In this document: positions 1 through 64,000 of the stretch, in pieces
How the letters are laid out: every line of letters starts with the position of its first letter
How positions within the stretch are numbered: position 1 is the first letter of the stretch
NCBI RefSeq assembly: GCF_003337735.1
Contig: NZ_QPJY01000002.1
Coordinates: forward strand, 683,617 to 747,616
Direction of reading: 5' to 3'
From: Thioalbus denitrificans
Lineage (GTDB): Bacteria > Pseudomonadota > Gammaproteobacteria > DSM-26407
DNA length: 64,000 bases
Made by a program: the position numbers and the translations under genes
The notes under the pieces: model-generated
What the model saw: only the letters and a program-made list of their open reading frames with translations
Database searches by the model: none
What the model was told of the DNA's origin: nothing

Positions 1-1
1 C

Positions 2-64
2 ATGCTGGAGGAGATTGCCCGTCAACTCGAACGCCGCACACCCCCTCCCCAGCCCTCCCCCTGA
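2..64 (+). pseudogene. 3' fragment of a preceding DUF559 gene
   Basis: The first in-frame codons read MLEEIARQLERRTPPPQPSP and stop, matching the C-terminus of the intact DUF559 protein at 197-553. The window begins inside this copy, so it cannot be said whether the upstream part is intact or only a duplicated tail. Its stop codon (TGA, 62-64) lies in the GC-rich repeat that follows. It shows that at least two DUF559 3' ends stand in tandem here. Confidence 0.7.
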
Positions 65-154
65 GGGGGAGGGAGTAAAAGCCCGAGCCTCGCGGCCGGG
101 CTGCGGCACAGCCGGCTCCCCCTCCCCTCGCGGGAGGGGGTTGGGGGGAGGGGG
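3..154 (+). repeat. 152-bp direct repeat, copy 1 of 2
   Basis: This stretch is essentially identical to 492-643. It holds the last codons of a DUF559 gene followed by a hairpin-rich, GC-rich segment with CTCCCCCTGAGGGGGAG and CCTCGCGGGAGGGGG. The two copies bracket the intact DUF559 gene. A diverged, partly doubled version lies at 32262-32564. Confidence 0.9.
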
Positions 155-196
155 ATTGTACAATTCACTTCGTAATGGGAAGGGACAGGAAAGAAA

Positions 197-553
197 ATGG
201 GAATCGCGCAAGCAAGGAAGCTGCGTGCAAACATGACGGACGCCGAACAACTGCTCTGGCGACGTCTGAGACGCAGACAGCTAGACGGGCATAAGTTCCG
301 CCGCCAAGTGCCGGTGGGTCTCTATATCGCAGATTTTCTCTGCTATGAAAAACGGCTGATCGTTGAATTGGACGGTGGGCAACACATGGAACGGCGCTAC
401 CACGATCGCCAACGGGATGATTGGCTGCGCAACCAGGGATTCGAGGTGGTGCGGTTCTGGAACGACGAAGTGTTGCGGGATCCCGGGGCCGTGCTGGAGG
501 AGATTGCCCGTCAACTCGAACGCCGCACACCCCCTCCCCAGCCCTCCCCCTGA
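197..553 (+). CDS. DUF559 family nuclease-like protein
   Basis: This 118-residue protein matches the DUF559 family, related to very-short-patch-repair endonucleases and the PD-(D/E)XK-like fold. Visible features are the N-terminal ARKLRANMTDAEQLLW segment, a core with FRRQVPVGLYIADFLCYE and the acidic strand LIVELDGGQH, and RNQGFEVVRFWNDEVL near the end. The start at ATG 197 is preceded by AGGAAAG. Substrate and biological role are unknown for most members; nuclease activity is inferred from fold. The last ten residues (RRTPPPQPSP) and the stop come from the GC-rich dispersed repeat, and the same 3' sequence recurs at 2-64 and 32251-32332. Its flanking 152-bp direct repeats suggest duplication or movement as a unit. 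Confidence 0.85.
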   Translation: MGIAQARKLRANMTDAEQLLWRRLRRRQLDGHKFRRQVPVGLYIADFLCYEKRLIVELDGGQHMERRYHDRQRDDWLRNQGFEVVRFWNDEVLRDPGAVLEEIARQLERRTPPPQPSP

Positions 554-643
554 GGGGGAGGGAGTAAAAGCCCGAGCCTCGCGGCCGGGCTGCGGCACAG
601 CCGGCTCCCCCTCCCCTCGCGGGAGGGGGTTGGGGGGAGGGGG
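492..643 (+). repeat. 152-bp direct repeat, copy 2 of 2
   Basis: Second copy of the repeat at 3-154. It overlaps the 3' end of the DUF559 gene and supplies its stop codon. Confidence 0.9.
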
Positions 644-659
644 TAACATATCAACCCGA

Positions 660-830
660 ACGATGCGGTTCGTTTCTCACCGCATCCTGCAATGGCTGAG
701 TTGTGATGAGCCCATGGGCCCCGGCCACTGCCCCATCGCCCCGGGGCGGGCCTCCCAAAGGCTACGGCCGGGCTGCTGTGGTGTGTAGATAAATCTGCTC
801 CTACGGGAGGCGAGCCCTCGCGGCGATCTC
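660..830. repeat. Dispersed GC-rich intergenic repeat (GCCCCATCGCCCCGG family)
   Basis: The segment 717-826 carries GCCCCATCGCCCCGGGGCGG, a variant of CCTCCCACAGGCTTCGG, an ATGAATCTGC-like hairpin and CCCTCGCGGCGAT in the same order as 8478-8582, 17218-17321 and 32076-32167. Truncated versions lie at 10931-11010 and 24665-24715. The leading GGTTCGTTTCTCACCGCATC word (667-686) recurs at 32581-32615. No gene is seen in 554-920. Confidence 0.8.
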
Positions 831-920
831 CTCCCATCACGGCCATGGCTAAAATGTTAACCTTGCCACTGACCTATGCGTGCCGGTTCCTGAATCCTTG
901 CACCCTGACAACAACGAAGC

Positions 921-1646
921 GTGTCGATGATCGATCTCCACTGCCACCTGCTGCCCGGCATCGATGACGGCCCGGTCACCCTGGACGAGGCGCTTGCCCT
1001 CGCCCGCACGGCCGTGGCCAACGGCATCCGCAAGTCCGTGGTCACGCCCCACATCCAGCCGGGGATGTACGACAACGAGCGGGAGAACATCGCGGTCTCC
1101 GTGGAGTCGTTCCGGAAGGCGGTTAACGAGGCCGGTATACCGCTGGAGATCGGCATGGCCGCCGAGGTCCGTATCGGCGCCGAGATTCTCGGGATGGTGG
1201 CGGAAGAGCGGATTCCCTACCTGGGCAGCTGGCAGGGTCAGAAAGTGCTGCTGCTGGAGCTTCCCCACAGTCACATCCCGCCCGGCAGCGACAAACTGGT
1301 CAAGTGGCTCCTGGACCGTGGGATCCGCCCGATGATCGCCCACCCGGAACGGAACAAGGACATCATCCGCGACTTCAACCGCATCGCACCCTTCGTCCAG
1401 CTCGGCTGCCTGTTCCAGATCACCGCCGGCTCCGTCGCCGGCGACTTCGGTCCCTATGCCCGGGAACGGGCCGAACAGTTCCTTCACAACGGCTGGGTAA
1501 CGATACTAGCCTCGGATGCCCACAACCTCGGAGCACGCCCGCCACGGCTGGACCACGGGCGGGATGCGGCGGCGAGGATCGTGGGTGAGAAGGCGGCGTG
1601 GGGGATGGTGAGGGAGGTGCCGGAGAAGATTATTGAAGCCACGTAG
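921..1646 (+). CDS. CpsB/CapC (YwqE)-type PHP-domain tyrosine phosphatase
   Basis: This 241-residue protein has the motif series of the metal-dependent PHP-fold tyrosine phosphatases that dephosphorylate bacterial tyrosine autokinases and so tune capsule or exopolysaccharide polymerisation. Seen in order are DLHCHLLPGIDDGP (residues 5-18), VVTPHIQPGMY, LLLELPHS, the AHPER motif, QITAGSVAGDFG and ILASDAHNLGARPP near residue 200. The histidines and aspartates of these motifs form the trinuclear metal site. Translation may start at GTG 921 or ATG 927; neither has a strong ribosome binding site. No tyrosine kinase lies beside it, but an O-antigen ligase pair begins at 8758 on the same strand, so an exopolysaccharide role is plausible. 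Confidence 0.87.
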   Translation: MSMIDLHCHLLPGIDDGPVTLDEALALARTAVANGIRKSVVTPHIQPGMYDNERENIAVSVESFRKAVNEAGIPLEIGMAAEVRIGAEILGMVAEERIPYLGSWQGQKVLLLELPHSHIPPGSDKLVKWLLDRGIRPMIAHPERNKDIIRDFNRIAPFVQLGCLFQITAGSVAGDFGPYARERAEQFLHNGWVTILASDAHNLGARPPRLDHGRDAAARIVGEKAAWGMVREVPEKIIEAT

Positions 1647-1679
1647 CATGAGTTGCCGCTGTTCGAACCGAAGCTCCGG

Positions 1680-1807
1680 GTAAGGCGGTGCGCACAGCGC
1701 ACCCTACAAAGCTCGTTTACCCCGCCCGTAGGAGCGCCATCCTGGCGCGACGGGCACGGCGACGGATGGGCATCCGATGGGCACGCTGCCGCTTTGCCCA
1801 TCCTACC
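1680..1807. repeat. Short palindromic repeats downstream of the phosphatase gene
   Basis: GGTGCGC-ACA-GCGCACC at 1687-1703 is a perfect 7-bp hairpin. It is followed by GTAGGAGCGCCATCCTGGCGCGA from 1728, a relative of the GTAGGAGCGGC palindromes at 12172-12535 and 26797-26920. These look like REP-type elements rather than an intrinsic terminator, since no T tract follows. Confidence 0.65.
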
Positions 1808-1810
1808 GGA

Positions 1811-2377
1811 CTATTCGCCGCTGCGTAGCAGTTTCGTGCCGATAACCTCCCAGCCATATTCTCGAAGCTCCCAGCGGAAATCGACACCCTGGTTCTGAAT
1901 GGCGAATATCAACCGGAGCTGGAGATCAGCCGAGCTATGGACCTGCTTCAGGATCTCCGGGGGAATGCGCTCCCTCACCTTCACCGTGTAGGGGCCCACC
2001 GGTTTGCCAGTATAGGGCTTTCCCCCCGGCTCCGGCAGCTTGCGCCAGCGAACCTGCAGCACCTCCGGCACCCTGCGGCCCTCCTCGGCCCATACATTGA
2101 TCAGGTGAAACGCCTTCGAGTGACCCGACATTCCGGCCTGCCCGTATACCTCACCGTGTCCCGGCACCGCCGCACTCACGTCCTCGATCTCCTCGTCGCC
2201 GGCATTCGTAAACGCGTAGGCGAAGTGCTCACCGACTGCCAGCCTATACACCGAACAGCCTCCCGCGAGGAGCAGACCCAATCCGATTGCGAAGCACCCC
2301 AGAAAGCCTCTCCGCGCAAGGCAGTATCGCTGCACACCCTTCTCACCGTCTTCACTGCACATTGACCGTGACTCCAT
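1811..2377 (-). CDS. Lipoprotein, probable immunity partner of the Rhs-DUF2235 toxin
   Basis: From ATG 2377, preceded by GGAAG five bases upstream, the protein has 188 residues. An N-terminal hydrophobic stretch ends in the lipobox LLAGGC, so it should be a lipidated exported protein. The mature part is about 155 residues with no named domain I recognise; motifs include PYTVKVRERIPPEIL and a tryptophan-rich end (FRWELREYGWEV). The gene overlaps the 3' end of the Rhs toxin gene by 26 bases, the position expected of an immunity gene. Because DUF2235/Tle1 toxins attack membrane phospholipids from the periplasm, a periplasm-facing lipoprotein inhibitor fits. The immunity role is inferred from position, localisation and toxin type only. 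Confidence 0.65.
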   Translation of the reverse strand: MESRSMCSEDGEKGVQRYCLARRGFLGCFAIGLGLLLAGGCSVYRLAVGEHFAYAFTNAGDEEIEDVSAAVPGHGEVYGQAGMSGHSKAFHLINVWAEEGRRVPEVLQVRWRKLPEPGGKPYTGKPVGPYTVKVRERIPPEILKQVHSSADLQLRLIFAIQNQGVDFRWELREYGWEVIGTKLLRSGE

Positions 2378-5300
2378 AGTTCTTCCGCAACCATTCTGCA
2401 TACCCGTCCACCCCCTTCATTTTTACATCAGCCACTTGACTGTAGCTGTAACCTGCATTTACTGGATTCACTCGATCTGTGAGATATCGAATCGTATCCC
2501 GGGTCGTCAGACCGAACAGTTCCATGGAATCCTGGTACACCTTCGGGTTGCCATTATGATTATCGGCATTGGGATAATAGATTCGCCGGTCCTCTGGGTA
2601 TACATATTCAAAGCCTGTATGCGGCTGGCTCAACACCCTCTTCCGTGAGCTTTCATCATGCAATATGGGATTGCTGATTGTTTTCAATTCTTCTGTCAAT
2701 TCCCTCATGAGAACACCTGCCTTCTCCGCTTGTTCCACCATCCAGTTCAAGGCCACGTCGGAAAGATCGCCACCGGAACAATTAACGATGTCTTTTCCAC
2801 AATAGCCACCGCCGATATCCGAGTGCGCCCCGATGAACCCCCGCTCGATAATAACCCCCGGTGAAACGCCACCTACCATCGGCGCACCGAAACCCGGTAG
2901 GGTCTGGTCGAACTCGATGGAATACAGCGCGAAGAGCTTACGGTGCTCGTTCAGCGCCACTGCCTGCGCGGTGTACATCACTTCCGGCCGAACCCTGGTA
3001 TCAATTTCCTCAATTGTCATTGGCACAGTGTCGAACAATCCCATGAACCGGATTGATATACAATATCCATGGTTCTTTATGTAATATCCTGCGTCTCGGC
3101 GTGACAGCACCTGATTGGCGAACATCCGGGCCGCCGCAGACCCACGTGAGAAACCGACAATATCTATCATCACCTGTGTTCCATTTTGCGACCCAGGTGC
3201 GCCCTCTCTTAAATACTCGTCCAAATTGTTCAGGTGTTCCTGTACCTGCCTCAACACACCCAGCCCCAATCCGCCACCGATATAGGGATCCGGGAATCGC
3301 CCAGTCCCAACACCTACTGAATAAAACGACACCTCGCCATCATCCAAATAATGCCGCCTGAACAGCTCCACATTCGTCAGCACCTTGTTCCGGTCGTTCC
3401 ACGTCCCGTCAAAGGCGAATAGCACCAACCCCTGCGGATCCACATACCGCAAGGGATTTCCTGACACATACCCATAGGGATTTATACCGCCGCGAAGACC
3501 TAATGGATCAGGGCTCAGGTAGCGCCCCTGGTCCGGGTCGTAGTAGCGGTGGTCGTTGTAGTGGAGGCCTGTCTCCAGGTCCTCGTACTGGCCCGGGAGC
3601 CGCAGGTTGAGTTGGTAAGATCCGTCCGGGATATCGATCTTCGCCCTGCCATAGGGGCTGTAGTCGGCACACCAGACCACGTTGCCATCGGCGTCGGTCG
3701 CCGCCTCGGGCGCACCCAGGTGGTCCAGGTGGAGGTAGGTAATTCTCTCGTTCCTTGCCGACAACCGATTGAAGACGGTACGCAGGGTTCCGTTCAAGTC
3801 AAAGCCCGTTGCCGGTGTATCACTGCTGAGACGTTTTCCCCAGGGCGTGTCCACTGTGGCCAGTGGGTGACCAGCGACGTAGAGATACTGGCGAAGGATC
3901 CGGCCCTCGCCGTCGAGTTCGGCCACTGGCCGGCGGTTCTCATAGATAAAGTGGGTAGTAATCGGCGCCCCGTCCTGCCAGACGGTCTTGCTGATCCGCT
4001 CCCCGCGGTGGTTGTAGCGGTAGGTGGCCCGGGTCCGGCCACCCTCACGCACGGCAGTTAGCCGACCCTCGCCATCCCAGGCGTAGCGCCTGCCCGCCTG
4101 CGCCACCAGGCGACCCGCGCGGTCGTGGGTGAATGGCATGTCGCTGCGCGCGTCGCCGGCCAGGACAATCGGTTGGTTGCTCACCGGGGCGTAGCGCAGC
4201 CGCTCCGTGGGGTTCTGGCCGTCCTCACTGCCCCCGCCCTCCTGGGCGAGCAACCGGTTGCCGTTGCCATCGTGGAAATAGCGCCAGAACGTGGCATCGG
4301 TGGCCCGCCCCTCGCTTCGGGCACCGATGAGTCGATCGTGGGGGTCGTAGGCGTAGTCCCGGCGGGTGTCGCCGGCACGTTTGCCCGGCAGCCGTTCCGT
4401 GTGGAGCAGGTTGCCGTTGAGGTCCCAGAGGTAACGGGTGTCCGCCAGGGCGTTGGCGGCCGGCGGCAGGCTGAGTGCACCGGGTGCATCATCCCCTGGC
4501 GCTGGACCGGTGAGGCCCGCCCACCGCCACTTCGGGAGAGAGCCCTCAACTCCAACTAGGCCCGGCCCATTGTGCACAGCAGGCCGCAGGACCGGCTCCC
4601 GCGGGCCGGGGTTCCGGTAGAGCAGGCGGGCAAGCCGGCCCTGGGCACTGCGCTCGTACCGGCCCTCGACACCGTTGCCGTAGCGCAGTGTGCGCATGCC
4701 CACAAGGTCGCGCTCCAGGCCGGAGACCAGCACCCGCGGCGCAGTGAAGGGTTCGGTTCGGCGTTCCAGGGCCACGATCTGCCCCAGGCCATCGGCCACG
4801 TACCGCAGCTCCGTGCCGTCGGGCAGCGTGCGGGCCCGGAGCGTGCCGCGCTCCGGGTCCCAACGGTAGCGGGTGGCATATTCCACCTCCCGGCCCGAAA
4901 CCAGGGTCAGAGCGACGGTCTTGCGGACCAGTCGCTGGCGGGCATCGTATTCGTAGTGCTCGCGCTGATTGGGATGGACTACGGCACAGAGCAACGTTCC
5001 GCACCAGCGATAAGCGGTGGTCTCCGTGGCCTCCGCCTCCCCCGCTGTGGCGACAGTGGCGGCCACCACCCGCCCGGCGGCATCGTAGCGCCAGGTCTCG
5101 CGATTGCCCTGCCCATCGGTACGCGCCACCAGGTTGTCCGCAGGATCGTAGCCCAGCACGGTCCGTCCGCTGTCGGGCGAGTCGACGGCGACGATGCGCC
5201 CGAAGTCATCGTGCTCATAGCTGGTCAGCGCACCATTGGGGGCCGTCACGGAGGCCAACCGTCCGGCCCTGTCGTAGCCATAGGCGACCAGCGCGGCAAA

Positions 5301-8081
5301 GGGGGTGTTGGCGGCCTTCACCACCCGGGCCAGCCGGCCCCGACGATCGTAGCTGTAGCGGGTCGCGCGCCCCAGGGGATCGATAAGCCCGACCAGCCGC
5401 CCAAGGTCATCGTGAGCCAGACGCCGCACGGCCCCGGAGGCGTCGGTGACACGGCTGAGACGCCCCTCCTGGTCGTAGCCATAGCGCTCTCTTTCCAGTA
5501 TCCGGCCGGAGAGGCGTGTCGCCTCGTGCAGTCGGCCGGCGTCATCGAATACGAAACGCCGCAGCACACCGCCCGCCTCGGCGATCCAGGTGTTGCGGCC
5601 CGCCGCGTCGTAACCCCAGCGAACCAAGCCCTGGTAACCCGTGCCCCACTGCTCCCCCAACTCCTGGAGCCGCCCGGCAGGGTCGTAAGCGTAGACCCGC
5701 TGCCGCGAACCGTCGTCGATGCTGCTGAGGCGGCCGCGGACGTCGTAGGTGAAGTGCCGCTCGGGCTGCCCCGCCACAACCACGCGCTCAGGACGCCCGT
5801 AGGCATCGAAGGCCCGCACTGTCACCACCACTCCGATGGGACTCTCCACTGCCACCAACCGGCCCGCGCTGTCATAGCTGAAGCCGATGCGATCCGGTGC
5901 CACCTCGCGCGGGCCGTCCACGGCCACCGGCAGCCCCTCCCGGTACTCGATGCGCAGGGTTCTGCTGATGGACACGAATTCCCTGACGGCCGGAGCAAAA
6001 CCGGTCTCCGTCATGGCCTCCGGCTGGCCGTCGTCGTTATAGCTGATCTCGGTACGGTACTCCGCCCCCGGCTTCACGCTGGGGCGAACAATGGCGCTGG
6101 GGTGGCGAGCGCCCCCTCTATACTCGAAGGCGGTCCAGTCCAGGACCTCACCGTGAAGCAGTGTGGCGACCCGGTTCAGGCGATCCTGCCCGTCGTAGGC
6201 GAACGCCTGCGCCCTGCCCCCTTTCCCGGTGATCTGCGTCAGCCGCAGCCGCTCGTCGTAGCTGTAGGCCACGTCCCCCCGGCTACAGACGGCGCAGCCC
6301 GGGCCGACGACGCGTGTCACCAAGGGAATACCCCCGCGCAGTGCCGTGTAGTAGCGGCTGGTGCGGTCAGTGGTGTCGGTGACCAGGGTCTGGCCTGACC
6401 GGTACTCCAGCTCCACCCGCCCCACGCCCTCCGCATGGGTGCTCAGCACCGCCCGGTCGTACCCGTCGTAGGCCCAGGTGGCGAAGCGCACGCCGCGCTC
6501 GTCGGTGAGGCCGGTCAGGTTGTGGGGATCGCTGCTGTCCTCGTAGTGGTAGGTGCGGACGGCGCCGTCGGGATAGGTGACCGACTCCAGGTTGCCGTGC
6601 CGATCGTAGCGGTAGAGGACCCGCCGCCCGCCCGGGTCGATGACGCCGGCGAGGCGACCCCCGTCGCCGTAGAGGAAGGTGAGGCGCCGACCCTGGGGAT
6701 CGGTGATGCCGGCCAAACGCCCCTCGGCGTCGTGGGCGAGGCGCACGCTGCGGCCGTCGGCCTGGCGGATGTCCGTCAGGCGGCCCTCACGATCGAACAG
6801 CAACCGGCGGCCGTCGTGCCAGACCCAGTCGTAGCCGTGGGACAGCGGTTCGATTGCGCCGTCGGTGGCGGCGGTGGCACGGTAGACCCGCCCGCCGGGT
6901 TCGCGCCGGAATACGAGAAGCCGTCCGTCGGACTGGCGCAGGCGGATGATCTCCCCATCGATCCGCTCCAGCGCCGCCATGTAGCTGTGGCGCCAGCCGT
7001 AACCGAGCGCGCCGTCCTGCTCCAGGCGGCTGTTGTAGTGGCGCACGAAGCGCAGGCCGAGCGGACCCGGCAGGGGCGAGAGGTCGGTTTCGGCCTGGTA
7101 CTTGTTGCCGGTGACCACGTCGATGGGGTTGCCGACGGCGCGCCCCTGGCCCGGCGCGGCCGTCGCGGCGGGCGCGTCGTTCTCGTCGCAGCTGTCGGGG
7201 GAGCCGAGGCCGGTGCCGCCGCCGGCATCCCCCTCGTCGGCGCTGTCGTCGCCATCACTGTCGCCGGTCCCTCCCCCCTCCGCACCACCGGGGCCGTCCG
7301 CCACCGGAACGAAGCCGCTGGCGCCATCCGAACCGCTGCCCGTGGGGCCGCTCTCCCAGGGTCGGTGGCCGGGCCGCGAGGCATCGGCGACAACAGTGGG
7401 ATCACTGCGGTAGGCGTCCCTGACTTCGGCCCGTTCGGCGACCAGGTCGTTCTCCCGCGCGGCGCTCTGCATGCGCACGGTGGCGGTGGCGAGGATGGGC
7501 AGGCGGCCGCGGGCAAGCAGTGTGCGGGCATAGGGATCGCGGTTGAACCAGCTGGCCAGGTTGGCGATGACCGGACCGGCGAAGGGGACCTTCAGCTCGT
7601 AGCCGTAGACCACCTCCAGCTTGAGCAGGTTGGCGTCCTGGATGTTGACGCCGCTGGCCGGGCCGACCCGGGTGTCGGCCACGTGCAGCCGTTCGAAGGG
7701 GATCTCCCGCACACCGTCCCGTTGGCTGTCCACGCCGAAGTCGTCGAAGGCCTCGCGGGTGGGGTTGAGGATGCGCAGTCGGGCACTCAGGGCAATGTCC
7801 GCGGCGGCGCGCGCCCGGGCCCTGAGCAGGCCGGCCAGGTTCCGGTCCGGCGAGTAGAGGGGCGCCAGGCTGCGGGCCAGCTCCAGCCGGATGGCGGCGG
7901 GATCGGCCTGGGTCGTCGTGCCGGCACGGGTGGCCATGAAGGTGGCGTGGTTGAGGGCGGATTTCGCCTCGTAGATGAACGCCCACTGCATGACGCTGAG
8001 CCCGAGCAGCGCCAGGACGGGCAGCACCACCACCGTCTCCGCGAGCACGGCGCCCCGCTGGCGCCGGAGTCCGGACAGCAT
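2352..8081 (-). CDS. TadE-like / Rhs repeat / DUF2235 phospholipase polymorphic toxin
   Basis: A 1909-residue protein with four visible parts. Residues 1-60 carry RRQRGAVLAETVVVLPVLAL and one membrane helix, typical of TadE-like minor pseudopilins. A linker to about 310 ends in a Gly/Asp/Ser-rich tract. A DUF6531-type entry (NPIDVVTGNKYQAETDLSPL, about 316-335) is followed by many YD repeats to about 1480 and the Rhs core end (YYDPDQGRYLSPDPLGL, then DPQGL). Residues 1549-1909 form a DUF2235 alpha/beta-hydrolase (Tle1-type) with FAFDGTWND, nucleophile elbow GFSRGS (Ser near 1644) and GAHSDIGGGY. Known Rhs shells encapsulate a C-terminal toxin; DUF2235 effectors hydrolyse phospholipids. No VgrG, PAAR or Tad machinery is in the window, so the export route is unknown. 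No clear Shine-Dalgarno precedes ATG 8081, but the start suits TadE proteins. Confidence 0.88.
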   Translation of the reverse strand: MLSGLRRQRGAVLAETVVVLPVLALLGLSVMQWAFIYEAKSALNHATFMATRAGTTTQADPAAIRLELARSLAPLYSPDRNLAGLLRARARAAADIALSARLRILNPTREAFDDFGVDSQRDGVREIPFERLHVADTRVGPASGVNIQDANLLKLEVVYGYELKVPFAGPVIANLASWFNRDPYARTLLARGRLPILATATVRMQSAARENDLVAERAEVRDAYRSDPTVVADASRPGHRPWESGPTGSGSDGASGFVPVADGPGGAEGGGTGDSDGDDSADEGDAGGGTGLGSPDSCDENDAPAATAAPGQGRAVGNPIDVVTGNKYQAETDLSPLPGPLGLRFVRHYNSRLEQDGALGYGWRHSYMAALERIDGEIIRLRQSDGRLLVFRREPGGRVYRATAATDGAIEPLSHGYDWVWHDGRRLLFDREGRLTDIRQADGRSVRLAHDAEGRLAGITDPQGRRLTFLYGDGGRLAGVIDPGGRRVLYRYDRHGNLESVTYPDGAVRTYHYEDSSDPHNLTGLTDERGVRFATWAYDGYDRAVLSTHAEGVGRVELEYRSGQTLVTDTTDRTSRYYTALRGGIPLVTRVVGPGCAVCSRGDVAYSYDERLRLTQITGKGGRAQAFAYDGQDRLNRVATLLHGEVLDWTAFEYRGGARHPSAIVRPSVKPGAEYRTEISYNDDGQPEAMTETGFAPAVREFVSISRTLRIEYREGLPVAVDGPREVAPDRIGFSYDSAGRLVAVESPIGVVVTVRAFDAYGRPERVVVAGQPERHFTYDVRGRLSSIDDGSRQRVYAYDPAGRLQELGEQWGTGYQGLVRWGYDAAGRNTWIAEAGGVLRRFVFDDAGRLHEATRLSGRILERERYGYDQEGRLSRVTDASGAVRRLAHDDLGRLVGLIDPLGRATRYSYDRRGRLARVVKAANTPFAALVAYGYDRAGRLASVTAPNGALTSYEHDDFGRIVAVDSPDSGRTVLGYDPADNLVARTDGQGNRETWRYDAAGRVVAATVATAGEAEATETTAYRWCGTLLCAVVHPNQREHYEYDARQRLVRKTVALTLVSGREVEYATRYRWDPERGTLRARTLPDGTELRYVADGLGQIVALERRTEPFTAPRVLVSGLERDLVGMRTLRYGNGVEGRYERSAQGRLARLLYRNPGPREPVLRPAVHNGPGLVGVEGSLPKWRWAGLTGPAPGDDAPGALSLPPAANALADTRYLWDLNGNLLHTERLPGKRAGDTRRDYAYDPHDRLIGARSEGRATDATFWRYFHDGNGNRLLAQEGGGSEDGQNPTERLRYAPVSNQPIVLAGDARSDMPFTHDRAGRLVAQAGRRYAWDGEGRLTAVREGGRTRATYRYNHRGERISKTVWQDGAPITTHFIYENRRPVAELDGEGRILRQYLYVAGHPLATVDTPWGKRLSSDTPATGFDLNGTLRTVFNRLSARNERITYLHLDHLGAPEAATDADGNVVWCADYSPYGRAKIDIPDGSYQLNLRLPGQYEDLETGLHYNDHRYYDPDQGRYLSPDPLGLRGGINPYGYVSGNPLRYVDPQGLVLFAFDGTWNDRNKVLTNVELFRRHYLDDGEVSFYSVGVGTGRFPDPYIGGGLGLGVLRQVQEHLNNLDEYLREGAPGSQNGTQVMIDIVGFSRGSAAARMFANQVLSRRDAGYYIKNHGYCISIRFMGLFDTVPMTIEEIDTRVRPEVMYTAQAVALNEHRKLFALYSIEFDQTLPGFGAPMVGGVSPGVIIERGFIGAHSDIGGGYCGKDIVNCSGGDLSDVALNWMVEQAEKAGVLMRELTEELKTISNPILHDESSRKRVLSQPHTGFEYVYPEDRRIYYPNADNHNGNPKVYQDSMELFGLTTRDTIRYLTDRVNPVNAGYSYSQVADVKMKGVDGYAEWLRKNYGVTVNVQ

Positions 8082-8757
8082 CGTGCCGGAGGTCAGGTGT
8101 GGCGTGGATTCAGCGGGCGTGCCGTTGCTGATCCCCCCGGACAGCGGCGCAGCCCTCCGCGGGAACGGTGGATCGGCCGGGACCGGCGGCAGGTTGGACG
8201 GGGCAGAAGATGCAGCGGTGATTTCATGACACGTTCCCTGTGTTCACGGTTTTCCAGGGACACACCCGGTCCCCGGGCGGACCGGAATCCGTTCCGGGCC
8301 GCTGGCTTGATGTGCCGATTAGTACCACACCGATTCACCTGTTCAAAATGGGTGATTGATGACGGGTTTGTAAGTCATGGGCGATCGTCAGCGATTTTGT
8401 TGAATAGACGGGATTGACAGGATTTCTGTCTGGTGGCTTCGGTTGAGGCAGTGGCAGGTCGCCTATTCGGCGCACCGGCCAGCGCCCCATCGCCCCGGGG
8501 CGGGCCTCCCACAGGCTTCGGTCGGGCCGCCGGGGTGTGCAGATGAATCTGCACCTACATGGAGGCGCGCCCTCGCGGCGATTTCTTTTCTCGGAATGGA
8601 TTGCACCGGGCCGAACGTTGAATGGGGTTCGTCCCTCGCCGCACCCTGCAATGACTTCTGCGGGGAAATGCGAATTCAGTGACCCAATCTCTTCCCATCT
8701 TTGCCCGAGACCCTACAATGCCCGCACGGTTTTCGAACATGGACGATTAGCCCTCGG
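8082..8757. repeat. Intergenic region with two dispersed repeats
   Basis: This 676-bp gap holds no convincing gene. A GGGATTGACAGGATTTCTGT word (about 8409-8428) belongs to the GACAGGATTTACAGGATT family seen at 10868, 17331, 24575, 28236, 31826 and 32175. At 8478-8582 lies a full copy of the GCCCCATCGCCCCGGGGCGG element. Promoters for the divergent Rhs and TPR genes must lie here but cannot be pinpointed. Confidence 0.7.
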
Positions 8758-9462
8758 ATGATGAATCTGAGCCGAAACCTTGGATACGGCGGGGCCGCGC
8801 TGCTGCTGGTGCTGGCGCTGTGGGCCCTGGCCAATGGAGTGGCCGATGTGGCGTGGCAGCCGGCGCGAACGGCCCTGGCGCGCTGGGAGGCCGCGGGCAG
8901 CGCGCCCGGCGCCGAAGCACTGGAACAGGCGCGGGCGGCGCTGGCGTTGGCGCGCACGCTGGATCCCCTGAACCCCCGCTATGTGCAGGAGTCGGCGCGG
9001 GTGCGGGAATGGGCTGCCATAGGCCTGCCGCCTTGGGAAACCGGGACCCGCGACCGCCTGGAGGATGCGCTGGCGGCCTATCGTGATGCCATCGCCCTGC
9101 GGCCCACCTGGCCCTATGCCTGGGCCGGGCTGGCGCGGGCGAAGCTGCGGCTGCTGCAACTGGACGCCGAGTTCGAGCGGGCGGTGGAGCGGGCCGGCGC
9201 GCTGGGCCCCTGGGAGCCGGAGGTGCTGCTGGCGCTGACCGAGATCGACCTGCTGGCGGAGCCGCTGCTGGCGGAGACGGCCAGCGCCCGGGTGGCGGCG
9301 GCCACGGAACGGGCCCTGCGCCAGCAGCCGCGGGAGGTCATCCGGCTCGCCGCGCGGCTCGGTCAGGCGGATCGGCTGCGTCCCCGGCTGGCGGGCGACA
9401 AGGCCCTGGAGAAGCAGCTGGAGCGCGAGGCACGACGGTCCGCGGCGGGGAACGCCCGATGA
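8758..9462 (+). CDS. Membrane-anchored TPR protein paired with the O-antigen ligase
   Basis: From ATG 8758 (ATG 8761 is equally possible) this is about 234 residues. One N-terminal membrane helix (GGAALLLVLALWALANGV) is followed by an alpha-helical, alanine-rich domain with tetratricopeptide-like spacing: LARTLDPLNPRY, AYRDAIALRPTWPYAWAGLA. The stop overlaps the O-antigen ligase start as ATGA, so the two are translationally coupled. Comparable short TPR proteins sit beside exopolysaccharide ligase or polymerase genes in other Gammaproteobacteria (VpsP-like). A scaffold or length-control role is possible; its exact function is unknown. Confidence 0.7.
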   Translation: MMNLSRNLGYGGAALLLVLALWALANGVADVAWQPARTALARWEAAGSAPGAEALEQARAALALARTLDPLNPRYVQESARVREWAAIGLPPWETGTRDRLEDALAAYRDAIALRPTWPYAWAGLARAKLRLLQLDAEFERAVERAGALGPWEPEVLLALTEIDLLAEPLLAETASARVAAATERALRQQPREVIRLAARLGQADRLRPRLAGDKALEKQLEREARRSAAGNAR

Positions 9463-10886
9463 GCACGCGGCCGGAGGCAACGACACCGCGGGGATTGTTC
9501 TTCGCCCTGCTGGCGCTGCTGGTGTGGCTGCCCATCCCGCTGGGCAGCAACCGCCCCTGGGCCTGGTCGCTGATGGAGACGGCCGTGTTCCTGCTCTGCG
9601 CCCTGTGGCTGGCGGGTGTGGCGCGTGGACGGTGGCAGCCGACGCCGGCCCTGCGCGAGGCCCGCTGGGTGCTGACGCTGCTCGGGGTGTGGCTCGGCTG
9701 GGGGCTGCTGCAGGCCATGCCGCTGCCGGCGCCGCTGGTGGAACTGCTCTCGCCGGCGGCTGCGGCGCTGCGCGCTGCGGCGGGGCTCCCCGCCGACGGC
9801 TGGCAGCCCCTGTCGCTGGACGTGCACGCCACCCTGGCCGCCTGGCTCAAGGGGCTGGCCTACGCGGGCGTGCTGGTGCTGGTGCTGGCGCTGGTCGAGA
9901 GCCGCCGGCGCCTGCGGACGCTCGCCACGACCCTTATCCTGGCGGCGGTATTCCAGGGGATGCTCGCCAGCATGCAGGTACTGAGCGGCTGGGAGTTCCT
10001 GTTTATCGAGAACAAGGGGGTTGCCCACGGCACTTTCGTGAACCGCAACCACCTGGCCGGGTTCCTGGAGATGAGCCTGGCGCTCGGCATCGGGCTGCTC
10101 ATCGCCTCCATGGCCGGTGGCGGCAGCCGGCGCAACTGGCGCCAGCGGCTGCGGGAGTGGGCGCGGCTGCTGCTGGGGCCCAAGGCGCGGCTGCGCATCT
10201 ACCTGGCGGTGATGGTGATCACCCTGGTGCTGACCCACTCGCGCATGGGCAATTCCGCCTTCTTCGCCAGCATGCTCGTCACCGGCCTCCTGGCGCTGCT
10301 GCTGTTCCGCAACTCGCCGCGGCCGGTGGTGGTGCTCATCGTGAGCCTGGTGGTCATCGACACCTTCATCGTCGGGGCCTGGTTCGGCATCGAGAAGGTT
10401 AAGCAGCGGCTGGAGGAGACCCGGCTCAGCTCCGAAACCCGCGACGAGGTGGATATTTATGCCTGGGACCTGTGGGGCGATTACCGCCTCACCGGCAGCG
10501 GCGCGGGCACCTTCGCCGCGGTCTTTCCCCGCTACCGGCAACCGGACGTGGGCACCGCCTTCTACGACCATGCCCATAACGACTACCTGGAGATTCTCAC
10601 CGAGTCGGGCATCGTCGGCGCCCTCCCGCTCGGTGGCGGCGTGCTCCTCTCCCTCGGCGCGGCGCTGCTCGCCATGCGCCGCCGGCACGACCCGCTGCTG
10701 CGGGGAATGGCCTTTTCCGCCGTCATGGGACTGATGGCCCTGCTGATTCACAGCAGCGTGGATTTCAATCTGCAGATTCCGGCCAACGCCGCGCTGTTCA
10801 TGGTGCTGATGGGGCTGCCATGGCTGGCGCTGACGCTGGGGCGGCGGCGTTCCGGAACGGGTAACAGACAGGATTTACAGGATTGA
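9459..10886 (+). CDS. O-antigen ligase / Wzy-type polymerase family protein
   Basis: This 475-residue polytopic inner-membrane protein has about ten to twelve hydrophobic segments and the O-antigen ligase (Wzy_C) signature in a large central loop: GTFVNRNHLAGFLEM near residue 195 and TFAAVFPRYRQP followed by HAHNDYLEILTESGIVG near residue 370. Members join or polymerise undecaprenyl-linked glycans at the periplasmic face. The pairing with a TPR protein and the phosphatase-like CpsB homologue 8 kb away point to exopolysaccharide or O-antigen assembly. Ligase and polymerase cannot be told apart from sequence alone. Confidence 0.85.
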   Translation: MSTRPEATTPRGLFFALLALLVWLPIPLGSNRPWAWSLMETAVFLLCALWLAGVARGRWQPTPALREARWVLTLLGVWLGWGLLQAMPLPAPLVELLSPAAAALRAAAGLPADGWQPLSLDVHATLAAWLKGLAYAGVLVLVLALVESRRRLRTLATTLILAAVFQGMLASMQVLSGWEFLFIENKGVAHGTFVNRNHLAGFLEMSLALGIGLLIASMAGGGSRRNWRQRLREWARLLLGPKARLRIYLAVMVITLVLTHSRMGNSAFFASMLVTGLLALLLFRNSPRPVVVLIVSLVVIDTFIVGAWFGIEKVKQRLEETRLSSETRDEVDIYAWDLWGDYRLTGSGAGTFAAVFPRYRQPDVGTAFYDHAHNDYLEILTESGIVGALPLGGGVLLSLGAALLAMRRRHDPLLRGMAFSAVMGLMALLIHSSVDFNLQIPANAALFMVLMGLPWLALTLGRRRSGTGNRQDLQD

Positions 10887-11010
10887 CGGGATTCAGTGTG
10901 GGGGCTTTGGGCAGGGCCAGATGTTGGCGAGCCCATGGGTTCCGGCCAGTGCCCCATCGCCCCGGGGCGGGCCTCCCACGGGCTTCGGTCGTGCCGCTGG
11001 CTGTAGCTGC
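10866..11010. repeat. Dispersed repeats at the 3' end of the ligase gene
   Basis: ACAGGATTTACAGGATTGAC begins at the last codons of the ligase gene, followed at 10951-11005 by a truncated GCCCCATCGCCCCGGGGCGG element. The convergent DUF302 gene stops at 11011, so the repeats fill the whole convergent gap. Confidence 0.75.
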
Positions 11011-11484
11011 TCAGAACGCCATCGCTTCCTGGACGATGCCGTCGAGGAGGGCTTCGATCTCCGCCAGCACCTCGGTGGTGCCGCCCTCGGCGACCTTCGA
11101 AAGACGCTCGTAGCTGAGATGGACGGTGTCGGGCGCATCGGGCAGGACATAGAGGGAGATGGCGTAGGGGCAGAAGATGATGTTGCCGGGATCGGCTTCC
11201 ATCATCTTGCGGGACATCACGGCGCTGCAGAACTCGATGACGCCCGCCTGGAGATAGACCTGCCGGTCTGAACCCACGTCCTCGCCGGTGCGGGCGAGCA
11301 TCTCGCCAATGTTGGAGTAGTGGCTGATGACCAGGCCGCGGCCGGTGATGGCGAGCTCGACGCCCTGCTTGACGTCCTCGAAGCTGCCCTGGGTGCTGTA
11401 GACGGCGCGGAAGTCGGGTTCGGCCAGCGCCAGGGCCGGGACGAAGAGCGCCAGTGCGAGCCAGCGGTTGAGTGTTCTGTGCAT
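11011..11484 (-). CDS. Secreted DUF302 family protein
   Basis: ATG 11484 is preceded by GGAG eight bases upstream and opens a classical signal peptide (MHRTLNRWLALALFVPALALA). The mature 137 residues match DUF302, a small alpha/beta domain found alone in periplasmic proteins: SFEDVKQGVELAITGRGLVI near the start, FCSAVMSRKMMEADPGNIIFCPYAISLYVL in the middle (two cysteines), then SYERLSKVAEGG. No catalytic function is established for the family, though members often occur beside sulfur or redox metabolism genes. It is separated from the DUF99 gene by 67 bases on the same strand. Confidence 0.85.
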   Translation of the reverse strand: MHRTLNRWLALALFVPALALAEPDFRAVYSTQGSFEDVKQGVELAITGRGLVISHYSNIGEMLARTGEDVGSDRQVYLQAGVIEFCSAVMSRKMMEADPGNIIFCPYAISLYVLPDAPDTVHLSYERLSKVAEGGTTEVLAEIEALLDGIVQEAMAF

Positions 11485-11551
11485 GATCGTGTCTCCATCT
11501 GGTTTTTGTACGGGCATCTGCCGGTTATTTGACCACGCCCGGCCGGCGCTG

Positions 11552-12112
11552 TCAGGCCCGGCCGCGGCTCTCGCCCCGTACCACCCCGCCGGCGATCAGG
11601 TGGGCCGTGCGCAGAGGCTCGGGCAGCGCGCCGTGCAGCGCCAGCCGTTTGATGAGTCCGGCGGCGGTCTCCCGGTCGATGCCGGCGCGCTGGACGAGGA
11701 CGCCGGCCAGGGGTTCGGGAGTGCCGGTGCGCTCGATGATGGCCCACTTCTCCGCTCCGCCCGGCACATGGCCGAGCAGCGCCGATCGGACCGCGTCGAG
11801 ATCGGGCGCCTTGCGCATGACCGCCATGGCCGGGACTCCCAGCTCCCGGTTGAGCGCCTGCAGGTCCACGACGTTGAATCCGGCAAAGGCGATCCCCTGG
11901 GTCAGGATGCAGTGGAGATGGGCGGCGAGGCGGGAGCCGGCGACGGCCCCGGCGAGCGCCCGGGTGGCATCGTCGCCGTCACGCCGGACGTAGGTGCTGA
12001 TCACCCCTTCCAGGCGCGCATCGGCGTACACCGCGCCCACCACCAGCACCGGCGCCTGCCGTTCCCGGGGAAAGGGCGCGTCGTCGAAGCCGATGACGTG
12101 GGAGAGGCGCAT
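11552..12112 (-). CDS. DUF99 family protein (endonuclease V-like fold)
   Basis: The likely start is ATG 12112, giving 186 residues beginning MRLSHVIGFDDAPF. The family pattern is clear: GFDDAPFP, VLVVGAVYADARLEGVISTYVRRDGDDAT, LTQGIAFAGFNVVDL and VPAMAVMRKAPD. DUF99 proteins share a fold with endonuclease V and are commonest in archaea and scattered bacteria. The cellular role is not settled. The upstream side is occupied by the 72-bp palindromic array, which may carry its promoter or insulate it. Confidence 0.83.
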   Translation of the reverse strand: MRLSHVIGFDDAPFPRERQAPVLVVGAVYADARLEGVISTYVRRDGDDATRALAGAVAGSRLAAHLHCILTQGIAFAGFNVVDLQALNRELGVPAMAVMRKAPDLDAVRSALLGHVPGGAEKWAIIERTGTPEPLAGVLVQRAGIDRETAAGLIKRLALHGALPEPLRTAHLIAGGVVRGESRGRA

Positions 12113-12171
12113 GGGGAAATTATGGCAGGTGGCGGAGGGGGGTGTTCCAGCCGCCGGTCGGGCCTTATCCC

Positions 12172-12535
12172 CCGGTAGGAGCGGCATCCTGCCGCGATAG
12201 GCATCTGCGCCGGGAAGGTTCGCGGCTGGAAGCCGCTCCTACAGAGGGGGCGAGCGGCATCCTGCCGCGATAGGCATCTGCGCCGGGAAGGTTCGCGGCT
12301 GGAAGCCGCTCCTACAGGGGGGGCGAGCGGCATCCTGCCGCGATAGGCATCTGCGCCGGGAAGGTTCGCGGCTGGAAGCCGCTCCTACGGGGGGGCGAGC
12401 GGCATCCTGTCGCGATGGGCATCTGCGCCGGGAAGATTCGCGGCTGGAAGCCGCTCCTACGGGGGGGCGAGCGGCATCCTGTCGCGATGGGCATCTGCGC
12501 CGGGAAGATTCGCGGCAGGAAGCCGCTCCTGCCGA
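12172..12535. repeat. Five tandem 72-bp REP-like palindromic units
   Basis: Five adjacent copies of about 72 bp, each opening with GAGCGGCATCCTGCCGCGAT and closing with TTCGCGGCTGGAAGCCGCTC, form imperfect inverted arms. Copies 1-3 read CCGCGATAGG and copies 4-5 CGCGATGGG, so the array grew in at least two steps. There are no unique spacers. The outer GTAG tetranucleotide is the mark of REP elements mobilised by RAYT transposases; no RAYT gene is in the window. A related double copy lies at 26797-26920. Confidence 0.9.
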
Positions 12536-12608
12536 GCCGGGTTGCAATCCGTCCCTTTCGGGGCGGAAAGCCGTTCCTGCATGTTCTGTCAGCTGGACAC
12601 GACAGGCC

Positions 12609-13634
12609 CTACCCTGGAACGGGGGTCAACTGATACACCCAGAAACCACCCTGCTGGTATACCAGTTCAAAATGCTCCAGGTGGATGGGGCCCGCCTTGC
12701 TGAAGGGCAGCAATTTCGCAATCAGCGTCCGTGTCGATTTCTCGTCGGTGAGGAAATAGACCCGGACCACCTCCGCGCCCCGGTTTTCCACCAGGTAATT
12801 GCTGTACCCCTCGCTCTGCAGCCAGTCCTTCACCCGCTGTATGAGTCCGTGCATGTCTCCCGTATTGGGAAAATCCTTGTATCCCACGCTCAGGCGCCCG
12901 GGGTACAGCATGCCCAGCTTGTAGATGTCCGATACGTGCAGAACCAGTGTCACGGTATCGCTGCCGGTGAGTTGCAACAGGCGTTCGGCCGCCTCGTCCT
13001 CCCCTGCCAGCAGCGCTTCGGTGAATGACGAGAATCCGGCGTCCTCCGTCCCCGCCCCGGGAACGCGCCAGAAGGACCTCTCCAGCGCCGCGATATCCCC
13101 GCTGCGCGGCTGCCAATGAGACGGGATCAGCAGCGGCTCGAGCAGGGTTTCACCAAACCGGTACTGCTGTCTGGTGAATGCCTCCAGACGCTGCAAGACA
13201 TCCCACCAGCCCAGCACGCCGGCGCTATCCGTCTCATGCGCTGCAAGCGTGTCGGCCACCGCCTTCAATTCGGCCGGGGCGGTCGACGTGTAGAGCAGGG
13301 GGGCGGCCACGCGGTTGTCCCAGTGCAGCAGCACGGGACGGCTGTCGGGGCTGTCGGTCACATAGGCCCTTGCCAGGGGCTCATCGATTCCCTCGGTCAT
13401 GAGCCGGTAGCGGCTGACCGGCAGCGTCTCGAAGCCCTCCGGCTTCAGCTCCGGGAAATCCCCGGCCTCGCCCCGGGTGTCGAGCACGTAGCGATAAAGG
13501 GGCGGGGCGGGCTGGACAAGCGTCCAGCCCAGCCACGCCAACAGGAACAGTCCTCCCGTCACCAGCAGCACGCCGGTGAGCGGGAGGACCAGGGGGTTTG
13601 CCCTGCGCGGCAGGGCCGGGTTCGCGTATGGCAC
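12609..13634 (-). CDS. haoB: HaoB, hydroxylamine oxidation protein
   Basis: GTG 13634 overlaps the last base of the haoA stop (TAGTG), so the pair is coupled. The 341-residue product has one N-terminal membrane helix (residues 16-40, PLTGVLLVTGGLFLLAWLGW) and a large periplasmic domain without cysteines for heme. Length, topology and position directly after haoA match HaoB of ammonia oxidisers and methanotrophs, whose function is poorly known but thought to support HAO assembly or membrane interaction. Motifs such as YRYVLDTRG, VLLHWDN and YLVENRGAEVVRVYFLTDEK are visible. I rely mainly on synteny for the name. Confidence 0.8.
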   Translation of the reverse strand: MPYANPALPRRANPLVLPLTGVLLVTGGLFLLAWLGWTLVQPAPPLYRYVLDTRGEAGDFPELKPEGFETLPVSRYRLMTEGIDEPLARAYVTDSPDSRPVLLHWDNRVAAPLLYTSTAPAELKAVADTLAAHETDSAGVLGWWDVLQRLEAFTRQQYRFGETLLEPLLIPSHWQPRSGDIAALERSFWRVPGAGTEDAGFSSFTEALLAGEDEAAERLLQLTGSDTVTLVLHVSDIYKLGMLYPGRLSVGYKDFPNTGDMHGLIQRVKDWLQSEGYSNYLVENRGAEVVRVYFLTDEKSTRTLIAKLLPFSKAGPIHLEHFELVYQQGGFWVYQLTPVPG

Positions 13635-15352
13635 TAGCTTTCAAGCTCCCTGTTGCGGCGCCGCCAGCCCCACAGCGCCAGGCCGCCGAACAGCAGCATG
13701 CCGCCGCCGATGCCGCCCACCGAGGCCTGCTTTCCGGTGGAATCCAGGTTGAGCAGGGTCTGCCTGGCGCCGGCCTCGAGCTTGTCCACGCGCTCCTGCA
13801 GCGCGGCCATTTCACGCAGCTTGGTGTTCTCGTCCATGATGCGGGCATAGTCGCCGATGAGCGGCGACCAGCCTTCCGTGTAGGTGTATCCGCCCGGACT
13901 GCCGTGGGACACGCCCTTGTAGAGCTTGATGAGGTCGTGCTCCCACATCTGGGCGTGGTCGCGCTCGATGGCGGTGGGGTTGTTGCCCTTGGCCCAGAAC
14001 AGCTGGAAGAATCCGCCGGGGGCGTCCTTCATGGGCTCCGGCGGCGTGGGCCGATTGGTCTTCTGCCCCACCAGCAGGCCGTCCTCGTAGAGCTTGTCCA
14101 GCACCGCCTTCGCTTCCTGCTCCTTGGACAGGCCCTGCTTGATGCTGCCGTCGATGATGTCGAAGTAGGCCTTGGCGAACTTCTCCGAGTGGCAGGTGGT
14201 ACAGGTCTTGACCCACGCGGCCTTGCGCTTCTGGAACCACTCGTGGTCCAGGTTGTCGGCTATTGCGGGCGTTGGATTGAAGGCCCAGCGCACCTTGCGC
14301 ACCACGTTGTGGCCGAACTTGCCTTCGTACTCCATGTGGCAGTACGCGCAGGTGGGCCCGGTCTGGCCGCCCTTGGCGATGGCGTCCTTCAGCGGCACGT
14401 CCCAGTTCCAGGAGTCGCCATGAGCCTTGAGCACCGTGCCGTGCTTCGACAGCAGGAACTGCTCGTATTCGTTGTGATCCACGCCGTTGTGGCAGGTGGC
14501 GCAGGCCTCCGGCTTGCGCGCCTCCGCCGCGGAGAACTGGTGGCGGGTGTGGCAGGTGTCGCACTTCGGCGCATTGATGTGGCACATGGTGCAGCCGGAG
14601 GCGATCTCCCGTTCCTCCATCGCCGCCCAGGTGGCCAGCTCCACGTTGGCCTGGTATCCCAGGGCGTGGGAGGGCCGCCCCGCGGGCCACTGGTCATGGG
14701 GCCAGTTCATGGTGTCGCGCTCGGACTCACGCTCGGCGAACTGCTGCAGGTGGCAGGTTCCGCATATCTTCGCATCGGGCATGCGCAGGTCCTTGTCGTG
14801 CTTGCCCTCCTTCGCGCCGATGCCGACGTGGCAGTCGATACAGCCCACCTGGGTGAGCTGCTCGTGCTGCCCCAGCTTGCCCAGGGAGCGCAAATTCTCC
14901 TCCGCCTTCTCCAGCAGCTCCTTTTTGTAGAAACGCGGATCTGATGCGGGCAGGTTGCGGATCGCGGTCAGGTTCGAGTGGACGCTCTTGCGCCAGGCCG
15001 CCACGGCCCCCGGGGTTTCGTCCGAGTCCTCGTGGCACGTGATGCAACCGGCTCCATCGGTGGTCTTGGTCACCGAGGTCGGCGGCTGGTAGAAAAGATT
15101 GGGATTGAAGTACTGGTCGATGGCCAGCGGCTGCCACTTGTCCGCGTACTTGCCCTTGCCGGCGCCCTGCTTCGGATCCTCGTATCTCTCCACCAGCTTG
15201 TCATACAGCTCCTTCGGAGCCGCATGCTCCGACACGCCCAGCGCTTCGAATGTCTCGGCGGGAATGTCGGCCACGGCGGGAACCGAGAACAGCGCCACGG
15301 ACAGTGCAATGCACAGTGTGGACAGGATCCTGAACACCCTACTGCTTCCCAT
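13634..15352 (-). CDS. haoA: Octaheme hydroxylamine oxidoreductase HaoA
   Basis: ATG 15352 has AGGAGG seven bases upstream and opens a signal peptide (ILSTLCIALSVALF...AVA). The 572-residue product has eight CXXCH motifs: CITCH (about 103), CIDCH, CGTCH, CTMCH, CDTCH, CATCH, CAYCH and CTTCH (about 384). The GGYTYTEGW segment near residue 489 holds the likely tyrosine that crosslinks the P460 heme, which favours hydroxylamine oxidation over the reductive HAO-like branch. A C-terminal membrane helix (GGGMLLFGGLALWGW) followed by arginines anchors the enzyme. Followed by haoB; no c554, cM552 or amo genes are nearby, so detoxification of hydroxylamine or nitric oxide production is more likely than energy-yielding ammonia oxidation. 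Confidence 0.93.
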   Translation of the reverse strand: MGSSRVFRILSTLCIALSVALFSVPAVADIPAETFEALGVSEHAAPKELYDKLVERYEDPKQGAGKGKYADKWQPLAIDQYFNPNLFYQPPTSVTKTTDGAGCITCHEDSDETPGAVAAWRKSVHSNLTAIRNLPASDPRFYKKELLEKAEENLRSLGKLGQHEQLTQVGCIDCHVGIGAKEGKHDKDLRMPDAKICGTCHLQQFAERESERDTMNWPHDQWPAGRPSHALGYQANVELATWAAMEEREIASGCTMCHINAPKCDTCHTRHQFSAAEARKPEACATCHNGVDHNEYEQFLLSKHGTVLKAHGDSWNWDVPLKDAIAKGGQTGPTCAYCHMEYEGKFGHNVVRKVRWAFNPTPAIADNLDHEWFQKRKAAWVKTCTTCHSEKFAKAYFDIIDGSIKQGLSKEQEAKAVLDKLYEDGLLVGQKTNRPTPPEPMKDAPGGFFQLFWAKGNNPTAIERDHAQMWEHDLIKLYKGVSHGSPGGYTYTEGWSPLIGDYARIMDENTKLREMAALQERVDKLEAGARQTLLNLDSTGKQASVGGIGGGMLLFGGLALWGWRRRNRELES

Positions 15353-15366
15353 GATGCCCCCTCCTC

Positions 15367-15404
15367 GGCGAGTGACTCGCCTCATCTGGCATGCGCAATT
15401 GCGC
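15367..15404. promoter_or_regulatory. Two adjacent palindromes in the haoA leader
   Basis: GGCGAGTGACTCGCC (15367-15381) is a perfect 7-bp inverted repeat around one base, and GCGCAATTGCGC (15393-15404) is a perfect 12-bp palindrome. Both lie just upstream of the haoA ribosome binding site, inside the 282-bp gap shared with the divergent MocR-type regulator. They may be operator sites; the binding protein is unknown. Confidence 0.4.
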
Positions 15405-15634
15405 GATGATGCAGTGCCATTGGGGACCCCGTGTCCGGTCGGGTAAAGAACCAGTTCCAACCGGTGGGCTGGTACCAGGGCATTTTTTGCGGTATTCGGA
15501 ATGGAATCTCCAACTAATTGATATTTATTGCCTCTGGCCCTATTGCCCTACTCCAGACTGGTATTACTCATGAGCGCGTTTCCATTCCTATAATGGGACC
15601 AAGGCGGCTCGGCAAGGCTGGAGGATTTTCCACC

Positions 15635-17125
15635 ATGCAACTCCCGTTCAACGTGGAGCACGGCGCGGCCCAATCGCTCCAGGACCAGATTTTCCACCGG
15701 GTGCGGCGGCTTATCCTGGATGGCCAGCTCAAGCCCGGGACCTCCATGCCGGCCACCCGTGAACTGTCCCGGCAGCTCGAGGTCTCGCGCAACACCGTGC
15801 TGCTCGCCTACGATCGGCTCATCGCGGAAGGCTACCTGGAGACCGAACCGGCGGTGGGCACCTTCGTATCCGCCCACCTGCCGGAAGATTCACTCATGCT
15901 GACGGAGCGCCCGGCCCGGGCGATCGATCGGCACGACCGGGCCCTGCGTCACCGGACAATCCTGTTCCACGGCCAGCCCCATGGCGTATACACGCCGCCG
16001 GGACAGCGCGTGTCCATCGACTTCAAGGTGGGCCGCCCCGATCCGAACTCGTTTCCGGCCCGGCTCTGGCAACGCCTGCTGGTGAAAAAGCTGGAGGAAG
16101 CCGGGAAGAACCTCACCGAGTACAGCGATCCCGCGGGGCTGTGGGAACTGCGCCAGGCCATCGCCGAGCATCTCGGCCCCGCACGCGGAATTGCCACCAC
16201 CCCCGAACAGGTACTGGTGGTCGCCGGCTGCCAGGAGGCCCTGGACATCGTCGCGCGGCTGTTCGTGACCAAAGGCACGCAGGTGGTCACGGAATGCCCC
16301 TGTTACCAGGGCGCGGCCTTCCTGTTCGAAAGCTACGGCGCGGACCTCTATCCGATACCGGTGGACAACCAGGGCATCCAGGTGGACCGGCTGCCCGACA
16401 GTCCGGTCACCCTCGCCTATCTCACCCCCTCGCACCAGTACCCCATGGGCGCCACGTTGTCCCTGGAGCGCCGCCTGCGACTGCTGGAGTGGGCGGCCGG
16501 AACCGGCGCCTACCTCATCGAGGACGATTACGACAGCGACTTCCGCCATCACGGATCACCGCTCACGGCGCTGAAGGGCCTGGACCGCTACGATTCAGTC
16601 ATCTACCTGGGCACATTCTCCAAGTCCATCGGGGCGAGCCTGCGGCTGGGCTACATGGTGCTTCCCAGGCCGCTGGTGAAACCCGCCACCGATGTCAAGA
16701 CGCTGCTCAACAACGGCCAACCCTGGCTTGAGCAGGCCGTGGTGGCGGAGTTCATGAGCGGCGGTGGATTCGGCAACCACCTGCGGCGGATACGCCGTGT
16801 TTACCTGCTGCGCCGGGATTGCCTGGTAAGCGCCTTGCGGCGGCATTTCGGCGAGGTGCGGATCTCCGGACTGGAGGGAGGCATGCACATTGTCTGGCAC
16901 CTCCCGGCCGGCTTCCCCCCGGCGGCGGAGGTGGAGCGCCGGGTACGGGATGCGGGTGTGGCCGTCTACACCCTCCCCGGCGGCGCGGCCTACTGCCAGC
17001 CCGGGGAGGCGGCGGTCAGGCGCTCCATCATGCTGGGCTATTCCTCTCTCGCGGAGAGCGAGATCAAGGAGGGCGTGGCCCGAATTGCCGCGGTGCTGGA
17101 GAATGCAGCGGCGGGTGGTACCTGA
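15635..17125 (+). CDS. MocR/PdxR-type GntR regulator with aminotransferase domain
   Basis: From ATG 15635, with GGAGG about ten bases upstream, the protein has 496 residues. Residues 1-80 form a GntR winged helix (SLQDQIFHRVRRLILDGQLKPGT, LSRQLEVSRNTVLLAYDRL, GYLETEPAVGTFV). The rest is a fold-type I aminotransferase: YSDPAGLWELRQAIAEHL, the aspartate of IEDDYDSDFR and the PLP lysine in TFSKSIGASLRLGY are all present. MocR proteins use PLP or its amino-acid adducts as effector and usually control a neighbouring gene. Here it is divergent from haoA, making haoAB the obvious candidate target; that link is inference. Self-regulation would be typical. Confidence 0.9.
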   Translation: MQLPFNVEHGAAQSLQDQIFHRVRRLILDGQLKPGTSMPATRELSRQLEVSRNTVLLAYDRLIAEGYLETEPAVGTFVSAHLPEDSLMLTERPARAIDRHDRALRHRTILFHGQPHGVYTPPGQRVSIDFKVGRPDPNSFPARLWQRLLVKKLEEAGKNLTEYSDPAGLWELRQAIAEHLGPARGIATTPEQVLVVAGCQEALDIVARLFVTKGTQVVTECPCYQGAAFLFESYGADLYPIPVDNQGIQVDRLPDSPVTLAYLTPSHQYPMGATLSLERRLRLLEWAAGTGAYLIEDDYDSDFRHHGSPLTALKGLDRYDSVIYLGTFSKSIGASLRLGYMVLPRPLVKPATDVKTLLNNGQPWLEQAVVAEFMSGGGFGNHLRRIRRVYLLRRDCLVSALRRHFGEVRISGLEGGMHIVWHLPAGFPPAAEVERRVRDAGVAVYTLPGGAAYCQPGEAAVRRSIMLGYSSLAESEIKEGVARIAAVLENAAAGGT

Positions 17126-17130
17126 CCGGC

Positions 17131-17200
17131 CACCAGTCACCAGTCACCAGTCACCAGTCACCAGTCACCAGTCACCAGTCACCAGTCACCAGTCACCAGT
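17131..17200. repeat. Heptamer tandem array (CACCAGT x10)
   Basis: Ten uninterrupted copies of CACCAGT start six bases after the regulator stop codon. This is one of five sites in the window with tandem units of exactly seven bases. Confidence 0.95.
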
Positions 17201-17217
17201 CTGCGTGGTCGATGCAG

Positions 17218-17514
17218 CAGAGGCCCCATCGCCCCGGGGCGGGCATCCCACAGGCTTCGGTCGGGCCGCGGGGGTGAGCAGATGAATCTGCACCTACGGG
17301 AGGGGCGCTCTCGCAGCGATTGGTTTTGAATGGACAGGATTCTCAGGATGGACAGGCTTTCTGTCGGGTTGCTTCTGTTGGTGCGGGGGCCGTCCGCGCG
17401 CTCCGGCTCCGACCCACGCCCCATCCCTCATTTCGCACACGTGACGGAACTGCTTGACTCTGCTCATGTTTTTGTATTAAAAGGGCATCTGTGGAAATAT
17501 TGTGAATCCTGGGG
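17218..17514. repeat. Dispersed repeats before the secreted protein gene
   Basis: A full GCCCCATCGCCCCGGGGCGG element with a GCAGATGAATCTGC hairpin runs 17220-17321, and TGGACAGGATTCTCAGGATG follows from 17330. The remaining 130 bases are AT-richer, with TTTTTGTATTAAAAG near 17469-17483, and may hold the promoter of the next gene. Confidence 0.75.
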
Positions 17515-18453
17515 GTGAGGGTGACGGCACGCGCTTTGTTGAGCCGGGCAGGTGTTTTGCTGGTGTTTTGCTTGCTCGGTCTGCCGGGCACGGCAGCCGC
17601 CGATTCCCTCTGCAATCCATCACAGCTGCGTCAGATTCCCGTCCGTTCCGCGGCGGCGCTGCCCGCCGAGGGCTTCGTCCAGCGGGTGAAGGGGATGAAC
17701 GAGGCGGGGCGGGAGAAGGTCATCCGCTCCGAGCTGCTCGCGGGCAACCTCCCCCGTTTTCTCCGCCGGCTCACCCCGGTGACCCTGAACGGCAAGGGCG
17801 CCGACGGCCGGCCGGTGGAGGTGACGCTCTGCGTCCTGCCGGACTATCTCGCCATCGGCTCGGACCAGGACTTCCTGCGCATCCCCATGGGGCTGGAGAC
17901 GGCCCTGGTGGTTGCGGACCGGTTCGGCTTCGTGCTGCCCACCGCGAAGATTGTGGACGCCATCTACCGGCAGGCGGCGGTGAAGCTCCCGCCCCAGCCC
18001 CTCCCGCCGGGCAGCCGGATGCGCACCACCGCCTACTACCTGGATCATGAGCAGCGGGTCGAGGCGCAGATGCAGGAGCGGACCGCCGCCCCCGGGGCCC
18101 TCATCGCCGGCCACAAGAAGGACCTGGTCATCACCGAGCGGCTGCGGCGCATTCCGGGCCGGGTGGCCATCTACGGCTGGCACCGGACCAACGGCAAGCC
18201 GATCCAGCCCCTGAGCACGGTGCACGGGGCCCGCTACGCCGACTACAGCCATGGCGTGCGCCTGGTGAGCGACGTGGCCTACGTGGACGGCGAGCCGCGC
18301 CCCCTCGTCCGCCTGCTGGAGGACCCGCGGCTCGCCCCGGTGCTGAACGACGAGGGGCCGATTCCGGAACTCGACCGGTTGATCGCCGCCCTCGGCCCGG
18401 CCAAGGCCGAGCAGCTCGCCAGCCTGCCGGTGTCGACCAGCCAGCTGCGCTGA
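17515..18453 (+). CDS. Secreted protein of unknown function
   Basis: GTG 17515 or GTG 17521 opens a signal peptide (LLSRAGVLLVFCLLGLPGTAAA), giving a mature protein of about 283 residues. I do not recognise the family with certainty. Conserved-looking motifs are CVLPDYLAIGSDQDFLRIPM, a middle part with AGHKKDLVITERL, and YGWHRTNGKPIQPLSTVHG followed by YADYSHGVRLV, where clustered His, Asp and Ser residues look like an active or metal site. Two cysteines (CNP near the mature start and CVLPD) could pair. It stands alone between repeats, so neighbours give no clue. Confidence 0.75.
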   Translation: MRVTARALLSRAGVLLVFCLLGLPGTAAADSLCNPSQLRQIPVRSAAALPAEGFVQRVKGMNEAGREKVIRSELLAGNLPRFLRRLTPVTLNGKGADGRPVEVTLCVLPDYLAIGSDQDFLRIPMGLETALVVADRFGFVLPTAKIVDAIYRQAAVKLPPQPLPPGSRMRTTAYYLDHEQRVEAQMQERTAAPGALIAGHKKDLVITERLRRIPGRVAIYGWHRTNGKPIQPLSTVHGARYADYSHGVRLVSDVAYVDGEPRPLVRLLEDPRLAPVLNDEGPIPELDRLIAALGPAKAEQLASLPVSTSQLR

Positions 18454-18545
18454 TCCGCCGCATCACCCCCGCTTCTCCCCGCCCGCCCGGGCTGCTCCGG
18501 GCGGGTGGCGCTTCATTCGCTTCCCAGCCCCAATACTTCTTAATA

Positions 18546-18692
18546 TCTCTCGCCAAGACGCGAAGAACGCCAGGAAAACAAAGGATTGATGGTCTTGTAC
18601 CGCAGCGGCCCTCGCCCGGGACGATGCTCGACGCTCCATTCGTCAGGTCTTGATCATTATTAGCCTTGGCGTTCTTGGCAATCTTGGCGAGA
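18546..18692. repeat. Gene-free inverted repeat pair (CGCCAAG family)
   Basis: TCTCGCCAAGACGCGAAGAA from 18548 and its near complement CTTGGCGTTCTTGGC...CTTGGCGAGA (18665-18692) face each other across about 85 bp without a reading frame. The same arms form the inner pair around the broken GxxExxY gene at 47014-47307. Confidence 0.85.
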
Positions 18693-18703
18693 AAAAATCC
18701 CGG

Positions 18704-19717
18704 CTAGGGCGGCCCGATGCTCTTGCAGCAGCGGAATCCCAGGTGGTAGTTGGCGTGGCTGTGTTCATCCATGACCCGGCTGCCGTGCCAGTAGGGCGCG
18801 CGCCAGCGGCACCAGTCCTCGTGGGCCCGGTAGCTGTCGAAGATGAACCAGCTGCCCTTCATCTCCGTGTAGCCGAGCTCCCTGCTGCCGCGGCTCGCCA
18901 TCTGCGCCTCGTTCAGCGGCAGGTTCATGTGCTCCGCCGCATTGCCGTTGAGGTCGTAGACCCCGAGCGGGCTGCGGCACTCGGGAAAGGCGCCGGTCGG
19001 GTAGGTGTTGGACCCGCAGCGGTTCCAGCCGCCCCCGTCGCAGCCGGGACTCTTGCTGCTGCCCGCGGCGCAGATTCCCTTCCGGTAGGCGGGCCCGTAG
19101 CTCCAGCGCTTGTCCGCCCCATGGGCCCGGTTGTGGGCCGCGCGCATGCGGCTCACCGCCGCCTCCGGGCTCACCCCGCGGGCCAGGTCGAAGCGGTAGT
19201 CGGGCGGCTCCAGCGCCCCGTCGCAGGCGCCCTCCCACTCGTGGGCATCGCACAGGCGCTTGCCCACCGCGGCGCAGATCTCCTCCGCCTCCCGCGCCCG
19301 CACCCAGACCACGGGATAGGCGCAGGGGATGTCCGGAAACTCGAACTGGTCGATGCAGGCCCGCGCCTGTTCGGGTCGCTCGGTGCCGGGATCATAGAGG
19401 GGCGCCATGTACTTCGCCCCGCAGATGCGCTCGTACTCCGGGTTGGCGTAGTCGATGGACTGCGCCTCGAGCCGGGCCTGGCACTGCTCCTCCGTCTGCG
19501 GGTGCCGCGCCACGGCCGGATTGCCCTGCCCCACGAATCCCGAGCGCCCGAAGATGGCGCGCAGTTCCGTCATCTGCCCGTCGCTGAGACCGTGCACCGC
19601 CTGCAGCCGGGCGAAGAGACGCTCGTTCTGCTCGGCAAAGGTTTCGGCCCCGGCCGCGGTGAGCGCCAGGCAGGCCGGCAGGGCCGTCATCAGGATCCAG
19701 GCGTGGAATCGCTTCAT
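18704..19717 (-). CDS. Secreted formylglycine-generating-enzyme-like (FGE/SUMF1) protein
   Basis: ATG 19717 overlaps the upstream stop as ATGA. A signal peptide (ILMTALPACLALTAAG) is followed by a helical segment and, from about residue 85, an FGE-sulfatase domain: PVVWVRAREAEEICAAVGKRLC, HEWEGACDG, GVYDLNGNAAEHMNLPL, MKGSWFIFDSYRAHEDWCRW and the terminal HLGFRCCKS. Many members of this fold are not true FGEs. One cysteine sits where the active site lies (WCRW), but the catalytic Cys pair cannot be confirmed, and no sulfatase is in the window. It is the last gene of a five-gene operon whose other products handle lipid-linked sugars. Confidence 0.82.
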   Translation of the reverse strand: MKRFHAWILMTALPACLALTAAGAETFAEQNERLFARLQAVHGLSDGQMTELRAIFGRSGFVGQGNPAVARHPQTEEQCQARLEAQSIDYANPEYERICGAKYMAPLYDPGTERPEQARACIDQFEFPDIPCAYPVVWVRAREAEEICAAVGKRLCDAHEWEGACDGALEPPDYRFDLARGVSPEAAVSRMRAAHNRAHGADKRWSYGPAYRKGICAAGSSKSPGCDGGGWNRCGSNTYPTGAFPECRSPLGVYDLNGNAAEHMNLPLNEAQMASRGSRELGYTEMKGSWFIFDSYRAHEDWCRWRAPYWHGSRVMDEHSHANYHLGFRCCKSIGPP

Positions 19718-21537
19718 TGCGTCTGCTCCCGACGCACGAGGTAGAAGAAATCCCGGTTGTCCGGGAAGCCGAGGAAGCGTGGAATCAGCCGCCCGCCGAC
19801 GCTCTTGTCCACCTCGGTCATGTCGGTGATGAGGTGCATGACCTTCACCTCGCTGCCCTGGCGGGCATAGAGGGCGAGGTAGCTGTGCTCCAGGGCGTTC
19901 ATGTCCAGCAGCATGGCACCGCTGCAGCCGTAGGCCTGGAACACCCGCACCATCGCCGAGGGGGTGGCGCTGGAGAAGTAGCCGTAGACCAGGAACCGGC
20001 CGGCCGGGCTCTCCTGCAGGCAGGCGCCGGCGCGCAGGGTGCGCAGCTTGCCCTCCGCCGAGCCGGACCAGTTGCCCGCGCCCCAGCGGGTGACGAGGGC
20101 GCCGGGCACGGCGGCGCCCGATTCCGGGTCGGCCTCGATCAGCGGCACGCCGTTCTGGCGCGCGAGGCGGATGCGACCGAGCAGCCCGTTGTCCACCCCG
20201 GTCCAGGTCTTCAGCCCCACCTGCCCGTCGTCGAGCACATAGAGGGTGGCGAGACCCGGCTGGAGCTTGCTGAAGACGACGCCGTGCTCGATGAAGCCGT
20301 AGTGGCTGCCGTGGTTGCGCAGGGACAGCTCGCCGTAGCGGAAGGCGCTGTGGTCGCGCTTGAAGCCGCCGGTGAATGCGGCCACGGTGCGGCTGGCGAG
20401 CGCCGGGGCGACCATGCCGGTGGTCACCAGGGGTGCGGGGCCGCCCACGCCGTCCGGACCCGGCAGGCTCTCGTCGCGCTGCGCCGGCAGCGTGCGATCG
20501 GACCAGCCCAGCCGGGGGTGGTCGGTGCCGAGCTCGAACTCCAGCTCGAAGGCGTCGAGATCGAAGGCGACCAGGTAGTCGAGGGCGGCCGACTCCACGC
20601 TGTCCAGGTTGCTCACCCGCCGCCGGTGGCTGCCCAGGATCAGGGGATCGACCGCCCGCGGCTGCATGGCGCTCAGCCACACACCGGGAAGGTCACGGAC
20701 CGGATACCAGCAGCCGAGGGTCAGCGGGCCCCGCGGTGCAGCCACCTCGATGCCGAGGTGCTCGGGCACGACGCTGCGGCGGGCGTAGGCCTCGCCCATG
20801 GCTGCCTGGGGCGGCGCACCGCCAGGCACCGGCGGGCACTCCCCGTCCTCCGCGGGCACGCCCTGGACCAGGAAGGCGTCGCGATAGAACTCCTGGCGCA
20901 CGAAGCCGACGATCCGCTCGCCCCCCCAGACGTGGTCGCGCAGGAAGTCGGTCACGCTCTCCAGCCGGGTCCGGGCACCGCTGACCGGGTTGCGCAGGTA
21001 GAGCCGGTCGCCGCACAGCGGCGCGTAGGGCAGCGCGCTGCGCCGGGCCTCCGCCAGCGGGCCGCGCAGGTCGTCGGTCCACAGAACGCAGTCGCGGCTC
21101 TCGCCCGCCGTCGTGATGACCACCCCCCGGGCGGGCGCATCCGCCAGCCGGATCCGCTGCCGCCCCGGGTCCGGGTTCTCCAGGTGGAAGGCCAGCGGAG
21201 CGTCACCCCCGTCCCGGTCCAGCAGCAGCAGGAACCAGCTGTTGAGGCGGGGATTGAGATTGACGAGGGTGGCGCTGCCCGGCCGCCCGCCGGGCGCCCC
21301 GAACGGGCGGGTCTCGCTCTGGCGGAAGGGCTGCAGCTGGAGGATGCTCTTCGGGCCCGGCGCCGCGTACTCCCGGGCCTGATCCTCCGGCGTCGTGCCG
21401 GTCTCCGCGGCGCGGGCAACGGGTACCGCCAGGAGCGCGACCAGCAGGCAGGCCGCCACCGCCCCGCGGCGGGGCCGGCTCCGGCCGGGGCGGAGATGCT
21501 CCCCCCTATCCCGTTGGAGTGGAATCCGGTCGCTCAT
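19714..21537 (-). CDS. Secreted protein with a phosphodiester-glycosidase-like C-terminal domain
   Basis: ATG 21537 overlaps the UbiA-fusion stop as ATGA; the stop in turn overlaps the FGE-like gene. The 607-residue product has a signal peptide or anchor (GAVAACLLVALLAVPVARAA). The N-terminal 300 residues are unfamiliar (SWFLLLLDRDGGDAPLAFHL, RGVVITTAGESRDCVLWTDD). Residues from about 370 onward show VAAFTGGFKRDHSAF, LYVLDDGQVGLKTW and SGAMLLDMNALEHSYLALY, a layout like the NAGPA/phosphodiester glycosidase fold, whose usual GGFF and LDGGGS motifs are altered here. Function is therefore tentative: cleavage or modification of a glycan linked through a phosphodiester, acting outside the cytoplasm. 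Confidence 0.7.
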   Translation of the reverse strand: MSDRIPLQRDRGEHLRPGRSRPRRGAVAACLLVALLAVPVARAAETGTTPEDQAREYAAPGPKSILQLQPFRQSETRPFGAPGGRPGSATLVNLNPRLNSWFLLLLDRDGGDAPLAFHLENPDPGRQRIRLADAPARGVVITTAGESRDCVLWTDDLRGPLAEARRSALPYAPLCGDRLYLRNPVSGARTRLESVTDFLRDHVWGGERIVGFVRQEFYRDAFLVQGVPAEDGECPPVPGGAPPQAAMGEAYARRSVVPEHLGIEVAAPRGPLTLGCWYPVRDLPGVWLSAMQPRAVDPLILGSHRRRVSNLDSVESAALDYLVAFDLDAFELEFELGTDHPRLGWSDRTLPAQRDESLPGPDGVGGPAPLVTTGMVAPALASRTVAAFTGGFKRDHSAFRYGELSLRNHGSHYGFIEHGVVFSKLQPGLATLYVLDDGQVGLKTWTGVDNGLLGRIRLARQNGVPLIEADPESGAAVPGALVTRWGAGNWSGSAEGKLRTLRAGACLQESPAGRFLVYGYFSSATPSAMVRVFQAYGCSGAMLLDMNALEHSYLALYARQGSEVKVMHLITDMTEVDKSVGGRLIPRFLGFPDNRDFFYLVRREQTQ

Positions 21538-23018
21538 ATGGCCAGCACCAGCAGCAGCAGCATCAGGAGCACGAGGACCCGGCTCAGGCGATCCCGGCCC
21601 GCGAAGATGAGGGGATCGTCGTGCATCCGGCGGCGGTGGGCCTGCAGCCACATGTGGCTGACCCAGTAGAGGAGCAGGACGCAGACCAGCCAGATGAGCT
21701 CGTAGTGCCGATAGAGGCTGTGGGCGAGATCGCTGGTGATGTAGAGGGCGAGCACCAGCACCGACAGGTAGCCGCTCGCCACCCCCAGGGCGGCGATGAG
21801 TTCGCTGTCCTCCAGCAGGTAGCCCCGCGCGTGGGCCCGCCGGCCCTCCACGGCGCGCATGGCCATCAGCTCCGCGTAGCGCTTCACCAGCGCCAGGCTG
21901 AAGAAGATGAAGACGCAGAAGGCCAGCAGCCAGGGCGATGGCGGGATGCCGGCCGCCACCGCGCCGGCCAGGACCCGCAGGGTATAGCCGGCCGCCAGGA
22001 TCAGCACATCGAGGATGGCCACATCCTTGAGCCCCAGTGAATAGGCCAGGGTCAGGGTGATGTAGAGCCCGAGCACCGCCAGGAACAGCGGCGGCAGCCA
22101 TAGCCCGATCAGGACGGCGCCGGCCAGCAGCAGGGGTATCAGCGCCAGGGCGTGGCCGAGGGGCAGGCGCCCGGAGGCCAGGGGCCGCTCCCGCTTGTGG
22201 GGGTGGTGGCGATCGGCCGGCAGGTCGAGCAGGTCGTTGAAGAGGTAGACCGCGGAGGCGCACAGGGTGAAGGCGGCGAAGGCCAGCAGCACCAGCCCCA
22301 GGAGATGGCCGTCATAGAACTTGTGGGAGGCGGCCAGGGGGGCGAGGATCAGGAGGTTCTTAAGCCAGTGGTGGGGGCGCAGGGCCTGCAGGTAGGCGCG
22401 CGGATGGTGGACACCGTCCTCGAATATCCGCTCGATGGGCGTGGTGCGGGCGGCGGCGGCGGCCAGGCCGGGCACGGGCCGGACCAGCAGGGCGCGGCGG
22501 GCGGAACGCCACACCGGCAGGTCCCGGTAGCTGTTGCCCGCGTAGTCGAACCCGCGCTCGCCGTAGAGCGCCACCAGCTTCTCCCGCTTGTTCCCGCCGC
22601 TGAGGTTGGTGTGGCCGTCGCTGGCGAGGACCTCGGTGAATATGTCGATTTCCGCGGCCACCGCCCGCGCCACCCGCTCGTCCGCCCCGGTGGCCAGTAC
22701 CAGGGGGCGCCCCCCCTCCCGCTGCGCCTCGAGCAGGGCGATGAGGCCGGGGTGGTACGGCAGGGTATGGGCATCGGGCAGAACCACCTTCGCCAACTGC
22801 TGCTTGAAGTGCGCCCGCCCCCGGGCGAGCCACAGTGGCAATTGCAGGATGCGTGCGGGATGTTGCCGGGCCAGCATGAAGACCGACTCCAGCAGCAGGT
22901 TGGTACGCACCAGCGTACCATCCAGATCCACCACGAGCGGCACCGCCTGTGCACCCGGGTCATGGCTGTCTGGAACGTGTCCGGTTTCCACCCGCCCTGC
23001 TCCTGTCCATGTGGTCAC
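21534..23018 (-). CDS. HAD phosphatase - UbiA prenyltransferase fusion
   Basis: This 494-residue protein starts at GTG 23018. Residues 1-200 are a HAD-like domain with the VVDLDGTLV nucleophile motif, LATGADERVA and GNSYRDLPVW. The rest is a polytopic UbiA domain with the diagnostic aspartates NDLLDLPADRHHPHK and the second motif DVLILAAGYTLRVLAGA. The UbiA part resembles decaprenyl-phosphate phosphoribosyltransferase, which moves phosphoribose from PRPP to polyprenyl phosphate; a fused HAD domain would supply the following dephosphorylation. That assignment is inferred from motif likeness and the adjacent epimerase and SMR transporter. It acts at the inner membrane. Confidence 0.85.
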   Translation of the reverse strand: MTTWTGAGRVETGHVPDSHDPGAQAVPLVVDLDGTLVRTNLLLESVFMLARQHPARILQLPLWLARGRAHFKQQLAKVVLPDAHTLPYHPGLIALLEAQREGGRPLVLATGADERVARAVAAEIDIFTEVLASDGHTNLSGGNKREKLVALYGERGFDYAGNSYRDLPVWRSARRALLVRPVPGLAAAAARTTPIERIFEDGVHHPRAYLQALRPHHWLKNLLILAPLAASHKFYDGHLLGLVLLAFAAFTLCASAVYLFNDLLDLPADRHHPHKRERPLASGRLPLGHALALIPLLLAGAVLIGLWLPPLFLAVLGLYITLTLAYSLGLKDVAILDVLILAAGYTLRVLAGAVAAGIPPSPWLLAFCVFIFFSLALVKRYAELMAMRAVEGRRAHARGYLLEDSELIAALGVASGYLSVLVLALYITSDLAHSLYRHYELIWLVCVLLLYWVSHMWLQAHRRRMHDDPLIFAGRDRLSRVLVLLMLLLLVLAI

Positions 23019-23022
23019 AGCG

Positions 23023-24075
23023 TCAGAACAAGTGCTTCACCAATCCGAGGATGCCCTGTTTCCACGGTACCCGGTGGGAAATGCCGGTGGTTCCGCGGTA
23101 CTCGTCCCGGTGGGCCAGGTACCACTCGTAGTTGCGGATCAGGGCGTCCCGGTTGGAGTACTGCGGCCGGAACCCGAGCCGGCTCTCGATGCGTTCGATG
23201 GAGACGAAGCTGTCCTCGGCGGCCGTTTCGTAGACCCACCGGTAGAGGGGCGAGAGATGCAGGCGCTCGAGCAGCTTCAGGGTCCAGATCACCGGCCGGG
23301 CGGGAAACCCGATGATTTTCCTGCCGAAGCCCGCCCGGTCGAGGACCGCCTGGAAGTTCTCGCGCATGGTCCCGAACTCCCGCGCCCCCACGTTGAAGGT
23401 GTCGTTGACCCTGTCCTCGTCGTCGGCGGTGGCGCAGAGCTCGATGGCCGTGCACAGGTCCTCCACGTCGAGCAGCTGGTAGCGGTTGTTTCCGGAACCG
23501 AGCACCGGGAAGTTCCGCCCCTCGGCGGCCCAGCCGTAGAGCAGCGCGAAGACACCCAGCCGCTCCGGGCCGACGAAGGTCTTGGGCCGGAGCACGGGAA
23601 CGCACAACCCCCGGCCGCGGTATTCCCGGCACAGGGCCTCGGCCCGGATCTTCGCCTCGCCGTAGGGACCGACCCCCTCGATGCGGTCGTCCTCGCGCAA
23701 CGGGTGGTGGTCGGGGATGCCGTAGACGGCCGTGGAGGAGATGTAGATGAAGCGGGACACGCCGAAATCGAGCGCGCTCTCCAGCAGGATGCGGGTGCCG
23801 TCCACCTCGGTGGAGAGGATGTTGTCCTCGCTGTCCAGCGGCAGGGCCGCGGCGCAGTGCACCACCAGGTCCACCCCCGCCATGGCCTGCTCCACCGTCT
23901 CGCGATCGCGGATATCGCCCTGGACCACCTCCACCGCGTCGCGCTCGGGGTAGTCGAAGGGGGCGATGTCGAGGGAGCGCACCCGCTGCCCGTGGGCCAG
24001 CAGGTGGCGGCAGAGATTGATGCCCAGGAAGCCCGCGCCGCCGGTGACCAGATAGAGGGAAGAGGTCATGGACAT
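23023..24075 (-). CDS. NAD-dependent sugar epimerase/dehydratase
   Basis: A 350-residue extended short-chain dehydrogenase. The N-terminal VTGGAGFLG binds NAD, DIRDRETVEQAMAGVDLVVHCAA follows, and the catalytic triad is visible as the serine of ISSTAVYG and the YGEAK tyrosine/lysine pair, with RPKTFVGPERLG and YQLLDVEDLC after it. The ATG at 24075 overlaps the stop of the SMR gene (TAATG). Its substrate is probably a nucleotide- or lipid-linked sugar, by analogy with GalE/WcaG proteins and the neighbouring UbiA fusion; the exact sugar cannot be read from sequence. Confidence 0.9.
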   Translation of the reverse strand: MSMTSSLYLVTGGAGFLGINLCRHLLAHGQRVRSLDIAPFDYPERDAVEVVQGDIRDRETVEQAMAGVDLVVHCAAALPLDSEDNILSTEVDGTRILLESALDFGVSRFIYISSTAVYGIPDHHPLREDDRIEGVGPYGEAKIRAEALCREYRGRGLCVPVLRPKTFVGPERLGVFALLYGWAAEGRNFPVLGSGNNRYQLLDVEDLCTAIELCATADDEDRVNDTFNVGAREFGTMRENFQAVLDRAGFGRKIIGFPARPVIWTLKLLERLHLSPLYRWVYETAAEDSFVSIERIESRLGFRPQYSNRDALIRNYEWYLAHRDEYRGTTGISHRVPWKQGILGLVKHLF

Positions 24076-24428
24076 TACCTGTGGGTGACGAGTGTCATGC
24101 CGAGGACGAGCAGCACCAGGCCCGTCACCTGGGTTGCCGACACCGGCTCCCGCAGCAGGAGGATGGACACGGTCACCACGATGAAGAGGCTGCCCCCCAT
24201 CATCACCGGGTAGGCGACGGAGAGGTTCAGTCGGCTGAGCGCGGCGGCGTAGAACACAACGTTCAGGGCGAACAGGGCCAGCCCCGCCAGCAGCTGGTAG
24301 TTGACCAGCAGACGACCGGCGAATCCCGGCTCGCCGAGCGCGCCCAGGCGCCCCGCGCCAAGCTTCAACAGGATGTTGGCGACGGCGTTGAAGGTGAGCG
24401 CGACTGTGAGCAGCAGGTATCCCATCAC
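24075..24428 (-). CDS. Small EamA/SMR-family membrane transporter
   Basis: This 117-residue protein has four hydrophobic segments in the small-multidrug-resistance arrangement: LLLTVALTFNAVANILLKLGAG, LLAGLALFALNVVFYAAALSRL, a conserved AYPVMMGGSLFIVV segment and VTGLVLLVLGMTLV. Members near glycolipid genes (ArnE/ArnF-like) flip polyprenyl-linked sugars. As the first gene of the five-gene operon it would export the lipid-linked sugar made by the epimerase and UbiA products. Drug efflux is the alternative but fits the context less well. Confidence 0.82.
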   Translation of the reverse strand: MMGYLLLTVALTFNAVANILLKLGAGRLGALGEPGFAGRLLVNYQLLAGLALFALNVVFYAAALSRLNLSVAYPVMMGGSLFIVVTVSILLLREPVSATQVTGLVLLVLGMTLVTHR

Positions 24429-24759
24429 ACCCTTGTCCCTGTCAGCGAAACGGCACGATGGCCAGCCGGCGAAACCGGCCGGAAGGCCTACAGGAAAGTA
24501 TAGGTGGTGGCCGATTGGCTGCAGCCAACCGGGTTTCAGTCATCCGGCCACCCGCACTATGTTTGATTGAGTATGGACAGGATTTACGGGATTTCTCAGG
24601 ATTGACAGGATGTTTCCCTCAGGGTTGAGGGGCTGCGGGTATATGCGGGTTCGGGGTTCTGGCCGGTAGCCCCATCGCCCGGGGCGGGTCTCCCACAGGC
24701 TTCGGTCGGGCTGCAATGACCCTTCACCCTTCACCCTTATCCATCATCCATTACCCCCA
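24429..24759. repeat. Intergenic repeats between operon and hypothetical gene
   Basis: The gap carries TATGGACAGGATTTACGGGA at 24571-24590 followed by AGGATTGACAGGATG, a truncated GCCCCATCGCCCGGGGCGGG element at 24669-24715 and an imperfect CCCTTCA tandem (24719-24740). The promoter of the five-gene operon should lie within 24430-24560. No gene is seen. Confidence 0.7.
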
Positions 24760-25299
24760 TCAAACCAGCCGCGCGTTGATCACCTCCACCGTCCCCACGC
24801 CGGTTCCCAGCATGCGCAGGGTCTGGCGGACGGCGAGACGGTCCATGTTTTCCGCTTCGGGGTCGCGGTGGATCATGCTCACCCGCAACTCGATGCGCAG
24901 GGTGTCGGGGGTGTAGTGGCGGGTCAGGTTGTCCAGGGCGTTGGGCTGGCTGGGACGGATGGTGGGCATGCTGAAGGCCTGCGGGGTGACGGCCTCCACG
25001 GCCACGGTGGAGAAGACGCTGCGCAGGCGGCGGGTGATCTCGCTGCGGGCGTACTGGGCGGAAAACCAGGCGATGTCGTCGGCGGCCTGGATGAGTTCCG
25101 GGTCGATGCCCCCCTGGCGGCGGAAGAAGTCGAGTGGCGGGTAGTAGCCCAGGCGGTTGGTGCGGGTGTACTCGTCCACCTGGCGGGCCAGCTCGCCTCC
25201 CACCACTTCGGGCGAGGCGGCCAGGTGCTGGGCGTAGACCGCGGTGGGCACCGTCAGCTGCAGGACGAGGGAGACCCGGGCAATGTGAATCTGCGACAT
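24760..25299 (-). CDS. Conserved hypothetical protein
   Basis: The 179-residue product begins MSQIHIARVSLVLQLTV and lacks a clear signal peptide, cysteine cluster or known catalytic motif. Readable blocks are RLGYYPPLDFFRRQGGIDPELI, AQYARSEITRRLRSVFSTVAVEAVTP and LRIELRVSMIHRDPE. The high-G+C codon pattern and long frame support coding, but I cannot name a family. Its 5' end abuts the repeat at 25308-25447, and no strong ribosome binding site is visible. Confidence 0.6.
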   Translation of the reverse strand: MSQIHIARVSLVLQLTVPTAVYAQHLAASPEVVGGELARQVDEYTRTNRLGYYPPLDFFRRQGGIDPELIQAADDIAWFSAQYARSEITRRLRSVFSTVAVEAVTPQAFSMPTIRPSQPNALDNLTRHYTPDTLRIELRVSMIHRDPEAENMDRLAVRQTLRMLGTGVGTVEVINARLV

Positions 25300-25307
25300 G
25301 GTCTAGT

Positions 25308-25447
25308 GTACTGCGCCACTGCGCAGGCGGCACAGCGACCCATAGGTGGACGATCGTTCGTCAAACAGACCCACTCTGCGCCTCAGAATCAGCTCCATCT
25401 GTTCCCGCTCTTCCACTCGGCTCGCTACGATCGCTCAAGTCCGACAG
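25308..25447. repeat. Diverged copy of the 152-bp element at 35520-35671
   Basis: The order of words matches the element at 35520-35671: ACTGCGCC, GACAGCGGCCCAT or its variant, AGACCCACT, GCGCCTCA and the nearly exact CCACTCGGCTCGCTACGATC followed by GCTCAAGTCCGACAGGC. The left terminal arm found at 35520 is not recognisable here. The right end supplies the last codons and stop of the upstream gene at 25425. Confidence 0.8.
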
Positions 25448-26594
25448 GCGCCTGGGCGCGCCCGCGCAGCACGCGGAGATGCTCCAGGACCGGACCGGTG
25501 ACCGGCTCCAGCTTGCGCCGCATGAGTGAGCCGATGGCGTCGGTGCCGGCGAAGATGGAGCGCAGCACCGGCTCGCCCAGGCGCGCCAGCACCAGCAGCG
25601 CCTCCAGCTCTGCCTCCAGTCCGGGGAGTGCGGCGCGGAACGCGGCCAGGCCCTCCGGCCAGCCCTCCTGCCCGGGGTCCGCCCGGCCGCCGGCCAGGGC
25701 CGCGGCGGTCTGCGCGAGGGCATCCATGTCCCCGCCCACGGGTCGCGCCGGCGCGATGGACTCGAAGTAGCCCGCGATGGCCTCGAACAGCCCCAGCACC
25801 ACCTCCTGGTTGGGGGGCTTGCGGATCACCGTCTCGGCGGTGTCGAGGAAGGCCTGGCCGGGGCCGCTGAAGACCCGTTGCAGGGCTGCGGCATAGGGAT
25901 TCCCCGCCTCCGCCAGCGATTCCAGGGCGGCACCCGCCTCCCCCGGCTCCCGCGGCGCCGCCGCCTCCGGCAGGTTGTCGGGGGTGGTGGCGAGAAAGCC
26001 CACCAGGTAGGCGTTCTTGCGTTTGCCGCGGCTCCAGAGCAGCTCGACCTGGGCGTCGTTGATGAGCCCGGGCTGGAGGACCAGCCGCACGCTCTCCATC
26101 ACCAGGGCGGGATCCTCCTCGAAGGGCAGGAACTCCACCAGGTACCCGGCCAGCTCCGGACCCATGCTGCCGGCGGCCACCGCGGGGCACGCCAGCATCC
26201 GCCGCGCCACCTCGGCATCGGGGTAGGCCCACCAGACCCGCCGCGCCAGCTCGTCGCTGAGGTTGGGCGAGCAGGCCACCGCCACCACCGCCTCTGGCTC
26301 GCCCAGCTTGAGCATGTCCTCCAGGCGCACGCCGGAGATCTGGCCCATGCGCGTCCAGCGGCGCAGGAACACCGGGTAGCCCTCGGGGGAGCCGAGCACC
26401 TGCCCGGAGAGCAGCTCGCGCACCCGGCGCACGTAGAGCTCGTCGCGGCAGTTGGGATTGAGCTTGACCTTCGCCTCGCCGGTTTCGGCCAGTCCGTAGA
26501 GGGTCATGGAGGATTCATCGATGCGCACCGCCTGCAGCTGCTGGGCCAGCAGGACATTGAGGCGCAGGTTGTCTTCCGGGGAAAGTTCCATCAT
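25425..26594 (-). CDS. dsrS: Probable sulfur metabolism protein DsrS
   Basis: From ATG 26594 (or 26591) the protein has 389 residues, soluble and mostly helical. The N-terminus MELSPEDNLRLNVLLAQQL and the following VRIDESSMTLYGL, LNPNCRDELYVRRVRELL and SPEGYPVFLRRWTRMGQI look like DsrS, a cytoplasmic protein encoded at the end of dsr clusters in purple and other sulfur bacteria and needed for full Dsr expression. No other dsr gene is in the window, so the name rests on recognised sequence and the soxB/DsrE-like genes 6 kb away. The last residues (APVGLERS) and stop are contributed by the repeat at 25308-25447, an unusual 3' end. Confidence 0.6.
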   Translation of the reverse strand: MMELSPEDNLRLNVLLAQQLQAVRIDESSMTLYGLAETGEAKVKLNPNCRDELYVRRVRELLSGQVLGSPEGYPVFLRRWTRMGQISGVRLEDMLKLGEPEAVVAVACSPNLSDELARRVWWAYPDAEVARRMLACPAVAAGSMGPELAGYLVEFLPFEEDPALVMESVRLVLQPGLINDAQVELLWSRGKRKNAYLVGFLATTPDNLPEAAAPREPGEAGAALESLAEAGNPYAAALQRVFSGPGQAFLDTAETVIRKPPNQEVVLGLFEAIAGYFESIAPARPVGGDMDALAQTAAALAGGRADPGQEGWPEGLAAFRAALPGLEAELEALLVLARLGEPVLRSIFAGTDAIGSLMRRKLEPVTGPVLEHLRVLRGRAQAPVGLERS

Positions 26595-26796
26595 GTCAGT
26601 TTTGGATTCTGCCTTCGACCGGCACCGGGCCGGTTCTGTGATGGTGATGCATGGCAGATGTCGGGTGCCGTGTTCACACCTTATCAAGGGGCGGCCGCGT
26701 TGTCTCCGCGCCTCCCGCCGGCGCTTTCGCGACAGACCCGGCCGAACCGTCCCGGGGCGGGTCTCCCATGGGCTTCAATCAGTCCTTATCCCCCGT

Positions 26797-26920
26797 AGGA
26801 GCGGCATCCTGCCGCGATGGGCGTTGCCACCGGACCATTCCCCCCCGTAGGAGCGGCATCCTGCCGCGATGGGCGTTGGCACCGGCCGGTTCGCGGCTGG
26901 AAGCCGCTCCTACGGGGGAG
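26797..26920. repeat. REP-like palindromes (GTAGGAGCGGC family)
   Basis: GTAGGAGCGGCATCCTGCCG occurs at 26797 and again at 26848, and the second is closed by GGTTCGCGGCTGGAAGCCGC and TCCTAC. Same family as the array at 12172-12535. The rest of 26595-26958 shows the GGGGCGGGTCTCCCATGGGC word and nothing else recognisable. Confidence 0.85.
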
Positions 26921-26958
26921 GGGGCATCGCCAAGGGGGGAAACGTTCAACCGGCGACA

Positions 26959-28221
26959 TCAATTGAGCTGGATGCGCTGGCCCCAGGGCACCTTGTGCTT
27001 GCCCTTCACCAGCCAGATGACCGGGAACAGGGGCGGATGCTTCGGAAACTCCCCCTCCGCGTCGGTGAAGTAGAGCATCAGGTCGGGACGGTGGCCCTCC
27101 CGCTCGATCCACTCGAAGGGGGGCTTGAAGCTGGTGCCGCCGCCGCCGGTGAACTCCCGCGGCAGGCTGAACTCCTCCCAGGGCTCGTACTCCCAGGGGC
27201 CGTCCTCCACCATCCCGGCGTCACAGGCGTGGAGCAGCACCCGGGCGCGCATCTGGCCCTTGATGGCGTTCACCTCGGCCAGGAACTCGGTCATCTCGCC
27301 TTCGCTGATGGAGCCGCTGACATCGAGTATCACCGCCACGTTGAGCTGGCTGCTGCGCAGGCTCGGGTGGATGGCGTCGCCCTCCCGCCGGGACGGGCGG
27401 AAGTAGCTGAAGTCCTCGCGCCCCTCGGCGGTCATGTAGCGGGCCAGCAGCATGCGCCAGGGGAGCTGGGGCTGCAGCAGGTGCTCCACCATGCGCGCCA
27501 TGGCGCCGCCGAGCTTGCCCGCCTGCATGGCGGTCTGGGCCGCGCCCGCCAGACGCTGCTGCCACTGGGTGCTGAGGGCTTCGGTCTCCGTGGGGCTGAG
27601 CGGAGGCGGCTGGGGCGCGCCACCGCCTTCGCTGTCCTCCTCGGCCTGCTCGCCGCCCTCCTCCGGCCCGGACCCCCGGTCGCCGCCCTGGTCGGGCTGC
27701 TCACCCTGCTCCCGGTCCTCGTCGTGCTCGGTCCGGCTATCGTTCCGCCCCTGGCCCTTGCCGCTCTCCTGCTCGTCGTCGTAGACGTGCCGGTCCATGG
27801 GCTCGTCGGAGTTGTTCTCGTCGATGTAGGGATAGATCTCCTCCGCCGTCATCCCCTCGTAGCTCTCCTCGAACAGCGCGCCGGGCGGCGGGGTGAGACC
27901 GTCGTTGACGAGCAGCGGGTTGACGGCGAAGTCGCAGGCCACGTCCCAGCGGAACTTGTTGCGGTGCAGGCGCCGGGCGAAGTGGGAGAGCGCGCAGTGC
28001 AGGGCCTCGTGGGCCAGCACGAACTGGGTCTGGTCGAGGCTGAGGGCGTCGATGTAGTCGGGGTTGTAGTAGAAGCTGCGTGCATCCGTCGCAGTGGTCT
28101 GGCACCACTTCGGATCCGCCTCGATCATCGGCAGCCGCAGCACCAGCGCCCCCAGGAACGGCTTGTCCAGGACCAGGCGCGTGCGGGCCGCGCTGAGCTT
28201 CGTCTCGATGTCTCTTTTCAT
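26959..28221 (-). CDS. VWA-like domain metallopeptidase (DUF2201 type)
   Basis: This 420-residue cytoplasmic protein joins an N-terminal zinc-peptidase-like domain with the HEALH motif (near residue 71) to a C-terminal VWA-like domain whose metal site reads DVSGSIS, with TGGGGTSF and FTDAEGEFP following. An acidic, Gly/Glu-rich linker (about 140-210) separates them. Such proteins pair with MoxR AAA+ ATPases, which remodel or load cofactors into a partner; the encoded MoxR lies upstream on the same strand. A GxxExxY element now separates the two genes. The partner substrate is unknown; proximity to dsrS is suggestive at most. Confidence 0.87.
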   Translation of the reverse strand: MKRDIETKLSAARTRLVLDKPFLGALVLRLPMIEADPKWCQTTATDARSFYYNPDYIDALSLDQTQFVLAHEALHCALSHFARRLHRNKFRWDVACDFAVNPLLVNDGLTPPPGALFEESYEGMTAEEIYPYIDENNSDEPMDRHVYDDEQESGKGQGRNDSRTEHDEDREQGEQPDQGGDRGSGPEEGGEQAEEDSEGGGAPQPPPLSPTETEALSTQWQQRLAGAAQTAMQAGKLGGAMARMVEHLLQPQLPWRMLLARYMTAEGREDFSYFRPSRREGDAIHPSLRSSQLNVAVILDVSGSISEGEMTEFLAEVNAIKGQMRARVLLHACDAGMVEDGPWEYEPWEEFSLPREFTGGGGTSFKPPFEWIEREGHRPDLMLYFTDAEGEFPKHPPLFPVIWLVKGKHKVPWGQRIQLN

Positions 28222-28235
28222 GGTTTGTTGTGAAA

Positions 28236-28860
28236 TGGACAGGATTTACAGGATTCACAGGATTAATGGGGCAACCGTGCGGTGTGGCCACGCGTTCCCG
28301 GCTGATAGCGCAAGAACTTTTTGCGCACCTCGACACTGGGTCCGAAGTTGAGGAGCAATCCCACATCTGTCCCCGTGGCCGTGAGGTAGTTGACCAACTG
28401 TACCTCGTGTTCCGTCGTTATTCGTCGGACCGCCTTCAGTTCACAGAGGATTCGCCCTTCCACCAGGAGATCGGCAAAATACTCGCCAATCACCTCACTT
28501 CCGTACATGACCTTGAGCGGCACCTGCTGAGACACCTCCAGCCCGCAGCCCCGCAGTTCTATGACCAGCGCGTTTTCGTAGACCTTCTCGAGGAAGCCTG
28601 CACCCAGCACATTGTGCACCTTGAAAGCGCAACCAATGATCCGGTGCGTCAACTCCCGGTCCCGGGTTCCATCCATGGCGCCCTCCGAGTGTACGAATTC
28701 TCCGGATATGGCCGGATAACCGATTGCTCTCCCCTACTCACCAGTGCTTCGCCTCACGATCTCCCCAGCAGGCGCATCAGAATACTGAGAAGCGGGGGCG
28801 ACCAATAACCAGGCCGGAGTTCCGACACGAAAATCCAGTCAATCCTGTAAATCCTGTCTA
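28236..28860. mobile_element. GxxExxY gene bounded by inverted GACAGGATTTACAGG repeats
   Basis: The left arm (28236-28265) contains GGACAGGATTTACAGGATTC and the right arm (28837-28860) its complement, CAATCCTGTAAATCCTGTC. Between them lies one complete GxxExxY gene. The unit sits in the gap between moxR and its VWA partner, 15 bases from the VWA start and 9 bases from the moxR stop. No transposase is encoded. Confidence 0.7.
28263..28676 (-). CDS. GxxExxY protein (PD-(D/E)XK_3-like)
   Basis: A 137-residue protein of the GxxExxY family, named after the motif seen here as GAGFLEKVYENAL near residue 25. The putative nuclease core follows: EYFADLLVEGRILCELKAV supplies the aspartate and the E-x-K pair, then QLVNYLTATGTDVGLLLNFG. 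The fold is related to PD-(D/E)XK nucleases, but the activity and role of the family are not established. The stop codon TAA (28263-28265) is formed by the inner end of the left flanking repeat. A second intact paralogue is at 50872-51255 and a frameshifted one at 47045-47277. Confidence 0.9.
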   Translation of the reverse strand: MDGTRDRELTHRIIGCAFKVHNVLGAGFLEKVYENALVIELRGCGLEVSQQVPLKVMYGSEVIGEYFADLLVEGRILCELKAVRRITTEHEVQLVNYLTATGTDVGLLLNFGPSVEVRKKFLRYQPGTRGHTARLPH

Positions 28861-28869
28861 TTCCCCCAT

Positions 28870-29916
28870 TCACTGTTCAAAAAGCATCACGTCGGCCACC
28901 GCCTTGGCCCAGTCGTTGAACTGGGGAACCCGGAAGATGTCCTGGCCGATGGCGCGGTGCATGTCGGAGACGAGCATCACCCCCATTTCGCGGTGGGGGA
29001 AGCGGCCGGCGTAGTCGAGGATGCGGCCCCAGGTCTCCTGGGCGTCCTCGCGGGTGCGGGCGCGGATGGACTGGGCCACCAGGGCGCTGGCCACGGCGTA
29101 CTGGAGATCGGTGTCCCTCGGCACCGGCACCTCCTCGCCGCGGAGGATGGCGTCGATGTCGGGCAGCCGGTCGAGGTTCTCCACGAAGGCGGCCAGCTCG
29201 ATGCCGGCGGCATCCCCGACGCAGGCCTGCAGGGCGCGGGTCATGAGGTCGGGCACGTCGGCGAACTTCTGCAGGGCGCGGTGGGCGAACTCCCAGGAGC
29301 GCGGCGAGGGAAAGGCCACCGGGTTGTGGGCCGGGTCGAAGGAGAACAGCAACTCGGGCCGGAAGCGCAGGAAGGCGATGAGCCGGTCGTCGATGTCGTT
29401 GGCGTAGGCCCAGGCCACCCAGTCGTCCAGGTGCGCCTCCACCTCGAAGTGGGAGAAGCGGTTGGCCAGCGGGGCGGGCATGGAGTAGGTGACGCCGCGG
29501 TCGCCCTGGCGGTTGCCGGCGGCGAAGATGGCCCAGCCGGCGGGCACCTCGTACTCCCCCAGCTGCCGGTCGAGGATCAGCTGGTAGGCGGCGGCGGAGA
29601 CGCTGGGCGGGGCCGAGGTGATCTCGTCCAGGAACAGGATTCCCTCCGCGCCGTGGCGCTCCACGTCCGGCAGGAGGGCCGGCACCGCCCACACCACGTG
29701 CTCGCCGGAGCGGAACGGGATGCCGCGGAGATCGCTCGGCTCCATCTGCGAGAGCCGGATGTCGATCACCGGCACATCATGCTTCGCGGCCACCTGGGCC
29801 ACCATCTGCGACTTGCCCACGCCGGGCGGGCCCCACATCATCACCGGGGTGTGGTGTCCGGTGCGGGTCCCGAGGAACTCGCGGTCAAGAATGGTCAGGA
29901 CCTGTGCCGGGCGCAT
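28870..29916 (-). CDS. MoxR-family AAA+ ATPase
   Basis: The 348-residue protein has Walker A GPPGVGKS (about 29-36), IDIRLSQMEPSDLRGIP, Walker B ILFLDEITSAPPSVSAAAYQLIL, sensor-type AAGNRQGDRG and MPAPLANRFSHFEV. This is the MoxR pattern of cytoplasmic ATPases that act with VWA-domain partners as chaperones or cofactor-insertion machines. The expected partner lies downstream at 26959-28221, with a GxxExxY element inserted between. The upstream gap to the Nudix gene is about 70 bases and AT-rich, so a promoter may lie there. Confidence 0.9.
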   Translation of the reverse strand: MRPAQVLTILDREFLGTRTGHHTPVMMWGPPGVGKSQMVAQVAAKHDVPVIDIRLSQMEPSDLRGIPFRSGEHVVWAVPALLPDVERHGAEGILFLDEITSAPPSVSAAAYQLILDRQLGEYEVPAGWAIFAAGNRQGDRGVTYSMPAPLANRFSHFEVEAHLDDWVAWAYANDIDDRLIAFLRFRPELLFSFDPAHNPVAFPSPRSWEFAHRALQKFADVPDLMTRALQACVGDAAGIELAAFVENLDRLPDIDAILRGEEVPVPRDTDLQYAVASALVAQSIRARTREDAQETWGRILDYAGRFPHREMGVMLVSDMHRAIGQDIFRVPQFNDWAKAVADVMLFEQ

Positions 29917-29989
29917 GCCTCCTCCGTCGTCTGCTTATAAGAATTGGATTGAATACCAATATTACCTATTCCTTACTGTTTTTGTCAGT

Positions 29990-30454
29990 CTAGTGCGAAC
30001 TTTTTCCACGCTGCATGCGGCGGTGCAGCGGCGCGGGCTCGCCGGTGGCTCGCCAGCGGCGGTAGTCCTCCAGGATGAGCCCGTGGTCGAAGACGGTGTC
30101 GCGCGGCAGCGCCTCGGCCGCGTGCACCTCCACCGCCGCCGCGTCGTCCCCCGCCTTCGGCTCGCCCCGGGCGGTGGCCACGTAGACTGGACTCACGGTA
30201 TGCCCGCGCGGGTCCCGCGCCGGGTCGGAGTAGCAGCCGAGCAGGACCCGCAACGTGACCTCGAGACCGGTCTCCTCCCGCGCCTCGCGGATGGCGGCCG
30301 CCTCCAGGGTCTCGCCCACGTCCACGAACCCGCCCGGCAGCGCCCGCCCCAGGGGCGGATGGCCGCGGCGGATGAGGACCACGGGCCGCCCGGGCCGATC
30401 CTCCAGCTCGATGATGATGTCCACCGCCACGCGCGGGGTCACCGGTGCCGCCAT
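29990..30454 (-). CDS. Nudix hydrolase
   Basis: The 154-residue protein has the full Nudix box, GGFVDVGETLEAAAIREAREETGLEV (residues 41-66), with the catalytic glutamates. It begins MAAPVTPRVAVDIIIELEDR. Nudix enzymes hydrolyse nucleoside diphosphates linked to another moiety; the HTVSPVYVATARGEP and EDYRRW segments resemble NUDT/ADP-ribose-type members, but substrate cannot be assigned. It is transcribed away from pilU. Confidence 0.9.
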   Translation of the reverse strand: MAAPVTPRVAVDIIIELEDRPGRPVVLIRRGHPPLGRALPGGFVDVGETLEAAAIREAREETGLEVTLRVLLGCYSDPARDPRGHTVSPVYVATARGEPKAGDDAAAVEVHAAEALPRDTVFDHGLILEDYRRWRATGEPAPLHRRMQRGKSSH

Positions 30455-30510
30455 CGTTCACTCCTCTTCAACCGGACATCTCCAACGCTCTGCTAGTATC
30501 TTTTCAGGAA

Positions 30511-30646
30511 CCGCAGATTAACGTTATTTGCGTTGATTTTCCGGTGCGCCCCATCCGGACGTCCACTTGACTCGTACCTCGTAGAGTCAGCCCGGGGGCC
30601 CCGGAATGGTTAATGCAGAATCTGCGAAAATAAGCGTAATCTACGG
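30511..30646. repeat. Gene-free CCGCAGATT inverted pair upstream of pilU
   Basis: CCGCAGATTAACGTTATTTG from 30511 and the opposed AATCTGCG...AAGCGTAATCTACGG ending at 30646 form an imperfect inverted pair. It occupies the whole Nudix-pilU gap, so the pilU promoter must lie in or between its arms. Confidence 0.75.
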
Positions 30647-30677
30647 TTTATATAGTCTTTTTCACAGGTTAACCGGA

Positions 30678-31814
30678 ATGATAGACCTCAAGCGACTGCT
30701 GGCGCTGATGATGGAGCGCAACGCCTCGGACATCTTCCTGAGCGTGGGCGCGCCCATCCATATCAAGATCGAGGGGGTGATGAGCCCCATTACCGACGCG
30801 CCCCTGCCGCCCGGCTCCGTGGAGGCGCTGGCGCAATCCATCATGAACCCGCGCCAGGCGGAGGCGTTCCACGAGCGCCCGGAGATGAACCTGGCGCTGG
30901 CCGGCGAGCACGGGGGACGCTTCCGGGTCAACATCTACCGCCAGCGGGGCGAGGTCTCCATGGTGGTGCGCTACCTCAAGGAGGTCATCCCGAGCCTGGA
31001 GGAGCTGAACCTGCCGCCCATCCTCAAGCAGCTGGTGATGGATCCCCGCGGGCTGGTGCTGGTGGTGGGCGCCACCGGCTCGGGCAAGTCCACCACCCTC
31101 GCCTCCATGATCAACTACCGCAACCAGCAGACGACCGGCCACATCGTCACCATCGAGGATCCCATCGAGTATGTCCACAGCTACCAGCGCTCGGTGGTGG
31201 AGCAGCGCGAGGTGGGCTTCGACACCCTCTCCTACGCCGATGCCCTGAAGAACGCCATGCGCGAGGCGCCGGACGTCATCCTCATCGGCGAGGTGCGCGA
31301 TCGGACCAACATGGAGCACGCCGTGGCCTACGCCGAGACCGGCCACCTCTGCCTCACCACCCTGCACGCCAGCAACGCCCACCAGGCCCTGGAGCGCATC
31401 GTCACCTTCTTCCCCGAGTCCATGCACCGGCAGCTGTTCATGGACCTGTCGCTGAACCTGCGCGCCATCGTCTCCCAGCGCCTCATCACCGGGGTGGACG
31501 GGAAGCGGGTGCCGGCGATGGAGATTCTCATCAGTTCCCCGCGCATTGCCGACCTGATCCAGAAGGGCGAGATCGAGCTGGTGCGCTCGGCCCTGGAGAA
31601 GAGCCCGGTGGAGGGCACCGTCACCTTCGACCGCTACCTGTTCCAGCTCTACATGGCCGGCAAGATCAGCCGCGAGGAGGCTCTGCGCAATGCCGAGTCG
31701 GCCAACAACCTCGCCCTGCTCATCCGCCTCCAGGGCGGGCGCAAGGCGATGCAGGACGAAGAGGGCATGAGCCTGGTGCAGGAGGAGAAGCCCGGGAACG
31801 TCATCGAGGGCTGA
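30678..31814 (+). CDS. pilU: PilT/PilU-type twitching motility ATPase
   Basis: From ATG 30678 the protein has 378 residues, the PilU length. It shows MIDLKRLLALMMERNASDIFL, Walker A GATGSGKST, the Asp box IVTIEDPIEYVH, Walker B VILIGEVRDRTNM and the His box LCLTTLHASNAHQA. The FLSVGAPIHIKIEG start is nearer PilU than PilT. It powers type IV pilus retraction as a cytoplasmic hexamer; PilU normally works with PilT, which is not adjacent here. Likely a monocistronic unit, since repeats fill both flanks. Confidence 0.85.
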   Translation: MIDLKRLLALMMERNASDIFLSVGAPIHIKIEGVMSPITDAPLPPGSVEALAQSIMNPRQAEAFHERPEMNLALAGEHGGRFRVNIYRQRGEVSMVVRYLKEVIPSLEELNLPPILKQLVMDPRGLVLVVGATGSGKSTTLASMINYRNQQTTGHIVTIEDPIEYVHSYQRSVVEQREVGFDTLSYADALKNAMREAPDVILIGEVRDRTNMEHAVAYAETGHLCLTTLHASNAHQALERIVTFFPESMHRQLFMDLSLNLRAIVSQRLITGVDGKRVPAMEILISSPRIADLIQKGEIELVRSALEKSPVEGTVTFDRYLFQLYMAGKISREEALRNAESANNLALLIRLQGGRKAMQDEEGMSLVQEEKPGNVIEG

Positions 31815-31993
31815 GGGGGGGGTGAATGGACAGGATTTACAGGATTTTTCGGGCACGTACCGGGTAACCTTTCGCGCCATGCGTTCAATGGGACTGCCCA
31901 ATCAATTCTCACCACGAAGGGCACGAAGAAGGGCGTGAAGGGGGGTAATGGTTTCTCGGAGGCATCGGTCAGGCTGCAATGATTCGTTGCCGG
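31815..31993. repeat. Mixed dispersed repeats after pilU
   Basis: ATGGACAGGATTTACAGGAT starts at 31825 and TCTCACCACGAAGGGCACGA at 31907; the second word belongs to the family that forms perfect inverted arms at 59878-60093. Each is single-sided here. No gene is seen. Confidence 0.7.
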
Positions 31994-32049
31994 TTTTCAG
32001 TTTTCAGTTTTCAGTTTTCAGTTTTCAGTTTTCAGTTTTCAGTTTTCAG
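31994..32049. repeat. Heptamer tandem array (TTTTCAG x8)
   Basis: Eight uninterrupted TTTTCAG units lie between a dispersed repeat and a full GCCCCATCGCCCCGG element (32076-32167). Confidence 0.95.
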
Positions 32050-32075
32050 TACGAGCATGCGCCCGGGCACCGGCC

Positions 32076-32646
32076 AATGCCCCATCGCCCCGGGGGCGGG
32101 CCTCCCACAGGCTTCGCTCCGGCCGCCGGGGAGTGAAACCCTTGTGGGAGGCGCGCCCTCGCGGCGAGTTATGAAATGGACAGGATTTACTGGATTTTTC
32201 AGGATTGACAGGATTTTCTGTGGTTCGGGGCGGCTTGCCGGAAGAAGCGGGATGCAGAACCCCGAGGCCGTGCTGGAAGAGATTGCCCGTCAACTCGAAC
32301 GCCGCACACCCCCTCCCCAACCCTCCCCCTGAGGGGGAGGGAGCAAATGCCGGACATTGCCCAAACCGCCTGCCCGGGCTGCGGCACGGCCGGCTCCCCC
32401 TCCCCTCGCGGGAGGGGGTTGGGGGAGCGGGTCAACCCGAACGCCGCATACCCCCAACCCTCCCCCTGAGTGGGAGGGAGTAAAAGCCCGAGCCACGCGG
32501 CCGGGCTGCGGCACGGCCGGCTCCCCCTCCCCTCGCGGGAGGGGGTTGGGGGGAGGGGGAATATATCAACCCGAACAAAGCGGTTCGTTCCTCACCGCAT
32601 CCTGCAATGGCTGTAAATCCTGTTAATCCTGTCTATTCCCGTCTTC
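32076..32646. repeat. Composite repeat block with inverted GACAGGATTTAC arms
   Basis: After a full GC-rich element (32076-32167), GGACAGGATTTACTGGATTT (32177 onward) faces the complementary TGTAAATCCTGTTAATCCTG (32615 onward). Enclosed are a DUF559 3' fragment (32251-32332) and two rounds of the CTCCCCCTGAGGGGGAG / CCTCGCGGGAGGGGG repeat seen at 3-154. The whole block is non-coding apart from the fragment. Confidence 0.75.
32251..32332 (+). pseudogene. DUF559 3' fragment
   Basis: In frame to the TGA at 32330-32332 the DNA encodes NPEAVLEEIARQLERRTP and the same PPQPSP tail as the intact protein at 197-553. The first 90 or so codons of the gene are missing. It lies inside inverted GACAGGATTTAC repeats. 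Confidence 0.8.
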
Positions 32647-32658
32647 CAGGGAAGCCCC

Positions 32659-34422
32659 TCAGGCCGAATAGTCGGCGATGCCCGGGTTCCCCTCCACGTT
32701 CTTCAGCTTCGGGGTGTTGATCTTCTTCAGGCTGACGGTCTTCTGGTCGCGGAGATAGGTGGCGACCGTCTCCCAGATGGGCTCGCCGGGGGACTGGGAG
32801 CCGACGGTGGCCCAGCCGGCCACCTTGTACTTCTTCGAGGCCTCGATGGGGGTGCCGTCATCCAGCTGCATGGCCTGGATGCGCTGGCCCATCTCCGCGG
32901 CGGGGTCGCAGACGTAGTCGAGGCCGCCCAGGCGGACCATGTCGCCGCCCTGCTGGTAGTAGGGGTCGTTGTTGAAGAGGTTGTCGCAGACATCCTCGAG
33001 GATGAGCTTGATCTCCTCGCCGGTCATCTCCCGGGCGTAGGTCTCCGGGTAGGTGATGCAGGTCTGGTCGAGGACGTTGTCCATGGTGATGGCGTCGCCC
33101 GGCAGGACGGTGGTGCCCCAGCGGAAGCCGGGCGAGAGGGAGATCTGGGCGTCGTTCACCGCGCGCAGGGCGTCGCAGATCAGCTGGTCGAAGGTGCCGT
33201 TGAAATTGCCGCGACGATAGAGGACGGTGTCGGCCACCGCCAGCTTCTCCTCCAGCTTGTCCTTGTAGGGAGCGCGCACCTCGGCGATGTAGGCCGCCAT
33301 TTCGGCGTCCGGCTCGATGAGGTTGGAGAAGATGGGGGCGAGGCGGTAGCGGAAGTCGCGCACCCGGCCGTCGCGCACGTCGAGGTCCAGCACGCCGAGG
33401 AACTTGCCGTTGGAGCCGGCGTTGCAGACCAGGGTCTGGCCCGAGGCGTTCTTGACGATGGTCGGGGCCGGCATGCCGTCGTGGGTATGGCCGCCGAGGA
33501 CCACGTCCACGCCGGTGACGATGGAGGCCATTTTCAGGTCCACGTCCATGCCGTTGTGGGAGATGACCACCACCAGGTCGGGCTTCTCGGTTTCGCGCAC
33601 CTGGTTGACCAGGCTCTGCAGGGCCTCGTCGCGAATGCCGAAGGTCCAGTTGGGGATGAAGCGCTGGGGATTGGCGATGGGGGTATAGGGGAAGGCCTGG
33701 CCGATGACCGCCACCTTGGCCCCGCCCACGTTGCGCAGGGTGTAGGGCTTGAAGGCGTGGCCGGTGTCCTCGTCGAAGACCGGAACGCCCTCGAACAGCG
33801 CCTCCTCGCGCACCTTCACGTTCTGGGCGACGAATTCGCCGGAGAAGGCCTCGATGTTCTTCAGCACCTCCTCCTCCAGGTAGGTGAACTCCCAGTGACC
33901 GGTCATGATGTCCACGCCCAGCCGGTTGCAGGCGCCCACCATGTCCATGCCGCGGGTCCACAGGGCGGTGCCGGAGCCCTGCCAGGTGTCGCCGCCGTCC
34001 AGCAGCAGGCTGTTGCCGTCGCCGCGCTCGGCGCGCAGGCGCTTGACCAGGGTGGCCAGGTGCGCGAAGCCGCCCACGCGGCCGTACTGCCGCGCCGCCT
34101 CCTCGAAGTTGAGGTAGGAGTAGGCGTGGGCGTCCATGCCGCCGGCCTCGATGCCGAAGTGCTTCAGCAGCGCCTCACCCACCAGGTGGGGAGCCTTGCC
34201 GAACGCATCGCCGATGCCGATGTTCACGTTGGGCTCGCGGAAGTAGACCGGGTTGAGCTGGGCGTGGGTGTCGGTGATGTGCATCAGGCACACGTTCCCG
34301 AATTTCGGGATCTCGTAGGGATCCGAGGGGCCTTTCATGGCGCCCAGCACGGTGCGCGGCAGCATGCCGGCGGCACCGGCCAGGCCGAGGAGTCGCAGGA
34401 ACTCGCGGCGGTTCAGGGACAT
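32659..34422 (-). CDS. soxB: SoxB thiosulfohydrolase
   Basis: AGGAGG precedes ATG 34422. The 587-residue product begins with a Tat signal (RREFLRLLGLAGAAGML) and is the periplasmic di-manganese enzyme that releases sulfate from SoxY-bound thiosulfate sulfur. Metal and family motifs are ITDTHAQL, LLDGGDTWQGSG, GHWEFTY, ISHNGMD, GGHTHDG and the SoxB-specific SLSPGFRWG. Length matches SoxB. It stands without other sox genes; the next gene upstream encodes an exported DsrE-like protein. A lone soxB is common in gammaproteobacterial sulfur oxidisers whose soxXA and soxYZ are elsewhere. Confidence 0.96.
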   Translation of the reverse strand: MSLNRREFLRLLGLAGAAGMLPRTVLGAMKGPSDPYEIPKFGNVCLMHITDTHAQLNPVYFREPNVNIGIGDAFGKAPHLVGEALLKHFGIEAGGMDAHAYSYLNFEEAARQYGRVGGFAHLATLVKRLRAERGDGNSLLLDGGDTWQGSGTALWTRGMDMVGACNRLGVDIMTGHWEFTYLEEEVLKNIEAFSGEFVAQNVKVREEALFEGVPVFDEDTGHAFKPYTLRNVGGAKVAVIGQAFPYTPIANPQRFIPNWTFGIRDEALQSLVNQVRETEKPDLVVVISHNGMDVDLKMASIVTGVDVVLGGHTHDGMPAPTIVKNASGQTLVCNAGSNGKFLGVLDLDVRDGRVRDFRYRLAPIFSNLIEPDAEMAAYIAEVRAPYKDKLEEKLAVADTVLYRRGNFNGTFDQLICDALRAVNDAQISLSPGFRWGTTVLPGDAITMDNVLDQTCITYPETYAREMTGEEIKLILEDVCDNLFNNDPYYQQGGDMVRLGGLDYVCDPAAEMGQRIQAMQLDDGTPIEASKKYKVAGWATVGSQSPGEPIWETVATYLRDQKTVSLKKINTPKLKNVEGNPGIADYSA

Positions 34423-34563
34423 CTTCTTCCTCCTGGGGCAGTTTGTTATATGAATTTCGTGTCAGGTTTGCATGATCCGGCATGGCCGGATTAATCCGGC
34501 CCTACACACTCCTGCTGATGGGTGATGAGTCATGGGTGATGGGAGAAAAACGGCGCCTTACTA

Positions 34564-34671
34564 ATCACTCATCACTCATCACTCATCACTCATCACTCAT
34601 CACTCATCACTCATCACTCATCACTCATCACTCATCACTCATCACTCATCACTCATCACTCATCACTCATC
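34564..34671. repeat. Heptamer tandem array (ATCACTC x about 15)
   Basis: About fifteen perfect ATCACTC units are followed to 34760 by looser CATCACCC and TTGCCC copies. It is the longest heptamer array in the window and sits between soxB and the DsrE-like gene. Confidence 0.95.
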
Positions 34672-34761
34672 CGTGCCAGAACCTACCAGAAAACCGGTTC
34701 ACGCCCCATCACCCATCACCCATCACACATCACCCATTGCCCATCACCCATTGCCCATCAT

Positions 34762-34812
34762 AAAAAAAGGCCGGCCACCTGCGGTTCCACCATCCGCTTT
34801 ACGGTGACCGGC
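34762..34812 (-). terminator. Rho-independent terminator after the DsrE-like gene
   Basis: Read on the minus strand, GCCGGTCACC and GGTGGCCGGC form a stem with one G-T pair, followed at once by CTTTTTTT. It lies 46 bases past the DsrE-like stop codon, so that gene is probably transcribed separately from soxB. Confidence 0.75.
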
Positions 34813-34857
34813 TCTCAGCAGCTTGCTGTCAATCGCTAAGGAATCGTTACCGCCCTG

Positions 34858-35301
34858 TCAGGGCTTGATGTAGGTGTAACCCATGGCCTGCAGGCGGGAG
34901 AGCTCGGCCACGCCGCTGGGCACGATATCCTCTTCGTAGACGTCGAAGAGGTCGGTCTTGTAGTCGATCTTCCGGCCCACCAGGGTGTTGTTGCAGACCT
35001 GGAACTTCACGTTCTGGCTCTTGAGGCTCACCACCTTGCTTTCCATGTCGGCGTCCTCCTTGGCGTATTTCAGCAGGGAAACGCCATTGCCATGCATCAC
35101 GATCGCAACCTCGATGTTCTCGGCACCCACGGCGTTGATGTGGTTCTGGATGTTGCGCATGGCGCCGATCTGCTGCTTCTGGTTGTCGTAGTTGATGTGG
35201 TAGACCACCTTCTGCTTGCCGTAGCGCTCGTTGGCGATGGCGGCGGTCCCGGCGGTCAGCAGGAATACGGCGGTGAACAGCAGGGTCATCACTCGGGTCA
35301 T
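34858..35301 (-). CDS. Exported DsrE-family sulfur-trafficking-like protein
   Basis: ATG 35301 follows GGAGG by seven bases and opens a signal peptide (MTLLFTAVFLLTAGTAAIA). The mature 125 residues have the DsrE/F fold pattern: KVVYHINYDNQKQQIGAMRNIQNHI, VAIVMHGNGVSLL and KFQVCNNTLVGRKI, with one conserved cysteine. DsrE-type proteins carry or transfer sulfur; exported versions often neighbour sox genes. Together with soxB this suggests a periplasmic sulfur-handling role, though whether the cysteine binds sulfane sulfur is not shown. A terminator follows the gene. Confidence 0.83.
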   Translation of the reverse strand: MTRVMTLLFTAVFLLTAGTAAIANERYGKQKVVYHINYDNQKQQIGAMRNIQNHINAVGAENIEVAIVMHGNGVSLLKYAKEDADMESKVVSLKSQNVKFQVCNNTLVGRKIDYKTDLFDVYEEDIVPSGVAELSRLQAMGYTYIKP

Positions 35302-35519
35302 GGTTGTTCCTCCGTCTGGCAGTTGAACTGCTCGTTGTCTGTTTTCTGAATGGGGCACCCTCACCAAAGCAATTGACATGCCAGGCTTGTAATTCAGTCG
35401 ATTCAATGGGTTGGAACACCCGGCATTGCATAGCGCATTCGCCGGATGTTGCAGGTTGCAGCAGGTTTGCAGAATTCGGCAGGGAAAAGCCGGGGACCGC
35501 CGGAAGCGAGGCTAGGAGT

Positions 35520-35671
35520 CTGTCGGACTTGAGGCTGATCTACTGCGCCGGCGGGACAGCGGCCCATATGAGCCCGATTTTTCGTTACATAGACCCACTA
35601 AGCGCCTCAAAATCGGGCCCATCTGTCCTCGCTCTCCCACTCGGCTCGCTACGATCGCTCAAGTCCGACAG
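35520..35671. mobile_element. 152-bp MITE-like element with 14-bp terminal inverted repeats
   Basis: CTGTCGGACTTGAG (35520-35533) and CTCAAGTCCGACAG (35658-35671) are perfect inverted termini. There is no reading frame inside. A diverged copy lies at 25308-25447. Both copies abut the 3' end of a minus-strand gene, here four bases past the stop of the response regulator. No clear target-site duplication is visible. Confidence 0.8.
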
Positions 35672-35675
35672 GCTT

Positions 35676-37031
35676 CTAGGCCTCTTCCACGGTGCGCAGC
35701 TTGCGCCAGAGGGTGGTGCGGTTGATGCCCAGTATCTCCGCGGCCTGGCGCTGGTTGCCGCCGACGCTGTCGAGCACTTCGCGGATATAGCGCAGCTCCA
35801 TCTCCTCCAGGGTCTCCGGCGAGCCGCCACCAGGACCGAAGACATTGGCGGGCCGGGCGGCCGGCGCGGCCGGCTCGTCCAACGGCTCGAGGTGATCGCC
35901 GTCGGACATGATGACGCAGCGCTCGACGAAGTTGCGCAGCTCGCGCACGTTGCCTTCCCAGGGGCGCTGCTGGAGCCGCTGCAGCACCGATCCCGTGAAG
36001 TGGCGTACCGGACGATCGTACTTGTGGGCGAACTCCTCGGCGAAGCGGCGCACCAGGAGCGGGATGTCCTCGCGCCGCTCGGCCAGGGAGGGGATGGCCA
36101 GGGTGACCACGTTGAGCCGATGGTAGAGGTCGTGCCGGAATTCGCCCCGGGCCACGAGGGCGGCGAGATCGCGGTTGCTGGCGGCGATGAAGCGGGCGCG
36201 GATGGGAATCACCTCGGTGCCGCCCACCGGGGTCACGGTGCGCTCCTGCAGTACCCGCAGCAGCTTCACCTGCATGGCGTCGGAGATGTTGCCGATCTCG
36301 TCGAGGAACACGGTCCCCGCCCCCGCCGACTCCAGCAGCCCGGTGCGGTCCCGCTCGGCACCGGTGAAGGCGCCCTTGCGGTGGCCGAAGAGCTCGCTTT
36401 CCAGCAGGGTGTCGGCGATGGCGCCACAGTCGATGACCGTGAATGGCTCGTCACTGCGCGGCCCGCGCTCGTGGATGGCCCGCGCCACCAGTTCCTTCCC
36501 CACCCCCGAACCGCCCTGGAGGATGACGCAGCAGTCCACGGCGGCGAGCTTGTCGATCATGCGGTTGACCTCGTCCATGGCCGGGGATTCCCCCGCCATG
36601 TCCCGCGCCCCCTTCTCCCGCTGCAGGCGCTGCTTCAGGCGGCGGTTCTCGGCACTCACCGCGGAGAAGCGCAGGGTGCGCTGGATGGCCATGTCCAGCT
36701 CGCGCAGCTCGTAGGGCTTCTTGAGGAAGTCGGCCGCGCCGGCCTGCATCGCCTGCACGGCCCGCTCCACCGTGCTCTGTCCGGTGATGGCGAGGATGGG
36801 CAGCTGGGAGAACCGCTCGGCGAGGGTGCGGATGAGCTCGAAGCCGTCCATGCCGGGCATGTTGAGATCGGTGAGCACGAGCGCCGGCACCTGCCGCTCG
36901 AGGGCCTCGAGGCACTCGGTGGCGGAGGTGAACACCTCGCAGCGGTAGCCGAGGCGTTCACCGGCACGCAGGAACAGGCGGTTGGCAACGGTGTCGTCGT
37001 CGACGAAATAGAGCAGCGGACGCTCAGGCAT
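35676..37031 (-). CDS. Sigma-54-dependent response regulator (NtrC family)
   Basis: The 451-residue protein has a receiver domain (FVDDDTVANR, phospho-acceptor in LVLTDLNMPGMDG, DFLKKPY lysine), a sigma-54 AAA+ domain with Walker A GGSGVGKE and the sigma-contacting GAFTGA loop, FLDEIGNISDAMQ, and a Fis-type helix-turn-helix (RQAAEILGINRTTLWRKL). It binds enhancer sites and activates sigma-54 promoters when phosphorylated. The start overlaps the kinase gene by eight bases, so the two form a cognate pair. Target genes are unknown; soxB and the DsrE-like gene are neighbours on the same strand. Confidence 0.93.
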   Translation of the reverse strand: MPERPLLYFVDDDTVANRLFLRAGERLGYRCEVFTSATECLEALERQVPALVLTDLNMPGMDGFELIRTLAERFSQLPILAITGQSTVERAVQAMQAGAADFLKKPYELRELDMAIQRTLRFSAVSAENRRLKQRLQREKGARDMAGESPAMDEVNRMIDKLAAVDCCVILQGGSGVGKELVARAIHERGPRSDEPFTVIDCGAIADTLLESELFGHRKGAFTGAERDRTGLLESAGAGTVFLDEIGNISDAMQVKLLRVLQERTVTPVGGTEVIPIRARFIAASNRDLAALVARGEFRHDLYHRLNVVTLAIPSLAERREDIPLLVRRFAEEFAHKYDRPVRHFTGSVLQRLQQRPWEGNVRELRNFVERCVIMSDGDHLEPLDEPAAPAARPANVFGPGGGSPETLEEMELRYIREVLDSVGGNQRQAAEILGINRTTLWRKLRTVEEA

Positions 37032-38973
37032 TCACCGCCTCCGGCAGGCGCTCATGCCCGGAGCCGGACTGGGCCAGCGGGAGCGCGAACCAGATGGAGA
37101 GGCCGCCGCCGGGACGCGGCTCGGCGCTCATGCGCCCGCCATGGCGCTGGACGATGGAGTAGCTCACCGAGAGCCCGAGACCCGTGCCCTGGCGATCCTG
37201 CTTGGTGGAGTAGAAGGGCTCGAAAATGCGCGCGAGCTGGCTCTCGGGAACGCCCTCGCCGGTGTCCTCGATCCGGCAGCGCAGCCGGCCGTCCACCTGA
37301 TCCAGGGTCACTTCCACCCAGCCGCCGGAGGGCGTGGCCTGGATGGCGTTGAGCAGGACGTTCACCAGCACCTGCTGCAGCTGGCCGGGGTCACCCTCCA
37401 CGGGGGGCAGTTCTCCCGGCGGGGCGAAACGCAGCAGCACGCCGGCGCTGCGGGCGCGGCGGGCCAGCAGGCGGATGCTCTCCTGCACCAGGCGCGGCAG
37501 CTCCACCCGGGTGAGGGTCGGCGGCCGCGGCCGGCCGAAGTCCAGCAGTCCCTGGACGATGTCGGCGCAGCGGCGCTGCTCCTGGCGCAGCACCTCGAGG
37601 TCCTCGAGCAGGACGCGGGGATCGACCCCCTCCTTCACCGCCTGCTCCATCAGCTCGGCCAGCCCGGTCATGTTGTTGAGGGGGTTGTTGATCTCGTGGG
37701 CGACCCCGGCGGCCAGCTCGCCCACGGTGGCCATCTTGGCCGCCTGGCAGGCCACGGCCTCGGCCCGCTCCCGATCCTGCTCGGCCCGCGCCAGGGTATC
37801 GATGAGATAGTTGTAGGCCCGCCCCGCCTGGCCGATCTCGTCCTTGCGGCTGTCCCGGTAGCGGACCCGCTCGCCGTCGGCGTAGCGGGTGATGATCTCG
37901 GCCAGGTGCTGTACCGGCCGGGCCATGCGCACCGCCGCCCAGCGCGCCAGCAGCAGGCACAACAGCACGGCCACGCCCAGCAGCGCCCAGATGGTCTGGC
38001 TCACCTCCATGACCGGCGCGAGCACCTCGGCCCGGTCGCGCTGGACCACCAGCAGCCACTGGTTCGCGCGGTCCTGGTAGGGCTGGACCTTGCGATAGAA
38101 AACCAGCCGCTCGCCGAGTTGCAGCATGCCCTCGGCGGGACCCGCGGCGATGTCGCGCCAGGCCGCGTTCCCCAGGTCGGCGGAGAGCCGGTCCGGGATC
38201 CCGATCTGGTTGCCGAAGCGCTTGTTGCGGTCGGAGTGGAACAGGTAGACGCCGTCGCGGTCGGGGTCGGCGGGGGCGAGCTCGGCCATCTGCACCCGGC
38301 CGTCATAGGCGCCGAGGGTGCTGGTGATGATCTCGTCGATGCGGCTGCCCCACATGTTCACCACCAGGTAGCCGGCCAGCCGGCCCTCCACGTTCAACGG
38401 TGTCATGTAGCGGACCATGGAGGGGCAGAACTCCGCCTCCGGAGCGACCTGGCCCAGCTCGAAGTTGGACATGCCCACATCGCCGGGCCGCAACGCCGCC
38501 GCCACGGTCTGGAAGAAGGGGCGCTCGCCCTGGTGGGCGATGATGCCCCGGCCCTGGGCGTCGTGGGTCACGGGCGGGATGATCTTGCCCTCCTTGACCT
38601 TGGCCAGGGTGCGGCCGGAGGTGTCGAACACCCGCAGCCCCTGGATGCTGGGGACGGCCGCCTGGTAGTTGAGGAAGAAGCGCTGCAGCTCCTCCTTGCG
38701 CTCCATGTAGCGGGGGGAGTCGCCCGGCTCGCCCAGCACCTCGGCGAAGTGCTGCACGGAGGGGACGGCCGCCAGGCCGCGGACCACCGACTTCTGGGCG
38801 TTGATCAGCGTGTCGAGCTCGCCGGCCAGCTTGTCCAGGCCGGCCAGCACCTCGCGCCCGGCCCGCTCCTCCAGGGAGCGCTTGTTGCGCTCCACGACAC
38901 CGAACTGGAGCACCAGGAGGGGCACCAGGGTGAGGGTACCGAGGACCAGAAACAGCTTGCGACGCAGTTGCAT
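37024..38973 (-). CDS. Membrane sensor histidine kinase with dCache-like domain
   Basis: A 649-residue kinase: N-terminal membrane helix (LFLVLGTLTLVPLLVLQFG), a large periplasmic dCache-like sensor to about residue 340, second helix (IWALLGVAVLLCLLLARWAAV), HAMP linker (RPVQHLAEIITRYADGE), H-box AHEINNPLNNMTG and an ATPase domain ending EDTGEGVPESQLARIFEPF and GTGLGLSVSYSIV. It should autophosphorylate on the H-box histidine and pass phosphate to the regulator encoded just downstream. The ligand is unknown; dCache sensors usually bind small organic molecules. Confidence 0.93.
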   Translation of the reverse strand: MQLRRKLFLVLGTLTLVPLLVLQFGVVERNKRSLEERAGREVLAGLDKLAGELDTLINAQKSVVRGLAAVPSVQHFAEVLGEPGDSPRYMERKEELQRFFLNYQAAVPSIQGLRVFDTSGRTLAKVKEGKIIPPVTHDAQGRGIIAHQGERPFFQTVAAALRPGDVGMSNFELGQVAPEAEFCPSMVRYMTPLNVEGRLAGYLVVNMWGSRIDEIITSTLGAYDGRVQMAELAPADPDRDGVYLFHSDRNKRFGNQIGIPDRLSADLGNAAWRDIAAGPAEGMLQLGERLVFYRKVQPYQDRANQWLLVVQRDRAEVLAPVMEVSQTIWALLGVAVLLCLLLARWAAVRMARPVQHLAEIITRYADGERVRYRDSRKDEIGQAGRAYNYLIDTLARAEQDRERAEAVACQAAKMATVGELAAGVAHEINNPLNNMTGLAELMEQAVKEGVDPRVLLEDLEVLRQEQRRCADIVQGLLDFGRPRPPTLTRVELPRLVQESIRLLARRARSAGVLLRFAPPGELPPVEGDPGQLQQVLVNVLLNAIQATPSGGWVEVTLDQVDGRLRCRIEDTGEGVPESQLARIFEPFYSTKQDRQGTGLGLSVSYSIVQRHGGRMSAEPRPGGGLSIWFALPLAQSGSGHERLPEAVNA

Positions 38974-39065
38974 AGCGCAACATTAAGCCGAATCGGGGAA
39001 TGGGCGCAAGTCCCAGTGCGGTTGTAGGGTTTTCGGCTCGTCAGGGGACGGGGCGAAGGGATTCC

Positions 39066-39215
39066 GTGTTCAGTGTTCAGTGTTCAGTGTTCAGTGTTCA
39101 GTGTTCAGTGTTCAGTGTTCAGTGTTCAGTGAGTGCGTGAGTGCGTGAGTGCGTGACCCCTCACCCCTCACCCCTCACCCCTCACCCCTCACCCCTCACC
39201 CCTCACCCCTCACCC
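39066..39215. repeat. Compound tandem array: GTGTTCA, GAGTGCGT, CCCCTCA
   Basis: About nine GTGTTCA heptamers (39066-39130) run into three GAGTGCGT octamers (39131-39155) and then about eight CCCCTCA heptamers (39157-39215), ending at the stop codon of the ChaN-PDZ gene. The heptamer-then-GAGTGCGT layout recurs at 62067-62192. Confidence 0.95.
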
Positions 39216-40412
39216 CTACTTCAGCTCCACCTCGAAATCGAGCTGGTGGGAGGAGGAGAAGAGGCCGTCGCGTTCCACGCTCACCGCAATCCGGTCGCCG
39301 GGTTTGCGGTCGAGCAGGGCAATCTTGATGTCCGCGTAGTCGTTGACGTCGAAGCCGTCCACGCTGAGGATGCGATCGCCCTTGTGGATGCCGGCGGCGG
39401 CGGCGCCGCTCCCGGTGTCCAGCTTGCCGACGTAGACGCCCTCCTCCCGGTCATCGAGGAATACACCCATGAGTCCGCCGCGGGGCAGCTCCTCCTCGGG
39501 ACGGATGAGCACATAGTCGCCGGCCTCGGGGGTCAGGGCCGCCTCCACGCCGTTGAGCACGATGAGGCGCTTGTCCGGAACCCGCCGCTGCAGGCGATCG
39601 GGGATCCCCGAACCGTACATGACGTGGCCGGAGCCGGCCAGGATCACCATGCTCCGGCCCGGGTTCGCGCGCAGCCAGTTGGCCGCGGTCTCGGCCATAC
39701 CCTCGTCCCAGAGCAACTGGGCGCTGACGAAGTTCTCGAAGCTGCGCTCGTCGCTGCGGGCATGAATTTCGAAGATCTTCCGCAGCCGTTCCCGGTAGGC
39801 GGTATCGCTGCGGTCGATCTCCGCCGGCAGGCTGGCGCGCTCCTCCGGCGTCAGCGACTGGAACCCGCCCTCCGCCACCTTCCGGGTCAGCTCGGCGGGA
39901 ACGTTGAGGGCGATGACCGGTATGCGGTTTTCGCGGGCGTACTGCAGGATGGGACGGTAGAGGCGGTAGTCGAAACGCCAGCGCTTGTAGTACTCGGTCT
40001 CCCGCAGGAAGGTGCGCTCGTCGATCTCGCCGGCGATATAGCGATCCAGCACCGACTGGAACGGCCACTGGAAGAACTCCATGCCGATGGCCAGGTCCGG
40101 CTTGCCCTGGTGGAGGCTGCGGATGATCTCGAGCTGGTTGAGGTGCTGCTCGTAGCGGTCATGGCTCTCCCCCACGTAGACCACCCGTACCTTGGACAGG
40201 GGCCAGATGATGCCCTCCAGCGTGGTGACGCTCTTGAGATCCAGGGCCCGGGCCCGGTGTCCCGCGGCCAGCGCCTCGAAATCGGGATTCACGTCCGGCG
40301 TCAGCACCTCCGCCCCGCCCTCCTCCGCGGCGGCGGCAGGCGTGGCGAACAGGGGCGGGCTGGAAAGCACGCCTATCAGGACAGCCAGGGCTGCGGGTAT
40401 CGTTCTGGACAC
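39216..40412 (-). CDS. ChaN-like domain protein with C-terminal PDZ domain
   Basis: GTG 40412, preceded by AGGAG six bases upstream, opens a signal peptide (TIPAALAVLIGVLSSPPLF); 398 residues in all. Residues 60-280 match the ChaN/DUF399 fold of heme-binding lipoproteins: VVYVGESHDRYEQHLNQL, IGMEFFQWPFQ, YRPILQYARENRIPVIALNVP and ILAGSGHVMYGSGIP. A PDZ domain ends the protein (GKLDTGSGAAAAGIHKGDRILSVDGFDV). The cleavage region lacks a lipobox cysteine. ChaN binds heme in Campylobacter; a heme, metal or peptide role is possible here, with PDZ contacting a partner. Confidence 0.85.
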   Translation of the reverse strand: MSRTIPAALAVLIGVLSSPPLFATPAAAAEEGGAEVLTPDVNPDFEALAAGHRARALDLKSVTTLEGIIWPLSKVRVVYVGESHDRYEQHLNQLEIIRSLHQGKPDLAIGMEFFQWPFQSVLDRYIAGEIDERTFLRETEYYKRWRFDYRLYRPILQYARENRIPVIALNVPAELTRKVAEGGFQSLTPEERASLPAEIDRSDTAYRERLRKIFEIHARSDERSFENFVSAQLLWDEGMAETAANWLRANPGRSMVILAGSGHVMYGSGIPDRLQRRVPDKRLIVLNGVEAALTPEAGDYVLIRPEEELPRGGLMGVFLDDREEGVYVGKLDTGSGAAAAGIHKGDRILSVDGFDVNDYADIKIALLDRKPGDRIAVSVERDGLFSSSHQLDFEVELK

Positions 40413-40608
40413 GCTGTTCTCCTGTTCGGGCCGCACTGACGGGCCCGGTCGGGGTCTGTAAAGGGGATTGTCACCTCAACTGTAGACAACGGACCATGGT
40501 CGGGGTTCGTGTGGCCGCCCCGGGGCCTGCGGGCCGGGGGTCCCACGGTCCGCACAATGCGGCCTGAACATACATCAGAAGCACCCGAACCACGCGGGTC
40601 ATGCGCAT

Positions 40609-40736
40609 CCACCACGGAGACACGGAGGGTGACAGGGCGGGTGAATGCGTTATCTTCAGGGGTGATTGCGGCAGCTGATGAGCGGCAATGACATTCACCT
40701 GGTTCTCTCCGTGGGCTCCGTGTCTCCGTGGTGAGG
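40609..40736. repeat. Gene-free inverted pair (CACCACGGAGACACGGAGG family)
   Basis: CCACCACGGAGACACGGAGG from 40609 faces CTCCGTGTCTCCGTGGTGAG ending near 40735 across about 70 bases. It fills much of the divergent gap between the ChaN-PDZ and M1-type genes, so the promoters lie at or beside the arms. Confidence 0.85.
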
Positions 40737-40775
40737 GCTACAATCCGGTTTTGCCGTAGTGTACTGGTTATCACC

Positions 40776-42893
40776 ATGCTCGCACGTTTCATCCTGATCA
40801 TCGGTCTCGCCCTGGCGGCCACGCCCGCCGTGGCTCTGGAGGTGGTGCACCACGACCTGGACGTGCGGCTGGAACCGGAGGCCGGCACCCTCCAGGTGCG
40901 CGCCACGCTCAGCCTCCCCGATACGGCTGGAGACCGGGTCGGGTTCCTGCTCCACGCCGGTCTCGACCCGCAGCCGGAGACGCCCGGCGCGCGCATCACC
41001 CAAACCCGGCTGTCCGCTGACGGTTCGGTGGCGACCTACCGCCTGGATCTGCCGCCCGGGGTCCGGCGGATCACCCTGCGCTACGGCGGGAGCATCCGCC
41101 ACGGCGTGACCCGCGGCAACGAGGATGTGGGACGCGAGCGGGCCTCGAGCCGCGGCAACATCGGCCCGGAAGGGGTGTTCCTCGATGGAGCGGCGGCCTG
41201 GTATCCCTATCTGCCGGAGACGCTGCAGGCCTTCACCCTGAAGGTGGACCTGCCGGCGGGCTGGCTGGCGGTGAGCCAGGGCGCGGGACCGGGCGCGGAG
41301 ACCGAGGGGAAGCGGATCCGGGTCCGCTGGCGGGAGGAACAGCCCCAGGACGACATCTACCTGGTGGCGGCCCGGTGGACCCTCTACCGGCACCCCGGCG
41401 ACGTGGCCGAGGGCCAGGTCTACCTGCGGGAGCCGGACCCGGCGCTGGCGGAGACCTACCTGGCGGCTACGGAGGCCTACCTGGCGCGCTACAGCGCCCT
41501 CCTCGGCCCCTACCCCTACGCGAAGTTCGCCCTGGTGGAGAACTTCTGGCAGAGCGGCTACGGGATGCCCTCCTTCACCCTGCTGGGCTCGCAGGTGATC
41601 CGGCTGCCCTTCATCGTGCACACCTCCTACCCCCACGAGATTCTCCACAACTGGTGGGGCAACAGCGTCTACATCGACTATGCGCACGGCAACTGGGCCG
41701 AGGGCCTGACCACCTATCTCGCCGACCACTGGCTGGCCGAGGAGCGGGGCGAGGGGGCGGAGTACCGGCGCACGGCACTGCAGCGCTATGCCGACTCCGC
41801 CGCGGGCGAACGGGACTTTCCCCTCGCGGAGTTCCATGGCCGCCACGGGGGCTCCACCCAGGCGGTGGGCTACGACAAGGGGATGATGCTCTACCACATG
41901 CTGCGCCTGAAGCTGGGCGACCCGGTGTTCGTGGCCGGCCTGCGCCGCTTCTACGCCGAGAACCGCTTCCGCACGGCCGGCTTCCCCCAGCTGCGGAAAG
42001 CCTTCGAAACGGTTTCCGGGCAGGACCTTTCCGGGTTCTTCCGCCAGTGGGTGGCGGAGAGCGGAGCGCCGCAACTGGTGCTGGACCGGATTGCGGCCGA
42101 GCCGGCGGCGGCCGGCTGGGAGCTCCGCTTCCGGCTGCGCCAGGCCCAGGCGGGCTTTGCCTACCGGCTCGATGTGCCTTACGCGCTCACCCTGACGGGG
42201 GAAGCCGCGCCGCGCTCCGGCCGGGTGGAGATGACGGGGCCCGAGGCGACGGTGCGACTGGAGTTGCCCGGGCGCCCCCTGTTCCTGGCGGTGGACCCCC
42301 GCTTCGATCTCTTCCGCCAGCTTGCGCCCAGTGAACGCCCGCCGGCCCTGGGCCGTGTGCTGGGCGCCGAACGGCTGCTGCTGGTGCTGCCGGCAGCGGC
42401 CCCGGAGCCGCTGCGCGGGGCCTACCGCGCGCTGGCGCAGGCCTGGGCGGAGGGCCAGCCGCAGGTGCGGATCGTGGAGGACGCCGATCTGCAGCGGCTG
42501 CCGGTCGGCTCGGCGGTGTTCCTGTTCGGCCGCGAGAACCGCTTCCTGCCCGCTTTCCGGAAGGCATTGACCGGCGCCGCCCTGGACGGGGAGGGCCTGC
42601 GCCTGGACGAACGGCGCTACCCCCTGTCGAGCCACAGCCTCGTGCTCACCGCCCGGGATGGCGCGGATCGGGTGCTGGGCTGGTTCGGCAGCGAGGACCC
42701 CGCCATGGTGAAGGGGCTGGCGCGGAGGGTTCCCCACTATGGCAAGTACGGCTACCTCGCCTTCGGCAACGACGACGGGCGCAACGTGCTCAAGGGCCAG
42801 TGGCCGGTGACCCGGTCGGTCCTGCAGGTCCCGCTCGCGCCCGGCGCCGGTGGCGCATCCCTCCCGCCGCGTCCGCCGCTGGCCATTCCCTGA
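40776..42893 (+). CDS. M1-type (gluzincin) peptidase family protein, exported
   Basis: ATG 40776 opens a signal peptide (RFILIIGLALAATPAVA); 705 residues. The gluzincin motif is clear: PHEILHNWWGN with HEXXH near residue 290, then HGNWAEGLTTYLAD giving the third zinc ligand glutamate. The N-terminal part (VVHHDLDVRLEPEAGTLQVRATL) is the saddle-like domain of M1 enzymes; the C-terminal 250 residues are less conserved. It should be a periplasmic aminopeptidase-like enzyme. The canonical GAMEN motif is replaced by SGYGMPSF, so exopeptidase specificity is uncertain. Confidence 0.85.
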   Translation: MLARFILIIGLALAATPAVALEVVHHDLDVRLEPEAGTLQVRATLSLPDTAGDRVGFLLHAGLDPQPETPGARITQTRLSADGSVATYRLDLPPGVRRITLRYGGSIRHGVTRGNEDVGRERASSRGNIGPEGVFLDGAAAWYPYLPETLQAFTLKVDLPAGWLAVSQGAGPGAETEGKRIRVRWREEQPQDDIYLVAARWTLYRHPGDVAEGQVYLREPDPALAETYLAATEAYLARYSALLGPYPYAKFALVENFWQSGYGMPSFTLLGSQVIRLPFIVHTSYPHEILHNWWGNSVYIDYAHGNWAEGLTTYLADHWLAEERGEGAEYRRTALQRYADSAAGERDFPLAEFHGRHGGSTQAVGYDKGMMLYHMLRLKLGDPVFVAGLRRFYAENRFRTAGFPQLRKAFETVSGQDLSGFFRQWVAESGAPQLVLDRIAAEPAAAGWELRFRLRQAQAGFAYRLDVPYALTLTGEAAPRSGRVEMTGPEATVRLELPGRPLFLAVDPRFDLFRQLAPSERPPALGRVLGAERLLLVLPAAAPEPLRGAYRALAQAWAEGQPQVRIVEDADLQRLPVGSAVFLFGRENRFLPAFRKALTGAALDGEGLRLDERRYPLSSHSLVLTARDGADRVLGWFGSEDPAMVKGLARRVPHYGKYGYLAFGNDDGRNVLKGQWPVTRSVLQVPLAPGAGGASLPPRPPLAIP

Positions 42894-43044
42894 GCCACCG
42901 TCCTTCGGAACGGCACGGGGCATACGAGGAGGAACCGACCGCGGCCACCCCGTCCCGCCGCGCCGTTTTATGACCTCCCGCAAGGTTCCGCAGACCCGGT
43001 TGGAATAAGGTAATGTGAGGACAGGAACCTACCAGGTCACTCCT

Positions 43045-44082
43045 ATGCTCGAACAGAAGACAATCCCACGGCTGCTTTTCACGCTGATGCTGTTCGCCGC
43101 AGTCGCCTTGACCGGCTGCGGCGAGGACCCGTCACCCACCGCGGTCACGGACCCGGACGGCAAGCCTGCCGCTGCGGACATGCCCCGCCCCGCACCACCC
43201 GCCGCCCGGGCCGCCAGGCCCACCGTCGCGCTGGTGATGAAGACCCTGACCAACCCGTTCTTCATCGAGATGGAAAGGGGCGCACGGGAGGCGGAACGGG
43301 AACTGGACGTGAAGCTGCTGGTCCGCACCGCCGCCCAGGAAACCTCCATCGAACAGCAGATTCAAATCGTGGATGCCCTGATTCGTGACGGGGTGGACGC
43401 CATCGTCATCGCCCCCGGCGACTCGCTGGAACTGATCCCGGTGCTGAAAACCGCCCAGGACGCGGGTATCGTGGTGATCAACATCGACAATCGCCTGGAT
43501 CCCGGCTTCTCCGAAAAACTCGGGCTCAGGAATGTGGCCTACATCAGCGTCGACAACGAGCAGGGCGCCTACAGCGCGGTGAGCTACCTGAACCGGTTCA
43601 TCACCCGCCCCACGGCCGTTGCGATCATCGAGGGGATCCGGGGCGCCTCCAATGCCGAGGAGCGCAAGCGGGGCGCCCTCAGGGCCTTCAGCGAGAACCC
43701 GAACGCCACCGTGGTGGCCATGGAAACCGCGCACTGGAAGATCGATGAGGGTTATAACGTCGCGGCCGACCTGTTCCGGGCCCATCCCGACATCGGGGCC
43801 CTGTTCTGCGCCAATGACATGATGGCGCTGGGTGCGGTGCGCTACCTGAAGGAGAGCGGTCGGCGGGATGTGCTGGTCGCCGGCTACGACGCCCTGCAGG
43901 AGGCGCTGGAATCCGTCCGCGAAGGACAGCTGTTGGCCACGGTCGACCAGCAGGCCGCGCTGCAGGGAAAACTCGGCGTGGAGTACGCGGTCCGCGCACT
44001 GCGGGGCGAGCCGTATCCCCCGGTCACGCTGGTGGACACCCGCCTGGTCAACCGGAACACCGCCGACCGGCCGGCGCCATGA
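43045..44082 (+). CDS. Sugar-type periplasmic binding lipoprotein
   Basis: ATG 43045 gives 345 residues with a lipoprotein signal ending in LTGC. After a Pro-rich linker the mature protein is a Peripla_BP_4/RbsB-type binding protein: VALVMKTLTNPFFIEMERGA, QIQIVDALIRDGVDAIVIAP, VVINIDNRLD, GALFCANDMMALGAV and VLVAGYDALQEAL. No ABC permease or ATPase gene is near. Its stop overlaps the next gene as ATGA, and that gene encodes a membrane GGDEF-EAL receptor, so it probably acts as a ligand-sensing subunit for c-di-GMP signalling rather than for transport. Confidence 0.88.
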   Translation: MLEQKTIPRLLFTLMLFAAVALTGCGEDPSPTAVTDPDGKPAAADMPRPAPPAARAARPTVALVMKTLTNPFFIEMERGAREAERELDVKLLVRTAAQETSIEQQIQIVDALIRDGVDAIVIAPGDSLELIPVLKTAQDAGIVVINIDNRLDPGFSEKLGLRNVAYISVDNEQGAYSAVSYLNRFITRPTAVAIIEGIRGASNAEERKRGALRAFSENPNATVVAMETAHWKIDEGYNVAADLFRAHPDIGALFCANDMMALGAVRYLKESGRRDVLVAGYDALQEALESVREGQLLATVDQQAALQGKLGVEYAVRALRGEPYPPVTLVDTRLVNRNTADRPAP

Positions 44083-46946
44083 ATCGAATGCAGTGGCATC
44101 CCGGAATTACGCTGAAGTACATCGTCTTTCTGGTGTTCATCAGCATTCTTCCGCTGCTGCTGCTGGGCATCGTCTCCCACCAGGTGTCGAGCCAGGCCCT
44201 GGAGAAACAGGCGAGCGACTACCAGGTCGAACTTCTCGAGGCGCAAAAGTCCAACCTGCTGCTCCAGCTCACCCAGGTGGAGAACCTGATCGCCAACATC
44301 TCGGGCATGGAGGAGATCATCAACTCCCTCGCCGCACCCACCGGACCCGGCGACCGCTTCACCGAACTCTCCACCCAGGCCCGCATCGGCTACATCCTCA
44401 ACAACTACACCAACCTGGATGGCCTGGTCTCCATCGACATCTTCTCGGTGGACGGCCGCCACTACCACGTGGGCGACACCCTCGACGCGGCCCATATCCG
44501 GGTGGAAACCCGGGACGCCCTGTTCCGGCGGGCACTGGAGAGCGATCGCCTGATCAACTGGGCCGGGGTGCAGGAAAACGTCAACTTCAACTCCAGCCAC
44601 CACTACGTCGTCACGGCGGCGAAGCTGGTGCGCCGGGTGGACCGTGACACGCTACAGTCACAGCCCCTGGCGCTGATAGTGGTCAACTACAGTACCGAGT
44701 ACCTCTACGAGCAGTTCAGCAGAATCAACCTGGGGCGGAGTGGCTACCTGCTGGTCACCGATCAGGAGAATCGCGTGATCTACCACCCTGACCCCACGCG
44801 CATCGGCATGCCGCTCAAGGCGGACTTCGGACACCAGGCCAAGCACCAGTCCGCGAACTGGAACGCGGTCGACCAGGACGGCACTCCGGTGGTGCTGAAC
44901 CACCTTCATCTTCCCGAGCTCGGCTGGAGCCTAACCAGCGTGGTGCCCGTGAGCACCCTGACCCGGGGAACCCGGTTCATCACCCAGGCGACCGCAATCG
45001 GTCTGTTCATCGCGCTGTTCATCATGCTGCTGACGGCACTGCTCTACTCCCGCAACGTCGTCCGTCCCATCCGCACCATCATCGGCAGTTTCAAGCGGTT
45101 CCGCTCCGGCGCCCTGGACCTCGATGCCCGCCTGGAGCCGCCCAGCCGCGACGAGGTGGGCGAGTTGGTGCAATGGTTCAACGTGTTCATGGAAACGCTC
45201 GCCGCTCAGCGTCATTCCGAGGCGGCATTGCGGGAGAGCGAGGAGCGCTACAGCCTCGCGGTGCGCGGCGCCAACGACGGCCTGTGGGACTGGGATCTGC
45301 GCACCGACATGCTCTATCTCTCGCCACGCTTCAAGGCCATGCTGGGATTCACCGACGAGGAGCTTGGCAACATCCCCGACTCCTGGTTCGGACGCATCCA
45401 TCCCGAGGATCGGGGAAGGGTCGAGAGCGAGCTGGCCGCGCACATGTCGGGCCAGCGCGCCCACTTCGAGAGCGAGCACCGGCTGCTGCACAAGGACGGT
45501 GTCTACCGCTGGCTGCTGGGCCGGGGCCTCGCCGTGCGCGACGCCCAGGGCAAGGCCTACCGGATGGCCGGCTCGCTCACGGAGATCACCCATCGCAAGA
45601 CCACCGAGGAACAGCTCCGCCACGATGCGCTGCATGACCCGCTGACGGGCCTGCACAACCGGGCCTGGTTCATCAACCGGCTGGACAACTCCATCGAACG
45701 CCACAAGCGGCGCGGAGAATACCTCTTCGCCGTCATGTTCCTGGACCTGGACGGTTTCAAGCGCATCAACGACAGCCTGGGCCACGAGGCGGGCGACCAC
45801 CTGCTGCGGGAGGTGGCGCAGCGGCTCAATGAATCCCTGCGCACGGTGGATGCCGTGGCCAGGCTGGGCGGCGACGAGTTCGTCATCCTGCTGGAGGACC
45901 TGGAGGAGTTCCAGCACATCGGCGTCGCCGCCGATCGCATCCTGTCGCTAATCGCCGCGCCGGTCACCTTCCAGGGCAAGACCATGACCACCTCGGCCAG
46001 CATCGGCATCTGCCTGAGCAGCACGGACTACAGCCAGCCGGAACTGATGCTGCGCGATGCGGACGTGGCGATGTACCGGGCCAAGAACCTGGGCAAGAAC
46101 CGTTACGAGCTCTTCGATGTGGGAATGCGCGAGCAGATCGTCTCCCGGCAGGGTCTCGAGAGCGAGATCAGGCGCGCCATCGATGCAGGAGAGTTCCTGC
46201 TGCACTACCAGCCCGTCATCGAGCTGACGAGCAACAGAATCACCGGGTTCGAGGCGCTGCTGCGCTGGCAGCACCCGGAGCGCGGACTGCTGAGCCCCGA
46301 GTCCTTCCTCAAGGTTGCCGAGGAGACCGGCCAGCTGGAGCGGATGAGTCACCAGGTCATGGTGGATGCATGCCGCCAGGTCAAGACCTGGAACGATCGC
46401 TACCCTCTCGATCCGCCGCTGAGCGTCGGTATCAACCTCTCGTCAAAGCAGGTGATGGACGGCAGCCTGGTCCAGCAGATCACCGAGACCCTGTGGGAGA
46501 CGGAGTACGAGCCCAGGCTGCTGGTCCTGGAGGTGACGGAAAACGCGCTCATGCACGAGAGCGGTTCGGCGGCCCAGGTGGTGAGCGAGCTCAAGGCGCT
46601 CGGGGTGCGCATCCACCTGGACGACTTCGGCACCGGCTACACCTCGCTGAGCATGCTGAGCCAGAACCAGGTGGATGCGGTCAAGATCGACCGCAGCCTC
46701 ATCGCCGGGCTGAATCTCGGCCGCACGGAGACGGGCATGGTCCGCACCAGCCTGCTCCTGGCCCACGAGCTGGGCCTGCCGGTCATCGCCGAGGGCGTTG
46801 AAAGCGACTCCCAGGCCGACACCCTGCGCAAGCTCGGCTGCGACTTCGGCCAGGGCTACTACTTCTCCCGCCCCCTCTCCCCCCAGGACGCCGAACGCTA
46901 CCTCTCCCGCAGCATCGACACCCGCGCCGCCGACGCCGGCAGCTGA
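44079..46946 (+). CDS. Membrane dCache-HAMP-PAS-GGDEF-EAL c-di-GMP protein
   Basis: A 955-residue inner-membrane protein. It has a membrane helix (YIVFLVFISILPLLLLGIV), a periplasmic Cache-type domain to about 300, a second helix with HAMP (VVRPIRTIIGSFKRF), a PAS domain (RYSLAVRGANDGLWDWDL), GGDEF domain with intact ARLGGDEFVILL and an RTVD inhibitory-site motif five residues before it, and an EAL domain with intact GFEALLRWQHP, LDDFGTGYTSLSML and VIAEGVES. Both synthesis and hydrolysis of c-di-GMP look possible. Translational coupling with the binding protein suggests a sugar or similar ligand controls it, possibly affecting the pili or exopolysaccharide genes in this region. Confidence 0.93.
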   Translation: MNRMQWHPGITLKYIVFLVFISILPLLLLGIVSHQVSSQALEKQASDYQVELLEAQKSNLLLQLTQVENLIANISGMEEIINSLAAPTGPGDRFTELSTQARIGYILNNYTNLDGLVSIDIFSVDGRHYHVGDTLDAAHIRVETRDALFRRALESDRLINWAGVQENVNFNSSHHYVVTAAKLVRRVDRDTLQSQPLALIVVNYSTEYLYEQFSRINLGRSGYLLVTDQENRVIYHPDPTRIGMPLKADFGHQAKHQSANWNAVDQDGTPVVLNHLHLPELGWSLTSVVPVSTLTRGTRFITQATAIGLFIALFIMLLTALLYSRNVVRPIRTIIGSFKRFRSGALDLDARLEPPSRDEVGELVQWFNVFMETLAAQRHSEAALRESEERYSLAVRGANDGLWDWDLRTDMLYLSPRFKAMLGFTDEELGNIPDSWFGRIHPEDRGRVESELAAHMSGQRAHFESEHRLLHKDGVYRWLLGRGLAVRDAQGKAYRMAGSLTEITHRKTTEEQLRHDALHDPLTGLHNRAWFINRLDNSIERHKRRGEYLFAVMFLDLDGFKRINDSLGHEAGDHLLREVAQRLNESLRTVDAVARLGGDEFVILLEDLEEFQHIGVAADRILSLIAAPVTFQGKTMTTSASIGICLSSTDYSQPELMLRDADVAMYRAKNLGKNRYELFDVGMREQIVSRQGLESEIRRAIDAGEFLLHYQPVIELTSNRITGFEALLRWQHPERGLLSPESFLKVAEETGQLERMSHQVMVDACRQVKTWNDRYPLDPPLSVGINLSSKQVMDGSLVQQITETLWETEYEPRLLVLEVTENALMHESGSAAQVVSELKALGVRIHLDDFGTGYTSLSMLSQNQVDAVKIDRSLIAGLNLGRTETGMVRTSLLLAHELGLPVIAEGVESDSQADTLRKLGCDFGQGYYFSRPLSPQDAERYLSRSIDTRAADAGS

Positions 46947-46978
46947 CTTCCCGGGCTGTTGGAAAAGACTTTTCCCTA

Positions 46979-47382
46979 CCGCAGATTAACGTGAATTAAC
47001 GTTAATTTCTGGATCTCGCCAAGGCGCCAAGAACGCCAAGGAAAGTCGAGTACCAAGGTTACAAGATCGACGATGCCTATCGGGCCGACCTCCCTGTCGA
47101 AAGCAAGATCGTTCTCGAAATCAATGTGTCGAAAAGATCAACAACGGTCACAAGAAGCAGCTCCTCACGTACTTGCAACTTGCCGACAAGAGGCTCGGCT
47201 ACTTGCTCAATTTCGGCGAGGCACTCATGCAGCACGGGATCACTCGCAGCGTTAATCGGCTGGAAGAGAATCGTTGACTCCTTGGCGTTCTTGGCGTCTT
47301 GGCGAGAGGAAACTTCTTCTCTCTGCACCCACGAAGCTCTGCTGACGAGCCAAAATTAACGTTAATTCACGTTAATCTGCGG
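46979..47382. mobile_element. Nested inverted-repeat element with a broken GxxExxY gene
   Basis: The outer arms (46979-47008 and 47353-47382) are perfect 30-bp inverted repeats starting CCGCAGATTAACGTGAATTA. Inner arms of the CGCCAAG family (47014-47042 and 47279-47307) match at 28 of 29 positions. Inside is a frameshifted GxxExxY remnant. Two repeat families nested concentrically suggest one element inserted around or into the other. Confidence 0.85.
47045..47277 (+). pseudogene. Frameshifted GxxExxY gene remnant
   Basis: One frame reads VEYQGYKIDDAYRADLPVES then KIVLEI; after a frameshift near 47124 it continues EKINNGHKKQLLTYLQLADK, RLGYLLNFGEAL to a TGA at 47275. Order and motifs (RADLPVESKIVLE, LLTYLQLADKRLGYLLNFG) match the C-terminal half of GxxExxY proteins. 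The N-terminal half with the name motif is lost, and base composition is lower in G+C than the neighbours. Confidence 0.8.
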
Positions 47383-47395
47383 TCCAAAAAAACCA

Positions 47396-49348
<1,953 letters not shown>

Positions 49349-49386
49349 TCATCACTCCTGTGTTTCCATCGAAAAGAACAGTTCAA

Positions 49387-49587
49387 CCGCAGATTGGCGT
49401 TGATTGACGTGGATTCCAGAAAAACGACTGGACAAAAACCCGGTTCGAGGTACCAAGCGCGGGATTATGTACAACCGGGTTGTTGCAGCTCTGCATGTTT
49501 CCCAGCCTTGGTGCACCCGGACAGCCCGAGAGTCTCGTCGAACAGGGAAGAAGCAATAAATGAACGTCAATTCACGATAATCTGCGG
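49387..49587. repeat. Gene-free CCGCAGATT inverted pair
   Basis: CCGCAGATTGGCGTTGATTG from 49387 faces GAACGTCAATTCACGATAATCTGCGG (49562-49587). The roughly 145 bases between contain no supported gene. It lies between the aacS and PaaK-like genes. Confidence 0.85.
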
Positions 49588-49600
49588 TTAATACAAACCC

Positions 49601-50836
49601 TCACTCGTAGGTCCGGATGTCGTCGATGACCTTGCCGTCGTTGGGCAGGGTGCCGGGGTCGACCAGTTCCACCTCGCCGCGGAGCTTGCACAGCTCGCGG
49701 ACGCTGGTGGCGACGGCCTCGGCCAGGCCTTCGGGGCGTTCCCCGGCTTCGCAGCGCAGGGTCATGACGTCGTTGTGCTGGATCCGGTCCACCACCAGCC
49801 GGAAGCGCCCTATCTCCGGGTGGCGGGCGGCGACCGCGGCCACCTGGGAGGGATGGACGAACATGCCGCGGACCTTGGTGGTCTGGTCCGCCCGCCCCAT
49901 CCAGCCGCGGATGCGCTGGTTGGTGCGTCCGCAGGGGCTCGTTCCCGGCAGCACCGCGGAGAGATCGCCGGTGGCGAAGCGGATCAGGGGATAGTCGGGA
50001 TTGAGGGTGGTCACCAGCACCTCCCCCACCTCGCCCTCGGGCACCGGGTCACCGGTTCCGGGGCGCACGATCTCCACGATGACCCCCTCGTCGACGATGT
50101 GTCCCTCGCGGGCTGAGGACTCGTAGGCGATGAGCCCCAGGTCCGCCGTGGCGTAGCACTGCAGGGCCGCCACGCCCCGCTTCGCGAACTCATCGCGCAG
50201 TGATCCCGGCAGGGCCTCGCCCGACACCAGGGCGCAGTGGAGGCTGGCTGTGTCCGCGCCGGTTTCGGCCGCCTTGTCCAGGATCATCTTCAGAAACGAG
50301 GGGGTGCCGACGTAGCCGGCGGGCCGGATATCGGCGATGGCCCGCACCTGCAGTTCCAGCTGCCCCGGCCCCGCGGGAAAGACGCCGCAGCCGAGGAGAT
50401 GGGCGCCGGTGTCCACCATGGAACCGGCCGGGGTGAAGTGGTAGCTGAAGCAGTTGTGGATGATGTCGCCGCGCCGGAAGCCGGCGGCGTGCAGGGCCCG
50501 CGCGAAGCGCCAGTAGTCGGGCCGTCCCGACTCCGGCTCGTAGATGGGCCCCGGCGACTGGAACACCCGGGTGATCCGTCCCGGCTCCACCGCCGCCAGA
50601 CCGCCGAAGGGCGGCGACTTCCCCTGGCGCTCGGTCAGCTCCGCCTTGCGCAGCACGGGCAGCCTCGCCAGCGCCTCCATGCCCGCCACGGCGGCGGCAT
50701 CGACGCCCGCCAGCGAAGCGGCGAACGCCGGCGCATGGGCCCGGGCATGGGCCACCTGCCGCGCCAGCGCCGCCATCAGCGCCGCCGCGCGCGCCTCCGG
50801 ACTGCGCGTCTCGAGCTCGTCATAGAAGTCGGTCAT
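49601..50836 (-). CDS. PaaK-like AMP-dependent acyl/aryl-CoA ligase
   Basis: The 411-residue protein follows the phenylacetate-CoA ligase pattern in compact form: FQSPGPIYEPESGRPDYWRF, IIHNCFSYHFTPAGSM, YVGTPSFLKMILDKA, CYATADLGLIAYES, PLIRFATGDLSAVL and GWMGRADQTTKVRGMFVHP. The substrate may be an aromatic or short carboxylic acid. It is downstream of livF on the same strand with only a GxxExxY element between, so it was probably part of the same uptake-and-activation operon. Substrate is not readable from sequence. Confidence 0.85.
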   Translation of the reverse strand: MTDFYDELETRSPEARAAALMAALARQVAHARAHAPAFAASLAGVDAAAVAGMEALARLPVLRKAELTERQGKSPPFGGLAAVEPGRITRVFQSPGPIYEPESGRPDYWRFARALHAAGFRRGDIIHNCFSYHFTPAGSMVDTGAHLLGCGVFPAGPGQLELQVRAIADIRPAGYVGTPSFLKMILDKAAETGADTASLHCALVSGEALPGSLRDEFAKRGVAALQCYATADLGLIAYESSAREGHIVDEGVIVEIVRPGTGDPVPEGEVGEVLVTTLNPDYPLIRFATGDLSAVLPGTSPCGRTNQRIRGWMGRADQTTKVRGMFVHPSQVAAVAARHPEIGRFRLVVDRIQHNDVMTLRCEAGERPEGLAEAVATSVRELCKLRGEVELVDPGTLPNDGKVIDDIRTYE

Positions 50837-50844
50837 TTTGTTAA

Positions 50845-51377
50845 CCGCAGATTGGCGTTGATTGACGTTGATTATCCCGGGTTGAGGACAAATCGTCGGA
50901 ACTGGAGCGACTCCCTGCCGAAGTTCAACAACAATCCCCGCTTCAGCCCTGTCGATTTGAGATAGTGCAGCACCTGGGCCATGTCCGCATCACCGGTTCC
51001 TCTGCTGACCTTTAGCTCTACAACGAGCTGCTCATAGCATAGGAAATCGGCCCGATAGCGGCTGGGCAGTGGCCTCCCGCGGTAGAATACCTGCAGAGTT
51101 GCCTCTCGTCTGAACGGTATCTGGCGCTGAGTCAGCTCTATTTCCAGAGCATCCTGATAAACGCTTTCGAGAAAACCCGCCCCCAGTTCCCCATGTACCG
51201 CCATTGCCGCGCCGACGATTGCATAGGTTTGTTCGTCCCGTGCCATGCCATCCATCCTTGGATGCCGGTGAGAGGTCTTGCAGACTGCAGACTAGCGCTG
51301 ATTCACTTAAATTTCAGCCTTGAACATGCTTGGCAGGCACACCCTGAGAATCAACGTTAATTCACGTCAATCTGCGG
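50845..51377. mobile_element. GxxExxY gene bounded by inverted CCGCAGATT repeats
   Basis: CCGCAGATTGGCGTTGATTG (from 50845) and the opposed CAACGTTAATTCACGTCAAT ending ...CTGCGG at 51377 enclose one intact GxxExxY gene. An extra degenerate arm lies near 51288. The unit separates livF from the PaaK-like gene; no transposase is encoded. Confidence 0.75.
50872..51255 (-). CDS. GxxExxY protein (PD-(D/E)XK_3-like)
   Basis: A 127-residue paralogue of the protein at 28263-28676. It has GAGFLESVYQDALEIEL for the name motif, RADFLCYEQLVVELKVSRG for the nuclease-like aspartate and E-x-K, and QVLHYLKSTGLKRGLLLNFG. The stop codon TAA (50872-50874) falls on the inner edge of the flanking repeat, exactly as for the other copy. 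The two proteins are clearly diverged from each other, so this is not a recent duplicate within the window. Function unknown. Confidence 0.9.
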   Translation of the reverse strand: MDGMARDEQTYAIVGAAMAVHGELGAGFLESVYQDALEIELTQRQIPFRREATLQVFYRGRPLPSRYRADFLCYEQLVVELKVSRGTGDADMAQVLHYLKSTGLKRGLLLNFGRESLQFRRFVLNPG

Positions 51378-51409
51378 TTAATTCCTGATCACCAACGGTC
51401 AGCCCCTCC

Positions 51410-52231
51410 CTACAGCCAGCGCTTGCGGCGGCGGTAGGACTTGAGGTTCTTGAAGGATTTGCGCTCGTCGTCGCCGCCGCCGAGGTAGAACTCCTTGACG
51501 TCCTCGTTGTTGAGGAGCTCTTCGCGGGTGCCGTCGAGGACGATCTTGCCCGATTCCATGATGTAGCCGTAGCTGGCCTGGCGCAGGGCCATGTTGGCGT
51601 TCTGCTCCACCAGCAGCATGGTGATGCCCTGCTCGCGGTTGATGGTCCGGATGATGTTGAACACCTCCTTGACCAGCAGCGGAGACAGGCCCATGGAGGG
51701 CTCGTCGAGCAGGATCATGCGCGGACGCGCCATCAGGGCGCGGCCGATGGCGAGCATCTGCTGCTCGCCGCCGGAGAGGTAGCCGGCGAGGCCCGTGCGC
51801 TCCCTGAGGCGGGGGAAGTAGTCGAACACCATCTCGATGTCGTCCTTCACCCCCTTGTCCCGGCGGGTATAGGCGCCGAGGCGGAGGTTCTCGATGACGG
51901 TCATGTCCTCGACGATGCGCCGGCCCTCCATCACCTGGAAGATGCCGCGCCGGACGATCTCCTCGGGAGCGCGGTTGTTGATGGTCTCGCCCATGAAGGT
52001 GACCTGGCCCCGGGTCACCTCCCCGTCCTCGGTGCGCAGCAGCCCGGAGATGGCCTTCAGGGTGGTGGACTTGCCCGCGCCGTTGGGGCCGAGCAGGGTC
52101 ACGATGGCTCCCTCCGGCACCTCCAGGCTCACGCCCCGCAGCACCAGGATCACCTCGTCGTAGACCACCTCGATGTTGTTGACGGTAAGGATCGGCTCCT
52201 TCGTCTCCGCCCGGGTCGCCGCTTCAGCCAT
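51410..52231 (-). CDS. livF: Branched-chain-type ABC transporter ATPase (LivF-like)
   Basis: ATG 52231 is preceded by GAGGTGG; 273 residues. ATPase motifs are GPNGAGKST (Walker A), SGGEQQMLAIGRALMARP (signature) and MILLDEPSMGLS (Walker B). The C-terminal tail after EDVKEFYLGG is longer and basic (SYRRRKRW). LivF pairs with LivG on the LivHM permease. It is separated from livK by a terminator and a gene-free repeat pair, so it may have its own promoter. Confidence 0.92.
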   Translation of the reverse strand: MAEAATRAETKEPILTVNNIEVVYDEVILVLRGVSLEVPEGAIVTLLGPNGAGKSTTLKAISGLLRTEDGEVTRGQVTFMGETINNRAPEEIVRRGIFQVMEGRRIVEDMTVIENLRLGAYTRRDKGVKDDIEMVFDYFPRLRERTGLAGYLSGGEQQMLAIGRALMARPRMILLDEPSMGLSPLLVKEVFNIIRTINREQGITMLLVEQNANMALRQASYGYIMESGKIVLDGTREELLNNEDVKEFYLGGGDDERKSFKNLKSYRRRKRWL

Positions 52232-52291
52232 ATGCCACCTCAGTGGGTTCTGATCCAACCGCAAACCGCAGATTGGGGAACAATCGATCTA

Positions 52292-52484
52292 CCGCAGATT
52301 GGCGTTGATTTGCGCTGATTTTGCACTCGCTTCAAACGGGGCCGCTGCCGGATCCTCGCCCGGCACACGCAGGCCGCTTGTCCTGTCATGGCGATGGACA
52401 ACGCCAACCACCCTCGGAAGCTGTCTCTCTTCCACAGTTCTCGCGGACACCACCATGCAAACACCAATCAACGCAAATCTGCGG
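52292..52484. repeat. Gene-free CCGCAGATT inverted pair
   Basis: CCGCAGATTGGCGTTGATTT (52292) faces AATCAACGCAAATCTGCGG (52466-52484). A partial extra CCGCAGATTGGG lies at 52267. It is in the livK-livF gap. Confidence 0.85.
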
Positions 52485-52494
52485 TTGAATCCCT

Positions 52495-52525
52495 AAAGAA
52501 AAGCGGGCGGCGCGGGGCCGCCCGC
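52495..52525 (-). terminator. Rho-independent terminator after livK
   Basis: On the minus strand GCGGGCGG-CCCCGCG-CCGCCCGC is an 8-bp perfect stem followed by TTTTCTTT. It lies 8 bases past the livK stop and should end or attenuate the livG-to-livK transcript. Confidence 0.85.
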
Positions 52526-52532
52526 CGGTCGC

Positions 52533-53774
52533 TTACCAGCCGAGCCACTCGGGGCGGCGTTCGAGGGTCGCGGTGTAGACGTTCTCGAAGCCGTTCGGGG
52601 TGCTCTTGTAGACCAGCACCTGGTTGGTGCCGCGATGATCATCGGGAGTCCAGGTGGAGGGCAGGCAGACGCCTTCCAGCCCGGCCGGGACGTGGTCGGT
52701 CATCTGCTCCATGGCCGCCTTGATGTTGGTGCCGGTGACACCGCCGTCCATCTTCTCGGCCGCGAGCATGGCGTCATGCATGAAGAATACGCCGCAGACC
52801 GCGCGCATGTAGTGAAGCACGCGCGCCTCGTTGCCGGAAGGATCGGACATCCTGGACACGGCGCGCACGGTCTCCATGCCGGGCGCGTCGGAGTTCCAGC
52901 CGGCGGCGCCCACCACCCAGGCGATGCCGTAGCCGGCGTCACCCGCCGCGGCCTGGGCATTCTCGTCCCAGCCCCAGACGTTGGAGATGAACTGGGTGTC
53001 GACGCCCACGGTGGCGCAGGACTTCACCAGGGAGATGTTGGAGCCGGAGGTGTTGGCCAGGTAGGCGTAGTTGGCGCCGGACTCCTTCAAGGACAGGCAC
53101 TGGGCCTTGAAGTCACCGGGCTTGAGGGAGTAGACGATGGGATTGAGCACCTCGAAGCCGAGCTCCTCGGCATAGGCGGCGCAGGCCTCCTTGGGGGCGT
53201 TCGGGTAGGGGTGGTTGTCGCCCATGTGCACGAACTTGGGCTTGCCCTCGCCGCCCTTGGCCTTCCAGTCCTCGGACGCCCACTGCACCACGCCGCGGCA
53301 GCCGTCGGAGTAGGACGGTCCGTAGAAGAAGTTGTAGGGCGCGGCGGCCTTGGTGCGCTCCGACTTACCCATGGGATCGGTCAGGTGGCCGGAGTAGGAG
53401 GCGGACATGAAGAAGACCTCGTCATTGGTGACGAACTTCACCAGCGCCTCGGTATCGGCCGTGCCCCAGCCCTGGATGGCTACCGGCGCCGGGTTGGAGG
53501 CCATCCACCGCTTGTAGGTGGCGATGGCCTGGGGGGCGTTGTAGGAGTAGTCGACGGTCTCGAAGCTGAGCTGACTGCCGTCGATGCCGCCGTTGGCATT
53601 GATGTAGTTCATCGCGTCGGCGATGCCCTGCCCGTAGGGCTTGCCCACGTCCGAGGTGGGACCGGTGTAGGCGGCCAGGTGGCCCACCGTGATCGAATCG
53701 GCGGCGGAGGCGGTGCCCGCCATCAGGCCGGCCAGCGCCGCCGCCATGGCAGCCGGGATAACGCACTTGTTCAT
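52533..53774 (-). CDS. livK: Periplasmic substrate-binding protein (LivK-like)
   Basis: ATG 53774 lies eight bases after AGGAG; two earlier in-frame starts are too close to it. The 413-residue protein has a signal peptide (AAMAAALAGLMAGTASA) and the Peripla_BP_6 fold: ITVGHLAAYTGPTSDVGKPY, GIADAMNYINANGGIDG, IQGWGTADTEALVKF and YAYLANTSGSNISLVK. It delivers ligand to LivHM. In transporters with adjacent CoA ligases the ligand is often an aromatic or aliphatic carboxylic acid rather than leucine; that is inference. Confidence 0.92.
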   Translation of the reverse strand: MNKCVIPAAMAAALAGLMAGTASAADSITVGHLAAYTGPTSDVGKPYGQGIADAMNYINANGGIDGSQLSFETVDYSYNAPQAIATYKRWMASNPAPVAIQGWGTADTEALVKFVTNDEVFFMSASYSGHLTDPMGKSERTKAAAPYNFFYGPSYSDGCRGVVQWASEDWKAKGGEGKPKFVHMGDNHPYPNAPKEACAAYAEELGFEVLNPIVYSLKPGDFKAQCLSLKESGANYAYLANTSGSNISLVKSCATVGVDTQFISNVWGWDENAQAAAGDAGYGIAWVVGAAGWNSDAPGMETVRAVSRMSDPSGNEARVLHYMRAVCGVFFMHDAMLAAEKMDGGVTGTNIKAAMEQMTDHVPAGLEGVCLPSTWTPDDHRGTNQVLVYKSTPNGFENVYTATLERRPEWLGW

Positions 53775-53888
53775 ATCCATCACTCCTCTGCTTCCTTCGG
53801 TTGTATTGGCTCTCTGTTGCCGAGAGTCCTTCCGCTCCCGGACCGGCGTCGTGCGCTGCCGGCGGGAGATTTCTGCTGCGAGACTTCG

Positions 53889-54950
53889 TTAGTAGGAAAA
53901 CGGATACAGCTTCCAGTACGCCTTGACCATCTTCCAGCGGTGGGCGAGGCCGTCCGGTTCGAAGATCAGGAACAGGATGATCGCCAGGCCGATGGCCATC
54001 TGCTTGATATAGGCCACCCCCTGGCTGAGCCCGGGCAGCATGTCGCCGACGCTCCCCACCAGGCTGGTCATCACCTCCGGCAGCAGCACCATGAAGGTGG
54101 TGCCGAGCAGCGCTCCCATGACCGATCCCAGCCCGCCGATGATCACCATGCCCAGGAACTGGATGGAGAGCAGGATGGTGAAGCCCTCGGCGGAGACGAA
54201 GCCCAGGTAGTGGCCGTAGAGGGCGCCGCCGATGCCGGCATAGAAGGAGGAGATGCCGAAGGAGAGGATGCGGTACTTGGTCAGGTTGATGCCCATGATC
54301 TCGGCGGAGAGATAGTGGTCGCGCACCGCCACGAAGGCGCGCCCGTCCCGGGTGCGCAGCAGGTTGGCGCCGAACAGGAACATCACCACCACGAAGAACA
54401 GCACCACGTAGAAATAGCTCTGGTCGGAGCTCATCGAATAGCCGAACAGGGAGATGGAGTTGGCCAGCGAGCCGGATGAGCCGCCGGTGAACCACTCGGC
54501 GCGGGCGAAGAAGTCCTCGAGGATGAACTGGGAGGCGAGCGTGGCGATGGCCAGGTAGAGCCCCTTGATGCGTCCGGCCGGCACGCCCACGATCATCCCC
54601 ACGGCGGTGGTCAGCACGCCCGCCAGCGGTATGGACAGGATGACCGGAATGCCGAAGCTGTTGTTGATCCAGGCCGAGGCGAAGGCGCCGAAGCCGAAGA
54701 AGGCGGCGTGGCCGAGGGAGATCTGGCCGGTGAAGCCCACCAGGATGTTGAGCCCCAGGGCGGCGATGCCGTAGTAGCCGATCTGGATCAGCAGGTTGAG
54801 GTAGTAGGCGTTCAGCACCAGCGGCGCCAGCACCAGCAGCACCACCCCGCCCAGCGCGAAGTTGCGCGACATGGGTGTGGGGAAGATGGTGGTGTCCGCG
54901 CGGTAGCTGGTGCGGAATTCGCCGCAGCGCATGGTGGCGTGTCCGGCCAT
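53889..54950 (-). CDS. livM: ABC transporter permease LivM-like
   Basis: The 353-residue inner-membrane protein has about nine helices and the LivM signature: LGLNILVGFTGQISLGHAAFFG, YLAIATLASQFI, GRAFVAVRDHYLSAEIMGIN and FLGMVIIGGLGSVMGALLG. It is encoded three bases after livH and forms the translocation pore with it. Confidence 0.93.
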   Translation of the reverse strand: MAGHATMRCGEFRTSYRADTTIFPTPMSRNFALGGVVLLVLAPLVLNAYYLNLLIQIGYYGIAALGLNILVGFTGQISLGHAAFFGFGAFASAWINNSFGIPVILSIPLAGVLTTAVGMIVGVPAGRIKGLYLAIATLASQFILEDFFARAEWFTGGSSGSLANSISLFGYSMSSDQSYFYVVLFFVVVMFLFGANLLRTRDGRAFVAVRDHYLSAEIMGINLTKYRILSFGISSFYAGIGGALYGHYLGFVSAEGFTILLSIQFLGMVIIGGLGSVMGALLGTTFMVLLPEVMTSLVGSVGDMLPGLSQGVAYIKQMAIGLAIILFLIFEPDGLAHRWKMVKAYWKLYPFSY

Positions 54951-54953
54951 GGG

Positions 54954-55847
54954 TCAGATCCTCTCGATATCCTTGGTGCCGAACAGCCCGTAGGGCTTGA
55001 TCATGAGGATGATCACCAGCACGTAGAAGGGCGCCACGGTGTAGAGATTGCCCAGGTGCAGCCACTGGGCGTCGAAGTACTCGGCCAGGTTTTCCAGCAC
55101 CCCGATGGTCAGCCCGCCGACGATGGCGCCGACGATGGAGTCGAGACCGCCGAGAATCACCGCCGGGAAGACCTTGATGCCGAAGAACGAGAGCGCCGAG
55201 GAGACGCCGTTGACCATGCCCACCACCACCCCGGCCAGCGCCGAGACCATGGCGGAGATGGCCCAGGACATGGCGAAGACCTGCTTCACCGAGATGCCCA
55301 GGCTCTGGGCCACCTGCTGGTTGAAGGCGGTGGCGCGCATGGCCAGGCCCAGGCGCGAGTATTTGAAGAAGTAGTAGAAGCCCACCATGATGACCAGCGA
55401 AATCACCAGGCTCATCATGTAGGCGGTCTGCACCTGCAGCCCGAGGATGTTGATGGACTCGGTCTCGAACACCCGTGGGAAGGGCTTGGCGAACACGCCG
55501 AAGATCCAGCCCATCAGGCTCTGGAAGAAGATGGACAGGCCGATGGTGACCATGATCACCGAGATGATGGGCTCGCCGATCATCGGCCGCAGCACCACCA
55601 CCTGCAGCAATACGCCGAAGATCAGCATGAACAGGAAGGTCAGCGGGAAGCCGATCCAGATGGGCGCCTCGAAACTGGTCATGAGCCACCAGCAGACCCA
55701 GGCGCCGATGAGCAGGAATTCGCCCTGGGCGAAATTCACGATCTGGGTGGACTTGTAGATCAGCACGAAGCACATGGCCACCACGCCGTATAGGGTGCCC
55801 ACGATGAGCCCGTTGACCACCAGCTGCAGCAGCAGGTCCAGATTCAT
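54954..55847 (-). CDS. livH: ABC transporter permease LivH-like
   Basis: A 297-residue permease with about eight helices: LLLQLVVNGLIVGTLYGVVA at the N-terminus, INFAQGEFLLIGAWVCWW-like NFAQGE motif, GLAMRATAFNQQVAQSLGI and AVILGGLDSIVGAIVGGLTIG. It pairs with LivM and lies 101 bases downstream of the CoA ligase gene. Confidence 0.93.
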   Translation of the reverse strand: MNLDLLLQLVVNGLIVGTLYGVVAMCFVLIYKSTQIVNFAQGEFLLIGAWVCWWLMTSFEAPIWIGFPLTFLFMLIFGVLLQVVVLRPMIGEPIISVIMVTIGLSIFFQSLMGWIFGVFAKPFPRVFETESINILGLQVQTAYMMSLVISLVIMVGFYYFFKYSRLGLAMRATAFNQQVAQSLGISVKQVFAMSWAISAMVSALAGVVVGMVNGVSSALSFFGIKVFPAVILGGLDSIVGAIVGGLTIGVLENLAEYFDAQWLHLGNLYTVAPFYVLVIILMIKPYGLFGTKDIERI

Positions 55848-55948
55848 GCATTCATCTCCCGGCCGGGTTCGGTTGCCACAGGCAGCGCGTCGCCGCGCCC
55901 CTGAATTCGGTACTGTTCATCTCCGCATCCTCCATGGCCATGACGGTG

Positions 55949-57916
55949 TCAGCCCACCGCCCGCTGGCGCGGGAGCTGCGCTTCCGTCGCACCGCCGCCG
56001 TGGCCGGGAATCAGGTCCACCACCGGCAGGTCGGTCTCGATGCGGGACCGGGTTCCGTCCTGGAAGGTGATGACGGTATCCACGTGCACGGAACCGCGGT
56101 CGGTGTAGATGGCGTCGATGATGTCGGCGTACTTCTCGTTGATGACGCCGCGGCGCACCTTGCGGGTACGGGTCAGCTCGCCGTCGTCCGGGTCCAGCTC
56201 CTTGTACAGCAGGAGGAACTTGCGGATGCGCTGGGCCTCCGGCAGGGTGGCGTTCACCTTGCGCACCTCCTCCTCCAGCAGCCCGTAGATATGGGAGTTG
56301 GCGGAGAGGTTGGTGTAGTTGGTGAAGCTGATGCCCCGCTGCTCCGCCCACTTGGCGACGATGCCGAAGCGGATGCAGATGATGGCGGAAAGATAGGGGC
56401 GCTCGTGGCCGAGGATCACCGCCTCGGCGATGAACGGCGAGAACTTGAGCTTGTTCTCGATGAACTGGGGCGAGAACCGGGCGCCGCCGCTGGTGGTGGC
56501 CAGATCCTTGATGCGGTCGATGACCACCAGGTGGCCGCTCTTCTGCTTGATGTAGCCGGCATCCCCCGTGTGCATCCAGCCGTCGCGGACATCGGCCCGG
56601 GTGGCCTCCTCGTTCTTGTAGAAGCCGAGGAACATGCCGCTGGTGCGGGCGACGATTTCGCCCACGCCGTTCTCGTCGGGATTGTCGATGCGGATCTCGG
56701 CATTGTCGAAGGGCACCCCCACGCTGTCGAAATCCACGTCGTCGGCGGCATGGATGGTGTAGGCGCCCGCCAGCTCGGTCTGGCCGTAGAGCTGGCGCAG
56801 CGGGACGCCCATGGCCTGGAAGAAGCGGAAGGTCTCGGGCCCCAGGGCCGCGCCGCCGGTGGCGGCGGAACGGAGGTAGGTGAAGCCGAGGCGGTCCTTG
56901 AGGGCGCGGAACAGGATCCAGTGGGCGAGGCGCGAGGGCCGGCCCTCCTCCAGGGACTTCATGCCGAGCCGCATGCCGAGCTCGAACATCTTCTGCTTCA
57001 AGCGGGTGGCATCCATCATCCGGGCGCGCACATCCGCGGAGATGGACTCCCAGACCCGGGGCGCCAGGAGCACGAAGGAGGGACCGATTTCGCGCAGGTC
57101 CGCCATCATGGTCTCGGGCTCCTCGACGAAGTTCACCACCGTGCGGGCGATGAGCCACTGCCCCACGGCATACACCTGCTCCATGATCCAGGGCAGCGGC
57201 AGCACCGAGACGTAGTTGTCGCCCGGCAGCTTGGGATCGGCCCGCAGGTAGGCGCTGCAGTGGTCCAGGAAGGGGCCGGCCTGGAGCATGGCGAGCTTGG
57301 GATTCGAGGTGGTGCCCGAGGTGGTGCAGAGCACCGCGACGTCCGTGCTGCTGCCCTCGCCGAGCAGGCGCTCGTAGAGGCCTGGTTCGGACTCCCCGGC
57401 CTTCTTCCCGAGCGCGACCAGCTCCTCCTCGCTCATCAGCCGCTCGTCCTTGTACTTGCGCATGCCGCGGGGATCGCAGTAGACGATGTGATCGACGCAC
57501 GGGCACTCCGCGGTAAGCTCGAGCAGCTTGTCCACCTGCTCCTCGTCCTCGGCGATGATGATGCGCGCCTGGGCGTAGTTGATGAGGTAGGCCACCTCCT
57601 GGTTCATGGAGTCCTGGTAGATGCCCAGGCTCATGGCCCCCAGCGCATGGGCGGCGATCTCGCCGAACAGCCACTGGGGCCGGTTGTCGCCGATGATTCC
57701 CACCACCTCGCCGCGGCGGATGCCGAGCGCGTGCATGCCGAGCGCGAACAGGCGCACCCGTTCGTTGCACTGGGCCCAGGTGTATTCATTCCAGATGCCG
57801 AAGTCCTTCTCGCGCATGGCCACCGCGTCGGGATGGGTCGCGGCATTGTGGGCCAGCAGGCGGGGAAAGGTGTCGAAGGTCCGGACGTCGCCGTAGTCGG
57901 TAGTCTGGTCAGCCAT
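55949..57916 (-). CDS. Long-chain-fatty-acid-CoA ligase-like AMP-binding protein
   Basis: ATG 57916 overlaps the livG stop (TGATG); 655 residues. AMP-binding motifs are CTTSGTTSNPKLAM, LRSAATGGAALGPETFRFF, LYGQTELAGAYTIH, GWMHTGDAGYIKQKSGHLVVIDR and the DLATTSGGARFSPQFIEN segment. It resembles FadD15-like ligases with an extended C-terminus (EKYADIIDAIYTDRGSV). Being embedded among Liv genes, it probably activates the transported acid to its CoA thioester on entry. The chain or ring type of substrate is unknown. Confidence 0.9.
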   Translation of the reverse strand: MADQTTDYGDVRTFDTFPRLLAHNAATHPDAVAMREKDFGIWNEYTWAQCNERVRLFALGMHALGIRRGEVVGIIGDNRPQWLFGEIAAHALGAMSLGIYQDSMNQEVAYLINYAQARIIIAEDEEQVDKLLELTAECPCVDHIVYCDPRGMRKYKDERLMSEEELVALGKKAGESEPGLYERLLGEGSSTDVAVLCTTSGTTSNPKLAMLQAGPFLDHCSAYLRADPKLPGDNYVSVLPLPWIMEQVYAVGQWLIARTVVNFVEEPETMMADLREIGPSFVLLAPRVWESISADVRARMMDATRLKQKMFELGMRLGMKSLEEGRPSRLAHWILFRALKDRLGFTYLRSAATGGAALGPETFRFFQAMGVPLRQLYGQTELAGAYTIHAADDVDFDSVGVPFDNAEIRIDNPDENGVGEIVARTSGMFLGFYKNEEATRADVRDGWMHTGDAGYIKQKSGHLVVIDRIKDLATTSGGARFSPQFIENKLKFSPFIAEAVILGHERPYLSAIICIRFGIVAKWAEQRGISFTNYTNLSANSHIYGLLEEEVRKVNATLPEAQRIRKFLLLYKELDPDDGELTRTRKVRRGVINEKYADIIDAIYTDRGSVHVDTVITFQDGTRSRIETDLPVVDLIPGHGGGATEAQLPRQRAVG

Positions 57917-58728
57917 CACGCCACTCGCTCGTTCGGGTCGGCATCGCCCGCCGCCTCCTCGCCCAGGTAGGCGGTGCGCACGTGCTCGTTGCGCATCACC
58001 TCCTCCGGCAGCCCGTCGGCAATCTTCTTGCCGAAGTCCAGCACCATGACCCGGTGGGAGATGTCCATCACCACGCCCATGTCGTGCTCGATCATGATGA
58101 CCGTCATGCCCCACTCCTCGTTGAGGTCGATGACATAGCGGGCCATGTCCTCCTTCTCCTCCAGGTTCATGCCCGCCATGGGCTCGTCGAGGAGGATGAG
58201 GTCGGGCTTCAGGGCCACGGCGCGGGCGAGCTCCACCCGCTTGCGCAGACCGTAGGAGAGGGTTCCGGCGACGGCCTTGCGGATGTGGCTGATCTCGAGG
58301 AAGTCGATGATGTCCTCCACCGCCCGGCGGTGATCCAGCTCCTCCCGCTGGGCTCCGGTGAGCCAGTACAGGGAGCCGGTGAGGAAGTTGTTCCGCATCA
58401 GGTGGTGGCGGCCCACCATGATGTTGTCCAGGACCGTCATGTGGTTGAACAGGGCGAGGTTCTGGAAGGTGCGCCCGATGCCCAGCTGGCAGCGCTGGTT
58501 GGGCCTGAGGCGGGTCACGTCGCGACCCTGGAACAGGATCCGGCCCTGGTTCGGGCTGTAGCGACCGGAGACGCAGTTGAGCATCGAGGTCTTGCCGGCC
58601 CCGTTGGGACCGATGATGGAGAACAGCTCGCCCCGATCCACGCTGAAGTTGATGTCGGTCAGCGCCCGTACGCCGCCGAAGACCAGGGAGACATCGTTCA
58701 CTTCCAGCAGCGGTGCCGCATCGCTCAT
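57916..58728 (-). CDS. livG: Branched-chain-type ABC transporter ATPase (LivG-like)
   Basis: The 270-residue ATPase has GPNGAGKTS, TFQNLALFNHMTVLDNIMVG, signature LSYGLRKRVELARA, Walker B LILLDEPMAGM and IEHDMGVVMDISHRVMVLDFG, plus the LivG-type insert around the Q-loop (MRNNFLTGSLYWLTGAQREE). It is the first gene of the operon livG-ligase-livH-livM-livK. A 16-bp palindrome about 230 bases upstream is a candidate operator. Confidence 0.93.
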   Translation of the reverse strand: MSDAAPLLEVNDVSLVFGGVRALTDINFSVDRGELFSIIGPNGAGKTSMLNCVSGRYSPNQGRILFQGRDVTRLRPNQRCQLGIGRTFQNLALFNHMTVLDNIMVGRHHLMRNNFLTGSLYWLTGAQREELDHRRAVEDIIDFLEISHIRKAVAGTLSYGLRKRVELARAVALKPDLILLDEPMAGMNLEEKEDMARYVIDLNEEWGMTVIMIEHDMGVVMDISHRVMVLDFGKKIADGLPEEVMRNEHVRTAYLGEEAAGDADPNERVA

Positions 58729-58954
58729 CGGCCCACCTCCGGCGTCGAGCCGCAGGGTTGACCCGGCGGCGCAAAGCCGGGTACGGCGCCGGCCCGCCCG
58801 TATCCGTGGACAAGCCGTTGTCCCGGATGGGGATCTGTCACTCGTATCACAGTCCCGCCCTCTCTCGCTCTTGTCTGTTCAGTGTCGGCGGTGGTCCGCC
58901 GAACGCTGCGCTTCCCCGCGCGTCTTTTCGCGTACGTCAACGGAAGCCTATCTT

Positions 58955-58970
58955 ACGTTTACGTAAACGT
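58955..58970. promoter_or_regulatory. 16-bp palindrome upstream of livG, candidate operator
   Basis: ACGTTTACGTAAACGT is a perfect palindrome in an AT-rich stretch unusual for this DNA (58950-58980). It resembles operator sequences of acyl-CoA and branched-chain catabolism regulators such as the MerR-type LiuR or TetR-type fatty-acid repressors. The livG operon encodes CoA ligase and acid transport functions, so ligand-responsive control is likely; no such regulator is in the window. Confidence 0.55.
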
Positions 58971-59026
58971 TAAATTAACTGGCCTACGGGGTCAATGGTT
59001 TCTCGCCCCGTCAGAGGCCCGGAACG

Positions 59027-59848
59027 TCAGTGCGACATCAACACCGGCAGCGTCATGTGACGCAGCAGGTGCCGCGTTGCCCCGCCGAGCACCAGTTCGG
59101 TGAAGCGGGCCCGGCCGTAGGCGCCCATGACCAGCAGATCGGCCGCCTCGTCCGCCGCGCGGGAAAGCAGCATGTTGCCCACGTCGATGTCATGGGCGAC
59201 CAGGTAGCTCGACTCGGACTTCACTCCATGCCGCGCCAGGTGCAGGCAGATATCCGCGCAGGGAATGGGACCGTGCTCCCGGTCGCGCTCGGCCGGGTTG
59301 ACCGCCAGCACCTGCACCCAGTCGGCCTTCTGCAGCAGGGGCAGGGCGTCGTTGATCGCGCGTGCCGCCTCGCGGCCCCCGTTCCACGCCACCAGCGCCC
59401 GGCCGACACGGCCGCTGAACCGCCAGGCGTAGGGCACCACGAGGACGGGGCGGCCCAGTTCGAGCATCAGCCGCTCGGGGAGATCGGGGGGAATCACGTC
59501 GCTGCGCGCCTCCGGATCCTGCTGCCCCAGGATCACCAGGTCGGCATGGCGGCCATGGGTCCGCACCTCCTGGATCAGCGCCTGGTCGGAGCCGGGAATC
59601 AGCGCCTGGCGCCACTCCACGGTCACGCCGCTGTCGGCGGCCAGCGCCTTGAACCGCGCCTGGGCCTCCTCCGCCGCCTTGAGCACGCTCTCGCTGCGGC
59701 TGCCGAAGCCCTGGAGGTTGGAGATGTTGCTGGCGAACAGCACCGTGAGGTGCGCGTCGTGCTGCCGCGCCACCGCCAGCGCGAACTCCAGCCGCCGCTT
59801 GCACGGCGGCGTGTTGTCCACGTGCACCAGGATGTCTTTCAGCGCCAT
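59027..59848 (-). CDS. Universal stress protein, tandem UspA domains
   Basis: The 273-residue protein holds two UspA-like halves. The first begins LKDILVHVDNTPPCKRRLEFAL with VILGQQDPEAR; the second shows GRALVAWNGGREAARAINDAL and the nucleotide-loop segment DLLVMGAYGRARFTELVLGGATRHLL (GXXGR...GG pattern), ending LPVLMSH. The second half probably binds ATP. Stress-linked function is typical; target unknown. It stops 57 bases before the palindrome of the livG operon. Confidence 0.9.
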   Translation of the reverse strand: MALKDILVHVDNTPPCKRRLEFALAVARQHDAHLTVLFASNISNLQGFGSRSESVLKAAEEAQARFKALAADSGVTVEWRQALIPGSDQALIQEVRTHGRHADLVILGQQDPEARSDVIPPDLPERLMLELGRPVLVVPYAWRFSGRVGRALVAWNGGREAARAINDALPLLQKADWVQVLAVNPAERDREHGPIPCADICLHLARHGVKSESSYLVAHDIDVGNMLLSRAADEAADLLVMGAYGRARFTELVLGGATRHLLRHMTLPVLMSH

Positions 59849-59877
59849 TGCTTTCCCCTGTTGTGTGAAAAACCCTG

Positions 59878-60093
59878 TTCACCACGAAGGCACGGAGGAC
59901 ACGAAGAAAGGAACAAATGAACCGCAGATTTACATTGATTTTCGTTGATTGTTCAGGAACCTCCGTTGTGCCTCATTCCGGATCCGGACGTGAATCTTAT
60001 CGGAGCGCCCGCGATGCCTGATGCAAAATCAACGTCAATCTGCGGTTTAAGATCTTTTGCCTTTCTTCGTGTCCTCCGTGCCTTCGTGGTGAA
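59878..60093. repeat. Nested gene-free inverted repeats, perfect 34-bp outer arms
   Basis: TTCACCACGAAGGCACGGAG and the next 14 bases (59878-59911) are exactly complementary to 60060-60093. Inside lies an imperfect CCGCAGATTTACATTGATTT pair (59921-59950 with 60025-60046). The roughly 75-bp core has no reading frame. It fills the gap between the universal stress and enoyl-CoA hydratase genes. Confidence 0.92.
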
Positions 60094-60110
60094 AGTCGCT
60101 TCCCGGCCGC

Positions 60111-60896
60111 TCAGCGGCCCTTGAATGCCGCCGGGCGCCTGGCCAGGAAGGCGGCCATGCCCTCTTTCTGATCCTCCGTGGAGAAGGATAGTCCAAAGGC
60201 CTGGCTCTCGAGGGCGCAGGCGTTGTCGAGATCGAGATCCTGGCCGCGGACCACCAGCGACTTCGCCAGGCGTACGGCGATGGGCCCCCGGGCGGCGATA
60301 TCCCGCGCCATGGCGATCGCCTCGTCCATGACCCGGTCGTCGGGATGGACGTGGTTGACCAGCCCCAGCCGCAGGGCCTCGGTGGCGTCGATGCGGCGGC
60401 CGGTGAGAATCAGCTCCATGGCCATCGCGGTGCCGATGCGGCGCGGCAGGCGCTGGCTGCCGCCGAACCCCGGCGTGACGCCGAGGGTGACCTCCGGCTG
60501 GCCCAGTGCCGCGCTCGCCCCCGCCAGCAGCCAGTCGCAGGCCATGGCCAGCTCCAGGCCGCCGCCGAGGCAGTAGCCGCGGACCACGGCGATGACCGGG
60601 ATGGGCAGGGTCTCCAGGGTCCGGAAGGCGGCCATGGCGCGCATCGAGAAGCGGTGCCCCTCGTCGGCGGTGAAGGCCTGCATCTCGCTGATGTCGGCCC
60701 CGGCCACGAAGGCCTTTTCGCCGCTGCCGGTCAGCAGCAGCACCCGCGCCCCGGGGTCGCGCCCCACCTCCGCGGCGGCCGCGCCGATCTCGTCCAGCGT
60801 CGCCGAGTTCAGGGCGTTGAGCGACTTCGGCCGGTTCACCGTCAGCCGCCAGATCCCCGCCTCCACCTCCTCCAGCACCACGTTGTCGTAGGCCAT
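60111..60896 (-). CDS. Enoyl-CoA hydratase/isomerase family protein
   Basis: ATG 60896 follows GGAGG by about six bases; 261 residues. Crotonase features are present: VNRPKSLNALNSATLDEI, the oxyanion segment KAFVAGADISEM, and YCLGGGLELAMACDW with the first catalytic glutamate region, then LGVTPGFGGSQRLPRRIG with the second. It should hydrate trans-2-enoyl-CoA. It pairs with the 3-hydroxyacyl-CoA dehydrogenase 265 bases upstream on the same strand. Confidence 0.93.
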   Translation of the reverse strand: MAYDNVVLEEVEAGIWRLTVNRPKSLNALNSATLDEIGAAAAEVGRDPGARVLLLTGSGEKAFVAGADISEMQAFTADEGHRFSMRAMAAFRTLETLPIPVIAVVRGYCLGGGLELAMACDWLLAGASAALGQPEVTLGVTPGFGGSQRLPRRIGTAMAMELILTGRRIDATEALRLGLVNHVHPDDRVMDEAIAMARDIAARGPIAVRLAKSLVVRGQDLDLDNACALESQAFGLSFSTEDQKEGMAAFLARRPAAFKGR

Positions 60897-60924
60897 GCCC
60901 ACCTCCATCTCTGTTTTATATTTA

Positions 60925-61156
60925 TCCGCAGATTACGCGGATTGCGCAGATACCTTCTTTTGGTTAAACCGCAGATTTACGTTGATTTTCGTTGATTTAT
61001 CTGTAGGACAGAAACTCCGACCGGAGAGAAGCGAACGCAGGCACTGCCTGTGGCTTGTCCTGGAACCCGGAAAGTCATCAGGCCAATAAACGAAAATGAA
61101 CGTAAATCTGCGGTTTGATCGTATTTGGCATCTGCGTAATCCGCGTAATCTGCGGA
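60925..61156. repeat. Nested gene-free CCGCAGATT inverted repeats
   Basis: Outer arms 60925-60954 and 61127-61156 match at about 28 of 30 positions (TCCGCAGATTACGCGGATTG). Inner arms 60966-60998 and 61087-61116 begin AAACCGCAGATTTACGTTGA and are also strongly complementary. The core is about 88 bases without a gene. Confidence 0.9.
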
Positions 61157-61160
61157 CAAA

Positions 61161-62012
<852 letters not shown>

Positions 62013-62035
62013 CCTCATCTCCGCATTTCAGTTTT

Positions 62036-62244
62036 CACCGCCAAGGCGCGAAGAACGCCAAGAGTTTTCCGTGTTCCGTGTTCCGTGTTCCGTGTTCCGT
62101 GTTCCGTGTTCCGTGTTCCGTGTTCCGTGTTCCGTGTTCCGTGAGTGCGTGAATGCGTGAGTGCGTGAGTGCGTGAGTGCGTGAGTGCGTGAATGGTGCC
62201 CTTCACCCTTCACCTTTATCCATTCACCTTTATCCCTTCACCCT
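62036..62244. repeat. CGCCAAG word and compound tandem array
   Basis: CACCGCCAAGGCGCGAAGAA (62036) is a single arm of the CGCCAAG family. Eleven TTCCGTG heptamers follow (62067-62143), then about six GAGTGCGT octamers with one GAATGCGT variant (to 62192), and a loose CCCTTCA/CCTTTAT stretch to 62244. The array lies between the mutase and dehydrogenase genes. Confidence 0.95.
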
Positions 62245-64000
62245 TCACATGTTCCGCCGGTACTGCCCGCCCACTTCGAACAGGGCGCGGGTGATCTGGC
62301 CCAGGGAGCAGCAGCGCACGGCGTCCATCAGCACGCCGAAAAGGTTTTCGTTGTTCACGGCGGCCTGCTGCAGGCGCTCCAGCATGGGTCCCGAGGCCCC
62401 GGCGTGGCGCGACTGGAATTCGGCCAGGCGGCGGATCTGGCTCTCCTTCTCCTCCTCGGTGGAACGGGCCAGCTCGATGGTCTGCGGAGCCTCCTCCGGG
62501 TTCTCCTTGAGGAAGGTGTTGACGCCGACGATGGGCAGGCGGCCGTCATGCTTGAGGGTCTCGTAGTGGAGCGACTCCTCCTGGATCCTGCCGCGCTGGT
62601 AGCCGGTCTCCATGGCCCCCAGGACGCCGCCGCGCTCGGCGATGCGCTCGAACTCCTTCAGCACCGCCTCCTCCACCAGGTCGGTCAGCTCCTCGATGAT
62701 GAAGCTGCCCTGGTTGGGGTTCTGGTTCTGGGCCAGCCCCCATTCGCGGTTGATGATCAGCTGTATCGCCAGCGCCCGGCGCACCGAATCCTCGGTGGGT
62801 GTGGTGACGGCCTCGTCGTGGGCGTTGGTGTGCAGGCTGTTGCAGTTGTCGTAGACGGCGATGAGCGCCTGGAGGGTGGTGCGGATGTCGTTGAAGTCCA
62901 TCTCCTGGGCATGCAGGGAGCGGCCGCTGGTCTGGATGTGGTACTTCAGCTTCTGGGCGCGTTCGTTGGCGCCGTACTTCTCGCGCATGGCCACCGCCCA
63001 GATGCGCCGCGCCACCCGGCCCAGCACGGAGTACTCCGGGTCCATGCCGTTGGAGAAGAAGAACGACAGGTTGGGGGCGAAATCGTCGATGTTCATGCCC
63101 CGGGCCAGGTACGCCTCCACGTAGGTGAAGCCGTTGGCCAGGGTGAAGGCGAGCTGGGTGATGGGATTCGCGCCCGCCTCGGCGATGTGGTAGCCGGAGA
63201 TGGAGACGGAGTAGAAGTTGCGCACCCGGTGGTGGACGAACCACTCCTGGATGTCGGCCATCATCCGCAGGGCGAACTCGGTGGAGAAGATGCAGGTGTT
63301 CTGGCCCTGGTCCTCCTTGAGGATGTCCGCCTGCACCGTCCCGCGCACGGTCTCCAGGGTCCACTCGCGGATCTTCTCCGCCTCGTCGTCGGTGGCCGGC
63401 CGGCCGTTGTCGCGCTCGAATTTCGCCAGCTGCTGGTCGATGGCGGTGTTGAAGAACATGGCCAGGATGGTGGGCGCCGGGCCGTTGATGGTCATGGAGA
63501 CCGAGGTCATCGGATCGGTGAGATCGAAACCGTCGTAGAGGGCCTTCATGTCATCCAGGGTGGCGATGGAGACCCCCGAGTTGCCCACCTTGCCGTAGAT
63601 GTCCGGCCGCCGGTCGGGATCGAAGCCGTACAGGGTCACCGAGTCGAAGGCGGTGGAGAGCCGCTTGGCCTCGGAGTGGCGCGACAGGTACTTGAAGCGG
63701 CGGTTGGTACGGAAGGCGTCGCCCTCCCCGGCGAACATGCGGGTGGGGTCCTCGTCGGCGCGCTTGAAGGCGAACACGCCGGCGGTATAGGGGAAGCTGC
63801 CCGGCAGGTTCTCCAGCAGCAGCCAGCGCAGCAGCTCGCCGTGATCGTCCCAGCGCGGCAGCACCACCTTCGGCAGCCGGGTGCCGGAGAGGGTGGTGGT
63901 GGTCAGGGGGATGTGCAGCTCGCGATCCCGGATGCGCACCACGTATTCATCCCCGGAATAGCTCTCGCGCACCTTCGGCCACTGCTCCAGCAGCCGCAGG
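62245..64000 (-). CDS. icmF: IcmF-type isobutyryl-CoA mutase, C-terminal mutase part (runs off the window)
   Basis: The frame is open to the window end, reading [20 protein letters not shown] before the first methionine, so the 5' part lies outside. The visible 585 residues are a B12-dependent acyl-CoA mutase: [73 protein letters not shown] and [20 protein letters not shown]. The linker before it suits IcmF, which fuses the B12-binding domain, a MeaB-like GTPase and the mutase. It would interconvert isobutyryl- and n-butyryl-CoA (or isovaleryl/pivalyl-CoA), feeding the neighbouring hydratase and dehydrogenase. Methylmalonyl-CoA mutase is less likely. Confidence 0.88.

What the first reader, a model, noticed from the sequence alone, without database searches (positions are those of the whole stretch)
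2352..8081. TadE-like pseudopilin head fused to an Rhs shell and a DUF2235 phospholipase
Most Rhs toxins begin with PAAR, VgrG-linking or signal domains. Here the N-terminus is that of a TadE-like minor pseudopilin with its membrane helix. This suggests delivery or display through a Tad/type IV-like pilus or retention at the inner membrane, which I do not know to be described for this toxin class.
Basis: partly seen in the sequence, partly recalled or inferred. Interest (0 to 1): 0.8.

Follow-up and report, generated by a model that had tools for sequence, protein, structure and literature searches.

The report
Pilus-tip protein fused to a toxin
This is a large antibacterial-type toxin whose front end is a complete building block of a Tad pilus; dozens of bacteria carry the same pilus block with interchangeable toxins, mostly inside or paired with their Tad-pilus gene cluster, which points to an apparently undescribed way of mounting toxins on a retractable pilus.

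Summary
ORF 2352-8081(-) encodes 1909 aa: a TadE pseudopilin (PF07811 above its cut-off; prepilin site G10|A11...E15), a Gly/acidic linker, DUF6531, RHS repeats and core, and a Tle1-like (DUF2235) phospholipase with Ser1645, Asp1684 and His1753 in place. A lipoprotein ORF, a candidate immunity gene, overlaps its end.

It belongs to a family. Its first ~210 residues form a conserved, confidently folded pseudopilin domain (pLDDT 92). In Gamma- and Betaproteobacteria that domain is encoded mainly at Tad operons, either alone or fused to Rhs toxins, PT-HINT toxins or OmpA. Rhs and HINT payloads alternate on closely related heads. In several genomes the toxin fusion is the only detectable TadE. RcpC occurs in 20 of 22 toxin-carrying genomes, against 51 of 342 in the class.

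The window genome has two tad loci. The one on contig C20 lacks this TadE where relatives have it, and its TadA/B/C are nearest to those of genomes whose heads are nearest to the window's. The orphan TadE-Rhs therefore most likely serves C20 in trans.

Best explanation: a polymorphic toxin mounted on a Tad-pilus tip. Delivery is not shown, and T6SS genes are also present. I found no published description in the library searched.

The parts
2352..8081 (-). whole gene, 1909 aa: TadE pseudopilin - linker - Rhs shell - Tle1-like phospholipase
8052..8081 (-). prepilin leader MLSGLRRQRG, predicted cut after Gly10 with Glu at +5 (E15)
   Evidence: sequence; G10 and E15 at least 90% conserved in 51 heads
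7926..8054 (-). TadE PF07811 match, residues 10-52, hydrophobic alpha-1 helix
   Evidence: helix 8-56 in the AlphaFold2 model
7452..8081 (-). conserved pseudopilin domain ('head', residues 1-210)
7134..7451 (-). Gly/acidic low-complexity linker, residues 211-316
   Evidence: sequence; similar linkers in the relatives
6909..7133 (-). DUF6531, start of the Rhs shell (GNPIDVVTGNKY at 317)
3744..6908 (-). RHS/YD repeats, residues 392-1446
3426..3743 (-). RHS core domain and DPLGL...DPQGL aspartyl-protease-like motif, residues 1447-1552
2355..3425 (-). Tle1-like (DUF2235) phospholipase domain, residues 1553-1909; Ser1645 (GFSRG), Asp1684 (GLFDTV), His1753 (GAHSDIGGG)
1811..2401 (-). candidate immunity protein, 196 aa or shorter, with lipobox LLAGGC; overlaps the end of the toxin gene
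   Evidence: no Pfam or NCBIfam family

Best explanation
The protein is a polymorphic toxin whose delivery head is a Tad-pilus minor pseudopilin. It would be exported to the inner membrane like other pilins, cut after Gly10 by a prepilin peptidase (TadV-like, present on contig C6), and built by its alpha-1 helix into the TadE position of the Tad machine on contig C20, whose TadE slot is empty. There the Rhs shell, holding the phospholipase, would sit at the pilus tip on a flexible linker. On contact the shell would deposit its payload in the envelope of a neighbouring bacterium. The Rhs core would cut off the C-terminal domain, which would hydrolyse membrane phospholipid from the periplasm. 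The adjacent lipoprotein would protect the producer and its kin. Shown computationally: domain architecture, intact motifs, family-wide pairing with Tad operons, exchange of payloads on a conserved head, the empty slot in C20 and phylogenetic pairing with it, and lipoprotein genes next to lipase-type toxins. Inferred: export, assembly at the tip, cleavage, delivery, killing, immunity.
For: TadE profile above cut-off, prepilin site and pilin-like model. Head-only relatives occupy the TadE slot after tadA-tadB-tadC-TPR: 17 of 20 stand-alone heads, and 13 of 13 on stretches over 12 kb, have Tad core genes beside them. Fusions occupy the same region or lie inside the operon, e.g. between rcpA and tadA in Steroidobacter and Peristeroidobacter. 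Payloads on the same head: Tle1-like, Tox-REase-5, PT-HINT with several ends, an HNH-like end, an unassigned 'HTxADFYAHxNW' type; HINT and Rhs payloads alternate within supported clades. In G037, Povalibacter uvarum and two Marinobacterium isolates the fusion is the only PF07811 match. RcpC in 20 of 22 carriers against 51 of 342 in the class. Own contig C20: RcpC, RcpA, FHA-TadA, TadB, TadC, TPR, then an rRNA-operon-like leader, no head. Nearest heads to the window (L026, L025, L023) match the nearest TadC of C20 (L026, L025, L022, L023; 48-53% identity), whereas the C6 TadC is at most 27% identical to any of them. Lipoprotein-like genes with a signal or lipobox follow the Tle1-type and 'DFYAHxNW' toxins, and large proteins without a signal follow the Tox-REase-5 ones.
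Against: No experiment. The window gene is not linked to tad genes; it sits beside exopolysaccharide genes. The genome has a T6SS sheath gene, so another export route exists. A Tad filament is about 4 nm wide in the periplasm (PMC13170226) and a folded Rhs shell is wider (own knowledge), so passage through the secretin is unexplained. No solved pilin was matched by fold search (inconclusive). The immunity candidate has no detectable relatives. C20 ends shortly after the TPR gene at an assembly break, so a further head beyond the rRNA operon cannot be fully excluded, although none was found elsewhere in the assembly.
Confidence: 0.6

Rival explanations
1. The Tad machine acts like a type II secretion pseudopilus: the TadE head docks the toxin to the platform, the Rhs part is cut off and released through the secretin as a free toxin, not carried on a pilus tip.
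For: Tad and T2SS belong to one filament family; T2SS minor pseudopilins load substrates (discussed for Kil in PMC12075869). The long flexible linker and the Rhs motifs would allow release.
Against: The head is a whole conserved pseudopilin and, in several genomes, the only detectable TadE, so it probably also has to prime the filament; the payload is covalently attached.
Confidence: 0.2
2. [quoted passage not shown]
For: Tle1-like lipases and Rhs toxins are typical T6SS cargo; the own genome has a T6SS sheath gene.
Against: No PAAR, VgrG or Hcp domain in the protein; 11 of 22 carrier genomes lack the sheath gene PF05943, including Peristeroidobacter, Steroidobacter agaridevorans and Marinobacterium isolates; the head tracks Tad genes.
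Confidence: 0.08
3. The Rhs part is a pilus-tip adhesin or receptor-binding module, as in teneurins, and killing is secondary or absent.
For: Tad tips expose variable domains that may act in recognition (PMC12075869); other heads carry OmpA-like or low-complexity tails that are not toxins.
Against: C-terminal ends are recognised toxin families with intact catalytic residues and adjacent candidate immunity genes; the HINT class has no Rhs shell.
Confidence: 0.07
4. The window copy is a decaying relic that lost its operon.
For: Orphan position; few substitutions separate it from the sister genome, so selection cannot be measured.
Against: 1909 codons open, all motifs intact, candidate immunity ORF overlapping; no other head-type TadE in the genome for the C20 machine.
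Confidence: 0.05

Closest known systems
Kil Tad-like pilus tips of Myxococcus xanthus (KilL/KilM/KilN; PMC8460266, PMC12075869)
   Same: A Tad pilus whose minor pilins carry variable domains, linked to contact-dependent killing; several alternative tips can coexist in one genome, as two TadE-toxins do here (G384, G386, G388, G390).
   Different: Here the variable part is a recognisable toxin fused to the pseudopilin with a neighbouring immunity candidate; KilN domains are of unknown function, and killing there depends on a T3SS-like complex. The 2025 paper names no Rhs protein.
T6SS Rhs effectors (Tse5, Rhs1, Tse15, Tre23)
   Same: Same Rhs shell with core motif and C-terminal toxin; solved structures match residues 1415-1553.
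   Different: Pseudopilin head in place of prePAAR/PAAR and Eag-binding segments; paired with Tad operons.
Tle1 phospholipase effectors (PF09994; PDB 6sjl)
   Same: Same catalytic family with the S-D-H set and GFSRG motif.
   Different: Carried inside a TadE-Rhs protein.
Canonical TadE of Tad loci
   Same: Prepilin site, alpha-1 helix, operon position in relatives.
   Different: A 1700-residue extension; other TadE ORFs listed in a phylum sample were nearly all 135-510 aa.
Polymorphic toxin trafficking classes of Zhang et al. 2012 (PMC3482391)
   Same: Constant N-terminal delivery domain, Rhs or HINT middle, variable toxin end, adjacent immunity.
   Different: No pilus- or pilin-based class: 'pilus' and 'pilin' do not occur in the held text.

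Membership tests
TadE minor pseudopilin (PF07811) | profile score above curated cut-off | tested here: met
   25.7 and 32.0 bits against 22.9
TadE minor pseudopilin (PF07811) | prepilin leader with G|xxxxE | tested here: met
   G10, E15; conserved in 51 relatives
TadE minor pseudopilin (PF07811) | pilin fold: long N-terminal helix and alpha/beta head | tested here: met
   AlphaFold2 pLDDT 92.2, helix 8-56 then alpha/beta; no solved pilin matched by fold search, which is inconclusive
TadE minor pseudopilin (PF07811) | encoded in a Tad locus | tested here: inconclusive
   not in the window; yes in most relatives; paired in trans with contig C20
TadE minor pseudopilin (PF07811) | processed and assembled into a pilus | not testable with these tools
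   needs protein work
Rhs polymorphic toxin | RHS/YD repeats plus conserved core motif | tested here: met
Rhs polymorphic toxin | variable C-terminal toxins on a conserved N-terminal part | tested here: met
Rhs polymorphic toxin | adjacent immunity gene | tested here: inconclusive
   lipoprotein ORF 1811-2401 overlaps; protection untested
Tle1-like phospholipase (PF09994) | profile score and catalytic Ser, Asp, His | tested here: met
   72.4 bits; Ser1645, Asp1684, His1753
Tle1-like phospholipase (PF09994) | phospholipase activity | not testable with these tools
   assay needed
T6SS Rhs effector | PAAR, VgrG or Hcp linkage | tested here: not met
   none in the protein by Pfam
Kil-type killing system | Tad pilus with variable tips that kill on contact | not testable with these tools
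   Tad pairing shown; killing unknown

The most novel reading that the evidence does not exclude
Tad pili of many Gamma- and Betaproteobacteria are dedicated contact weapons: their TadE tip pseudopilin is itself a polymorphic toxin (Rhs or HINT type, with exchangeable payload and immunity), a new trafficking class of polymorphic toxins delivered by a retractable pilus.
Probability: 0.5. Interest if true: 0.92.

Novelty: new variant of a known kind. Interest (0 to 1): 0.82.

Why it matters
Known polymorphic toxins ride on T5SS, T6SS, T7SS, Tc or PVC devices, outer-membrane exchange or plain export. A class fused to a Tad tip pseudopilin would add a delivery route. It would also give a concrete mechanism, one gene plus one immunity gene, for the open question of how Tad-like pili such as Kil kill on contact. 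Culturable, non-pathogenic carriers exist (Povalibacter uvarum, Steroidobacter and Peristeroidobacter, Marinobacterium iners and mangrovicola), so it can be tested directly.

Tried and rejected
Start downstream of the TadE segment: rejected, since the prepilin site is conserved across relatives. Viral origin: a scan of viral contigs with the head found no relative. Pairing with the classical tad locus on C6: rejected as less likely, because its TadB/C are at most 28% identical to those of head-bearing operons and it has its own 160-aa TadE. Broad occurrence of giant TadE ORFs in the phylum: only one listed match (1405 aa, next to a normal TadE, not inspected) besides this family exceeded 600 aa (the list is cut), so the fusions look specific to this head family. 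Fold search of the head against PDB and viral models: nothing significant, inconclusive. Structure of the toxin domain: poor model (pLDDT 50.5, only five sequences), not used. A TadE/toxin link in the literature: none found, but only openly licensed papers are held. The DUF192 profile I built was contaminated by head ORFs, and its rows are ignored.
Full report
WHAT IS THERE. The minus strand from 8081 to 2352 holds one uninterrupted gene of 1909 codons. Pfam finds, from N to C terminus: TadE (PF07811, residues 10-52, full model, above its cut-off), DUF6531 (317-391), eleven RHS repeats, the RHS core, and the Tle1-like phospholipase domain PF09994, formerly DUF2235. NCBIfam finds YD repeats and Rhs_assc_core. 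The best solved relatives are the Rhs shells of T6SS effectors and teneurin-like proteins, plus a Tle1-type protein (6sjl) for the C-terminal domain. The leader MLSGLRRQRG is followed by AVLAE, a textbook prepilin site with Glu at +5. In the toxin domain the nucleophile motif GFSRG (Ser1645), GLFDTV (Asp1684) and GAHSDIGGG (His1753) are intact, and these three residues are invariant in the four closest fused lipases. A 196-aa ORF with a lipobox (1811-2401) overlaps the end of the gene by 50 bases.

THE HEAD IS A WHOLE DOMAIN. A search of 56 genomes with residues 1-231 gave seven other matches. Four were stand-alone proteins of roughly 230-270 aa at the end of Tad operons; one was the near-identical head in a second genome of the genus; two were heads of other toxins: an 1805-aa TadE-Rhs protein and a 739-aa TadE-HINT-toxin protein, both directly downstream of Tad genes. 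The alignment shows conservation over ~210 residues. AlphaFold2 gives a confident model with a helix from 8 to 56 and an alpha/beta body. Fold searches found no significant solved match.

A FAMILY WITH EXCHANGEABLE PAYLOADS. One scan of 84,980 genomes found 181 relatives, of which the best 80 were kept, in Gamma- and Betaproteobacteria. By the length and content of the ORF after the head: 20 stand alone or nearly so, 29 have short tails that are mostly Gly- or acid-rich, 7 carry an OmpA-like domain (confirmed by Pfam in two), 15 carry Rhs and 9 carry PT-HINT plus a toxin. The C-terminal ends include Tle1-like (five with the window), Tox-REase-5 (profiles in L024 and L031, same sequence type in L028 and L030), an HNH-like end and several unassigned types. 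In the tree of heads, HINT and Rhs payloads occur together in supported clades, for example L035 (HINT) with L041 (Rhs), both from one genome; the fewest changes between toxin and non-toxin states is 7. Constant head with swapped ends is the signature of polymorphic toxins.

LINK TO TAD MACHINES. Profiles built here for RcpC, RcpA, TadA, TadB and TadC show that 17 of 20 stand-alone heads, 8 of 9 HINT fusions and 6 of 15 Rhs fusions have at least two Tad core genes in the held stretch, always on the same strand. In four Steroidobacteraceae the fusion and its candidate immunity gene lie between rcpA and tadA. Of 22 genomes with toxin fusions, 20 encode the Tad-specific RcpC; the other two are a fragmented 87%-complete genome and a genome whose locus shows TadA/B/C. 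In the class 51 of 342 genomes encode RcpC. Of the 34 genomes in the class sample with a head, 29 appear in the RcpC list; the two samples do not overlap fully. In Povalibacter uvarum, two Marinobacterium isolates and others, the fusion is the only PF07811 protein found, so the toxin-bearing protein may be the machine's own TadE. T6SS sheath genes are found in only 11 of 22.

THE WINDOW GENOME. It has two tad loci. C6 is classical and has a 160-aa TadE. C20 carries an Flp-like pilin, TadG-like and TadE/F-like proteins, RcpC, RcpA, FHA-TadA, TadB, TadC, a DUF192-type protein, an FHA protein and a TPR protein. After the TPR gene, where relatives have the head, there is only what looks like an rRNA-operon leader and the end of the contig. 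The window protein is the only head-type TadE in the assembly. TadA, TadB and TadC of C20 are nearest to those of L026, L025, L022, L023 and L027, largely the same set that has the nearest heads; those of C6 are far away. Povalibacter and the genomes of L025 and L060 likewise have head-type toxins away from their Tad operon.

MECHANISM. Most likely the protein is processed like a pilin, takes the TadE position of the C20 machine and presents the Rhs shell at the pilus tip, from which the phospholipase reaches the envelope of a neighbour. Lipoprotein-type genes follow the lipase-type toxins, and proteins without a signal follow the Tox-REase-5 toxins. This fits immunity in the compartment where each toxin would act. 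Only the sequence-level steps are shown.

OPEN PROBLEMS. A Tad filament is about 4 nm wide in the periplasm (PMC13170226), and a folded Rhs shell is wider (own knowledge), so how it passes the secretin is unclear. T6SS genes exist in the window genome. The immunity candidate has no relatives among the neighbours of other lipase fusions. Selection on the gene cannot be measured from the two nearly identical copies: 8 synonymous and 9 other codon differences in 493 codons, four of the latter adjacent at the contig end.

COMPARISON. Herrou et al. 2025 (PMC12075869) showed that Kil Tad pili of Myxococcus carry interchangeable minor-pilin tips needed for contact killing, and proposed that TadEFG tips are variable elsewhere. 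They do not mention Rhs. Zhang et al. 2012 list no pilin-based trafficking class. Full-text searches found no paper that links TadE to Rhs or polymorphic toxins in this sense. The architecture is therefore, as far as the held library shows, undescribed: a new variant joining two known kinds.

Noticed in passing
L046, L054, L055, L061, L062, L083, L099: The same TadE head fused to an OmpA-like (peptidoglycan-binding) domain in Oxalobacteraceae and relatives; OmpA confirmed by Pfam in L046 and L099. A non-toxin use of the same platform.
   Followed up: partly
L035 and L041 (G384); L060 and L073 (G388); L070 and L074 (G390); L039 and a second ORF (G386): Two TadE-toxins in one genome, in some cases one at the Tad operon and one elsewhere, reminiscent of the alternative tips of Myxococcus.
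   Followed up: partly
L038 (Marinobacterium marinum), 9950-10792: Head ORF ends in a frame that looks shifted relative to the HINT fusions of its sister species L034 and L037: a broken copy or a sequencing error.
   Followed up: no
L060 and L066, C-termini: Rhs fusions ending in an unassigned domain with the motif HTxADFYAHxNW(A/V)D, only weakly like VWA7_N; possibly a metal-dependent toxin.
   Followed up: no
G000 contig C20 (L101), 12710-14999: A small DUF192-type protein and an FHA protein sit between TadC and the TPR protein; DUF192-like and TPR genes recur in relatives' Tad operons and are not part of the classical Tad set.
   Followed up: partly
window 8701-10886: TPR protein and O-antigen-ligase-like Wzy_C protein beside the toxin gene, with CpsB/CapC at 921-1646: an exopolysaccharide neighbourhood.
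   Followed up: no
window 13634-15460 (-): Multi-haem cytochrome (PF13447, 497 bits).
   Followed up: no
window 30606-31814: T2SSE-type ATPase (PF00437, 142.6 bits), likely a type IV pilus motor.
   Followed up: no
window 197-650: Short ORF that reads like a DUF559-type endonuclease (from memory, not tested), flanked by PLPRGEGE / PSPSGGGLGRG-coding repeat-like sequence.
   Followed up: no
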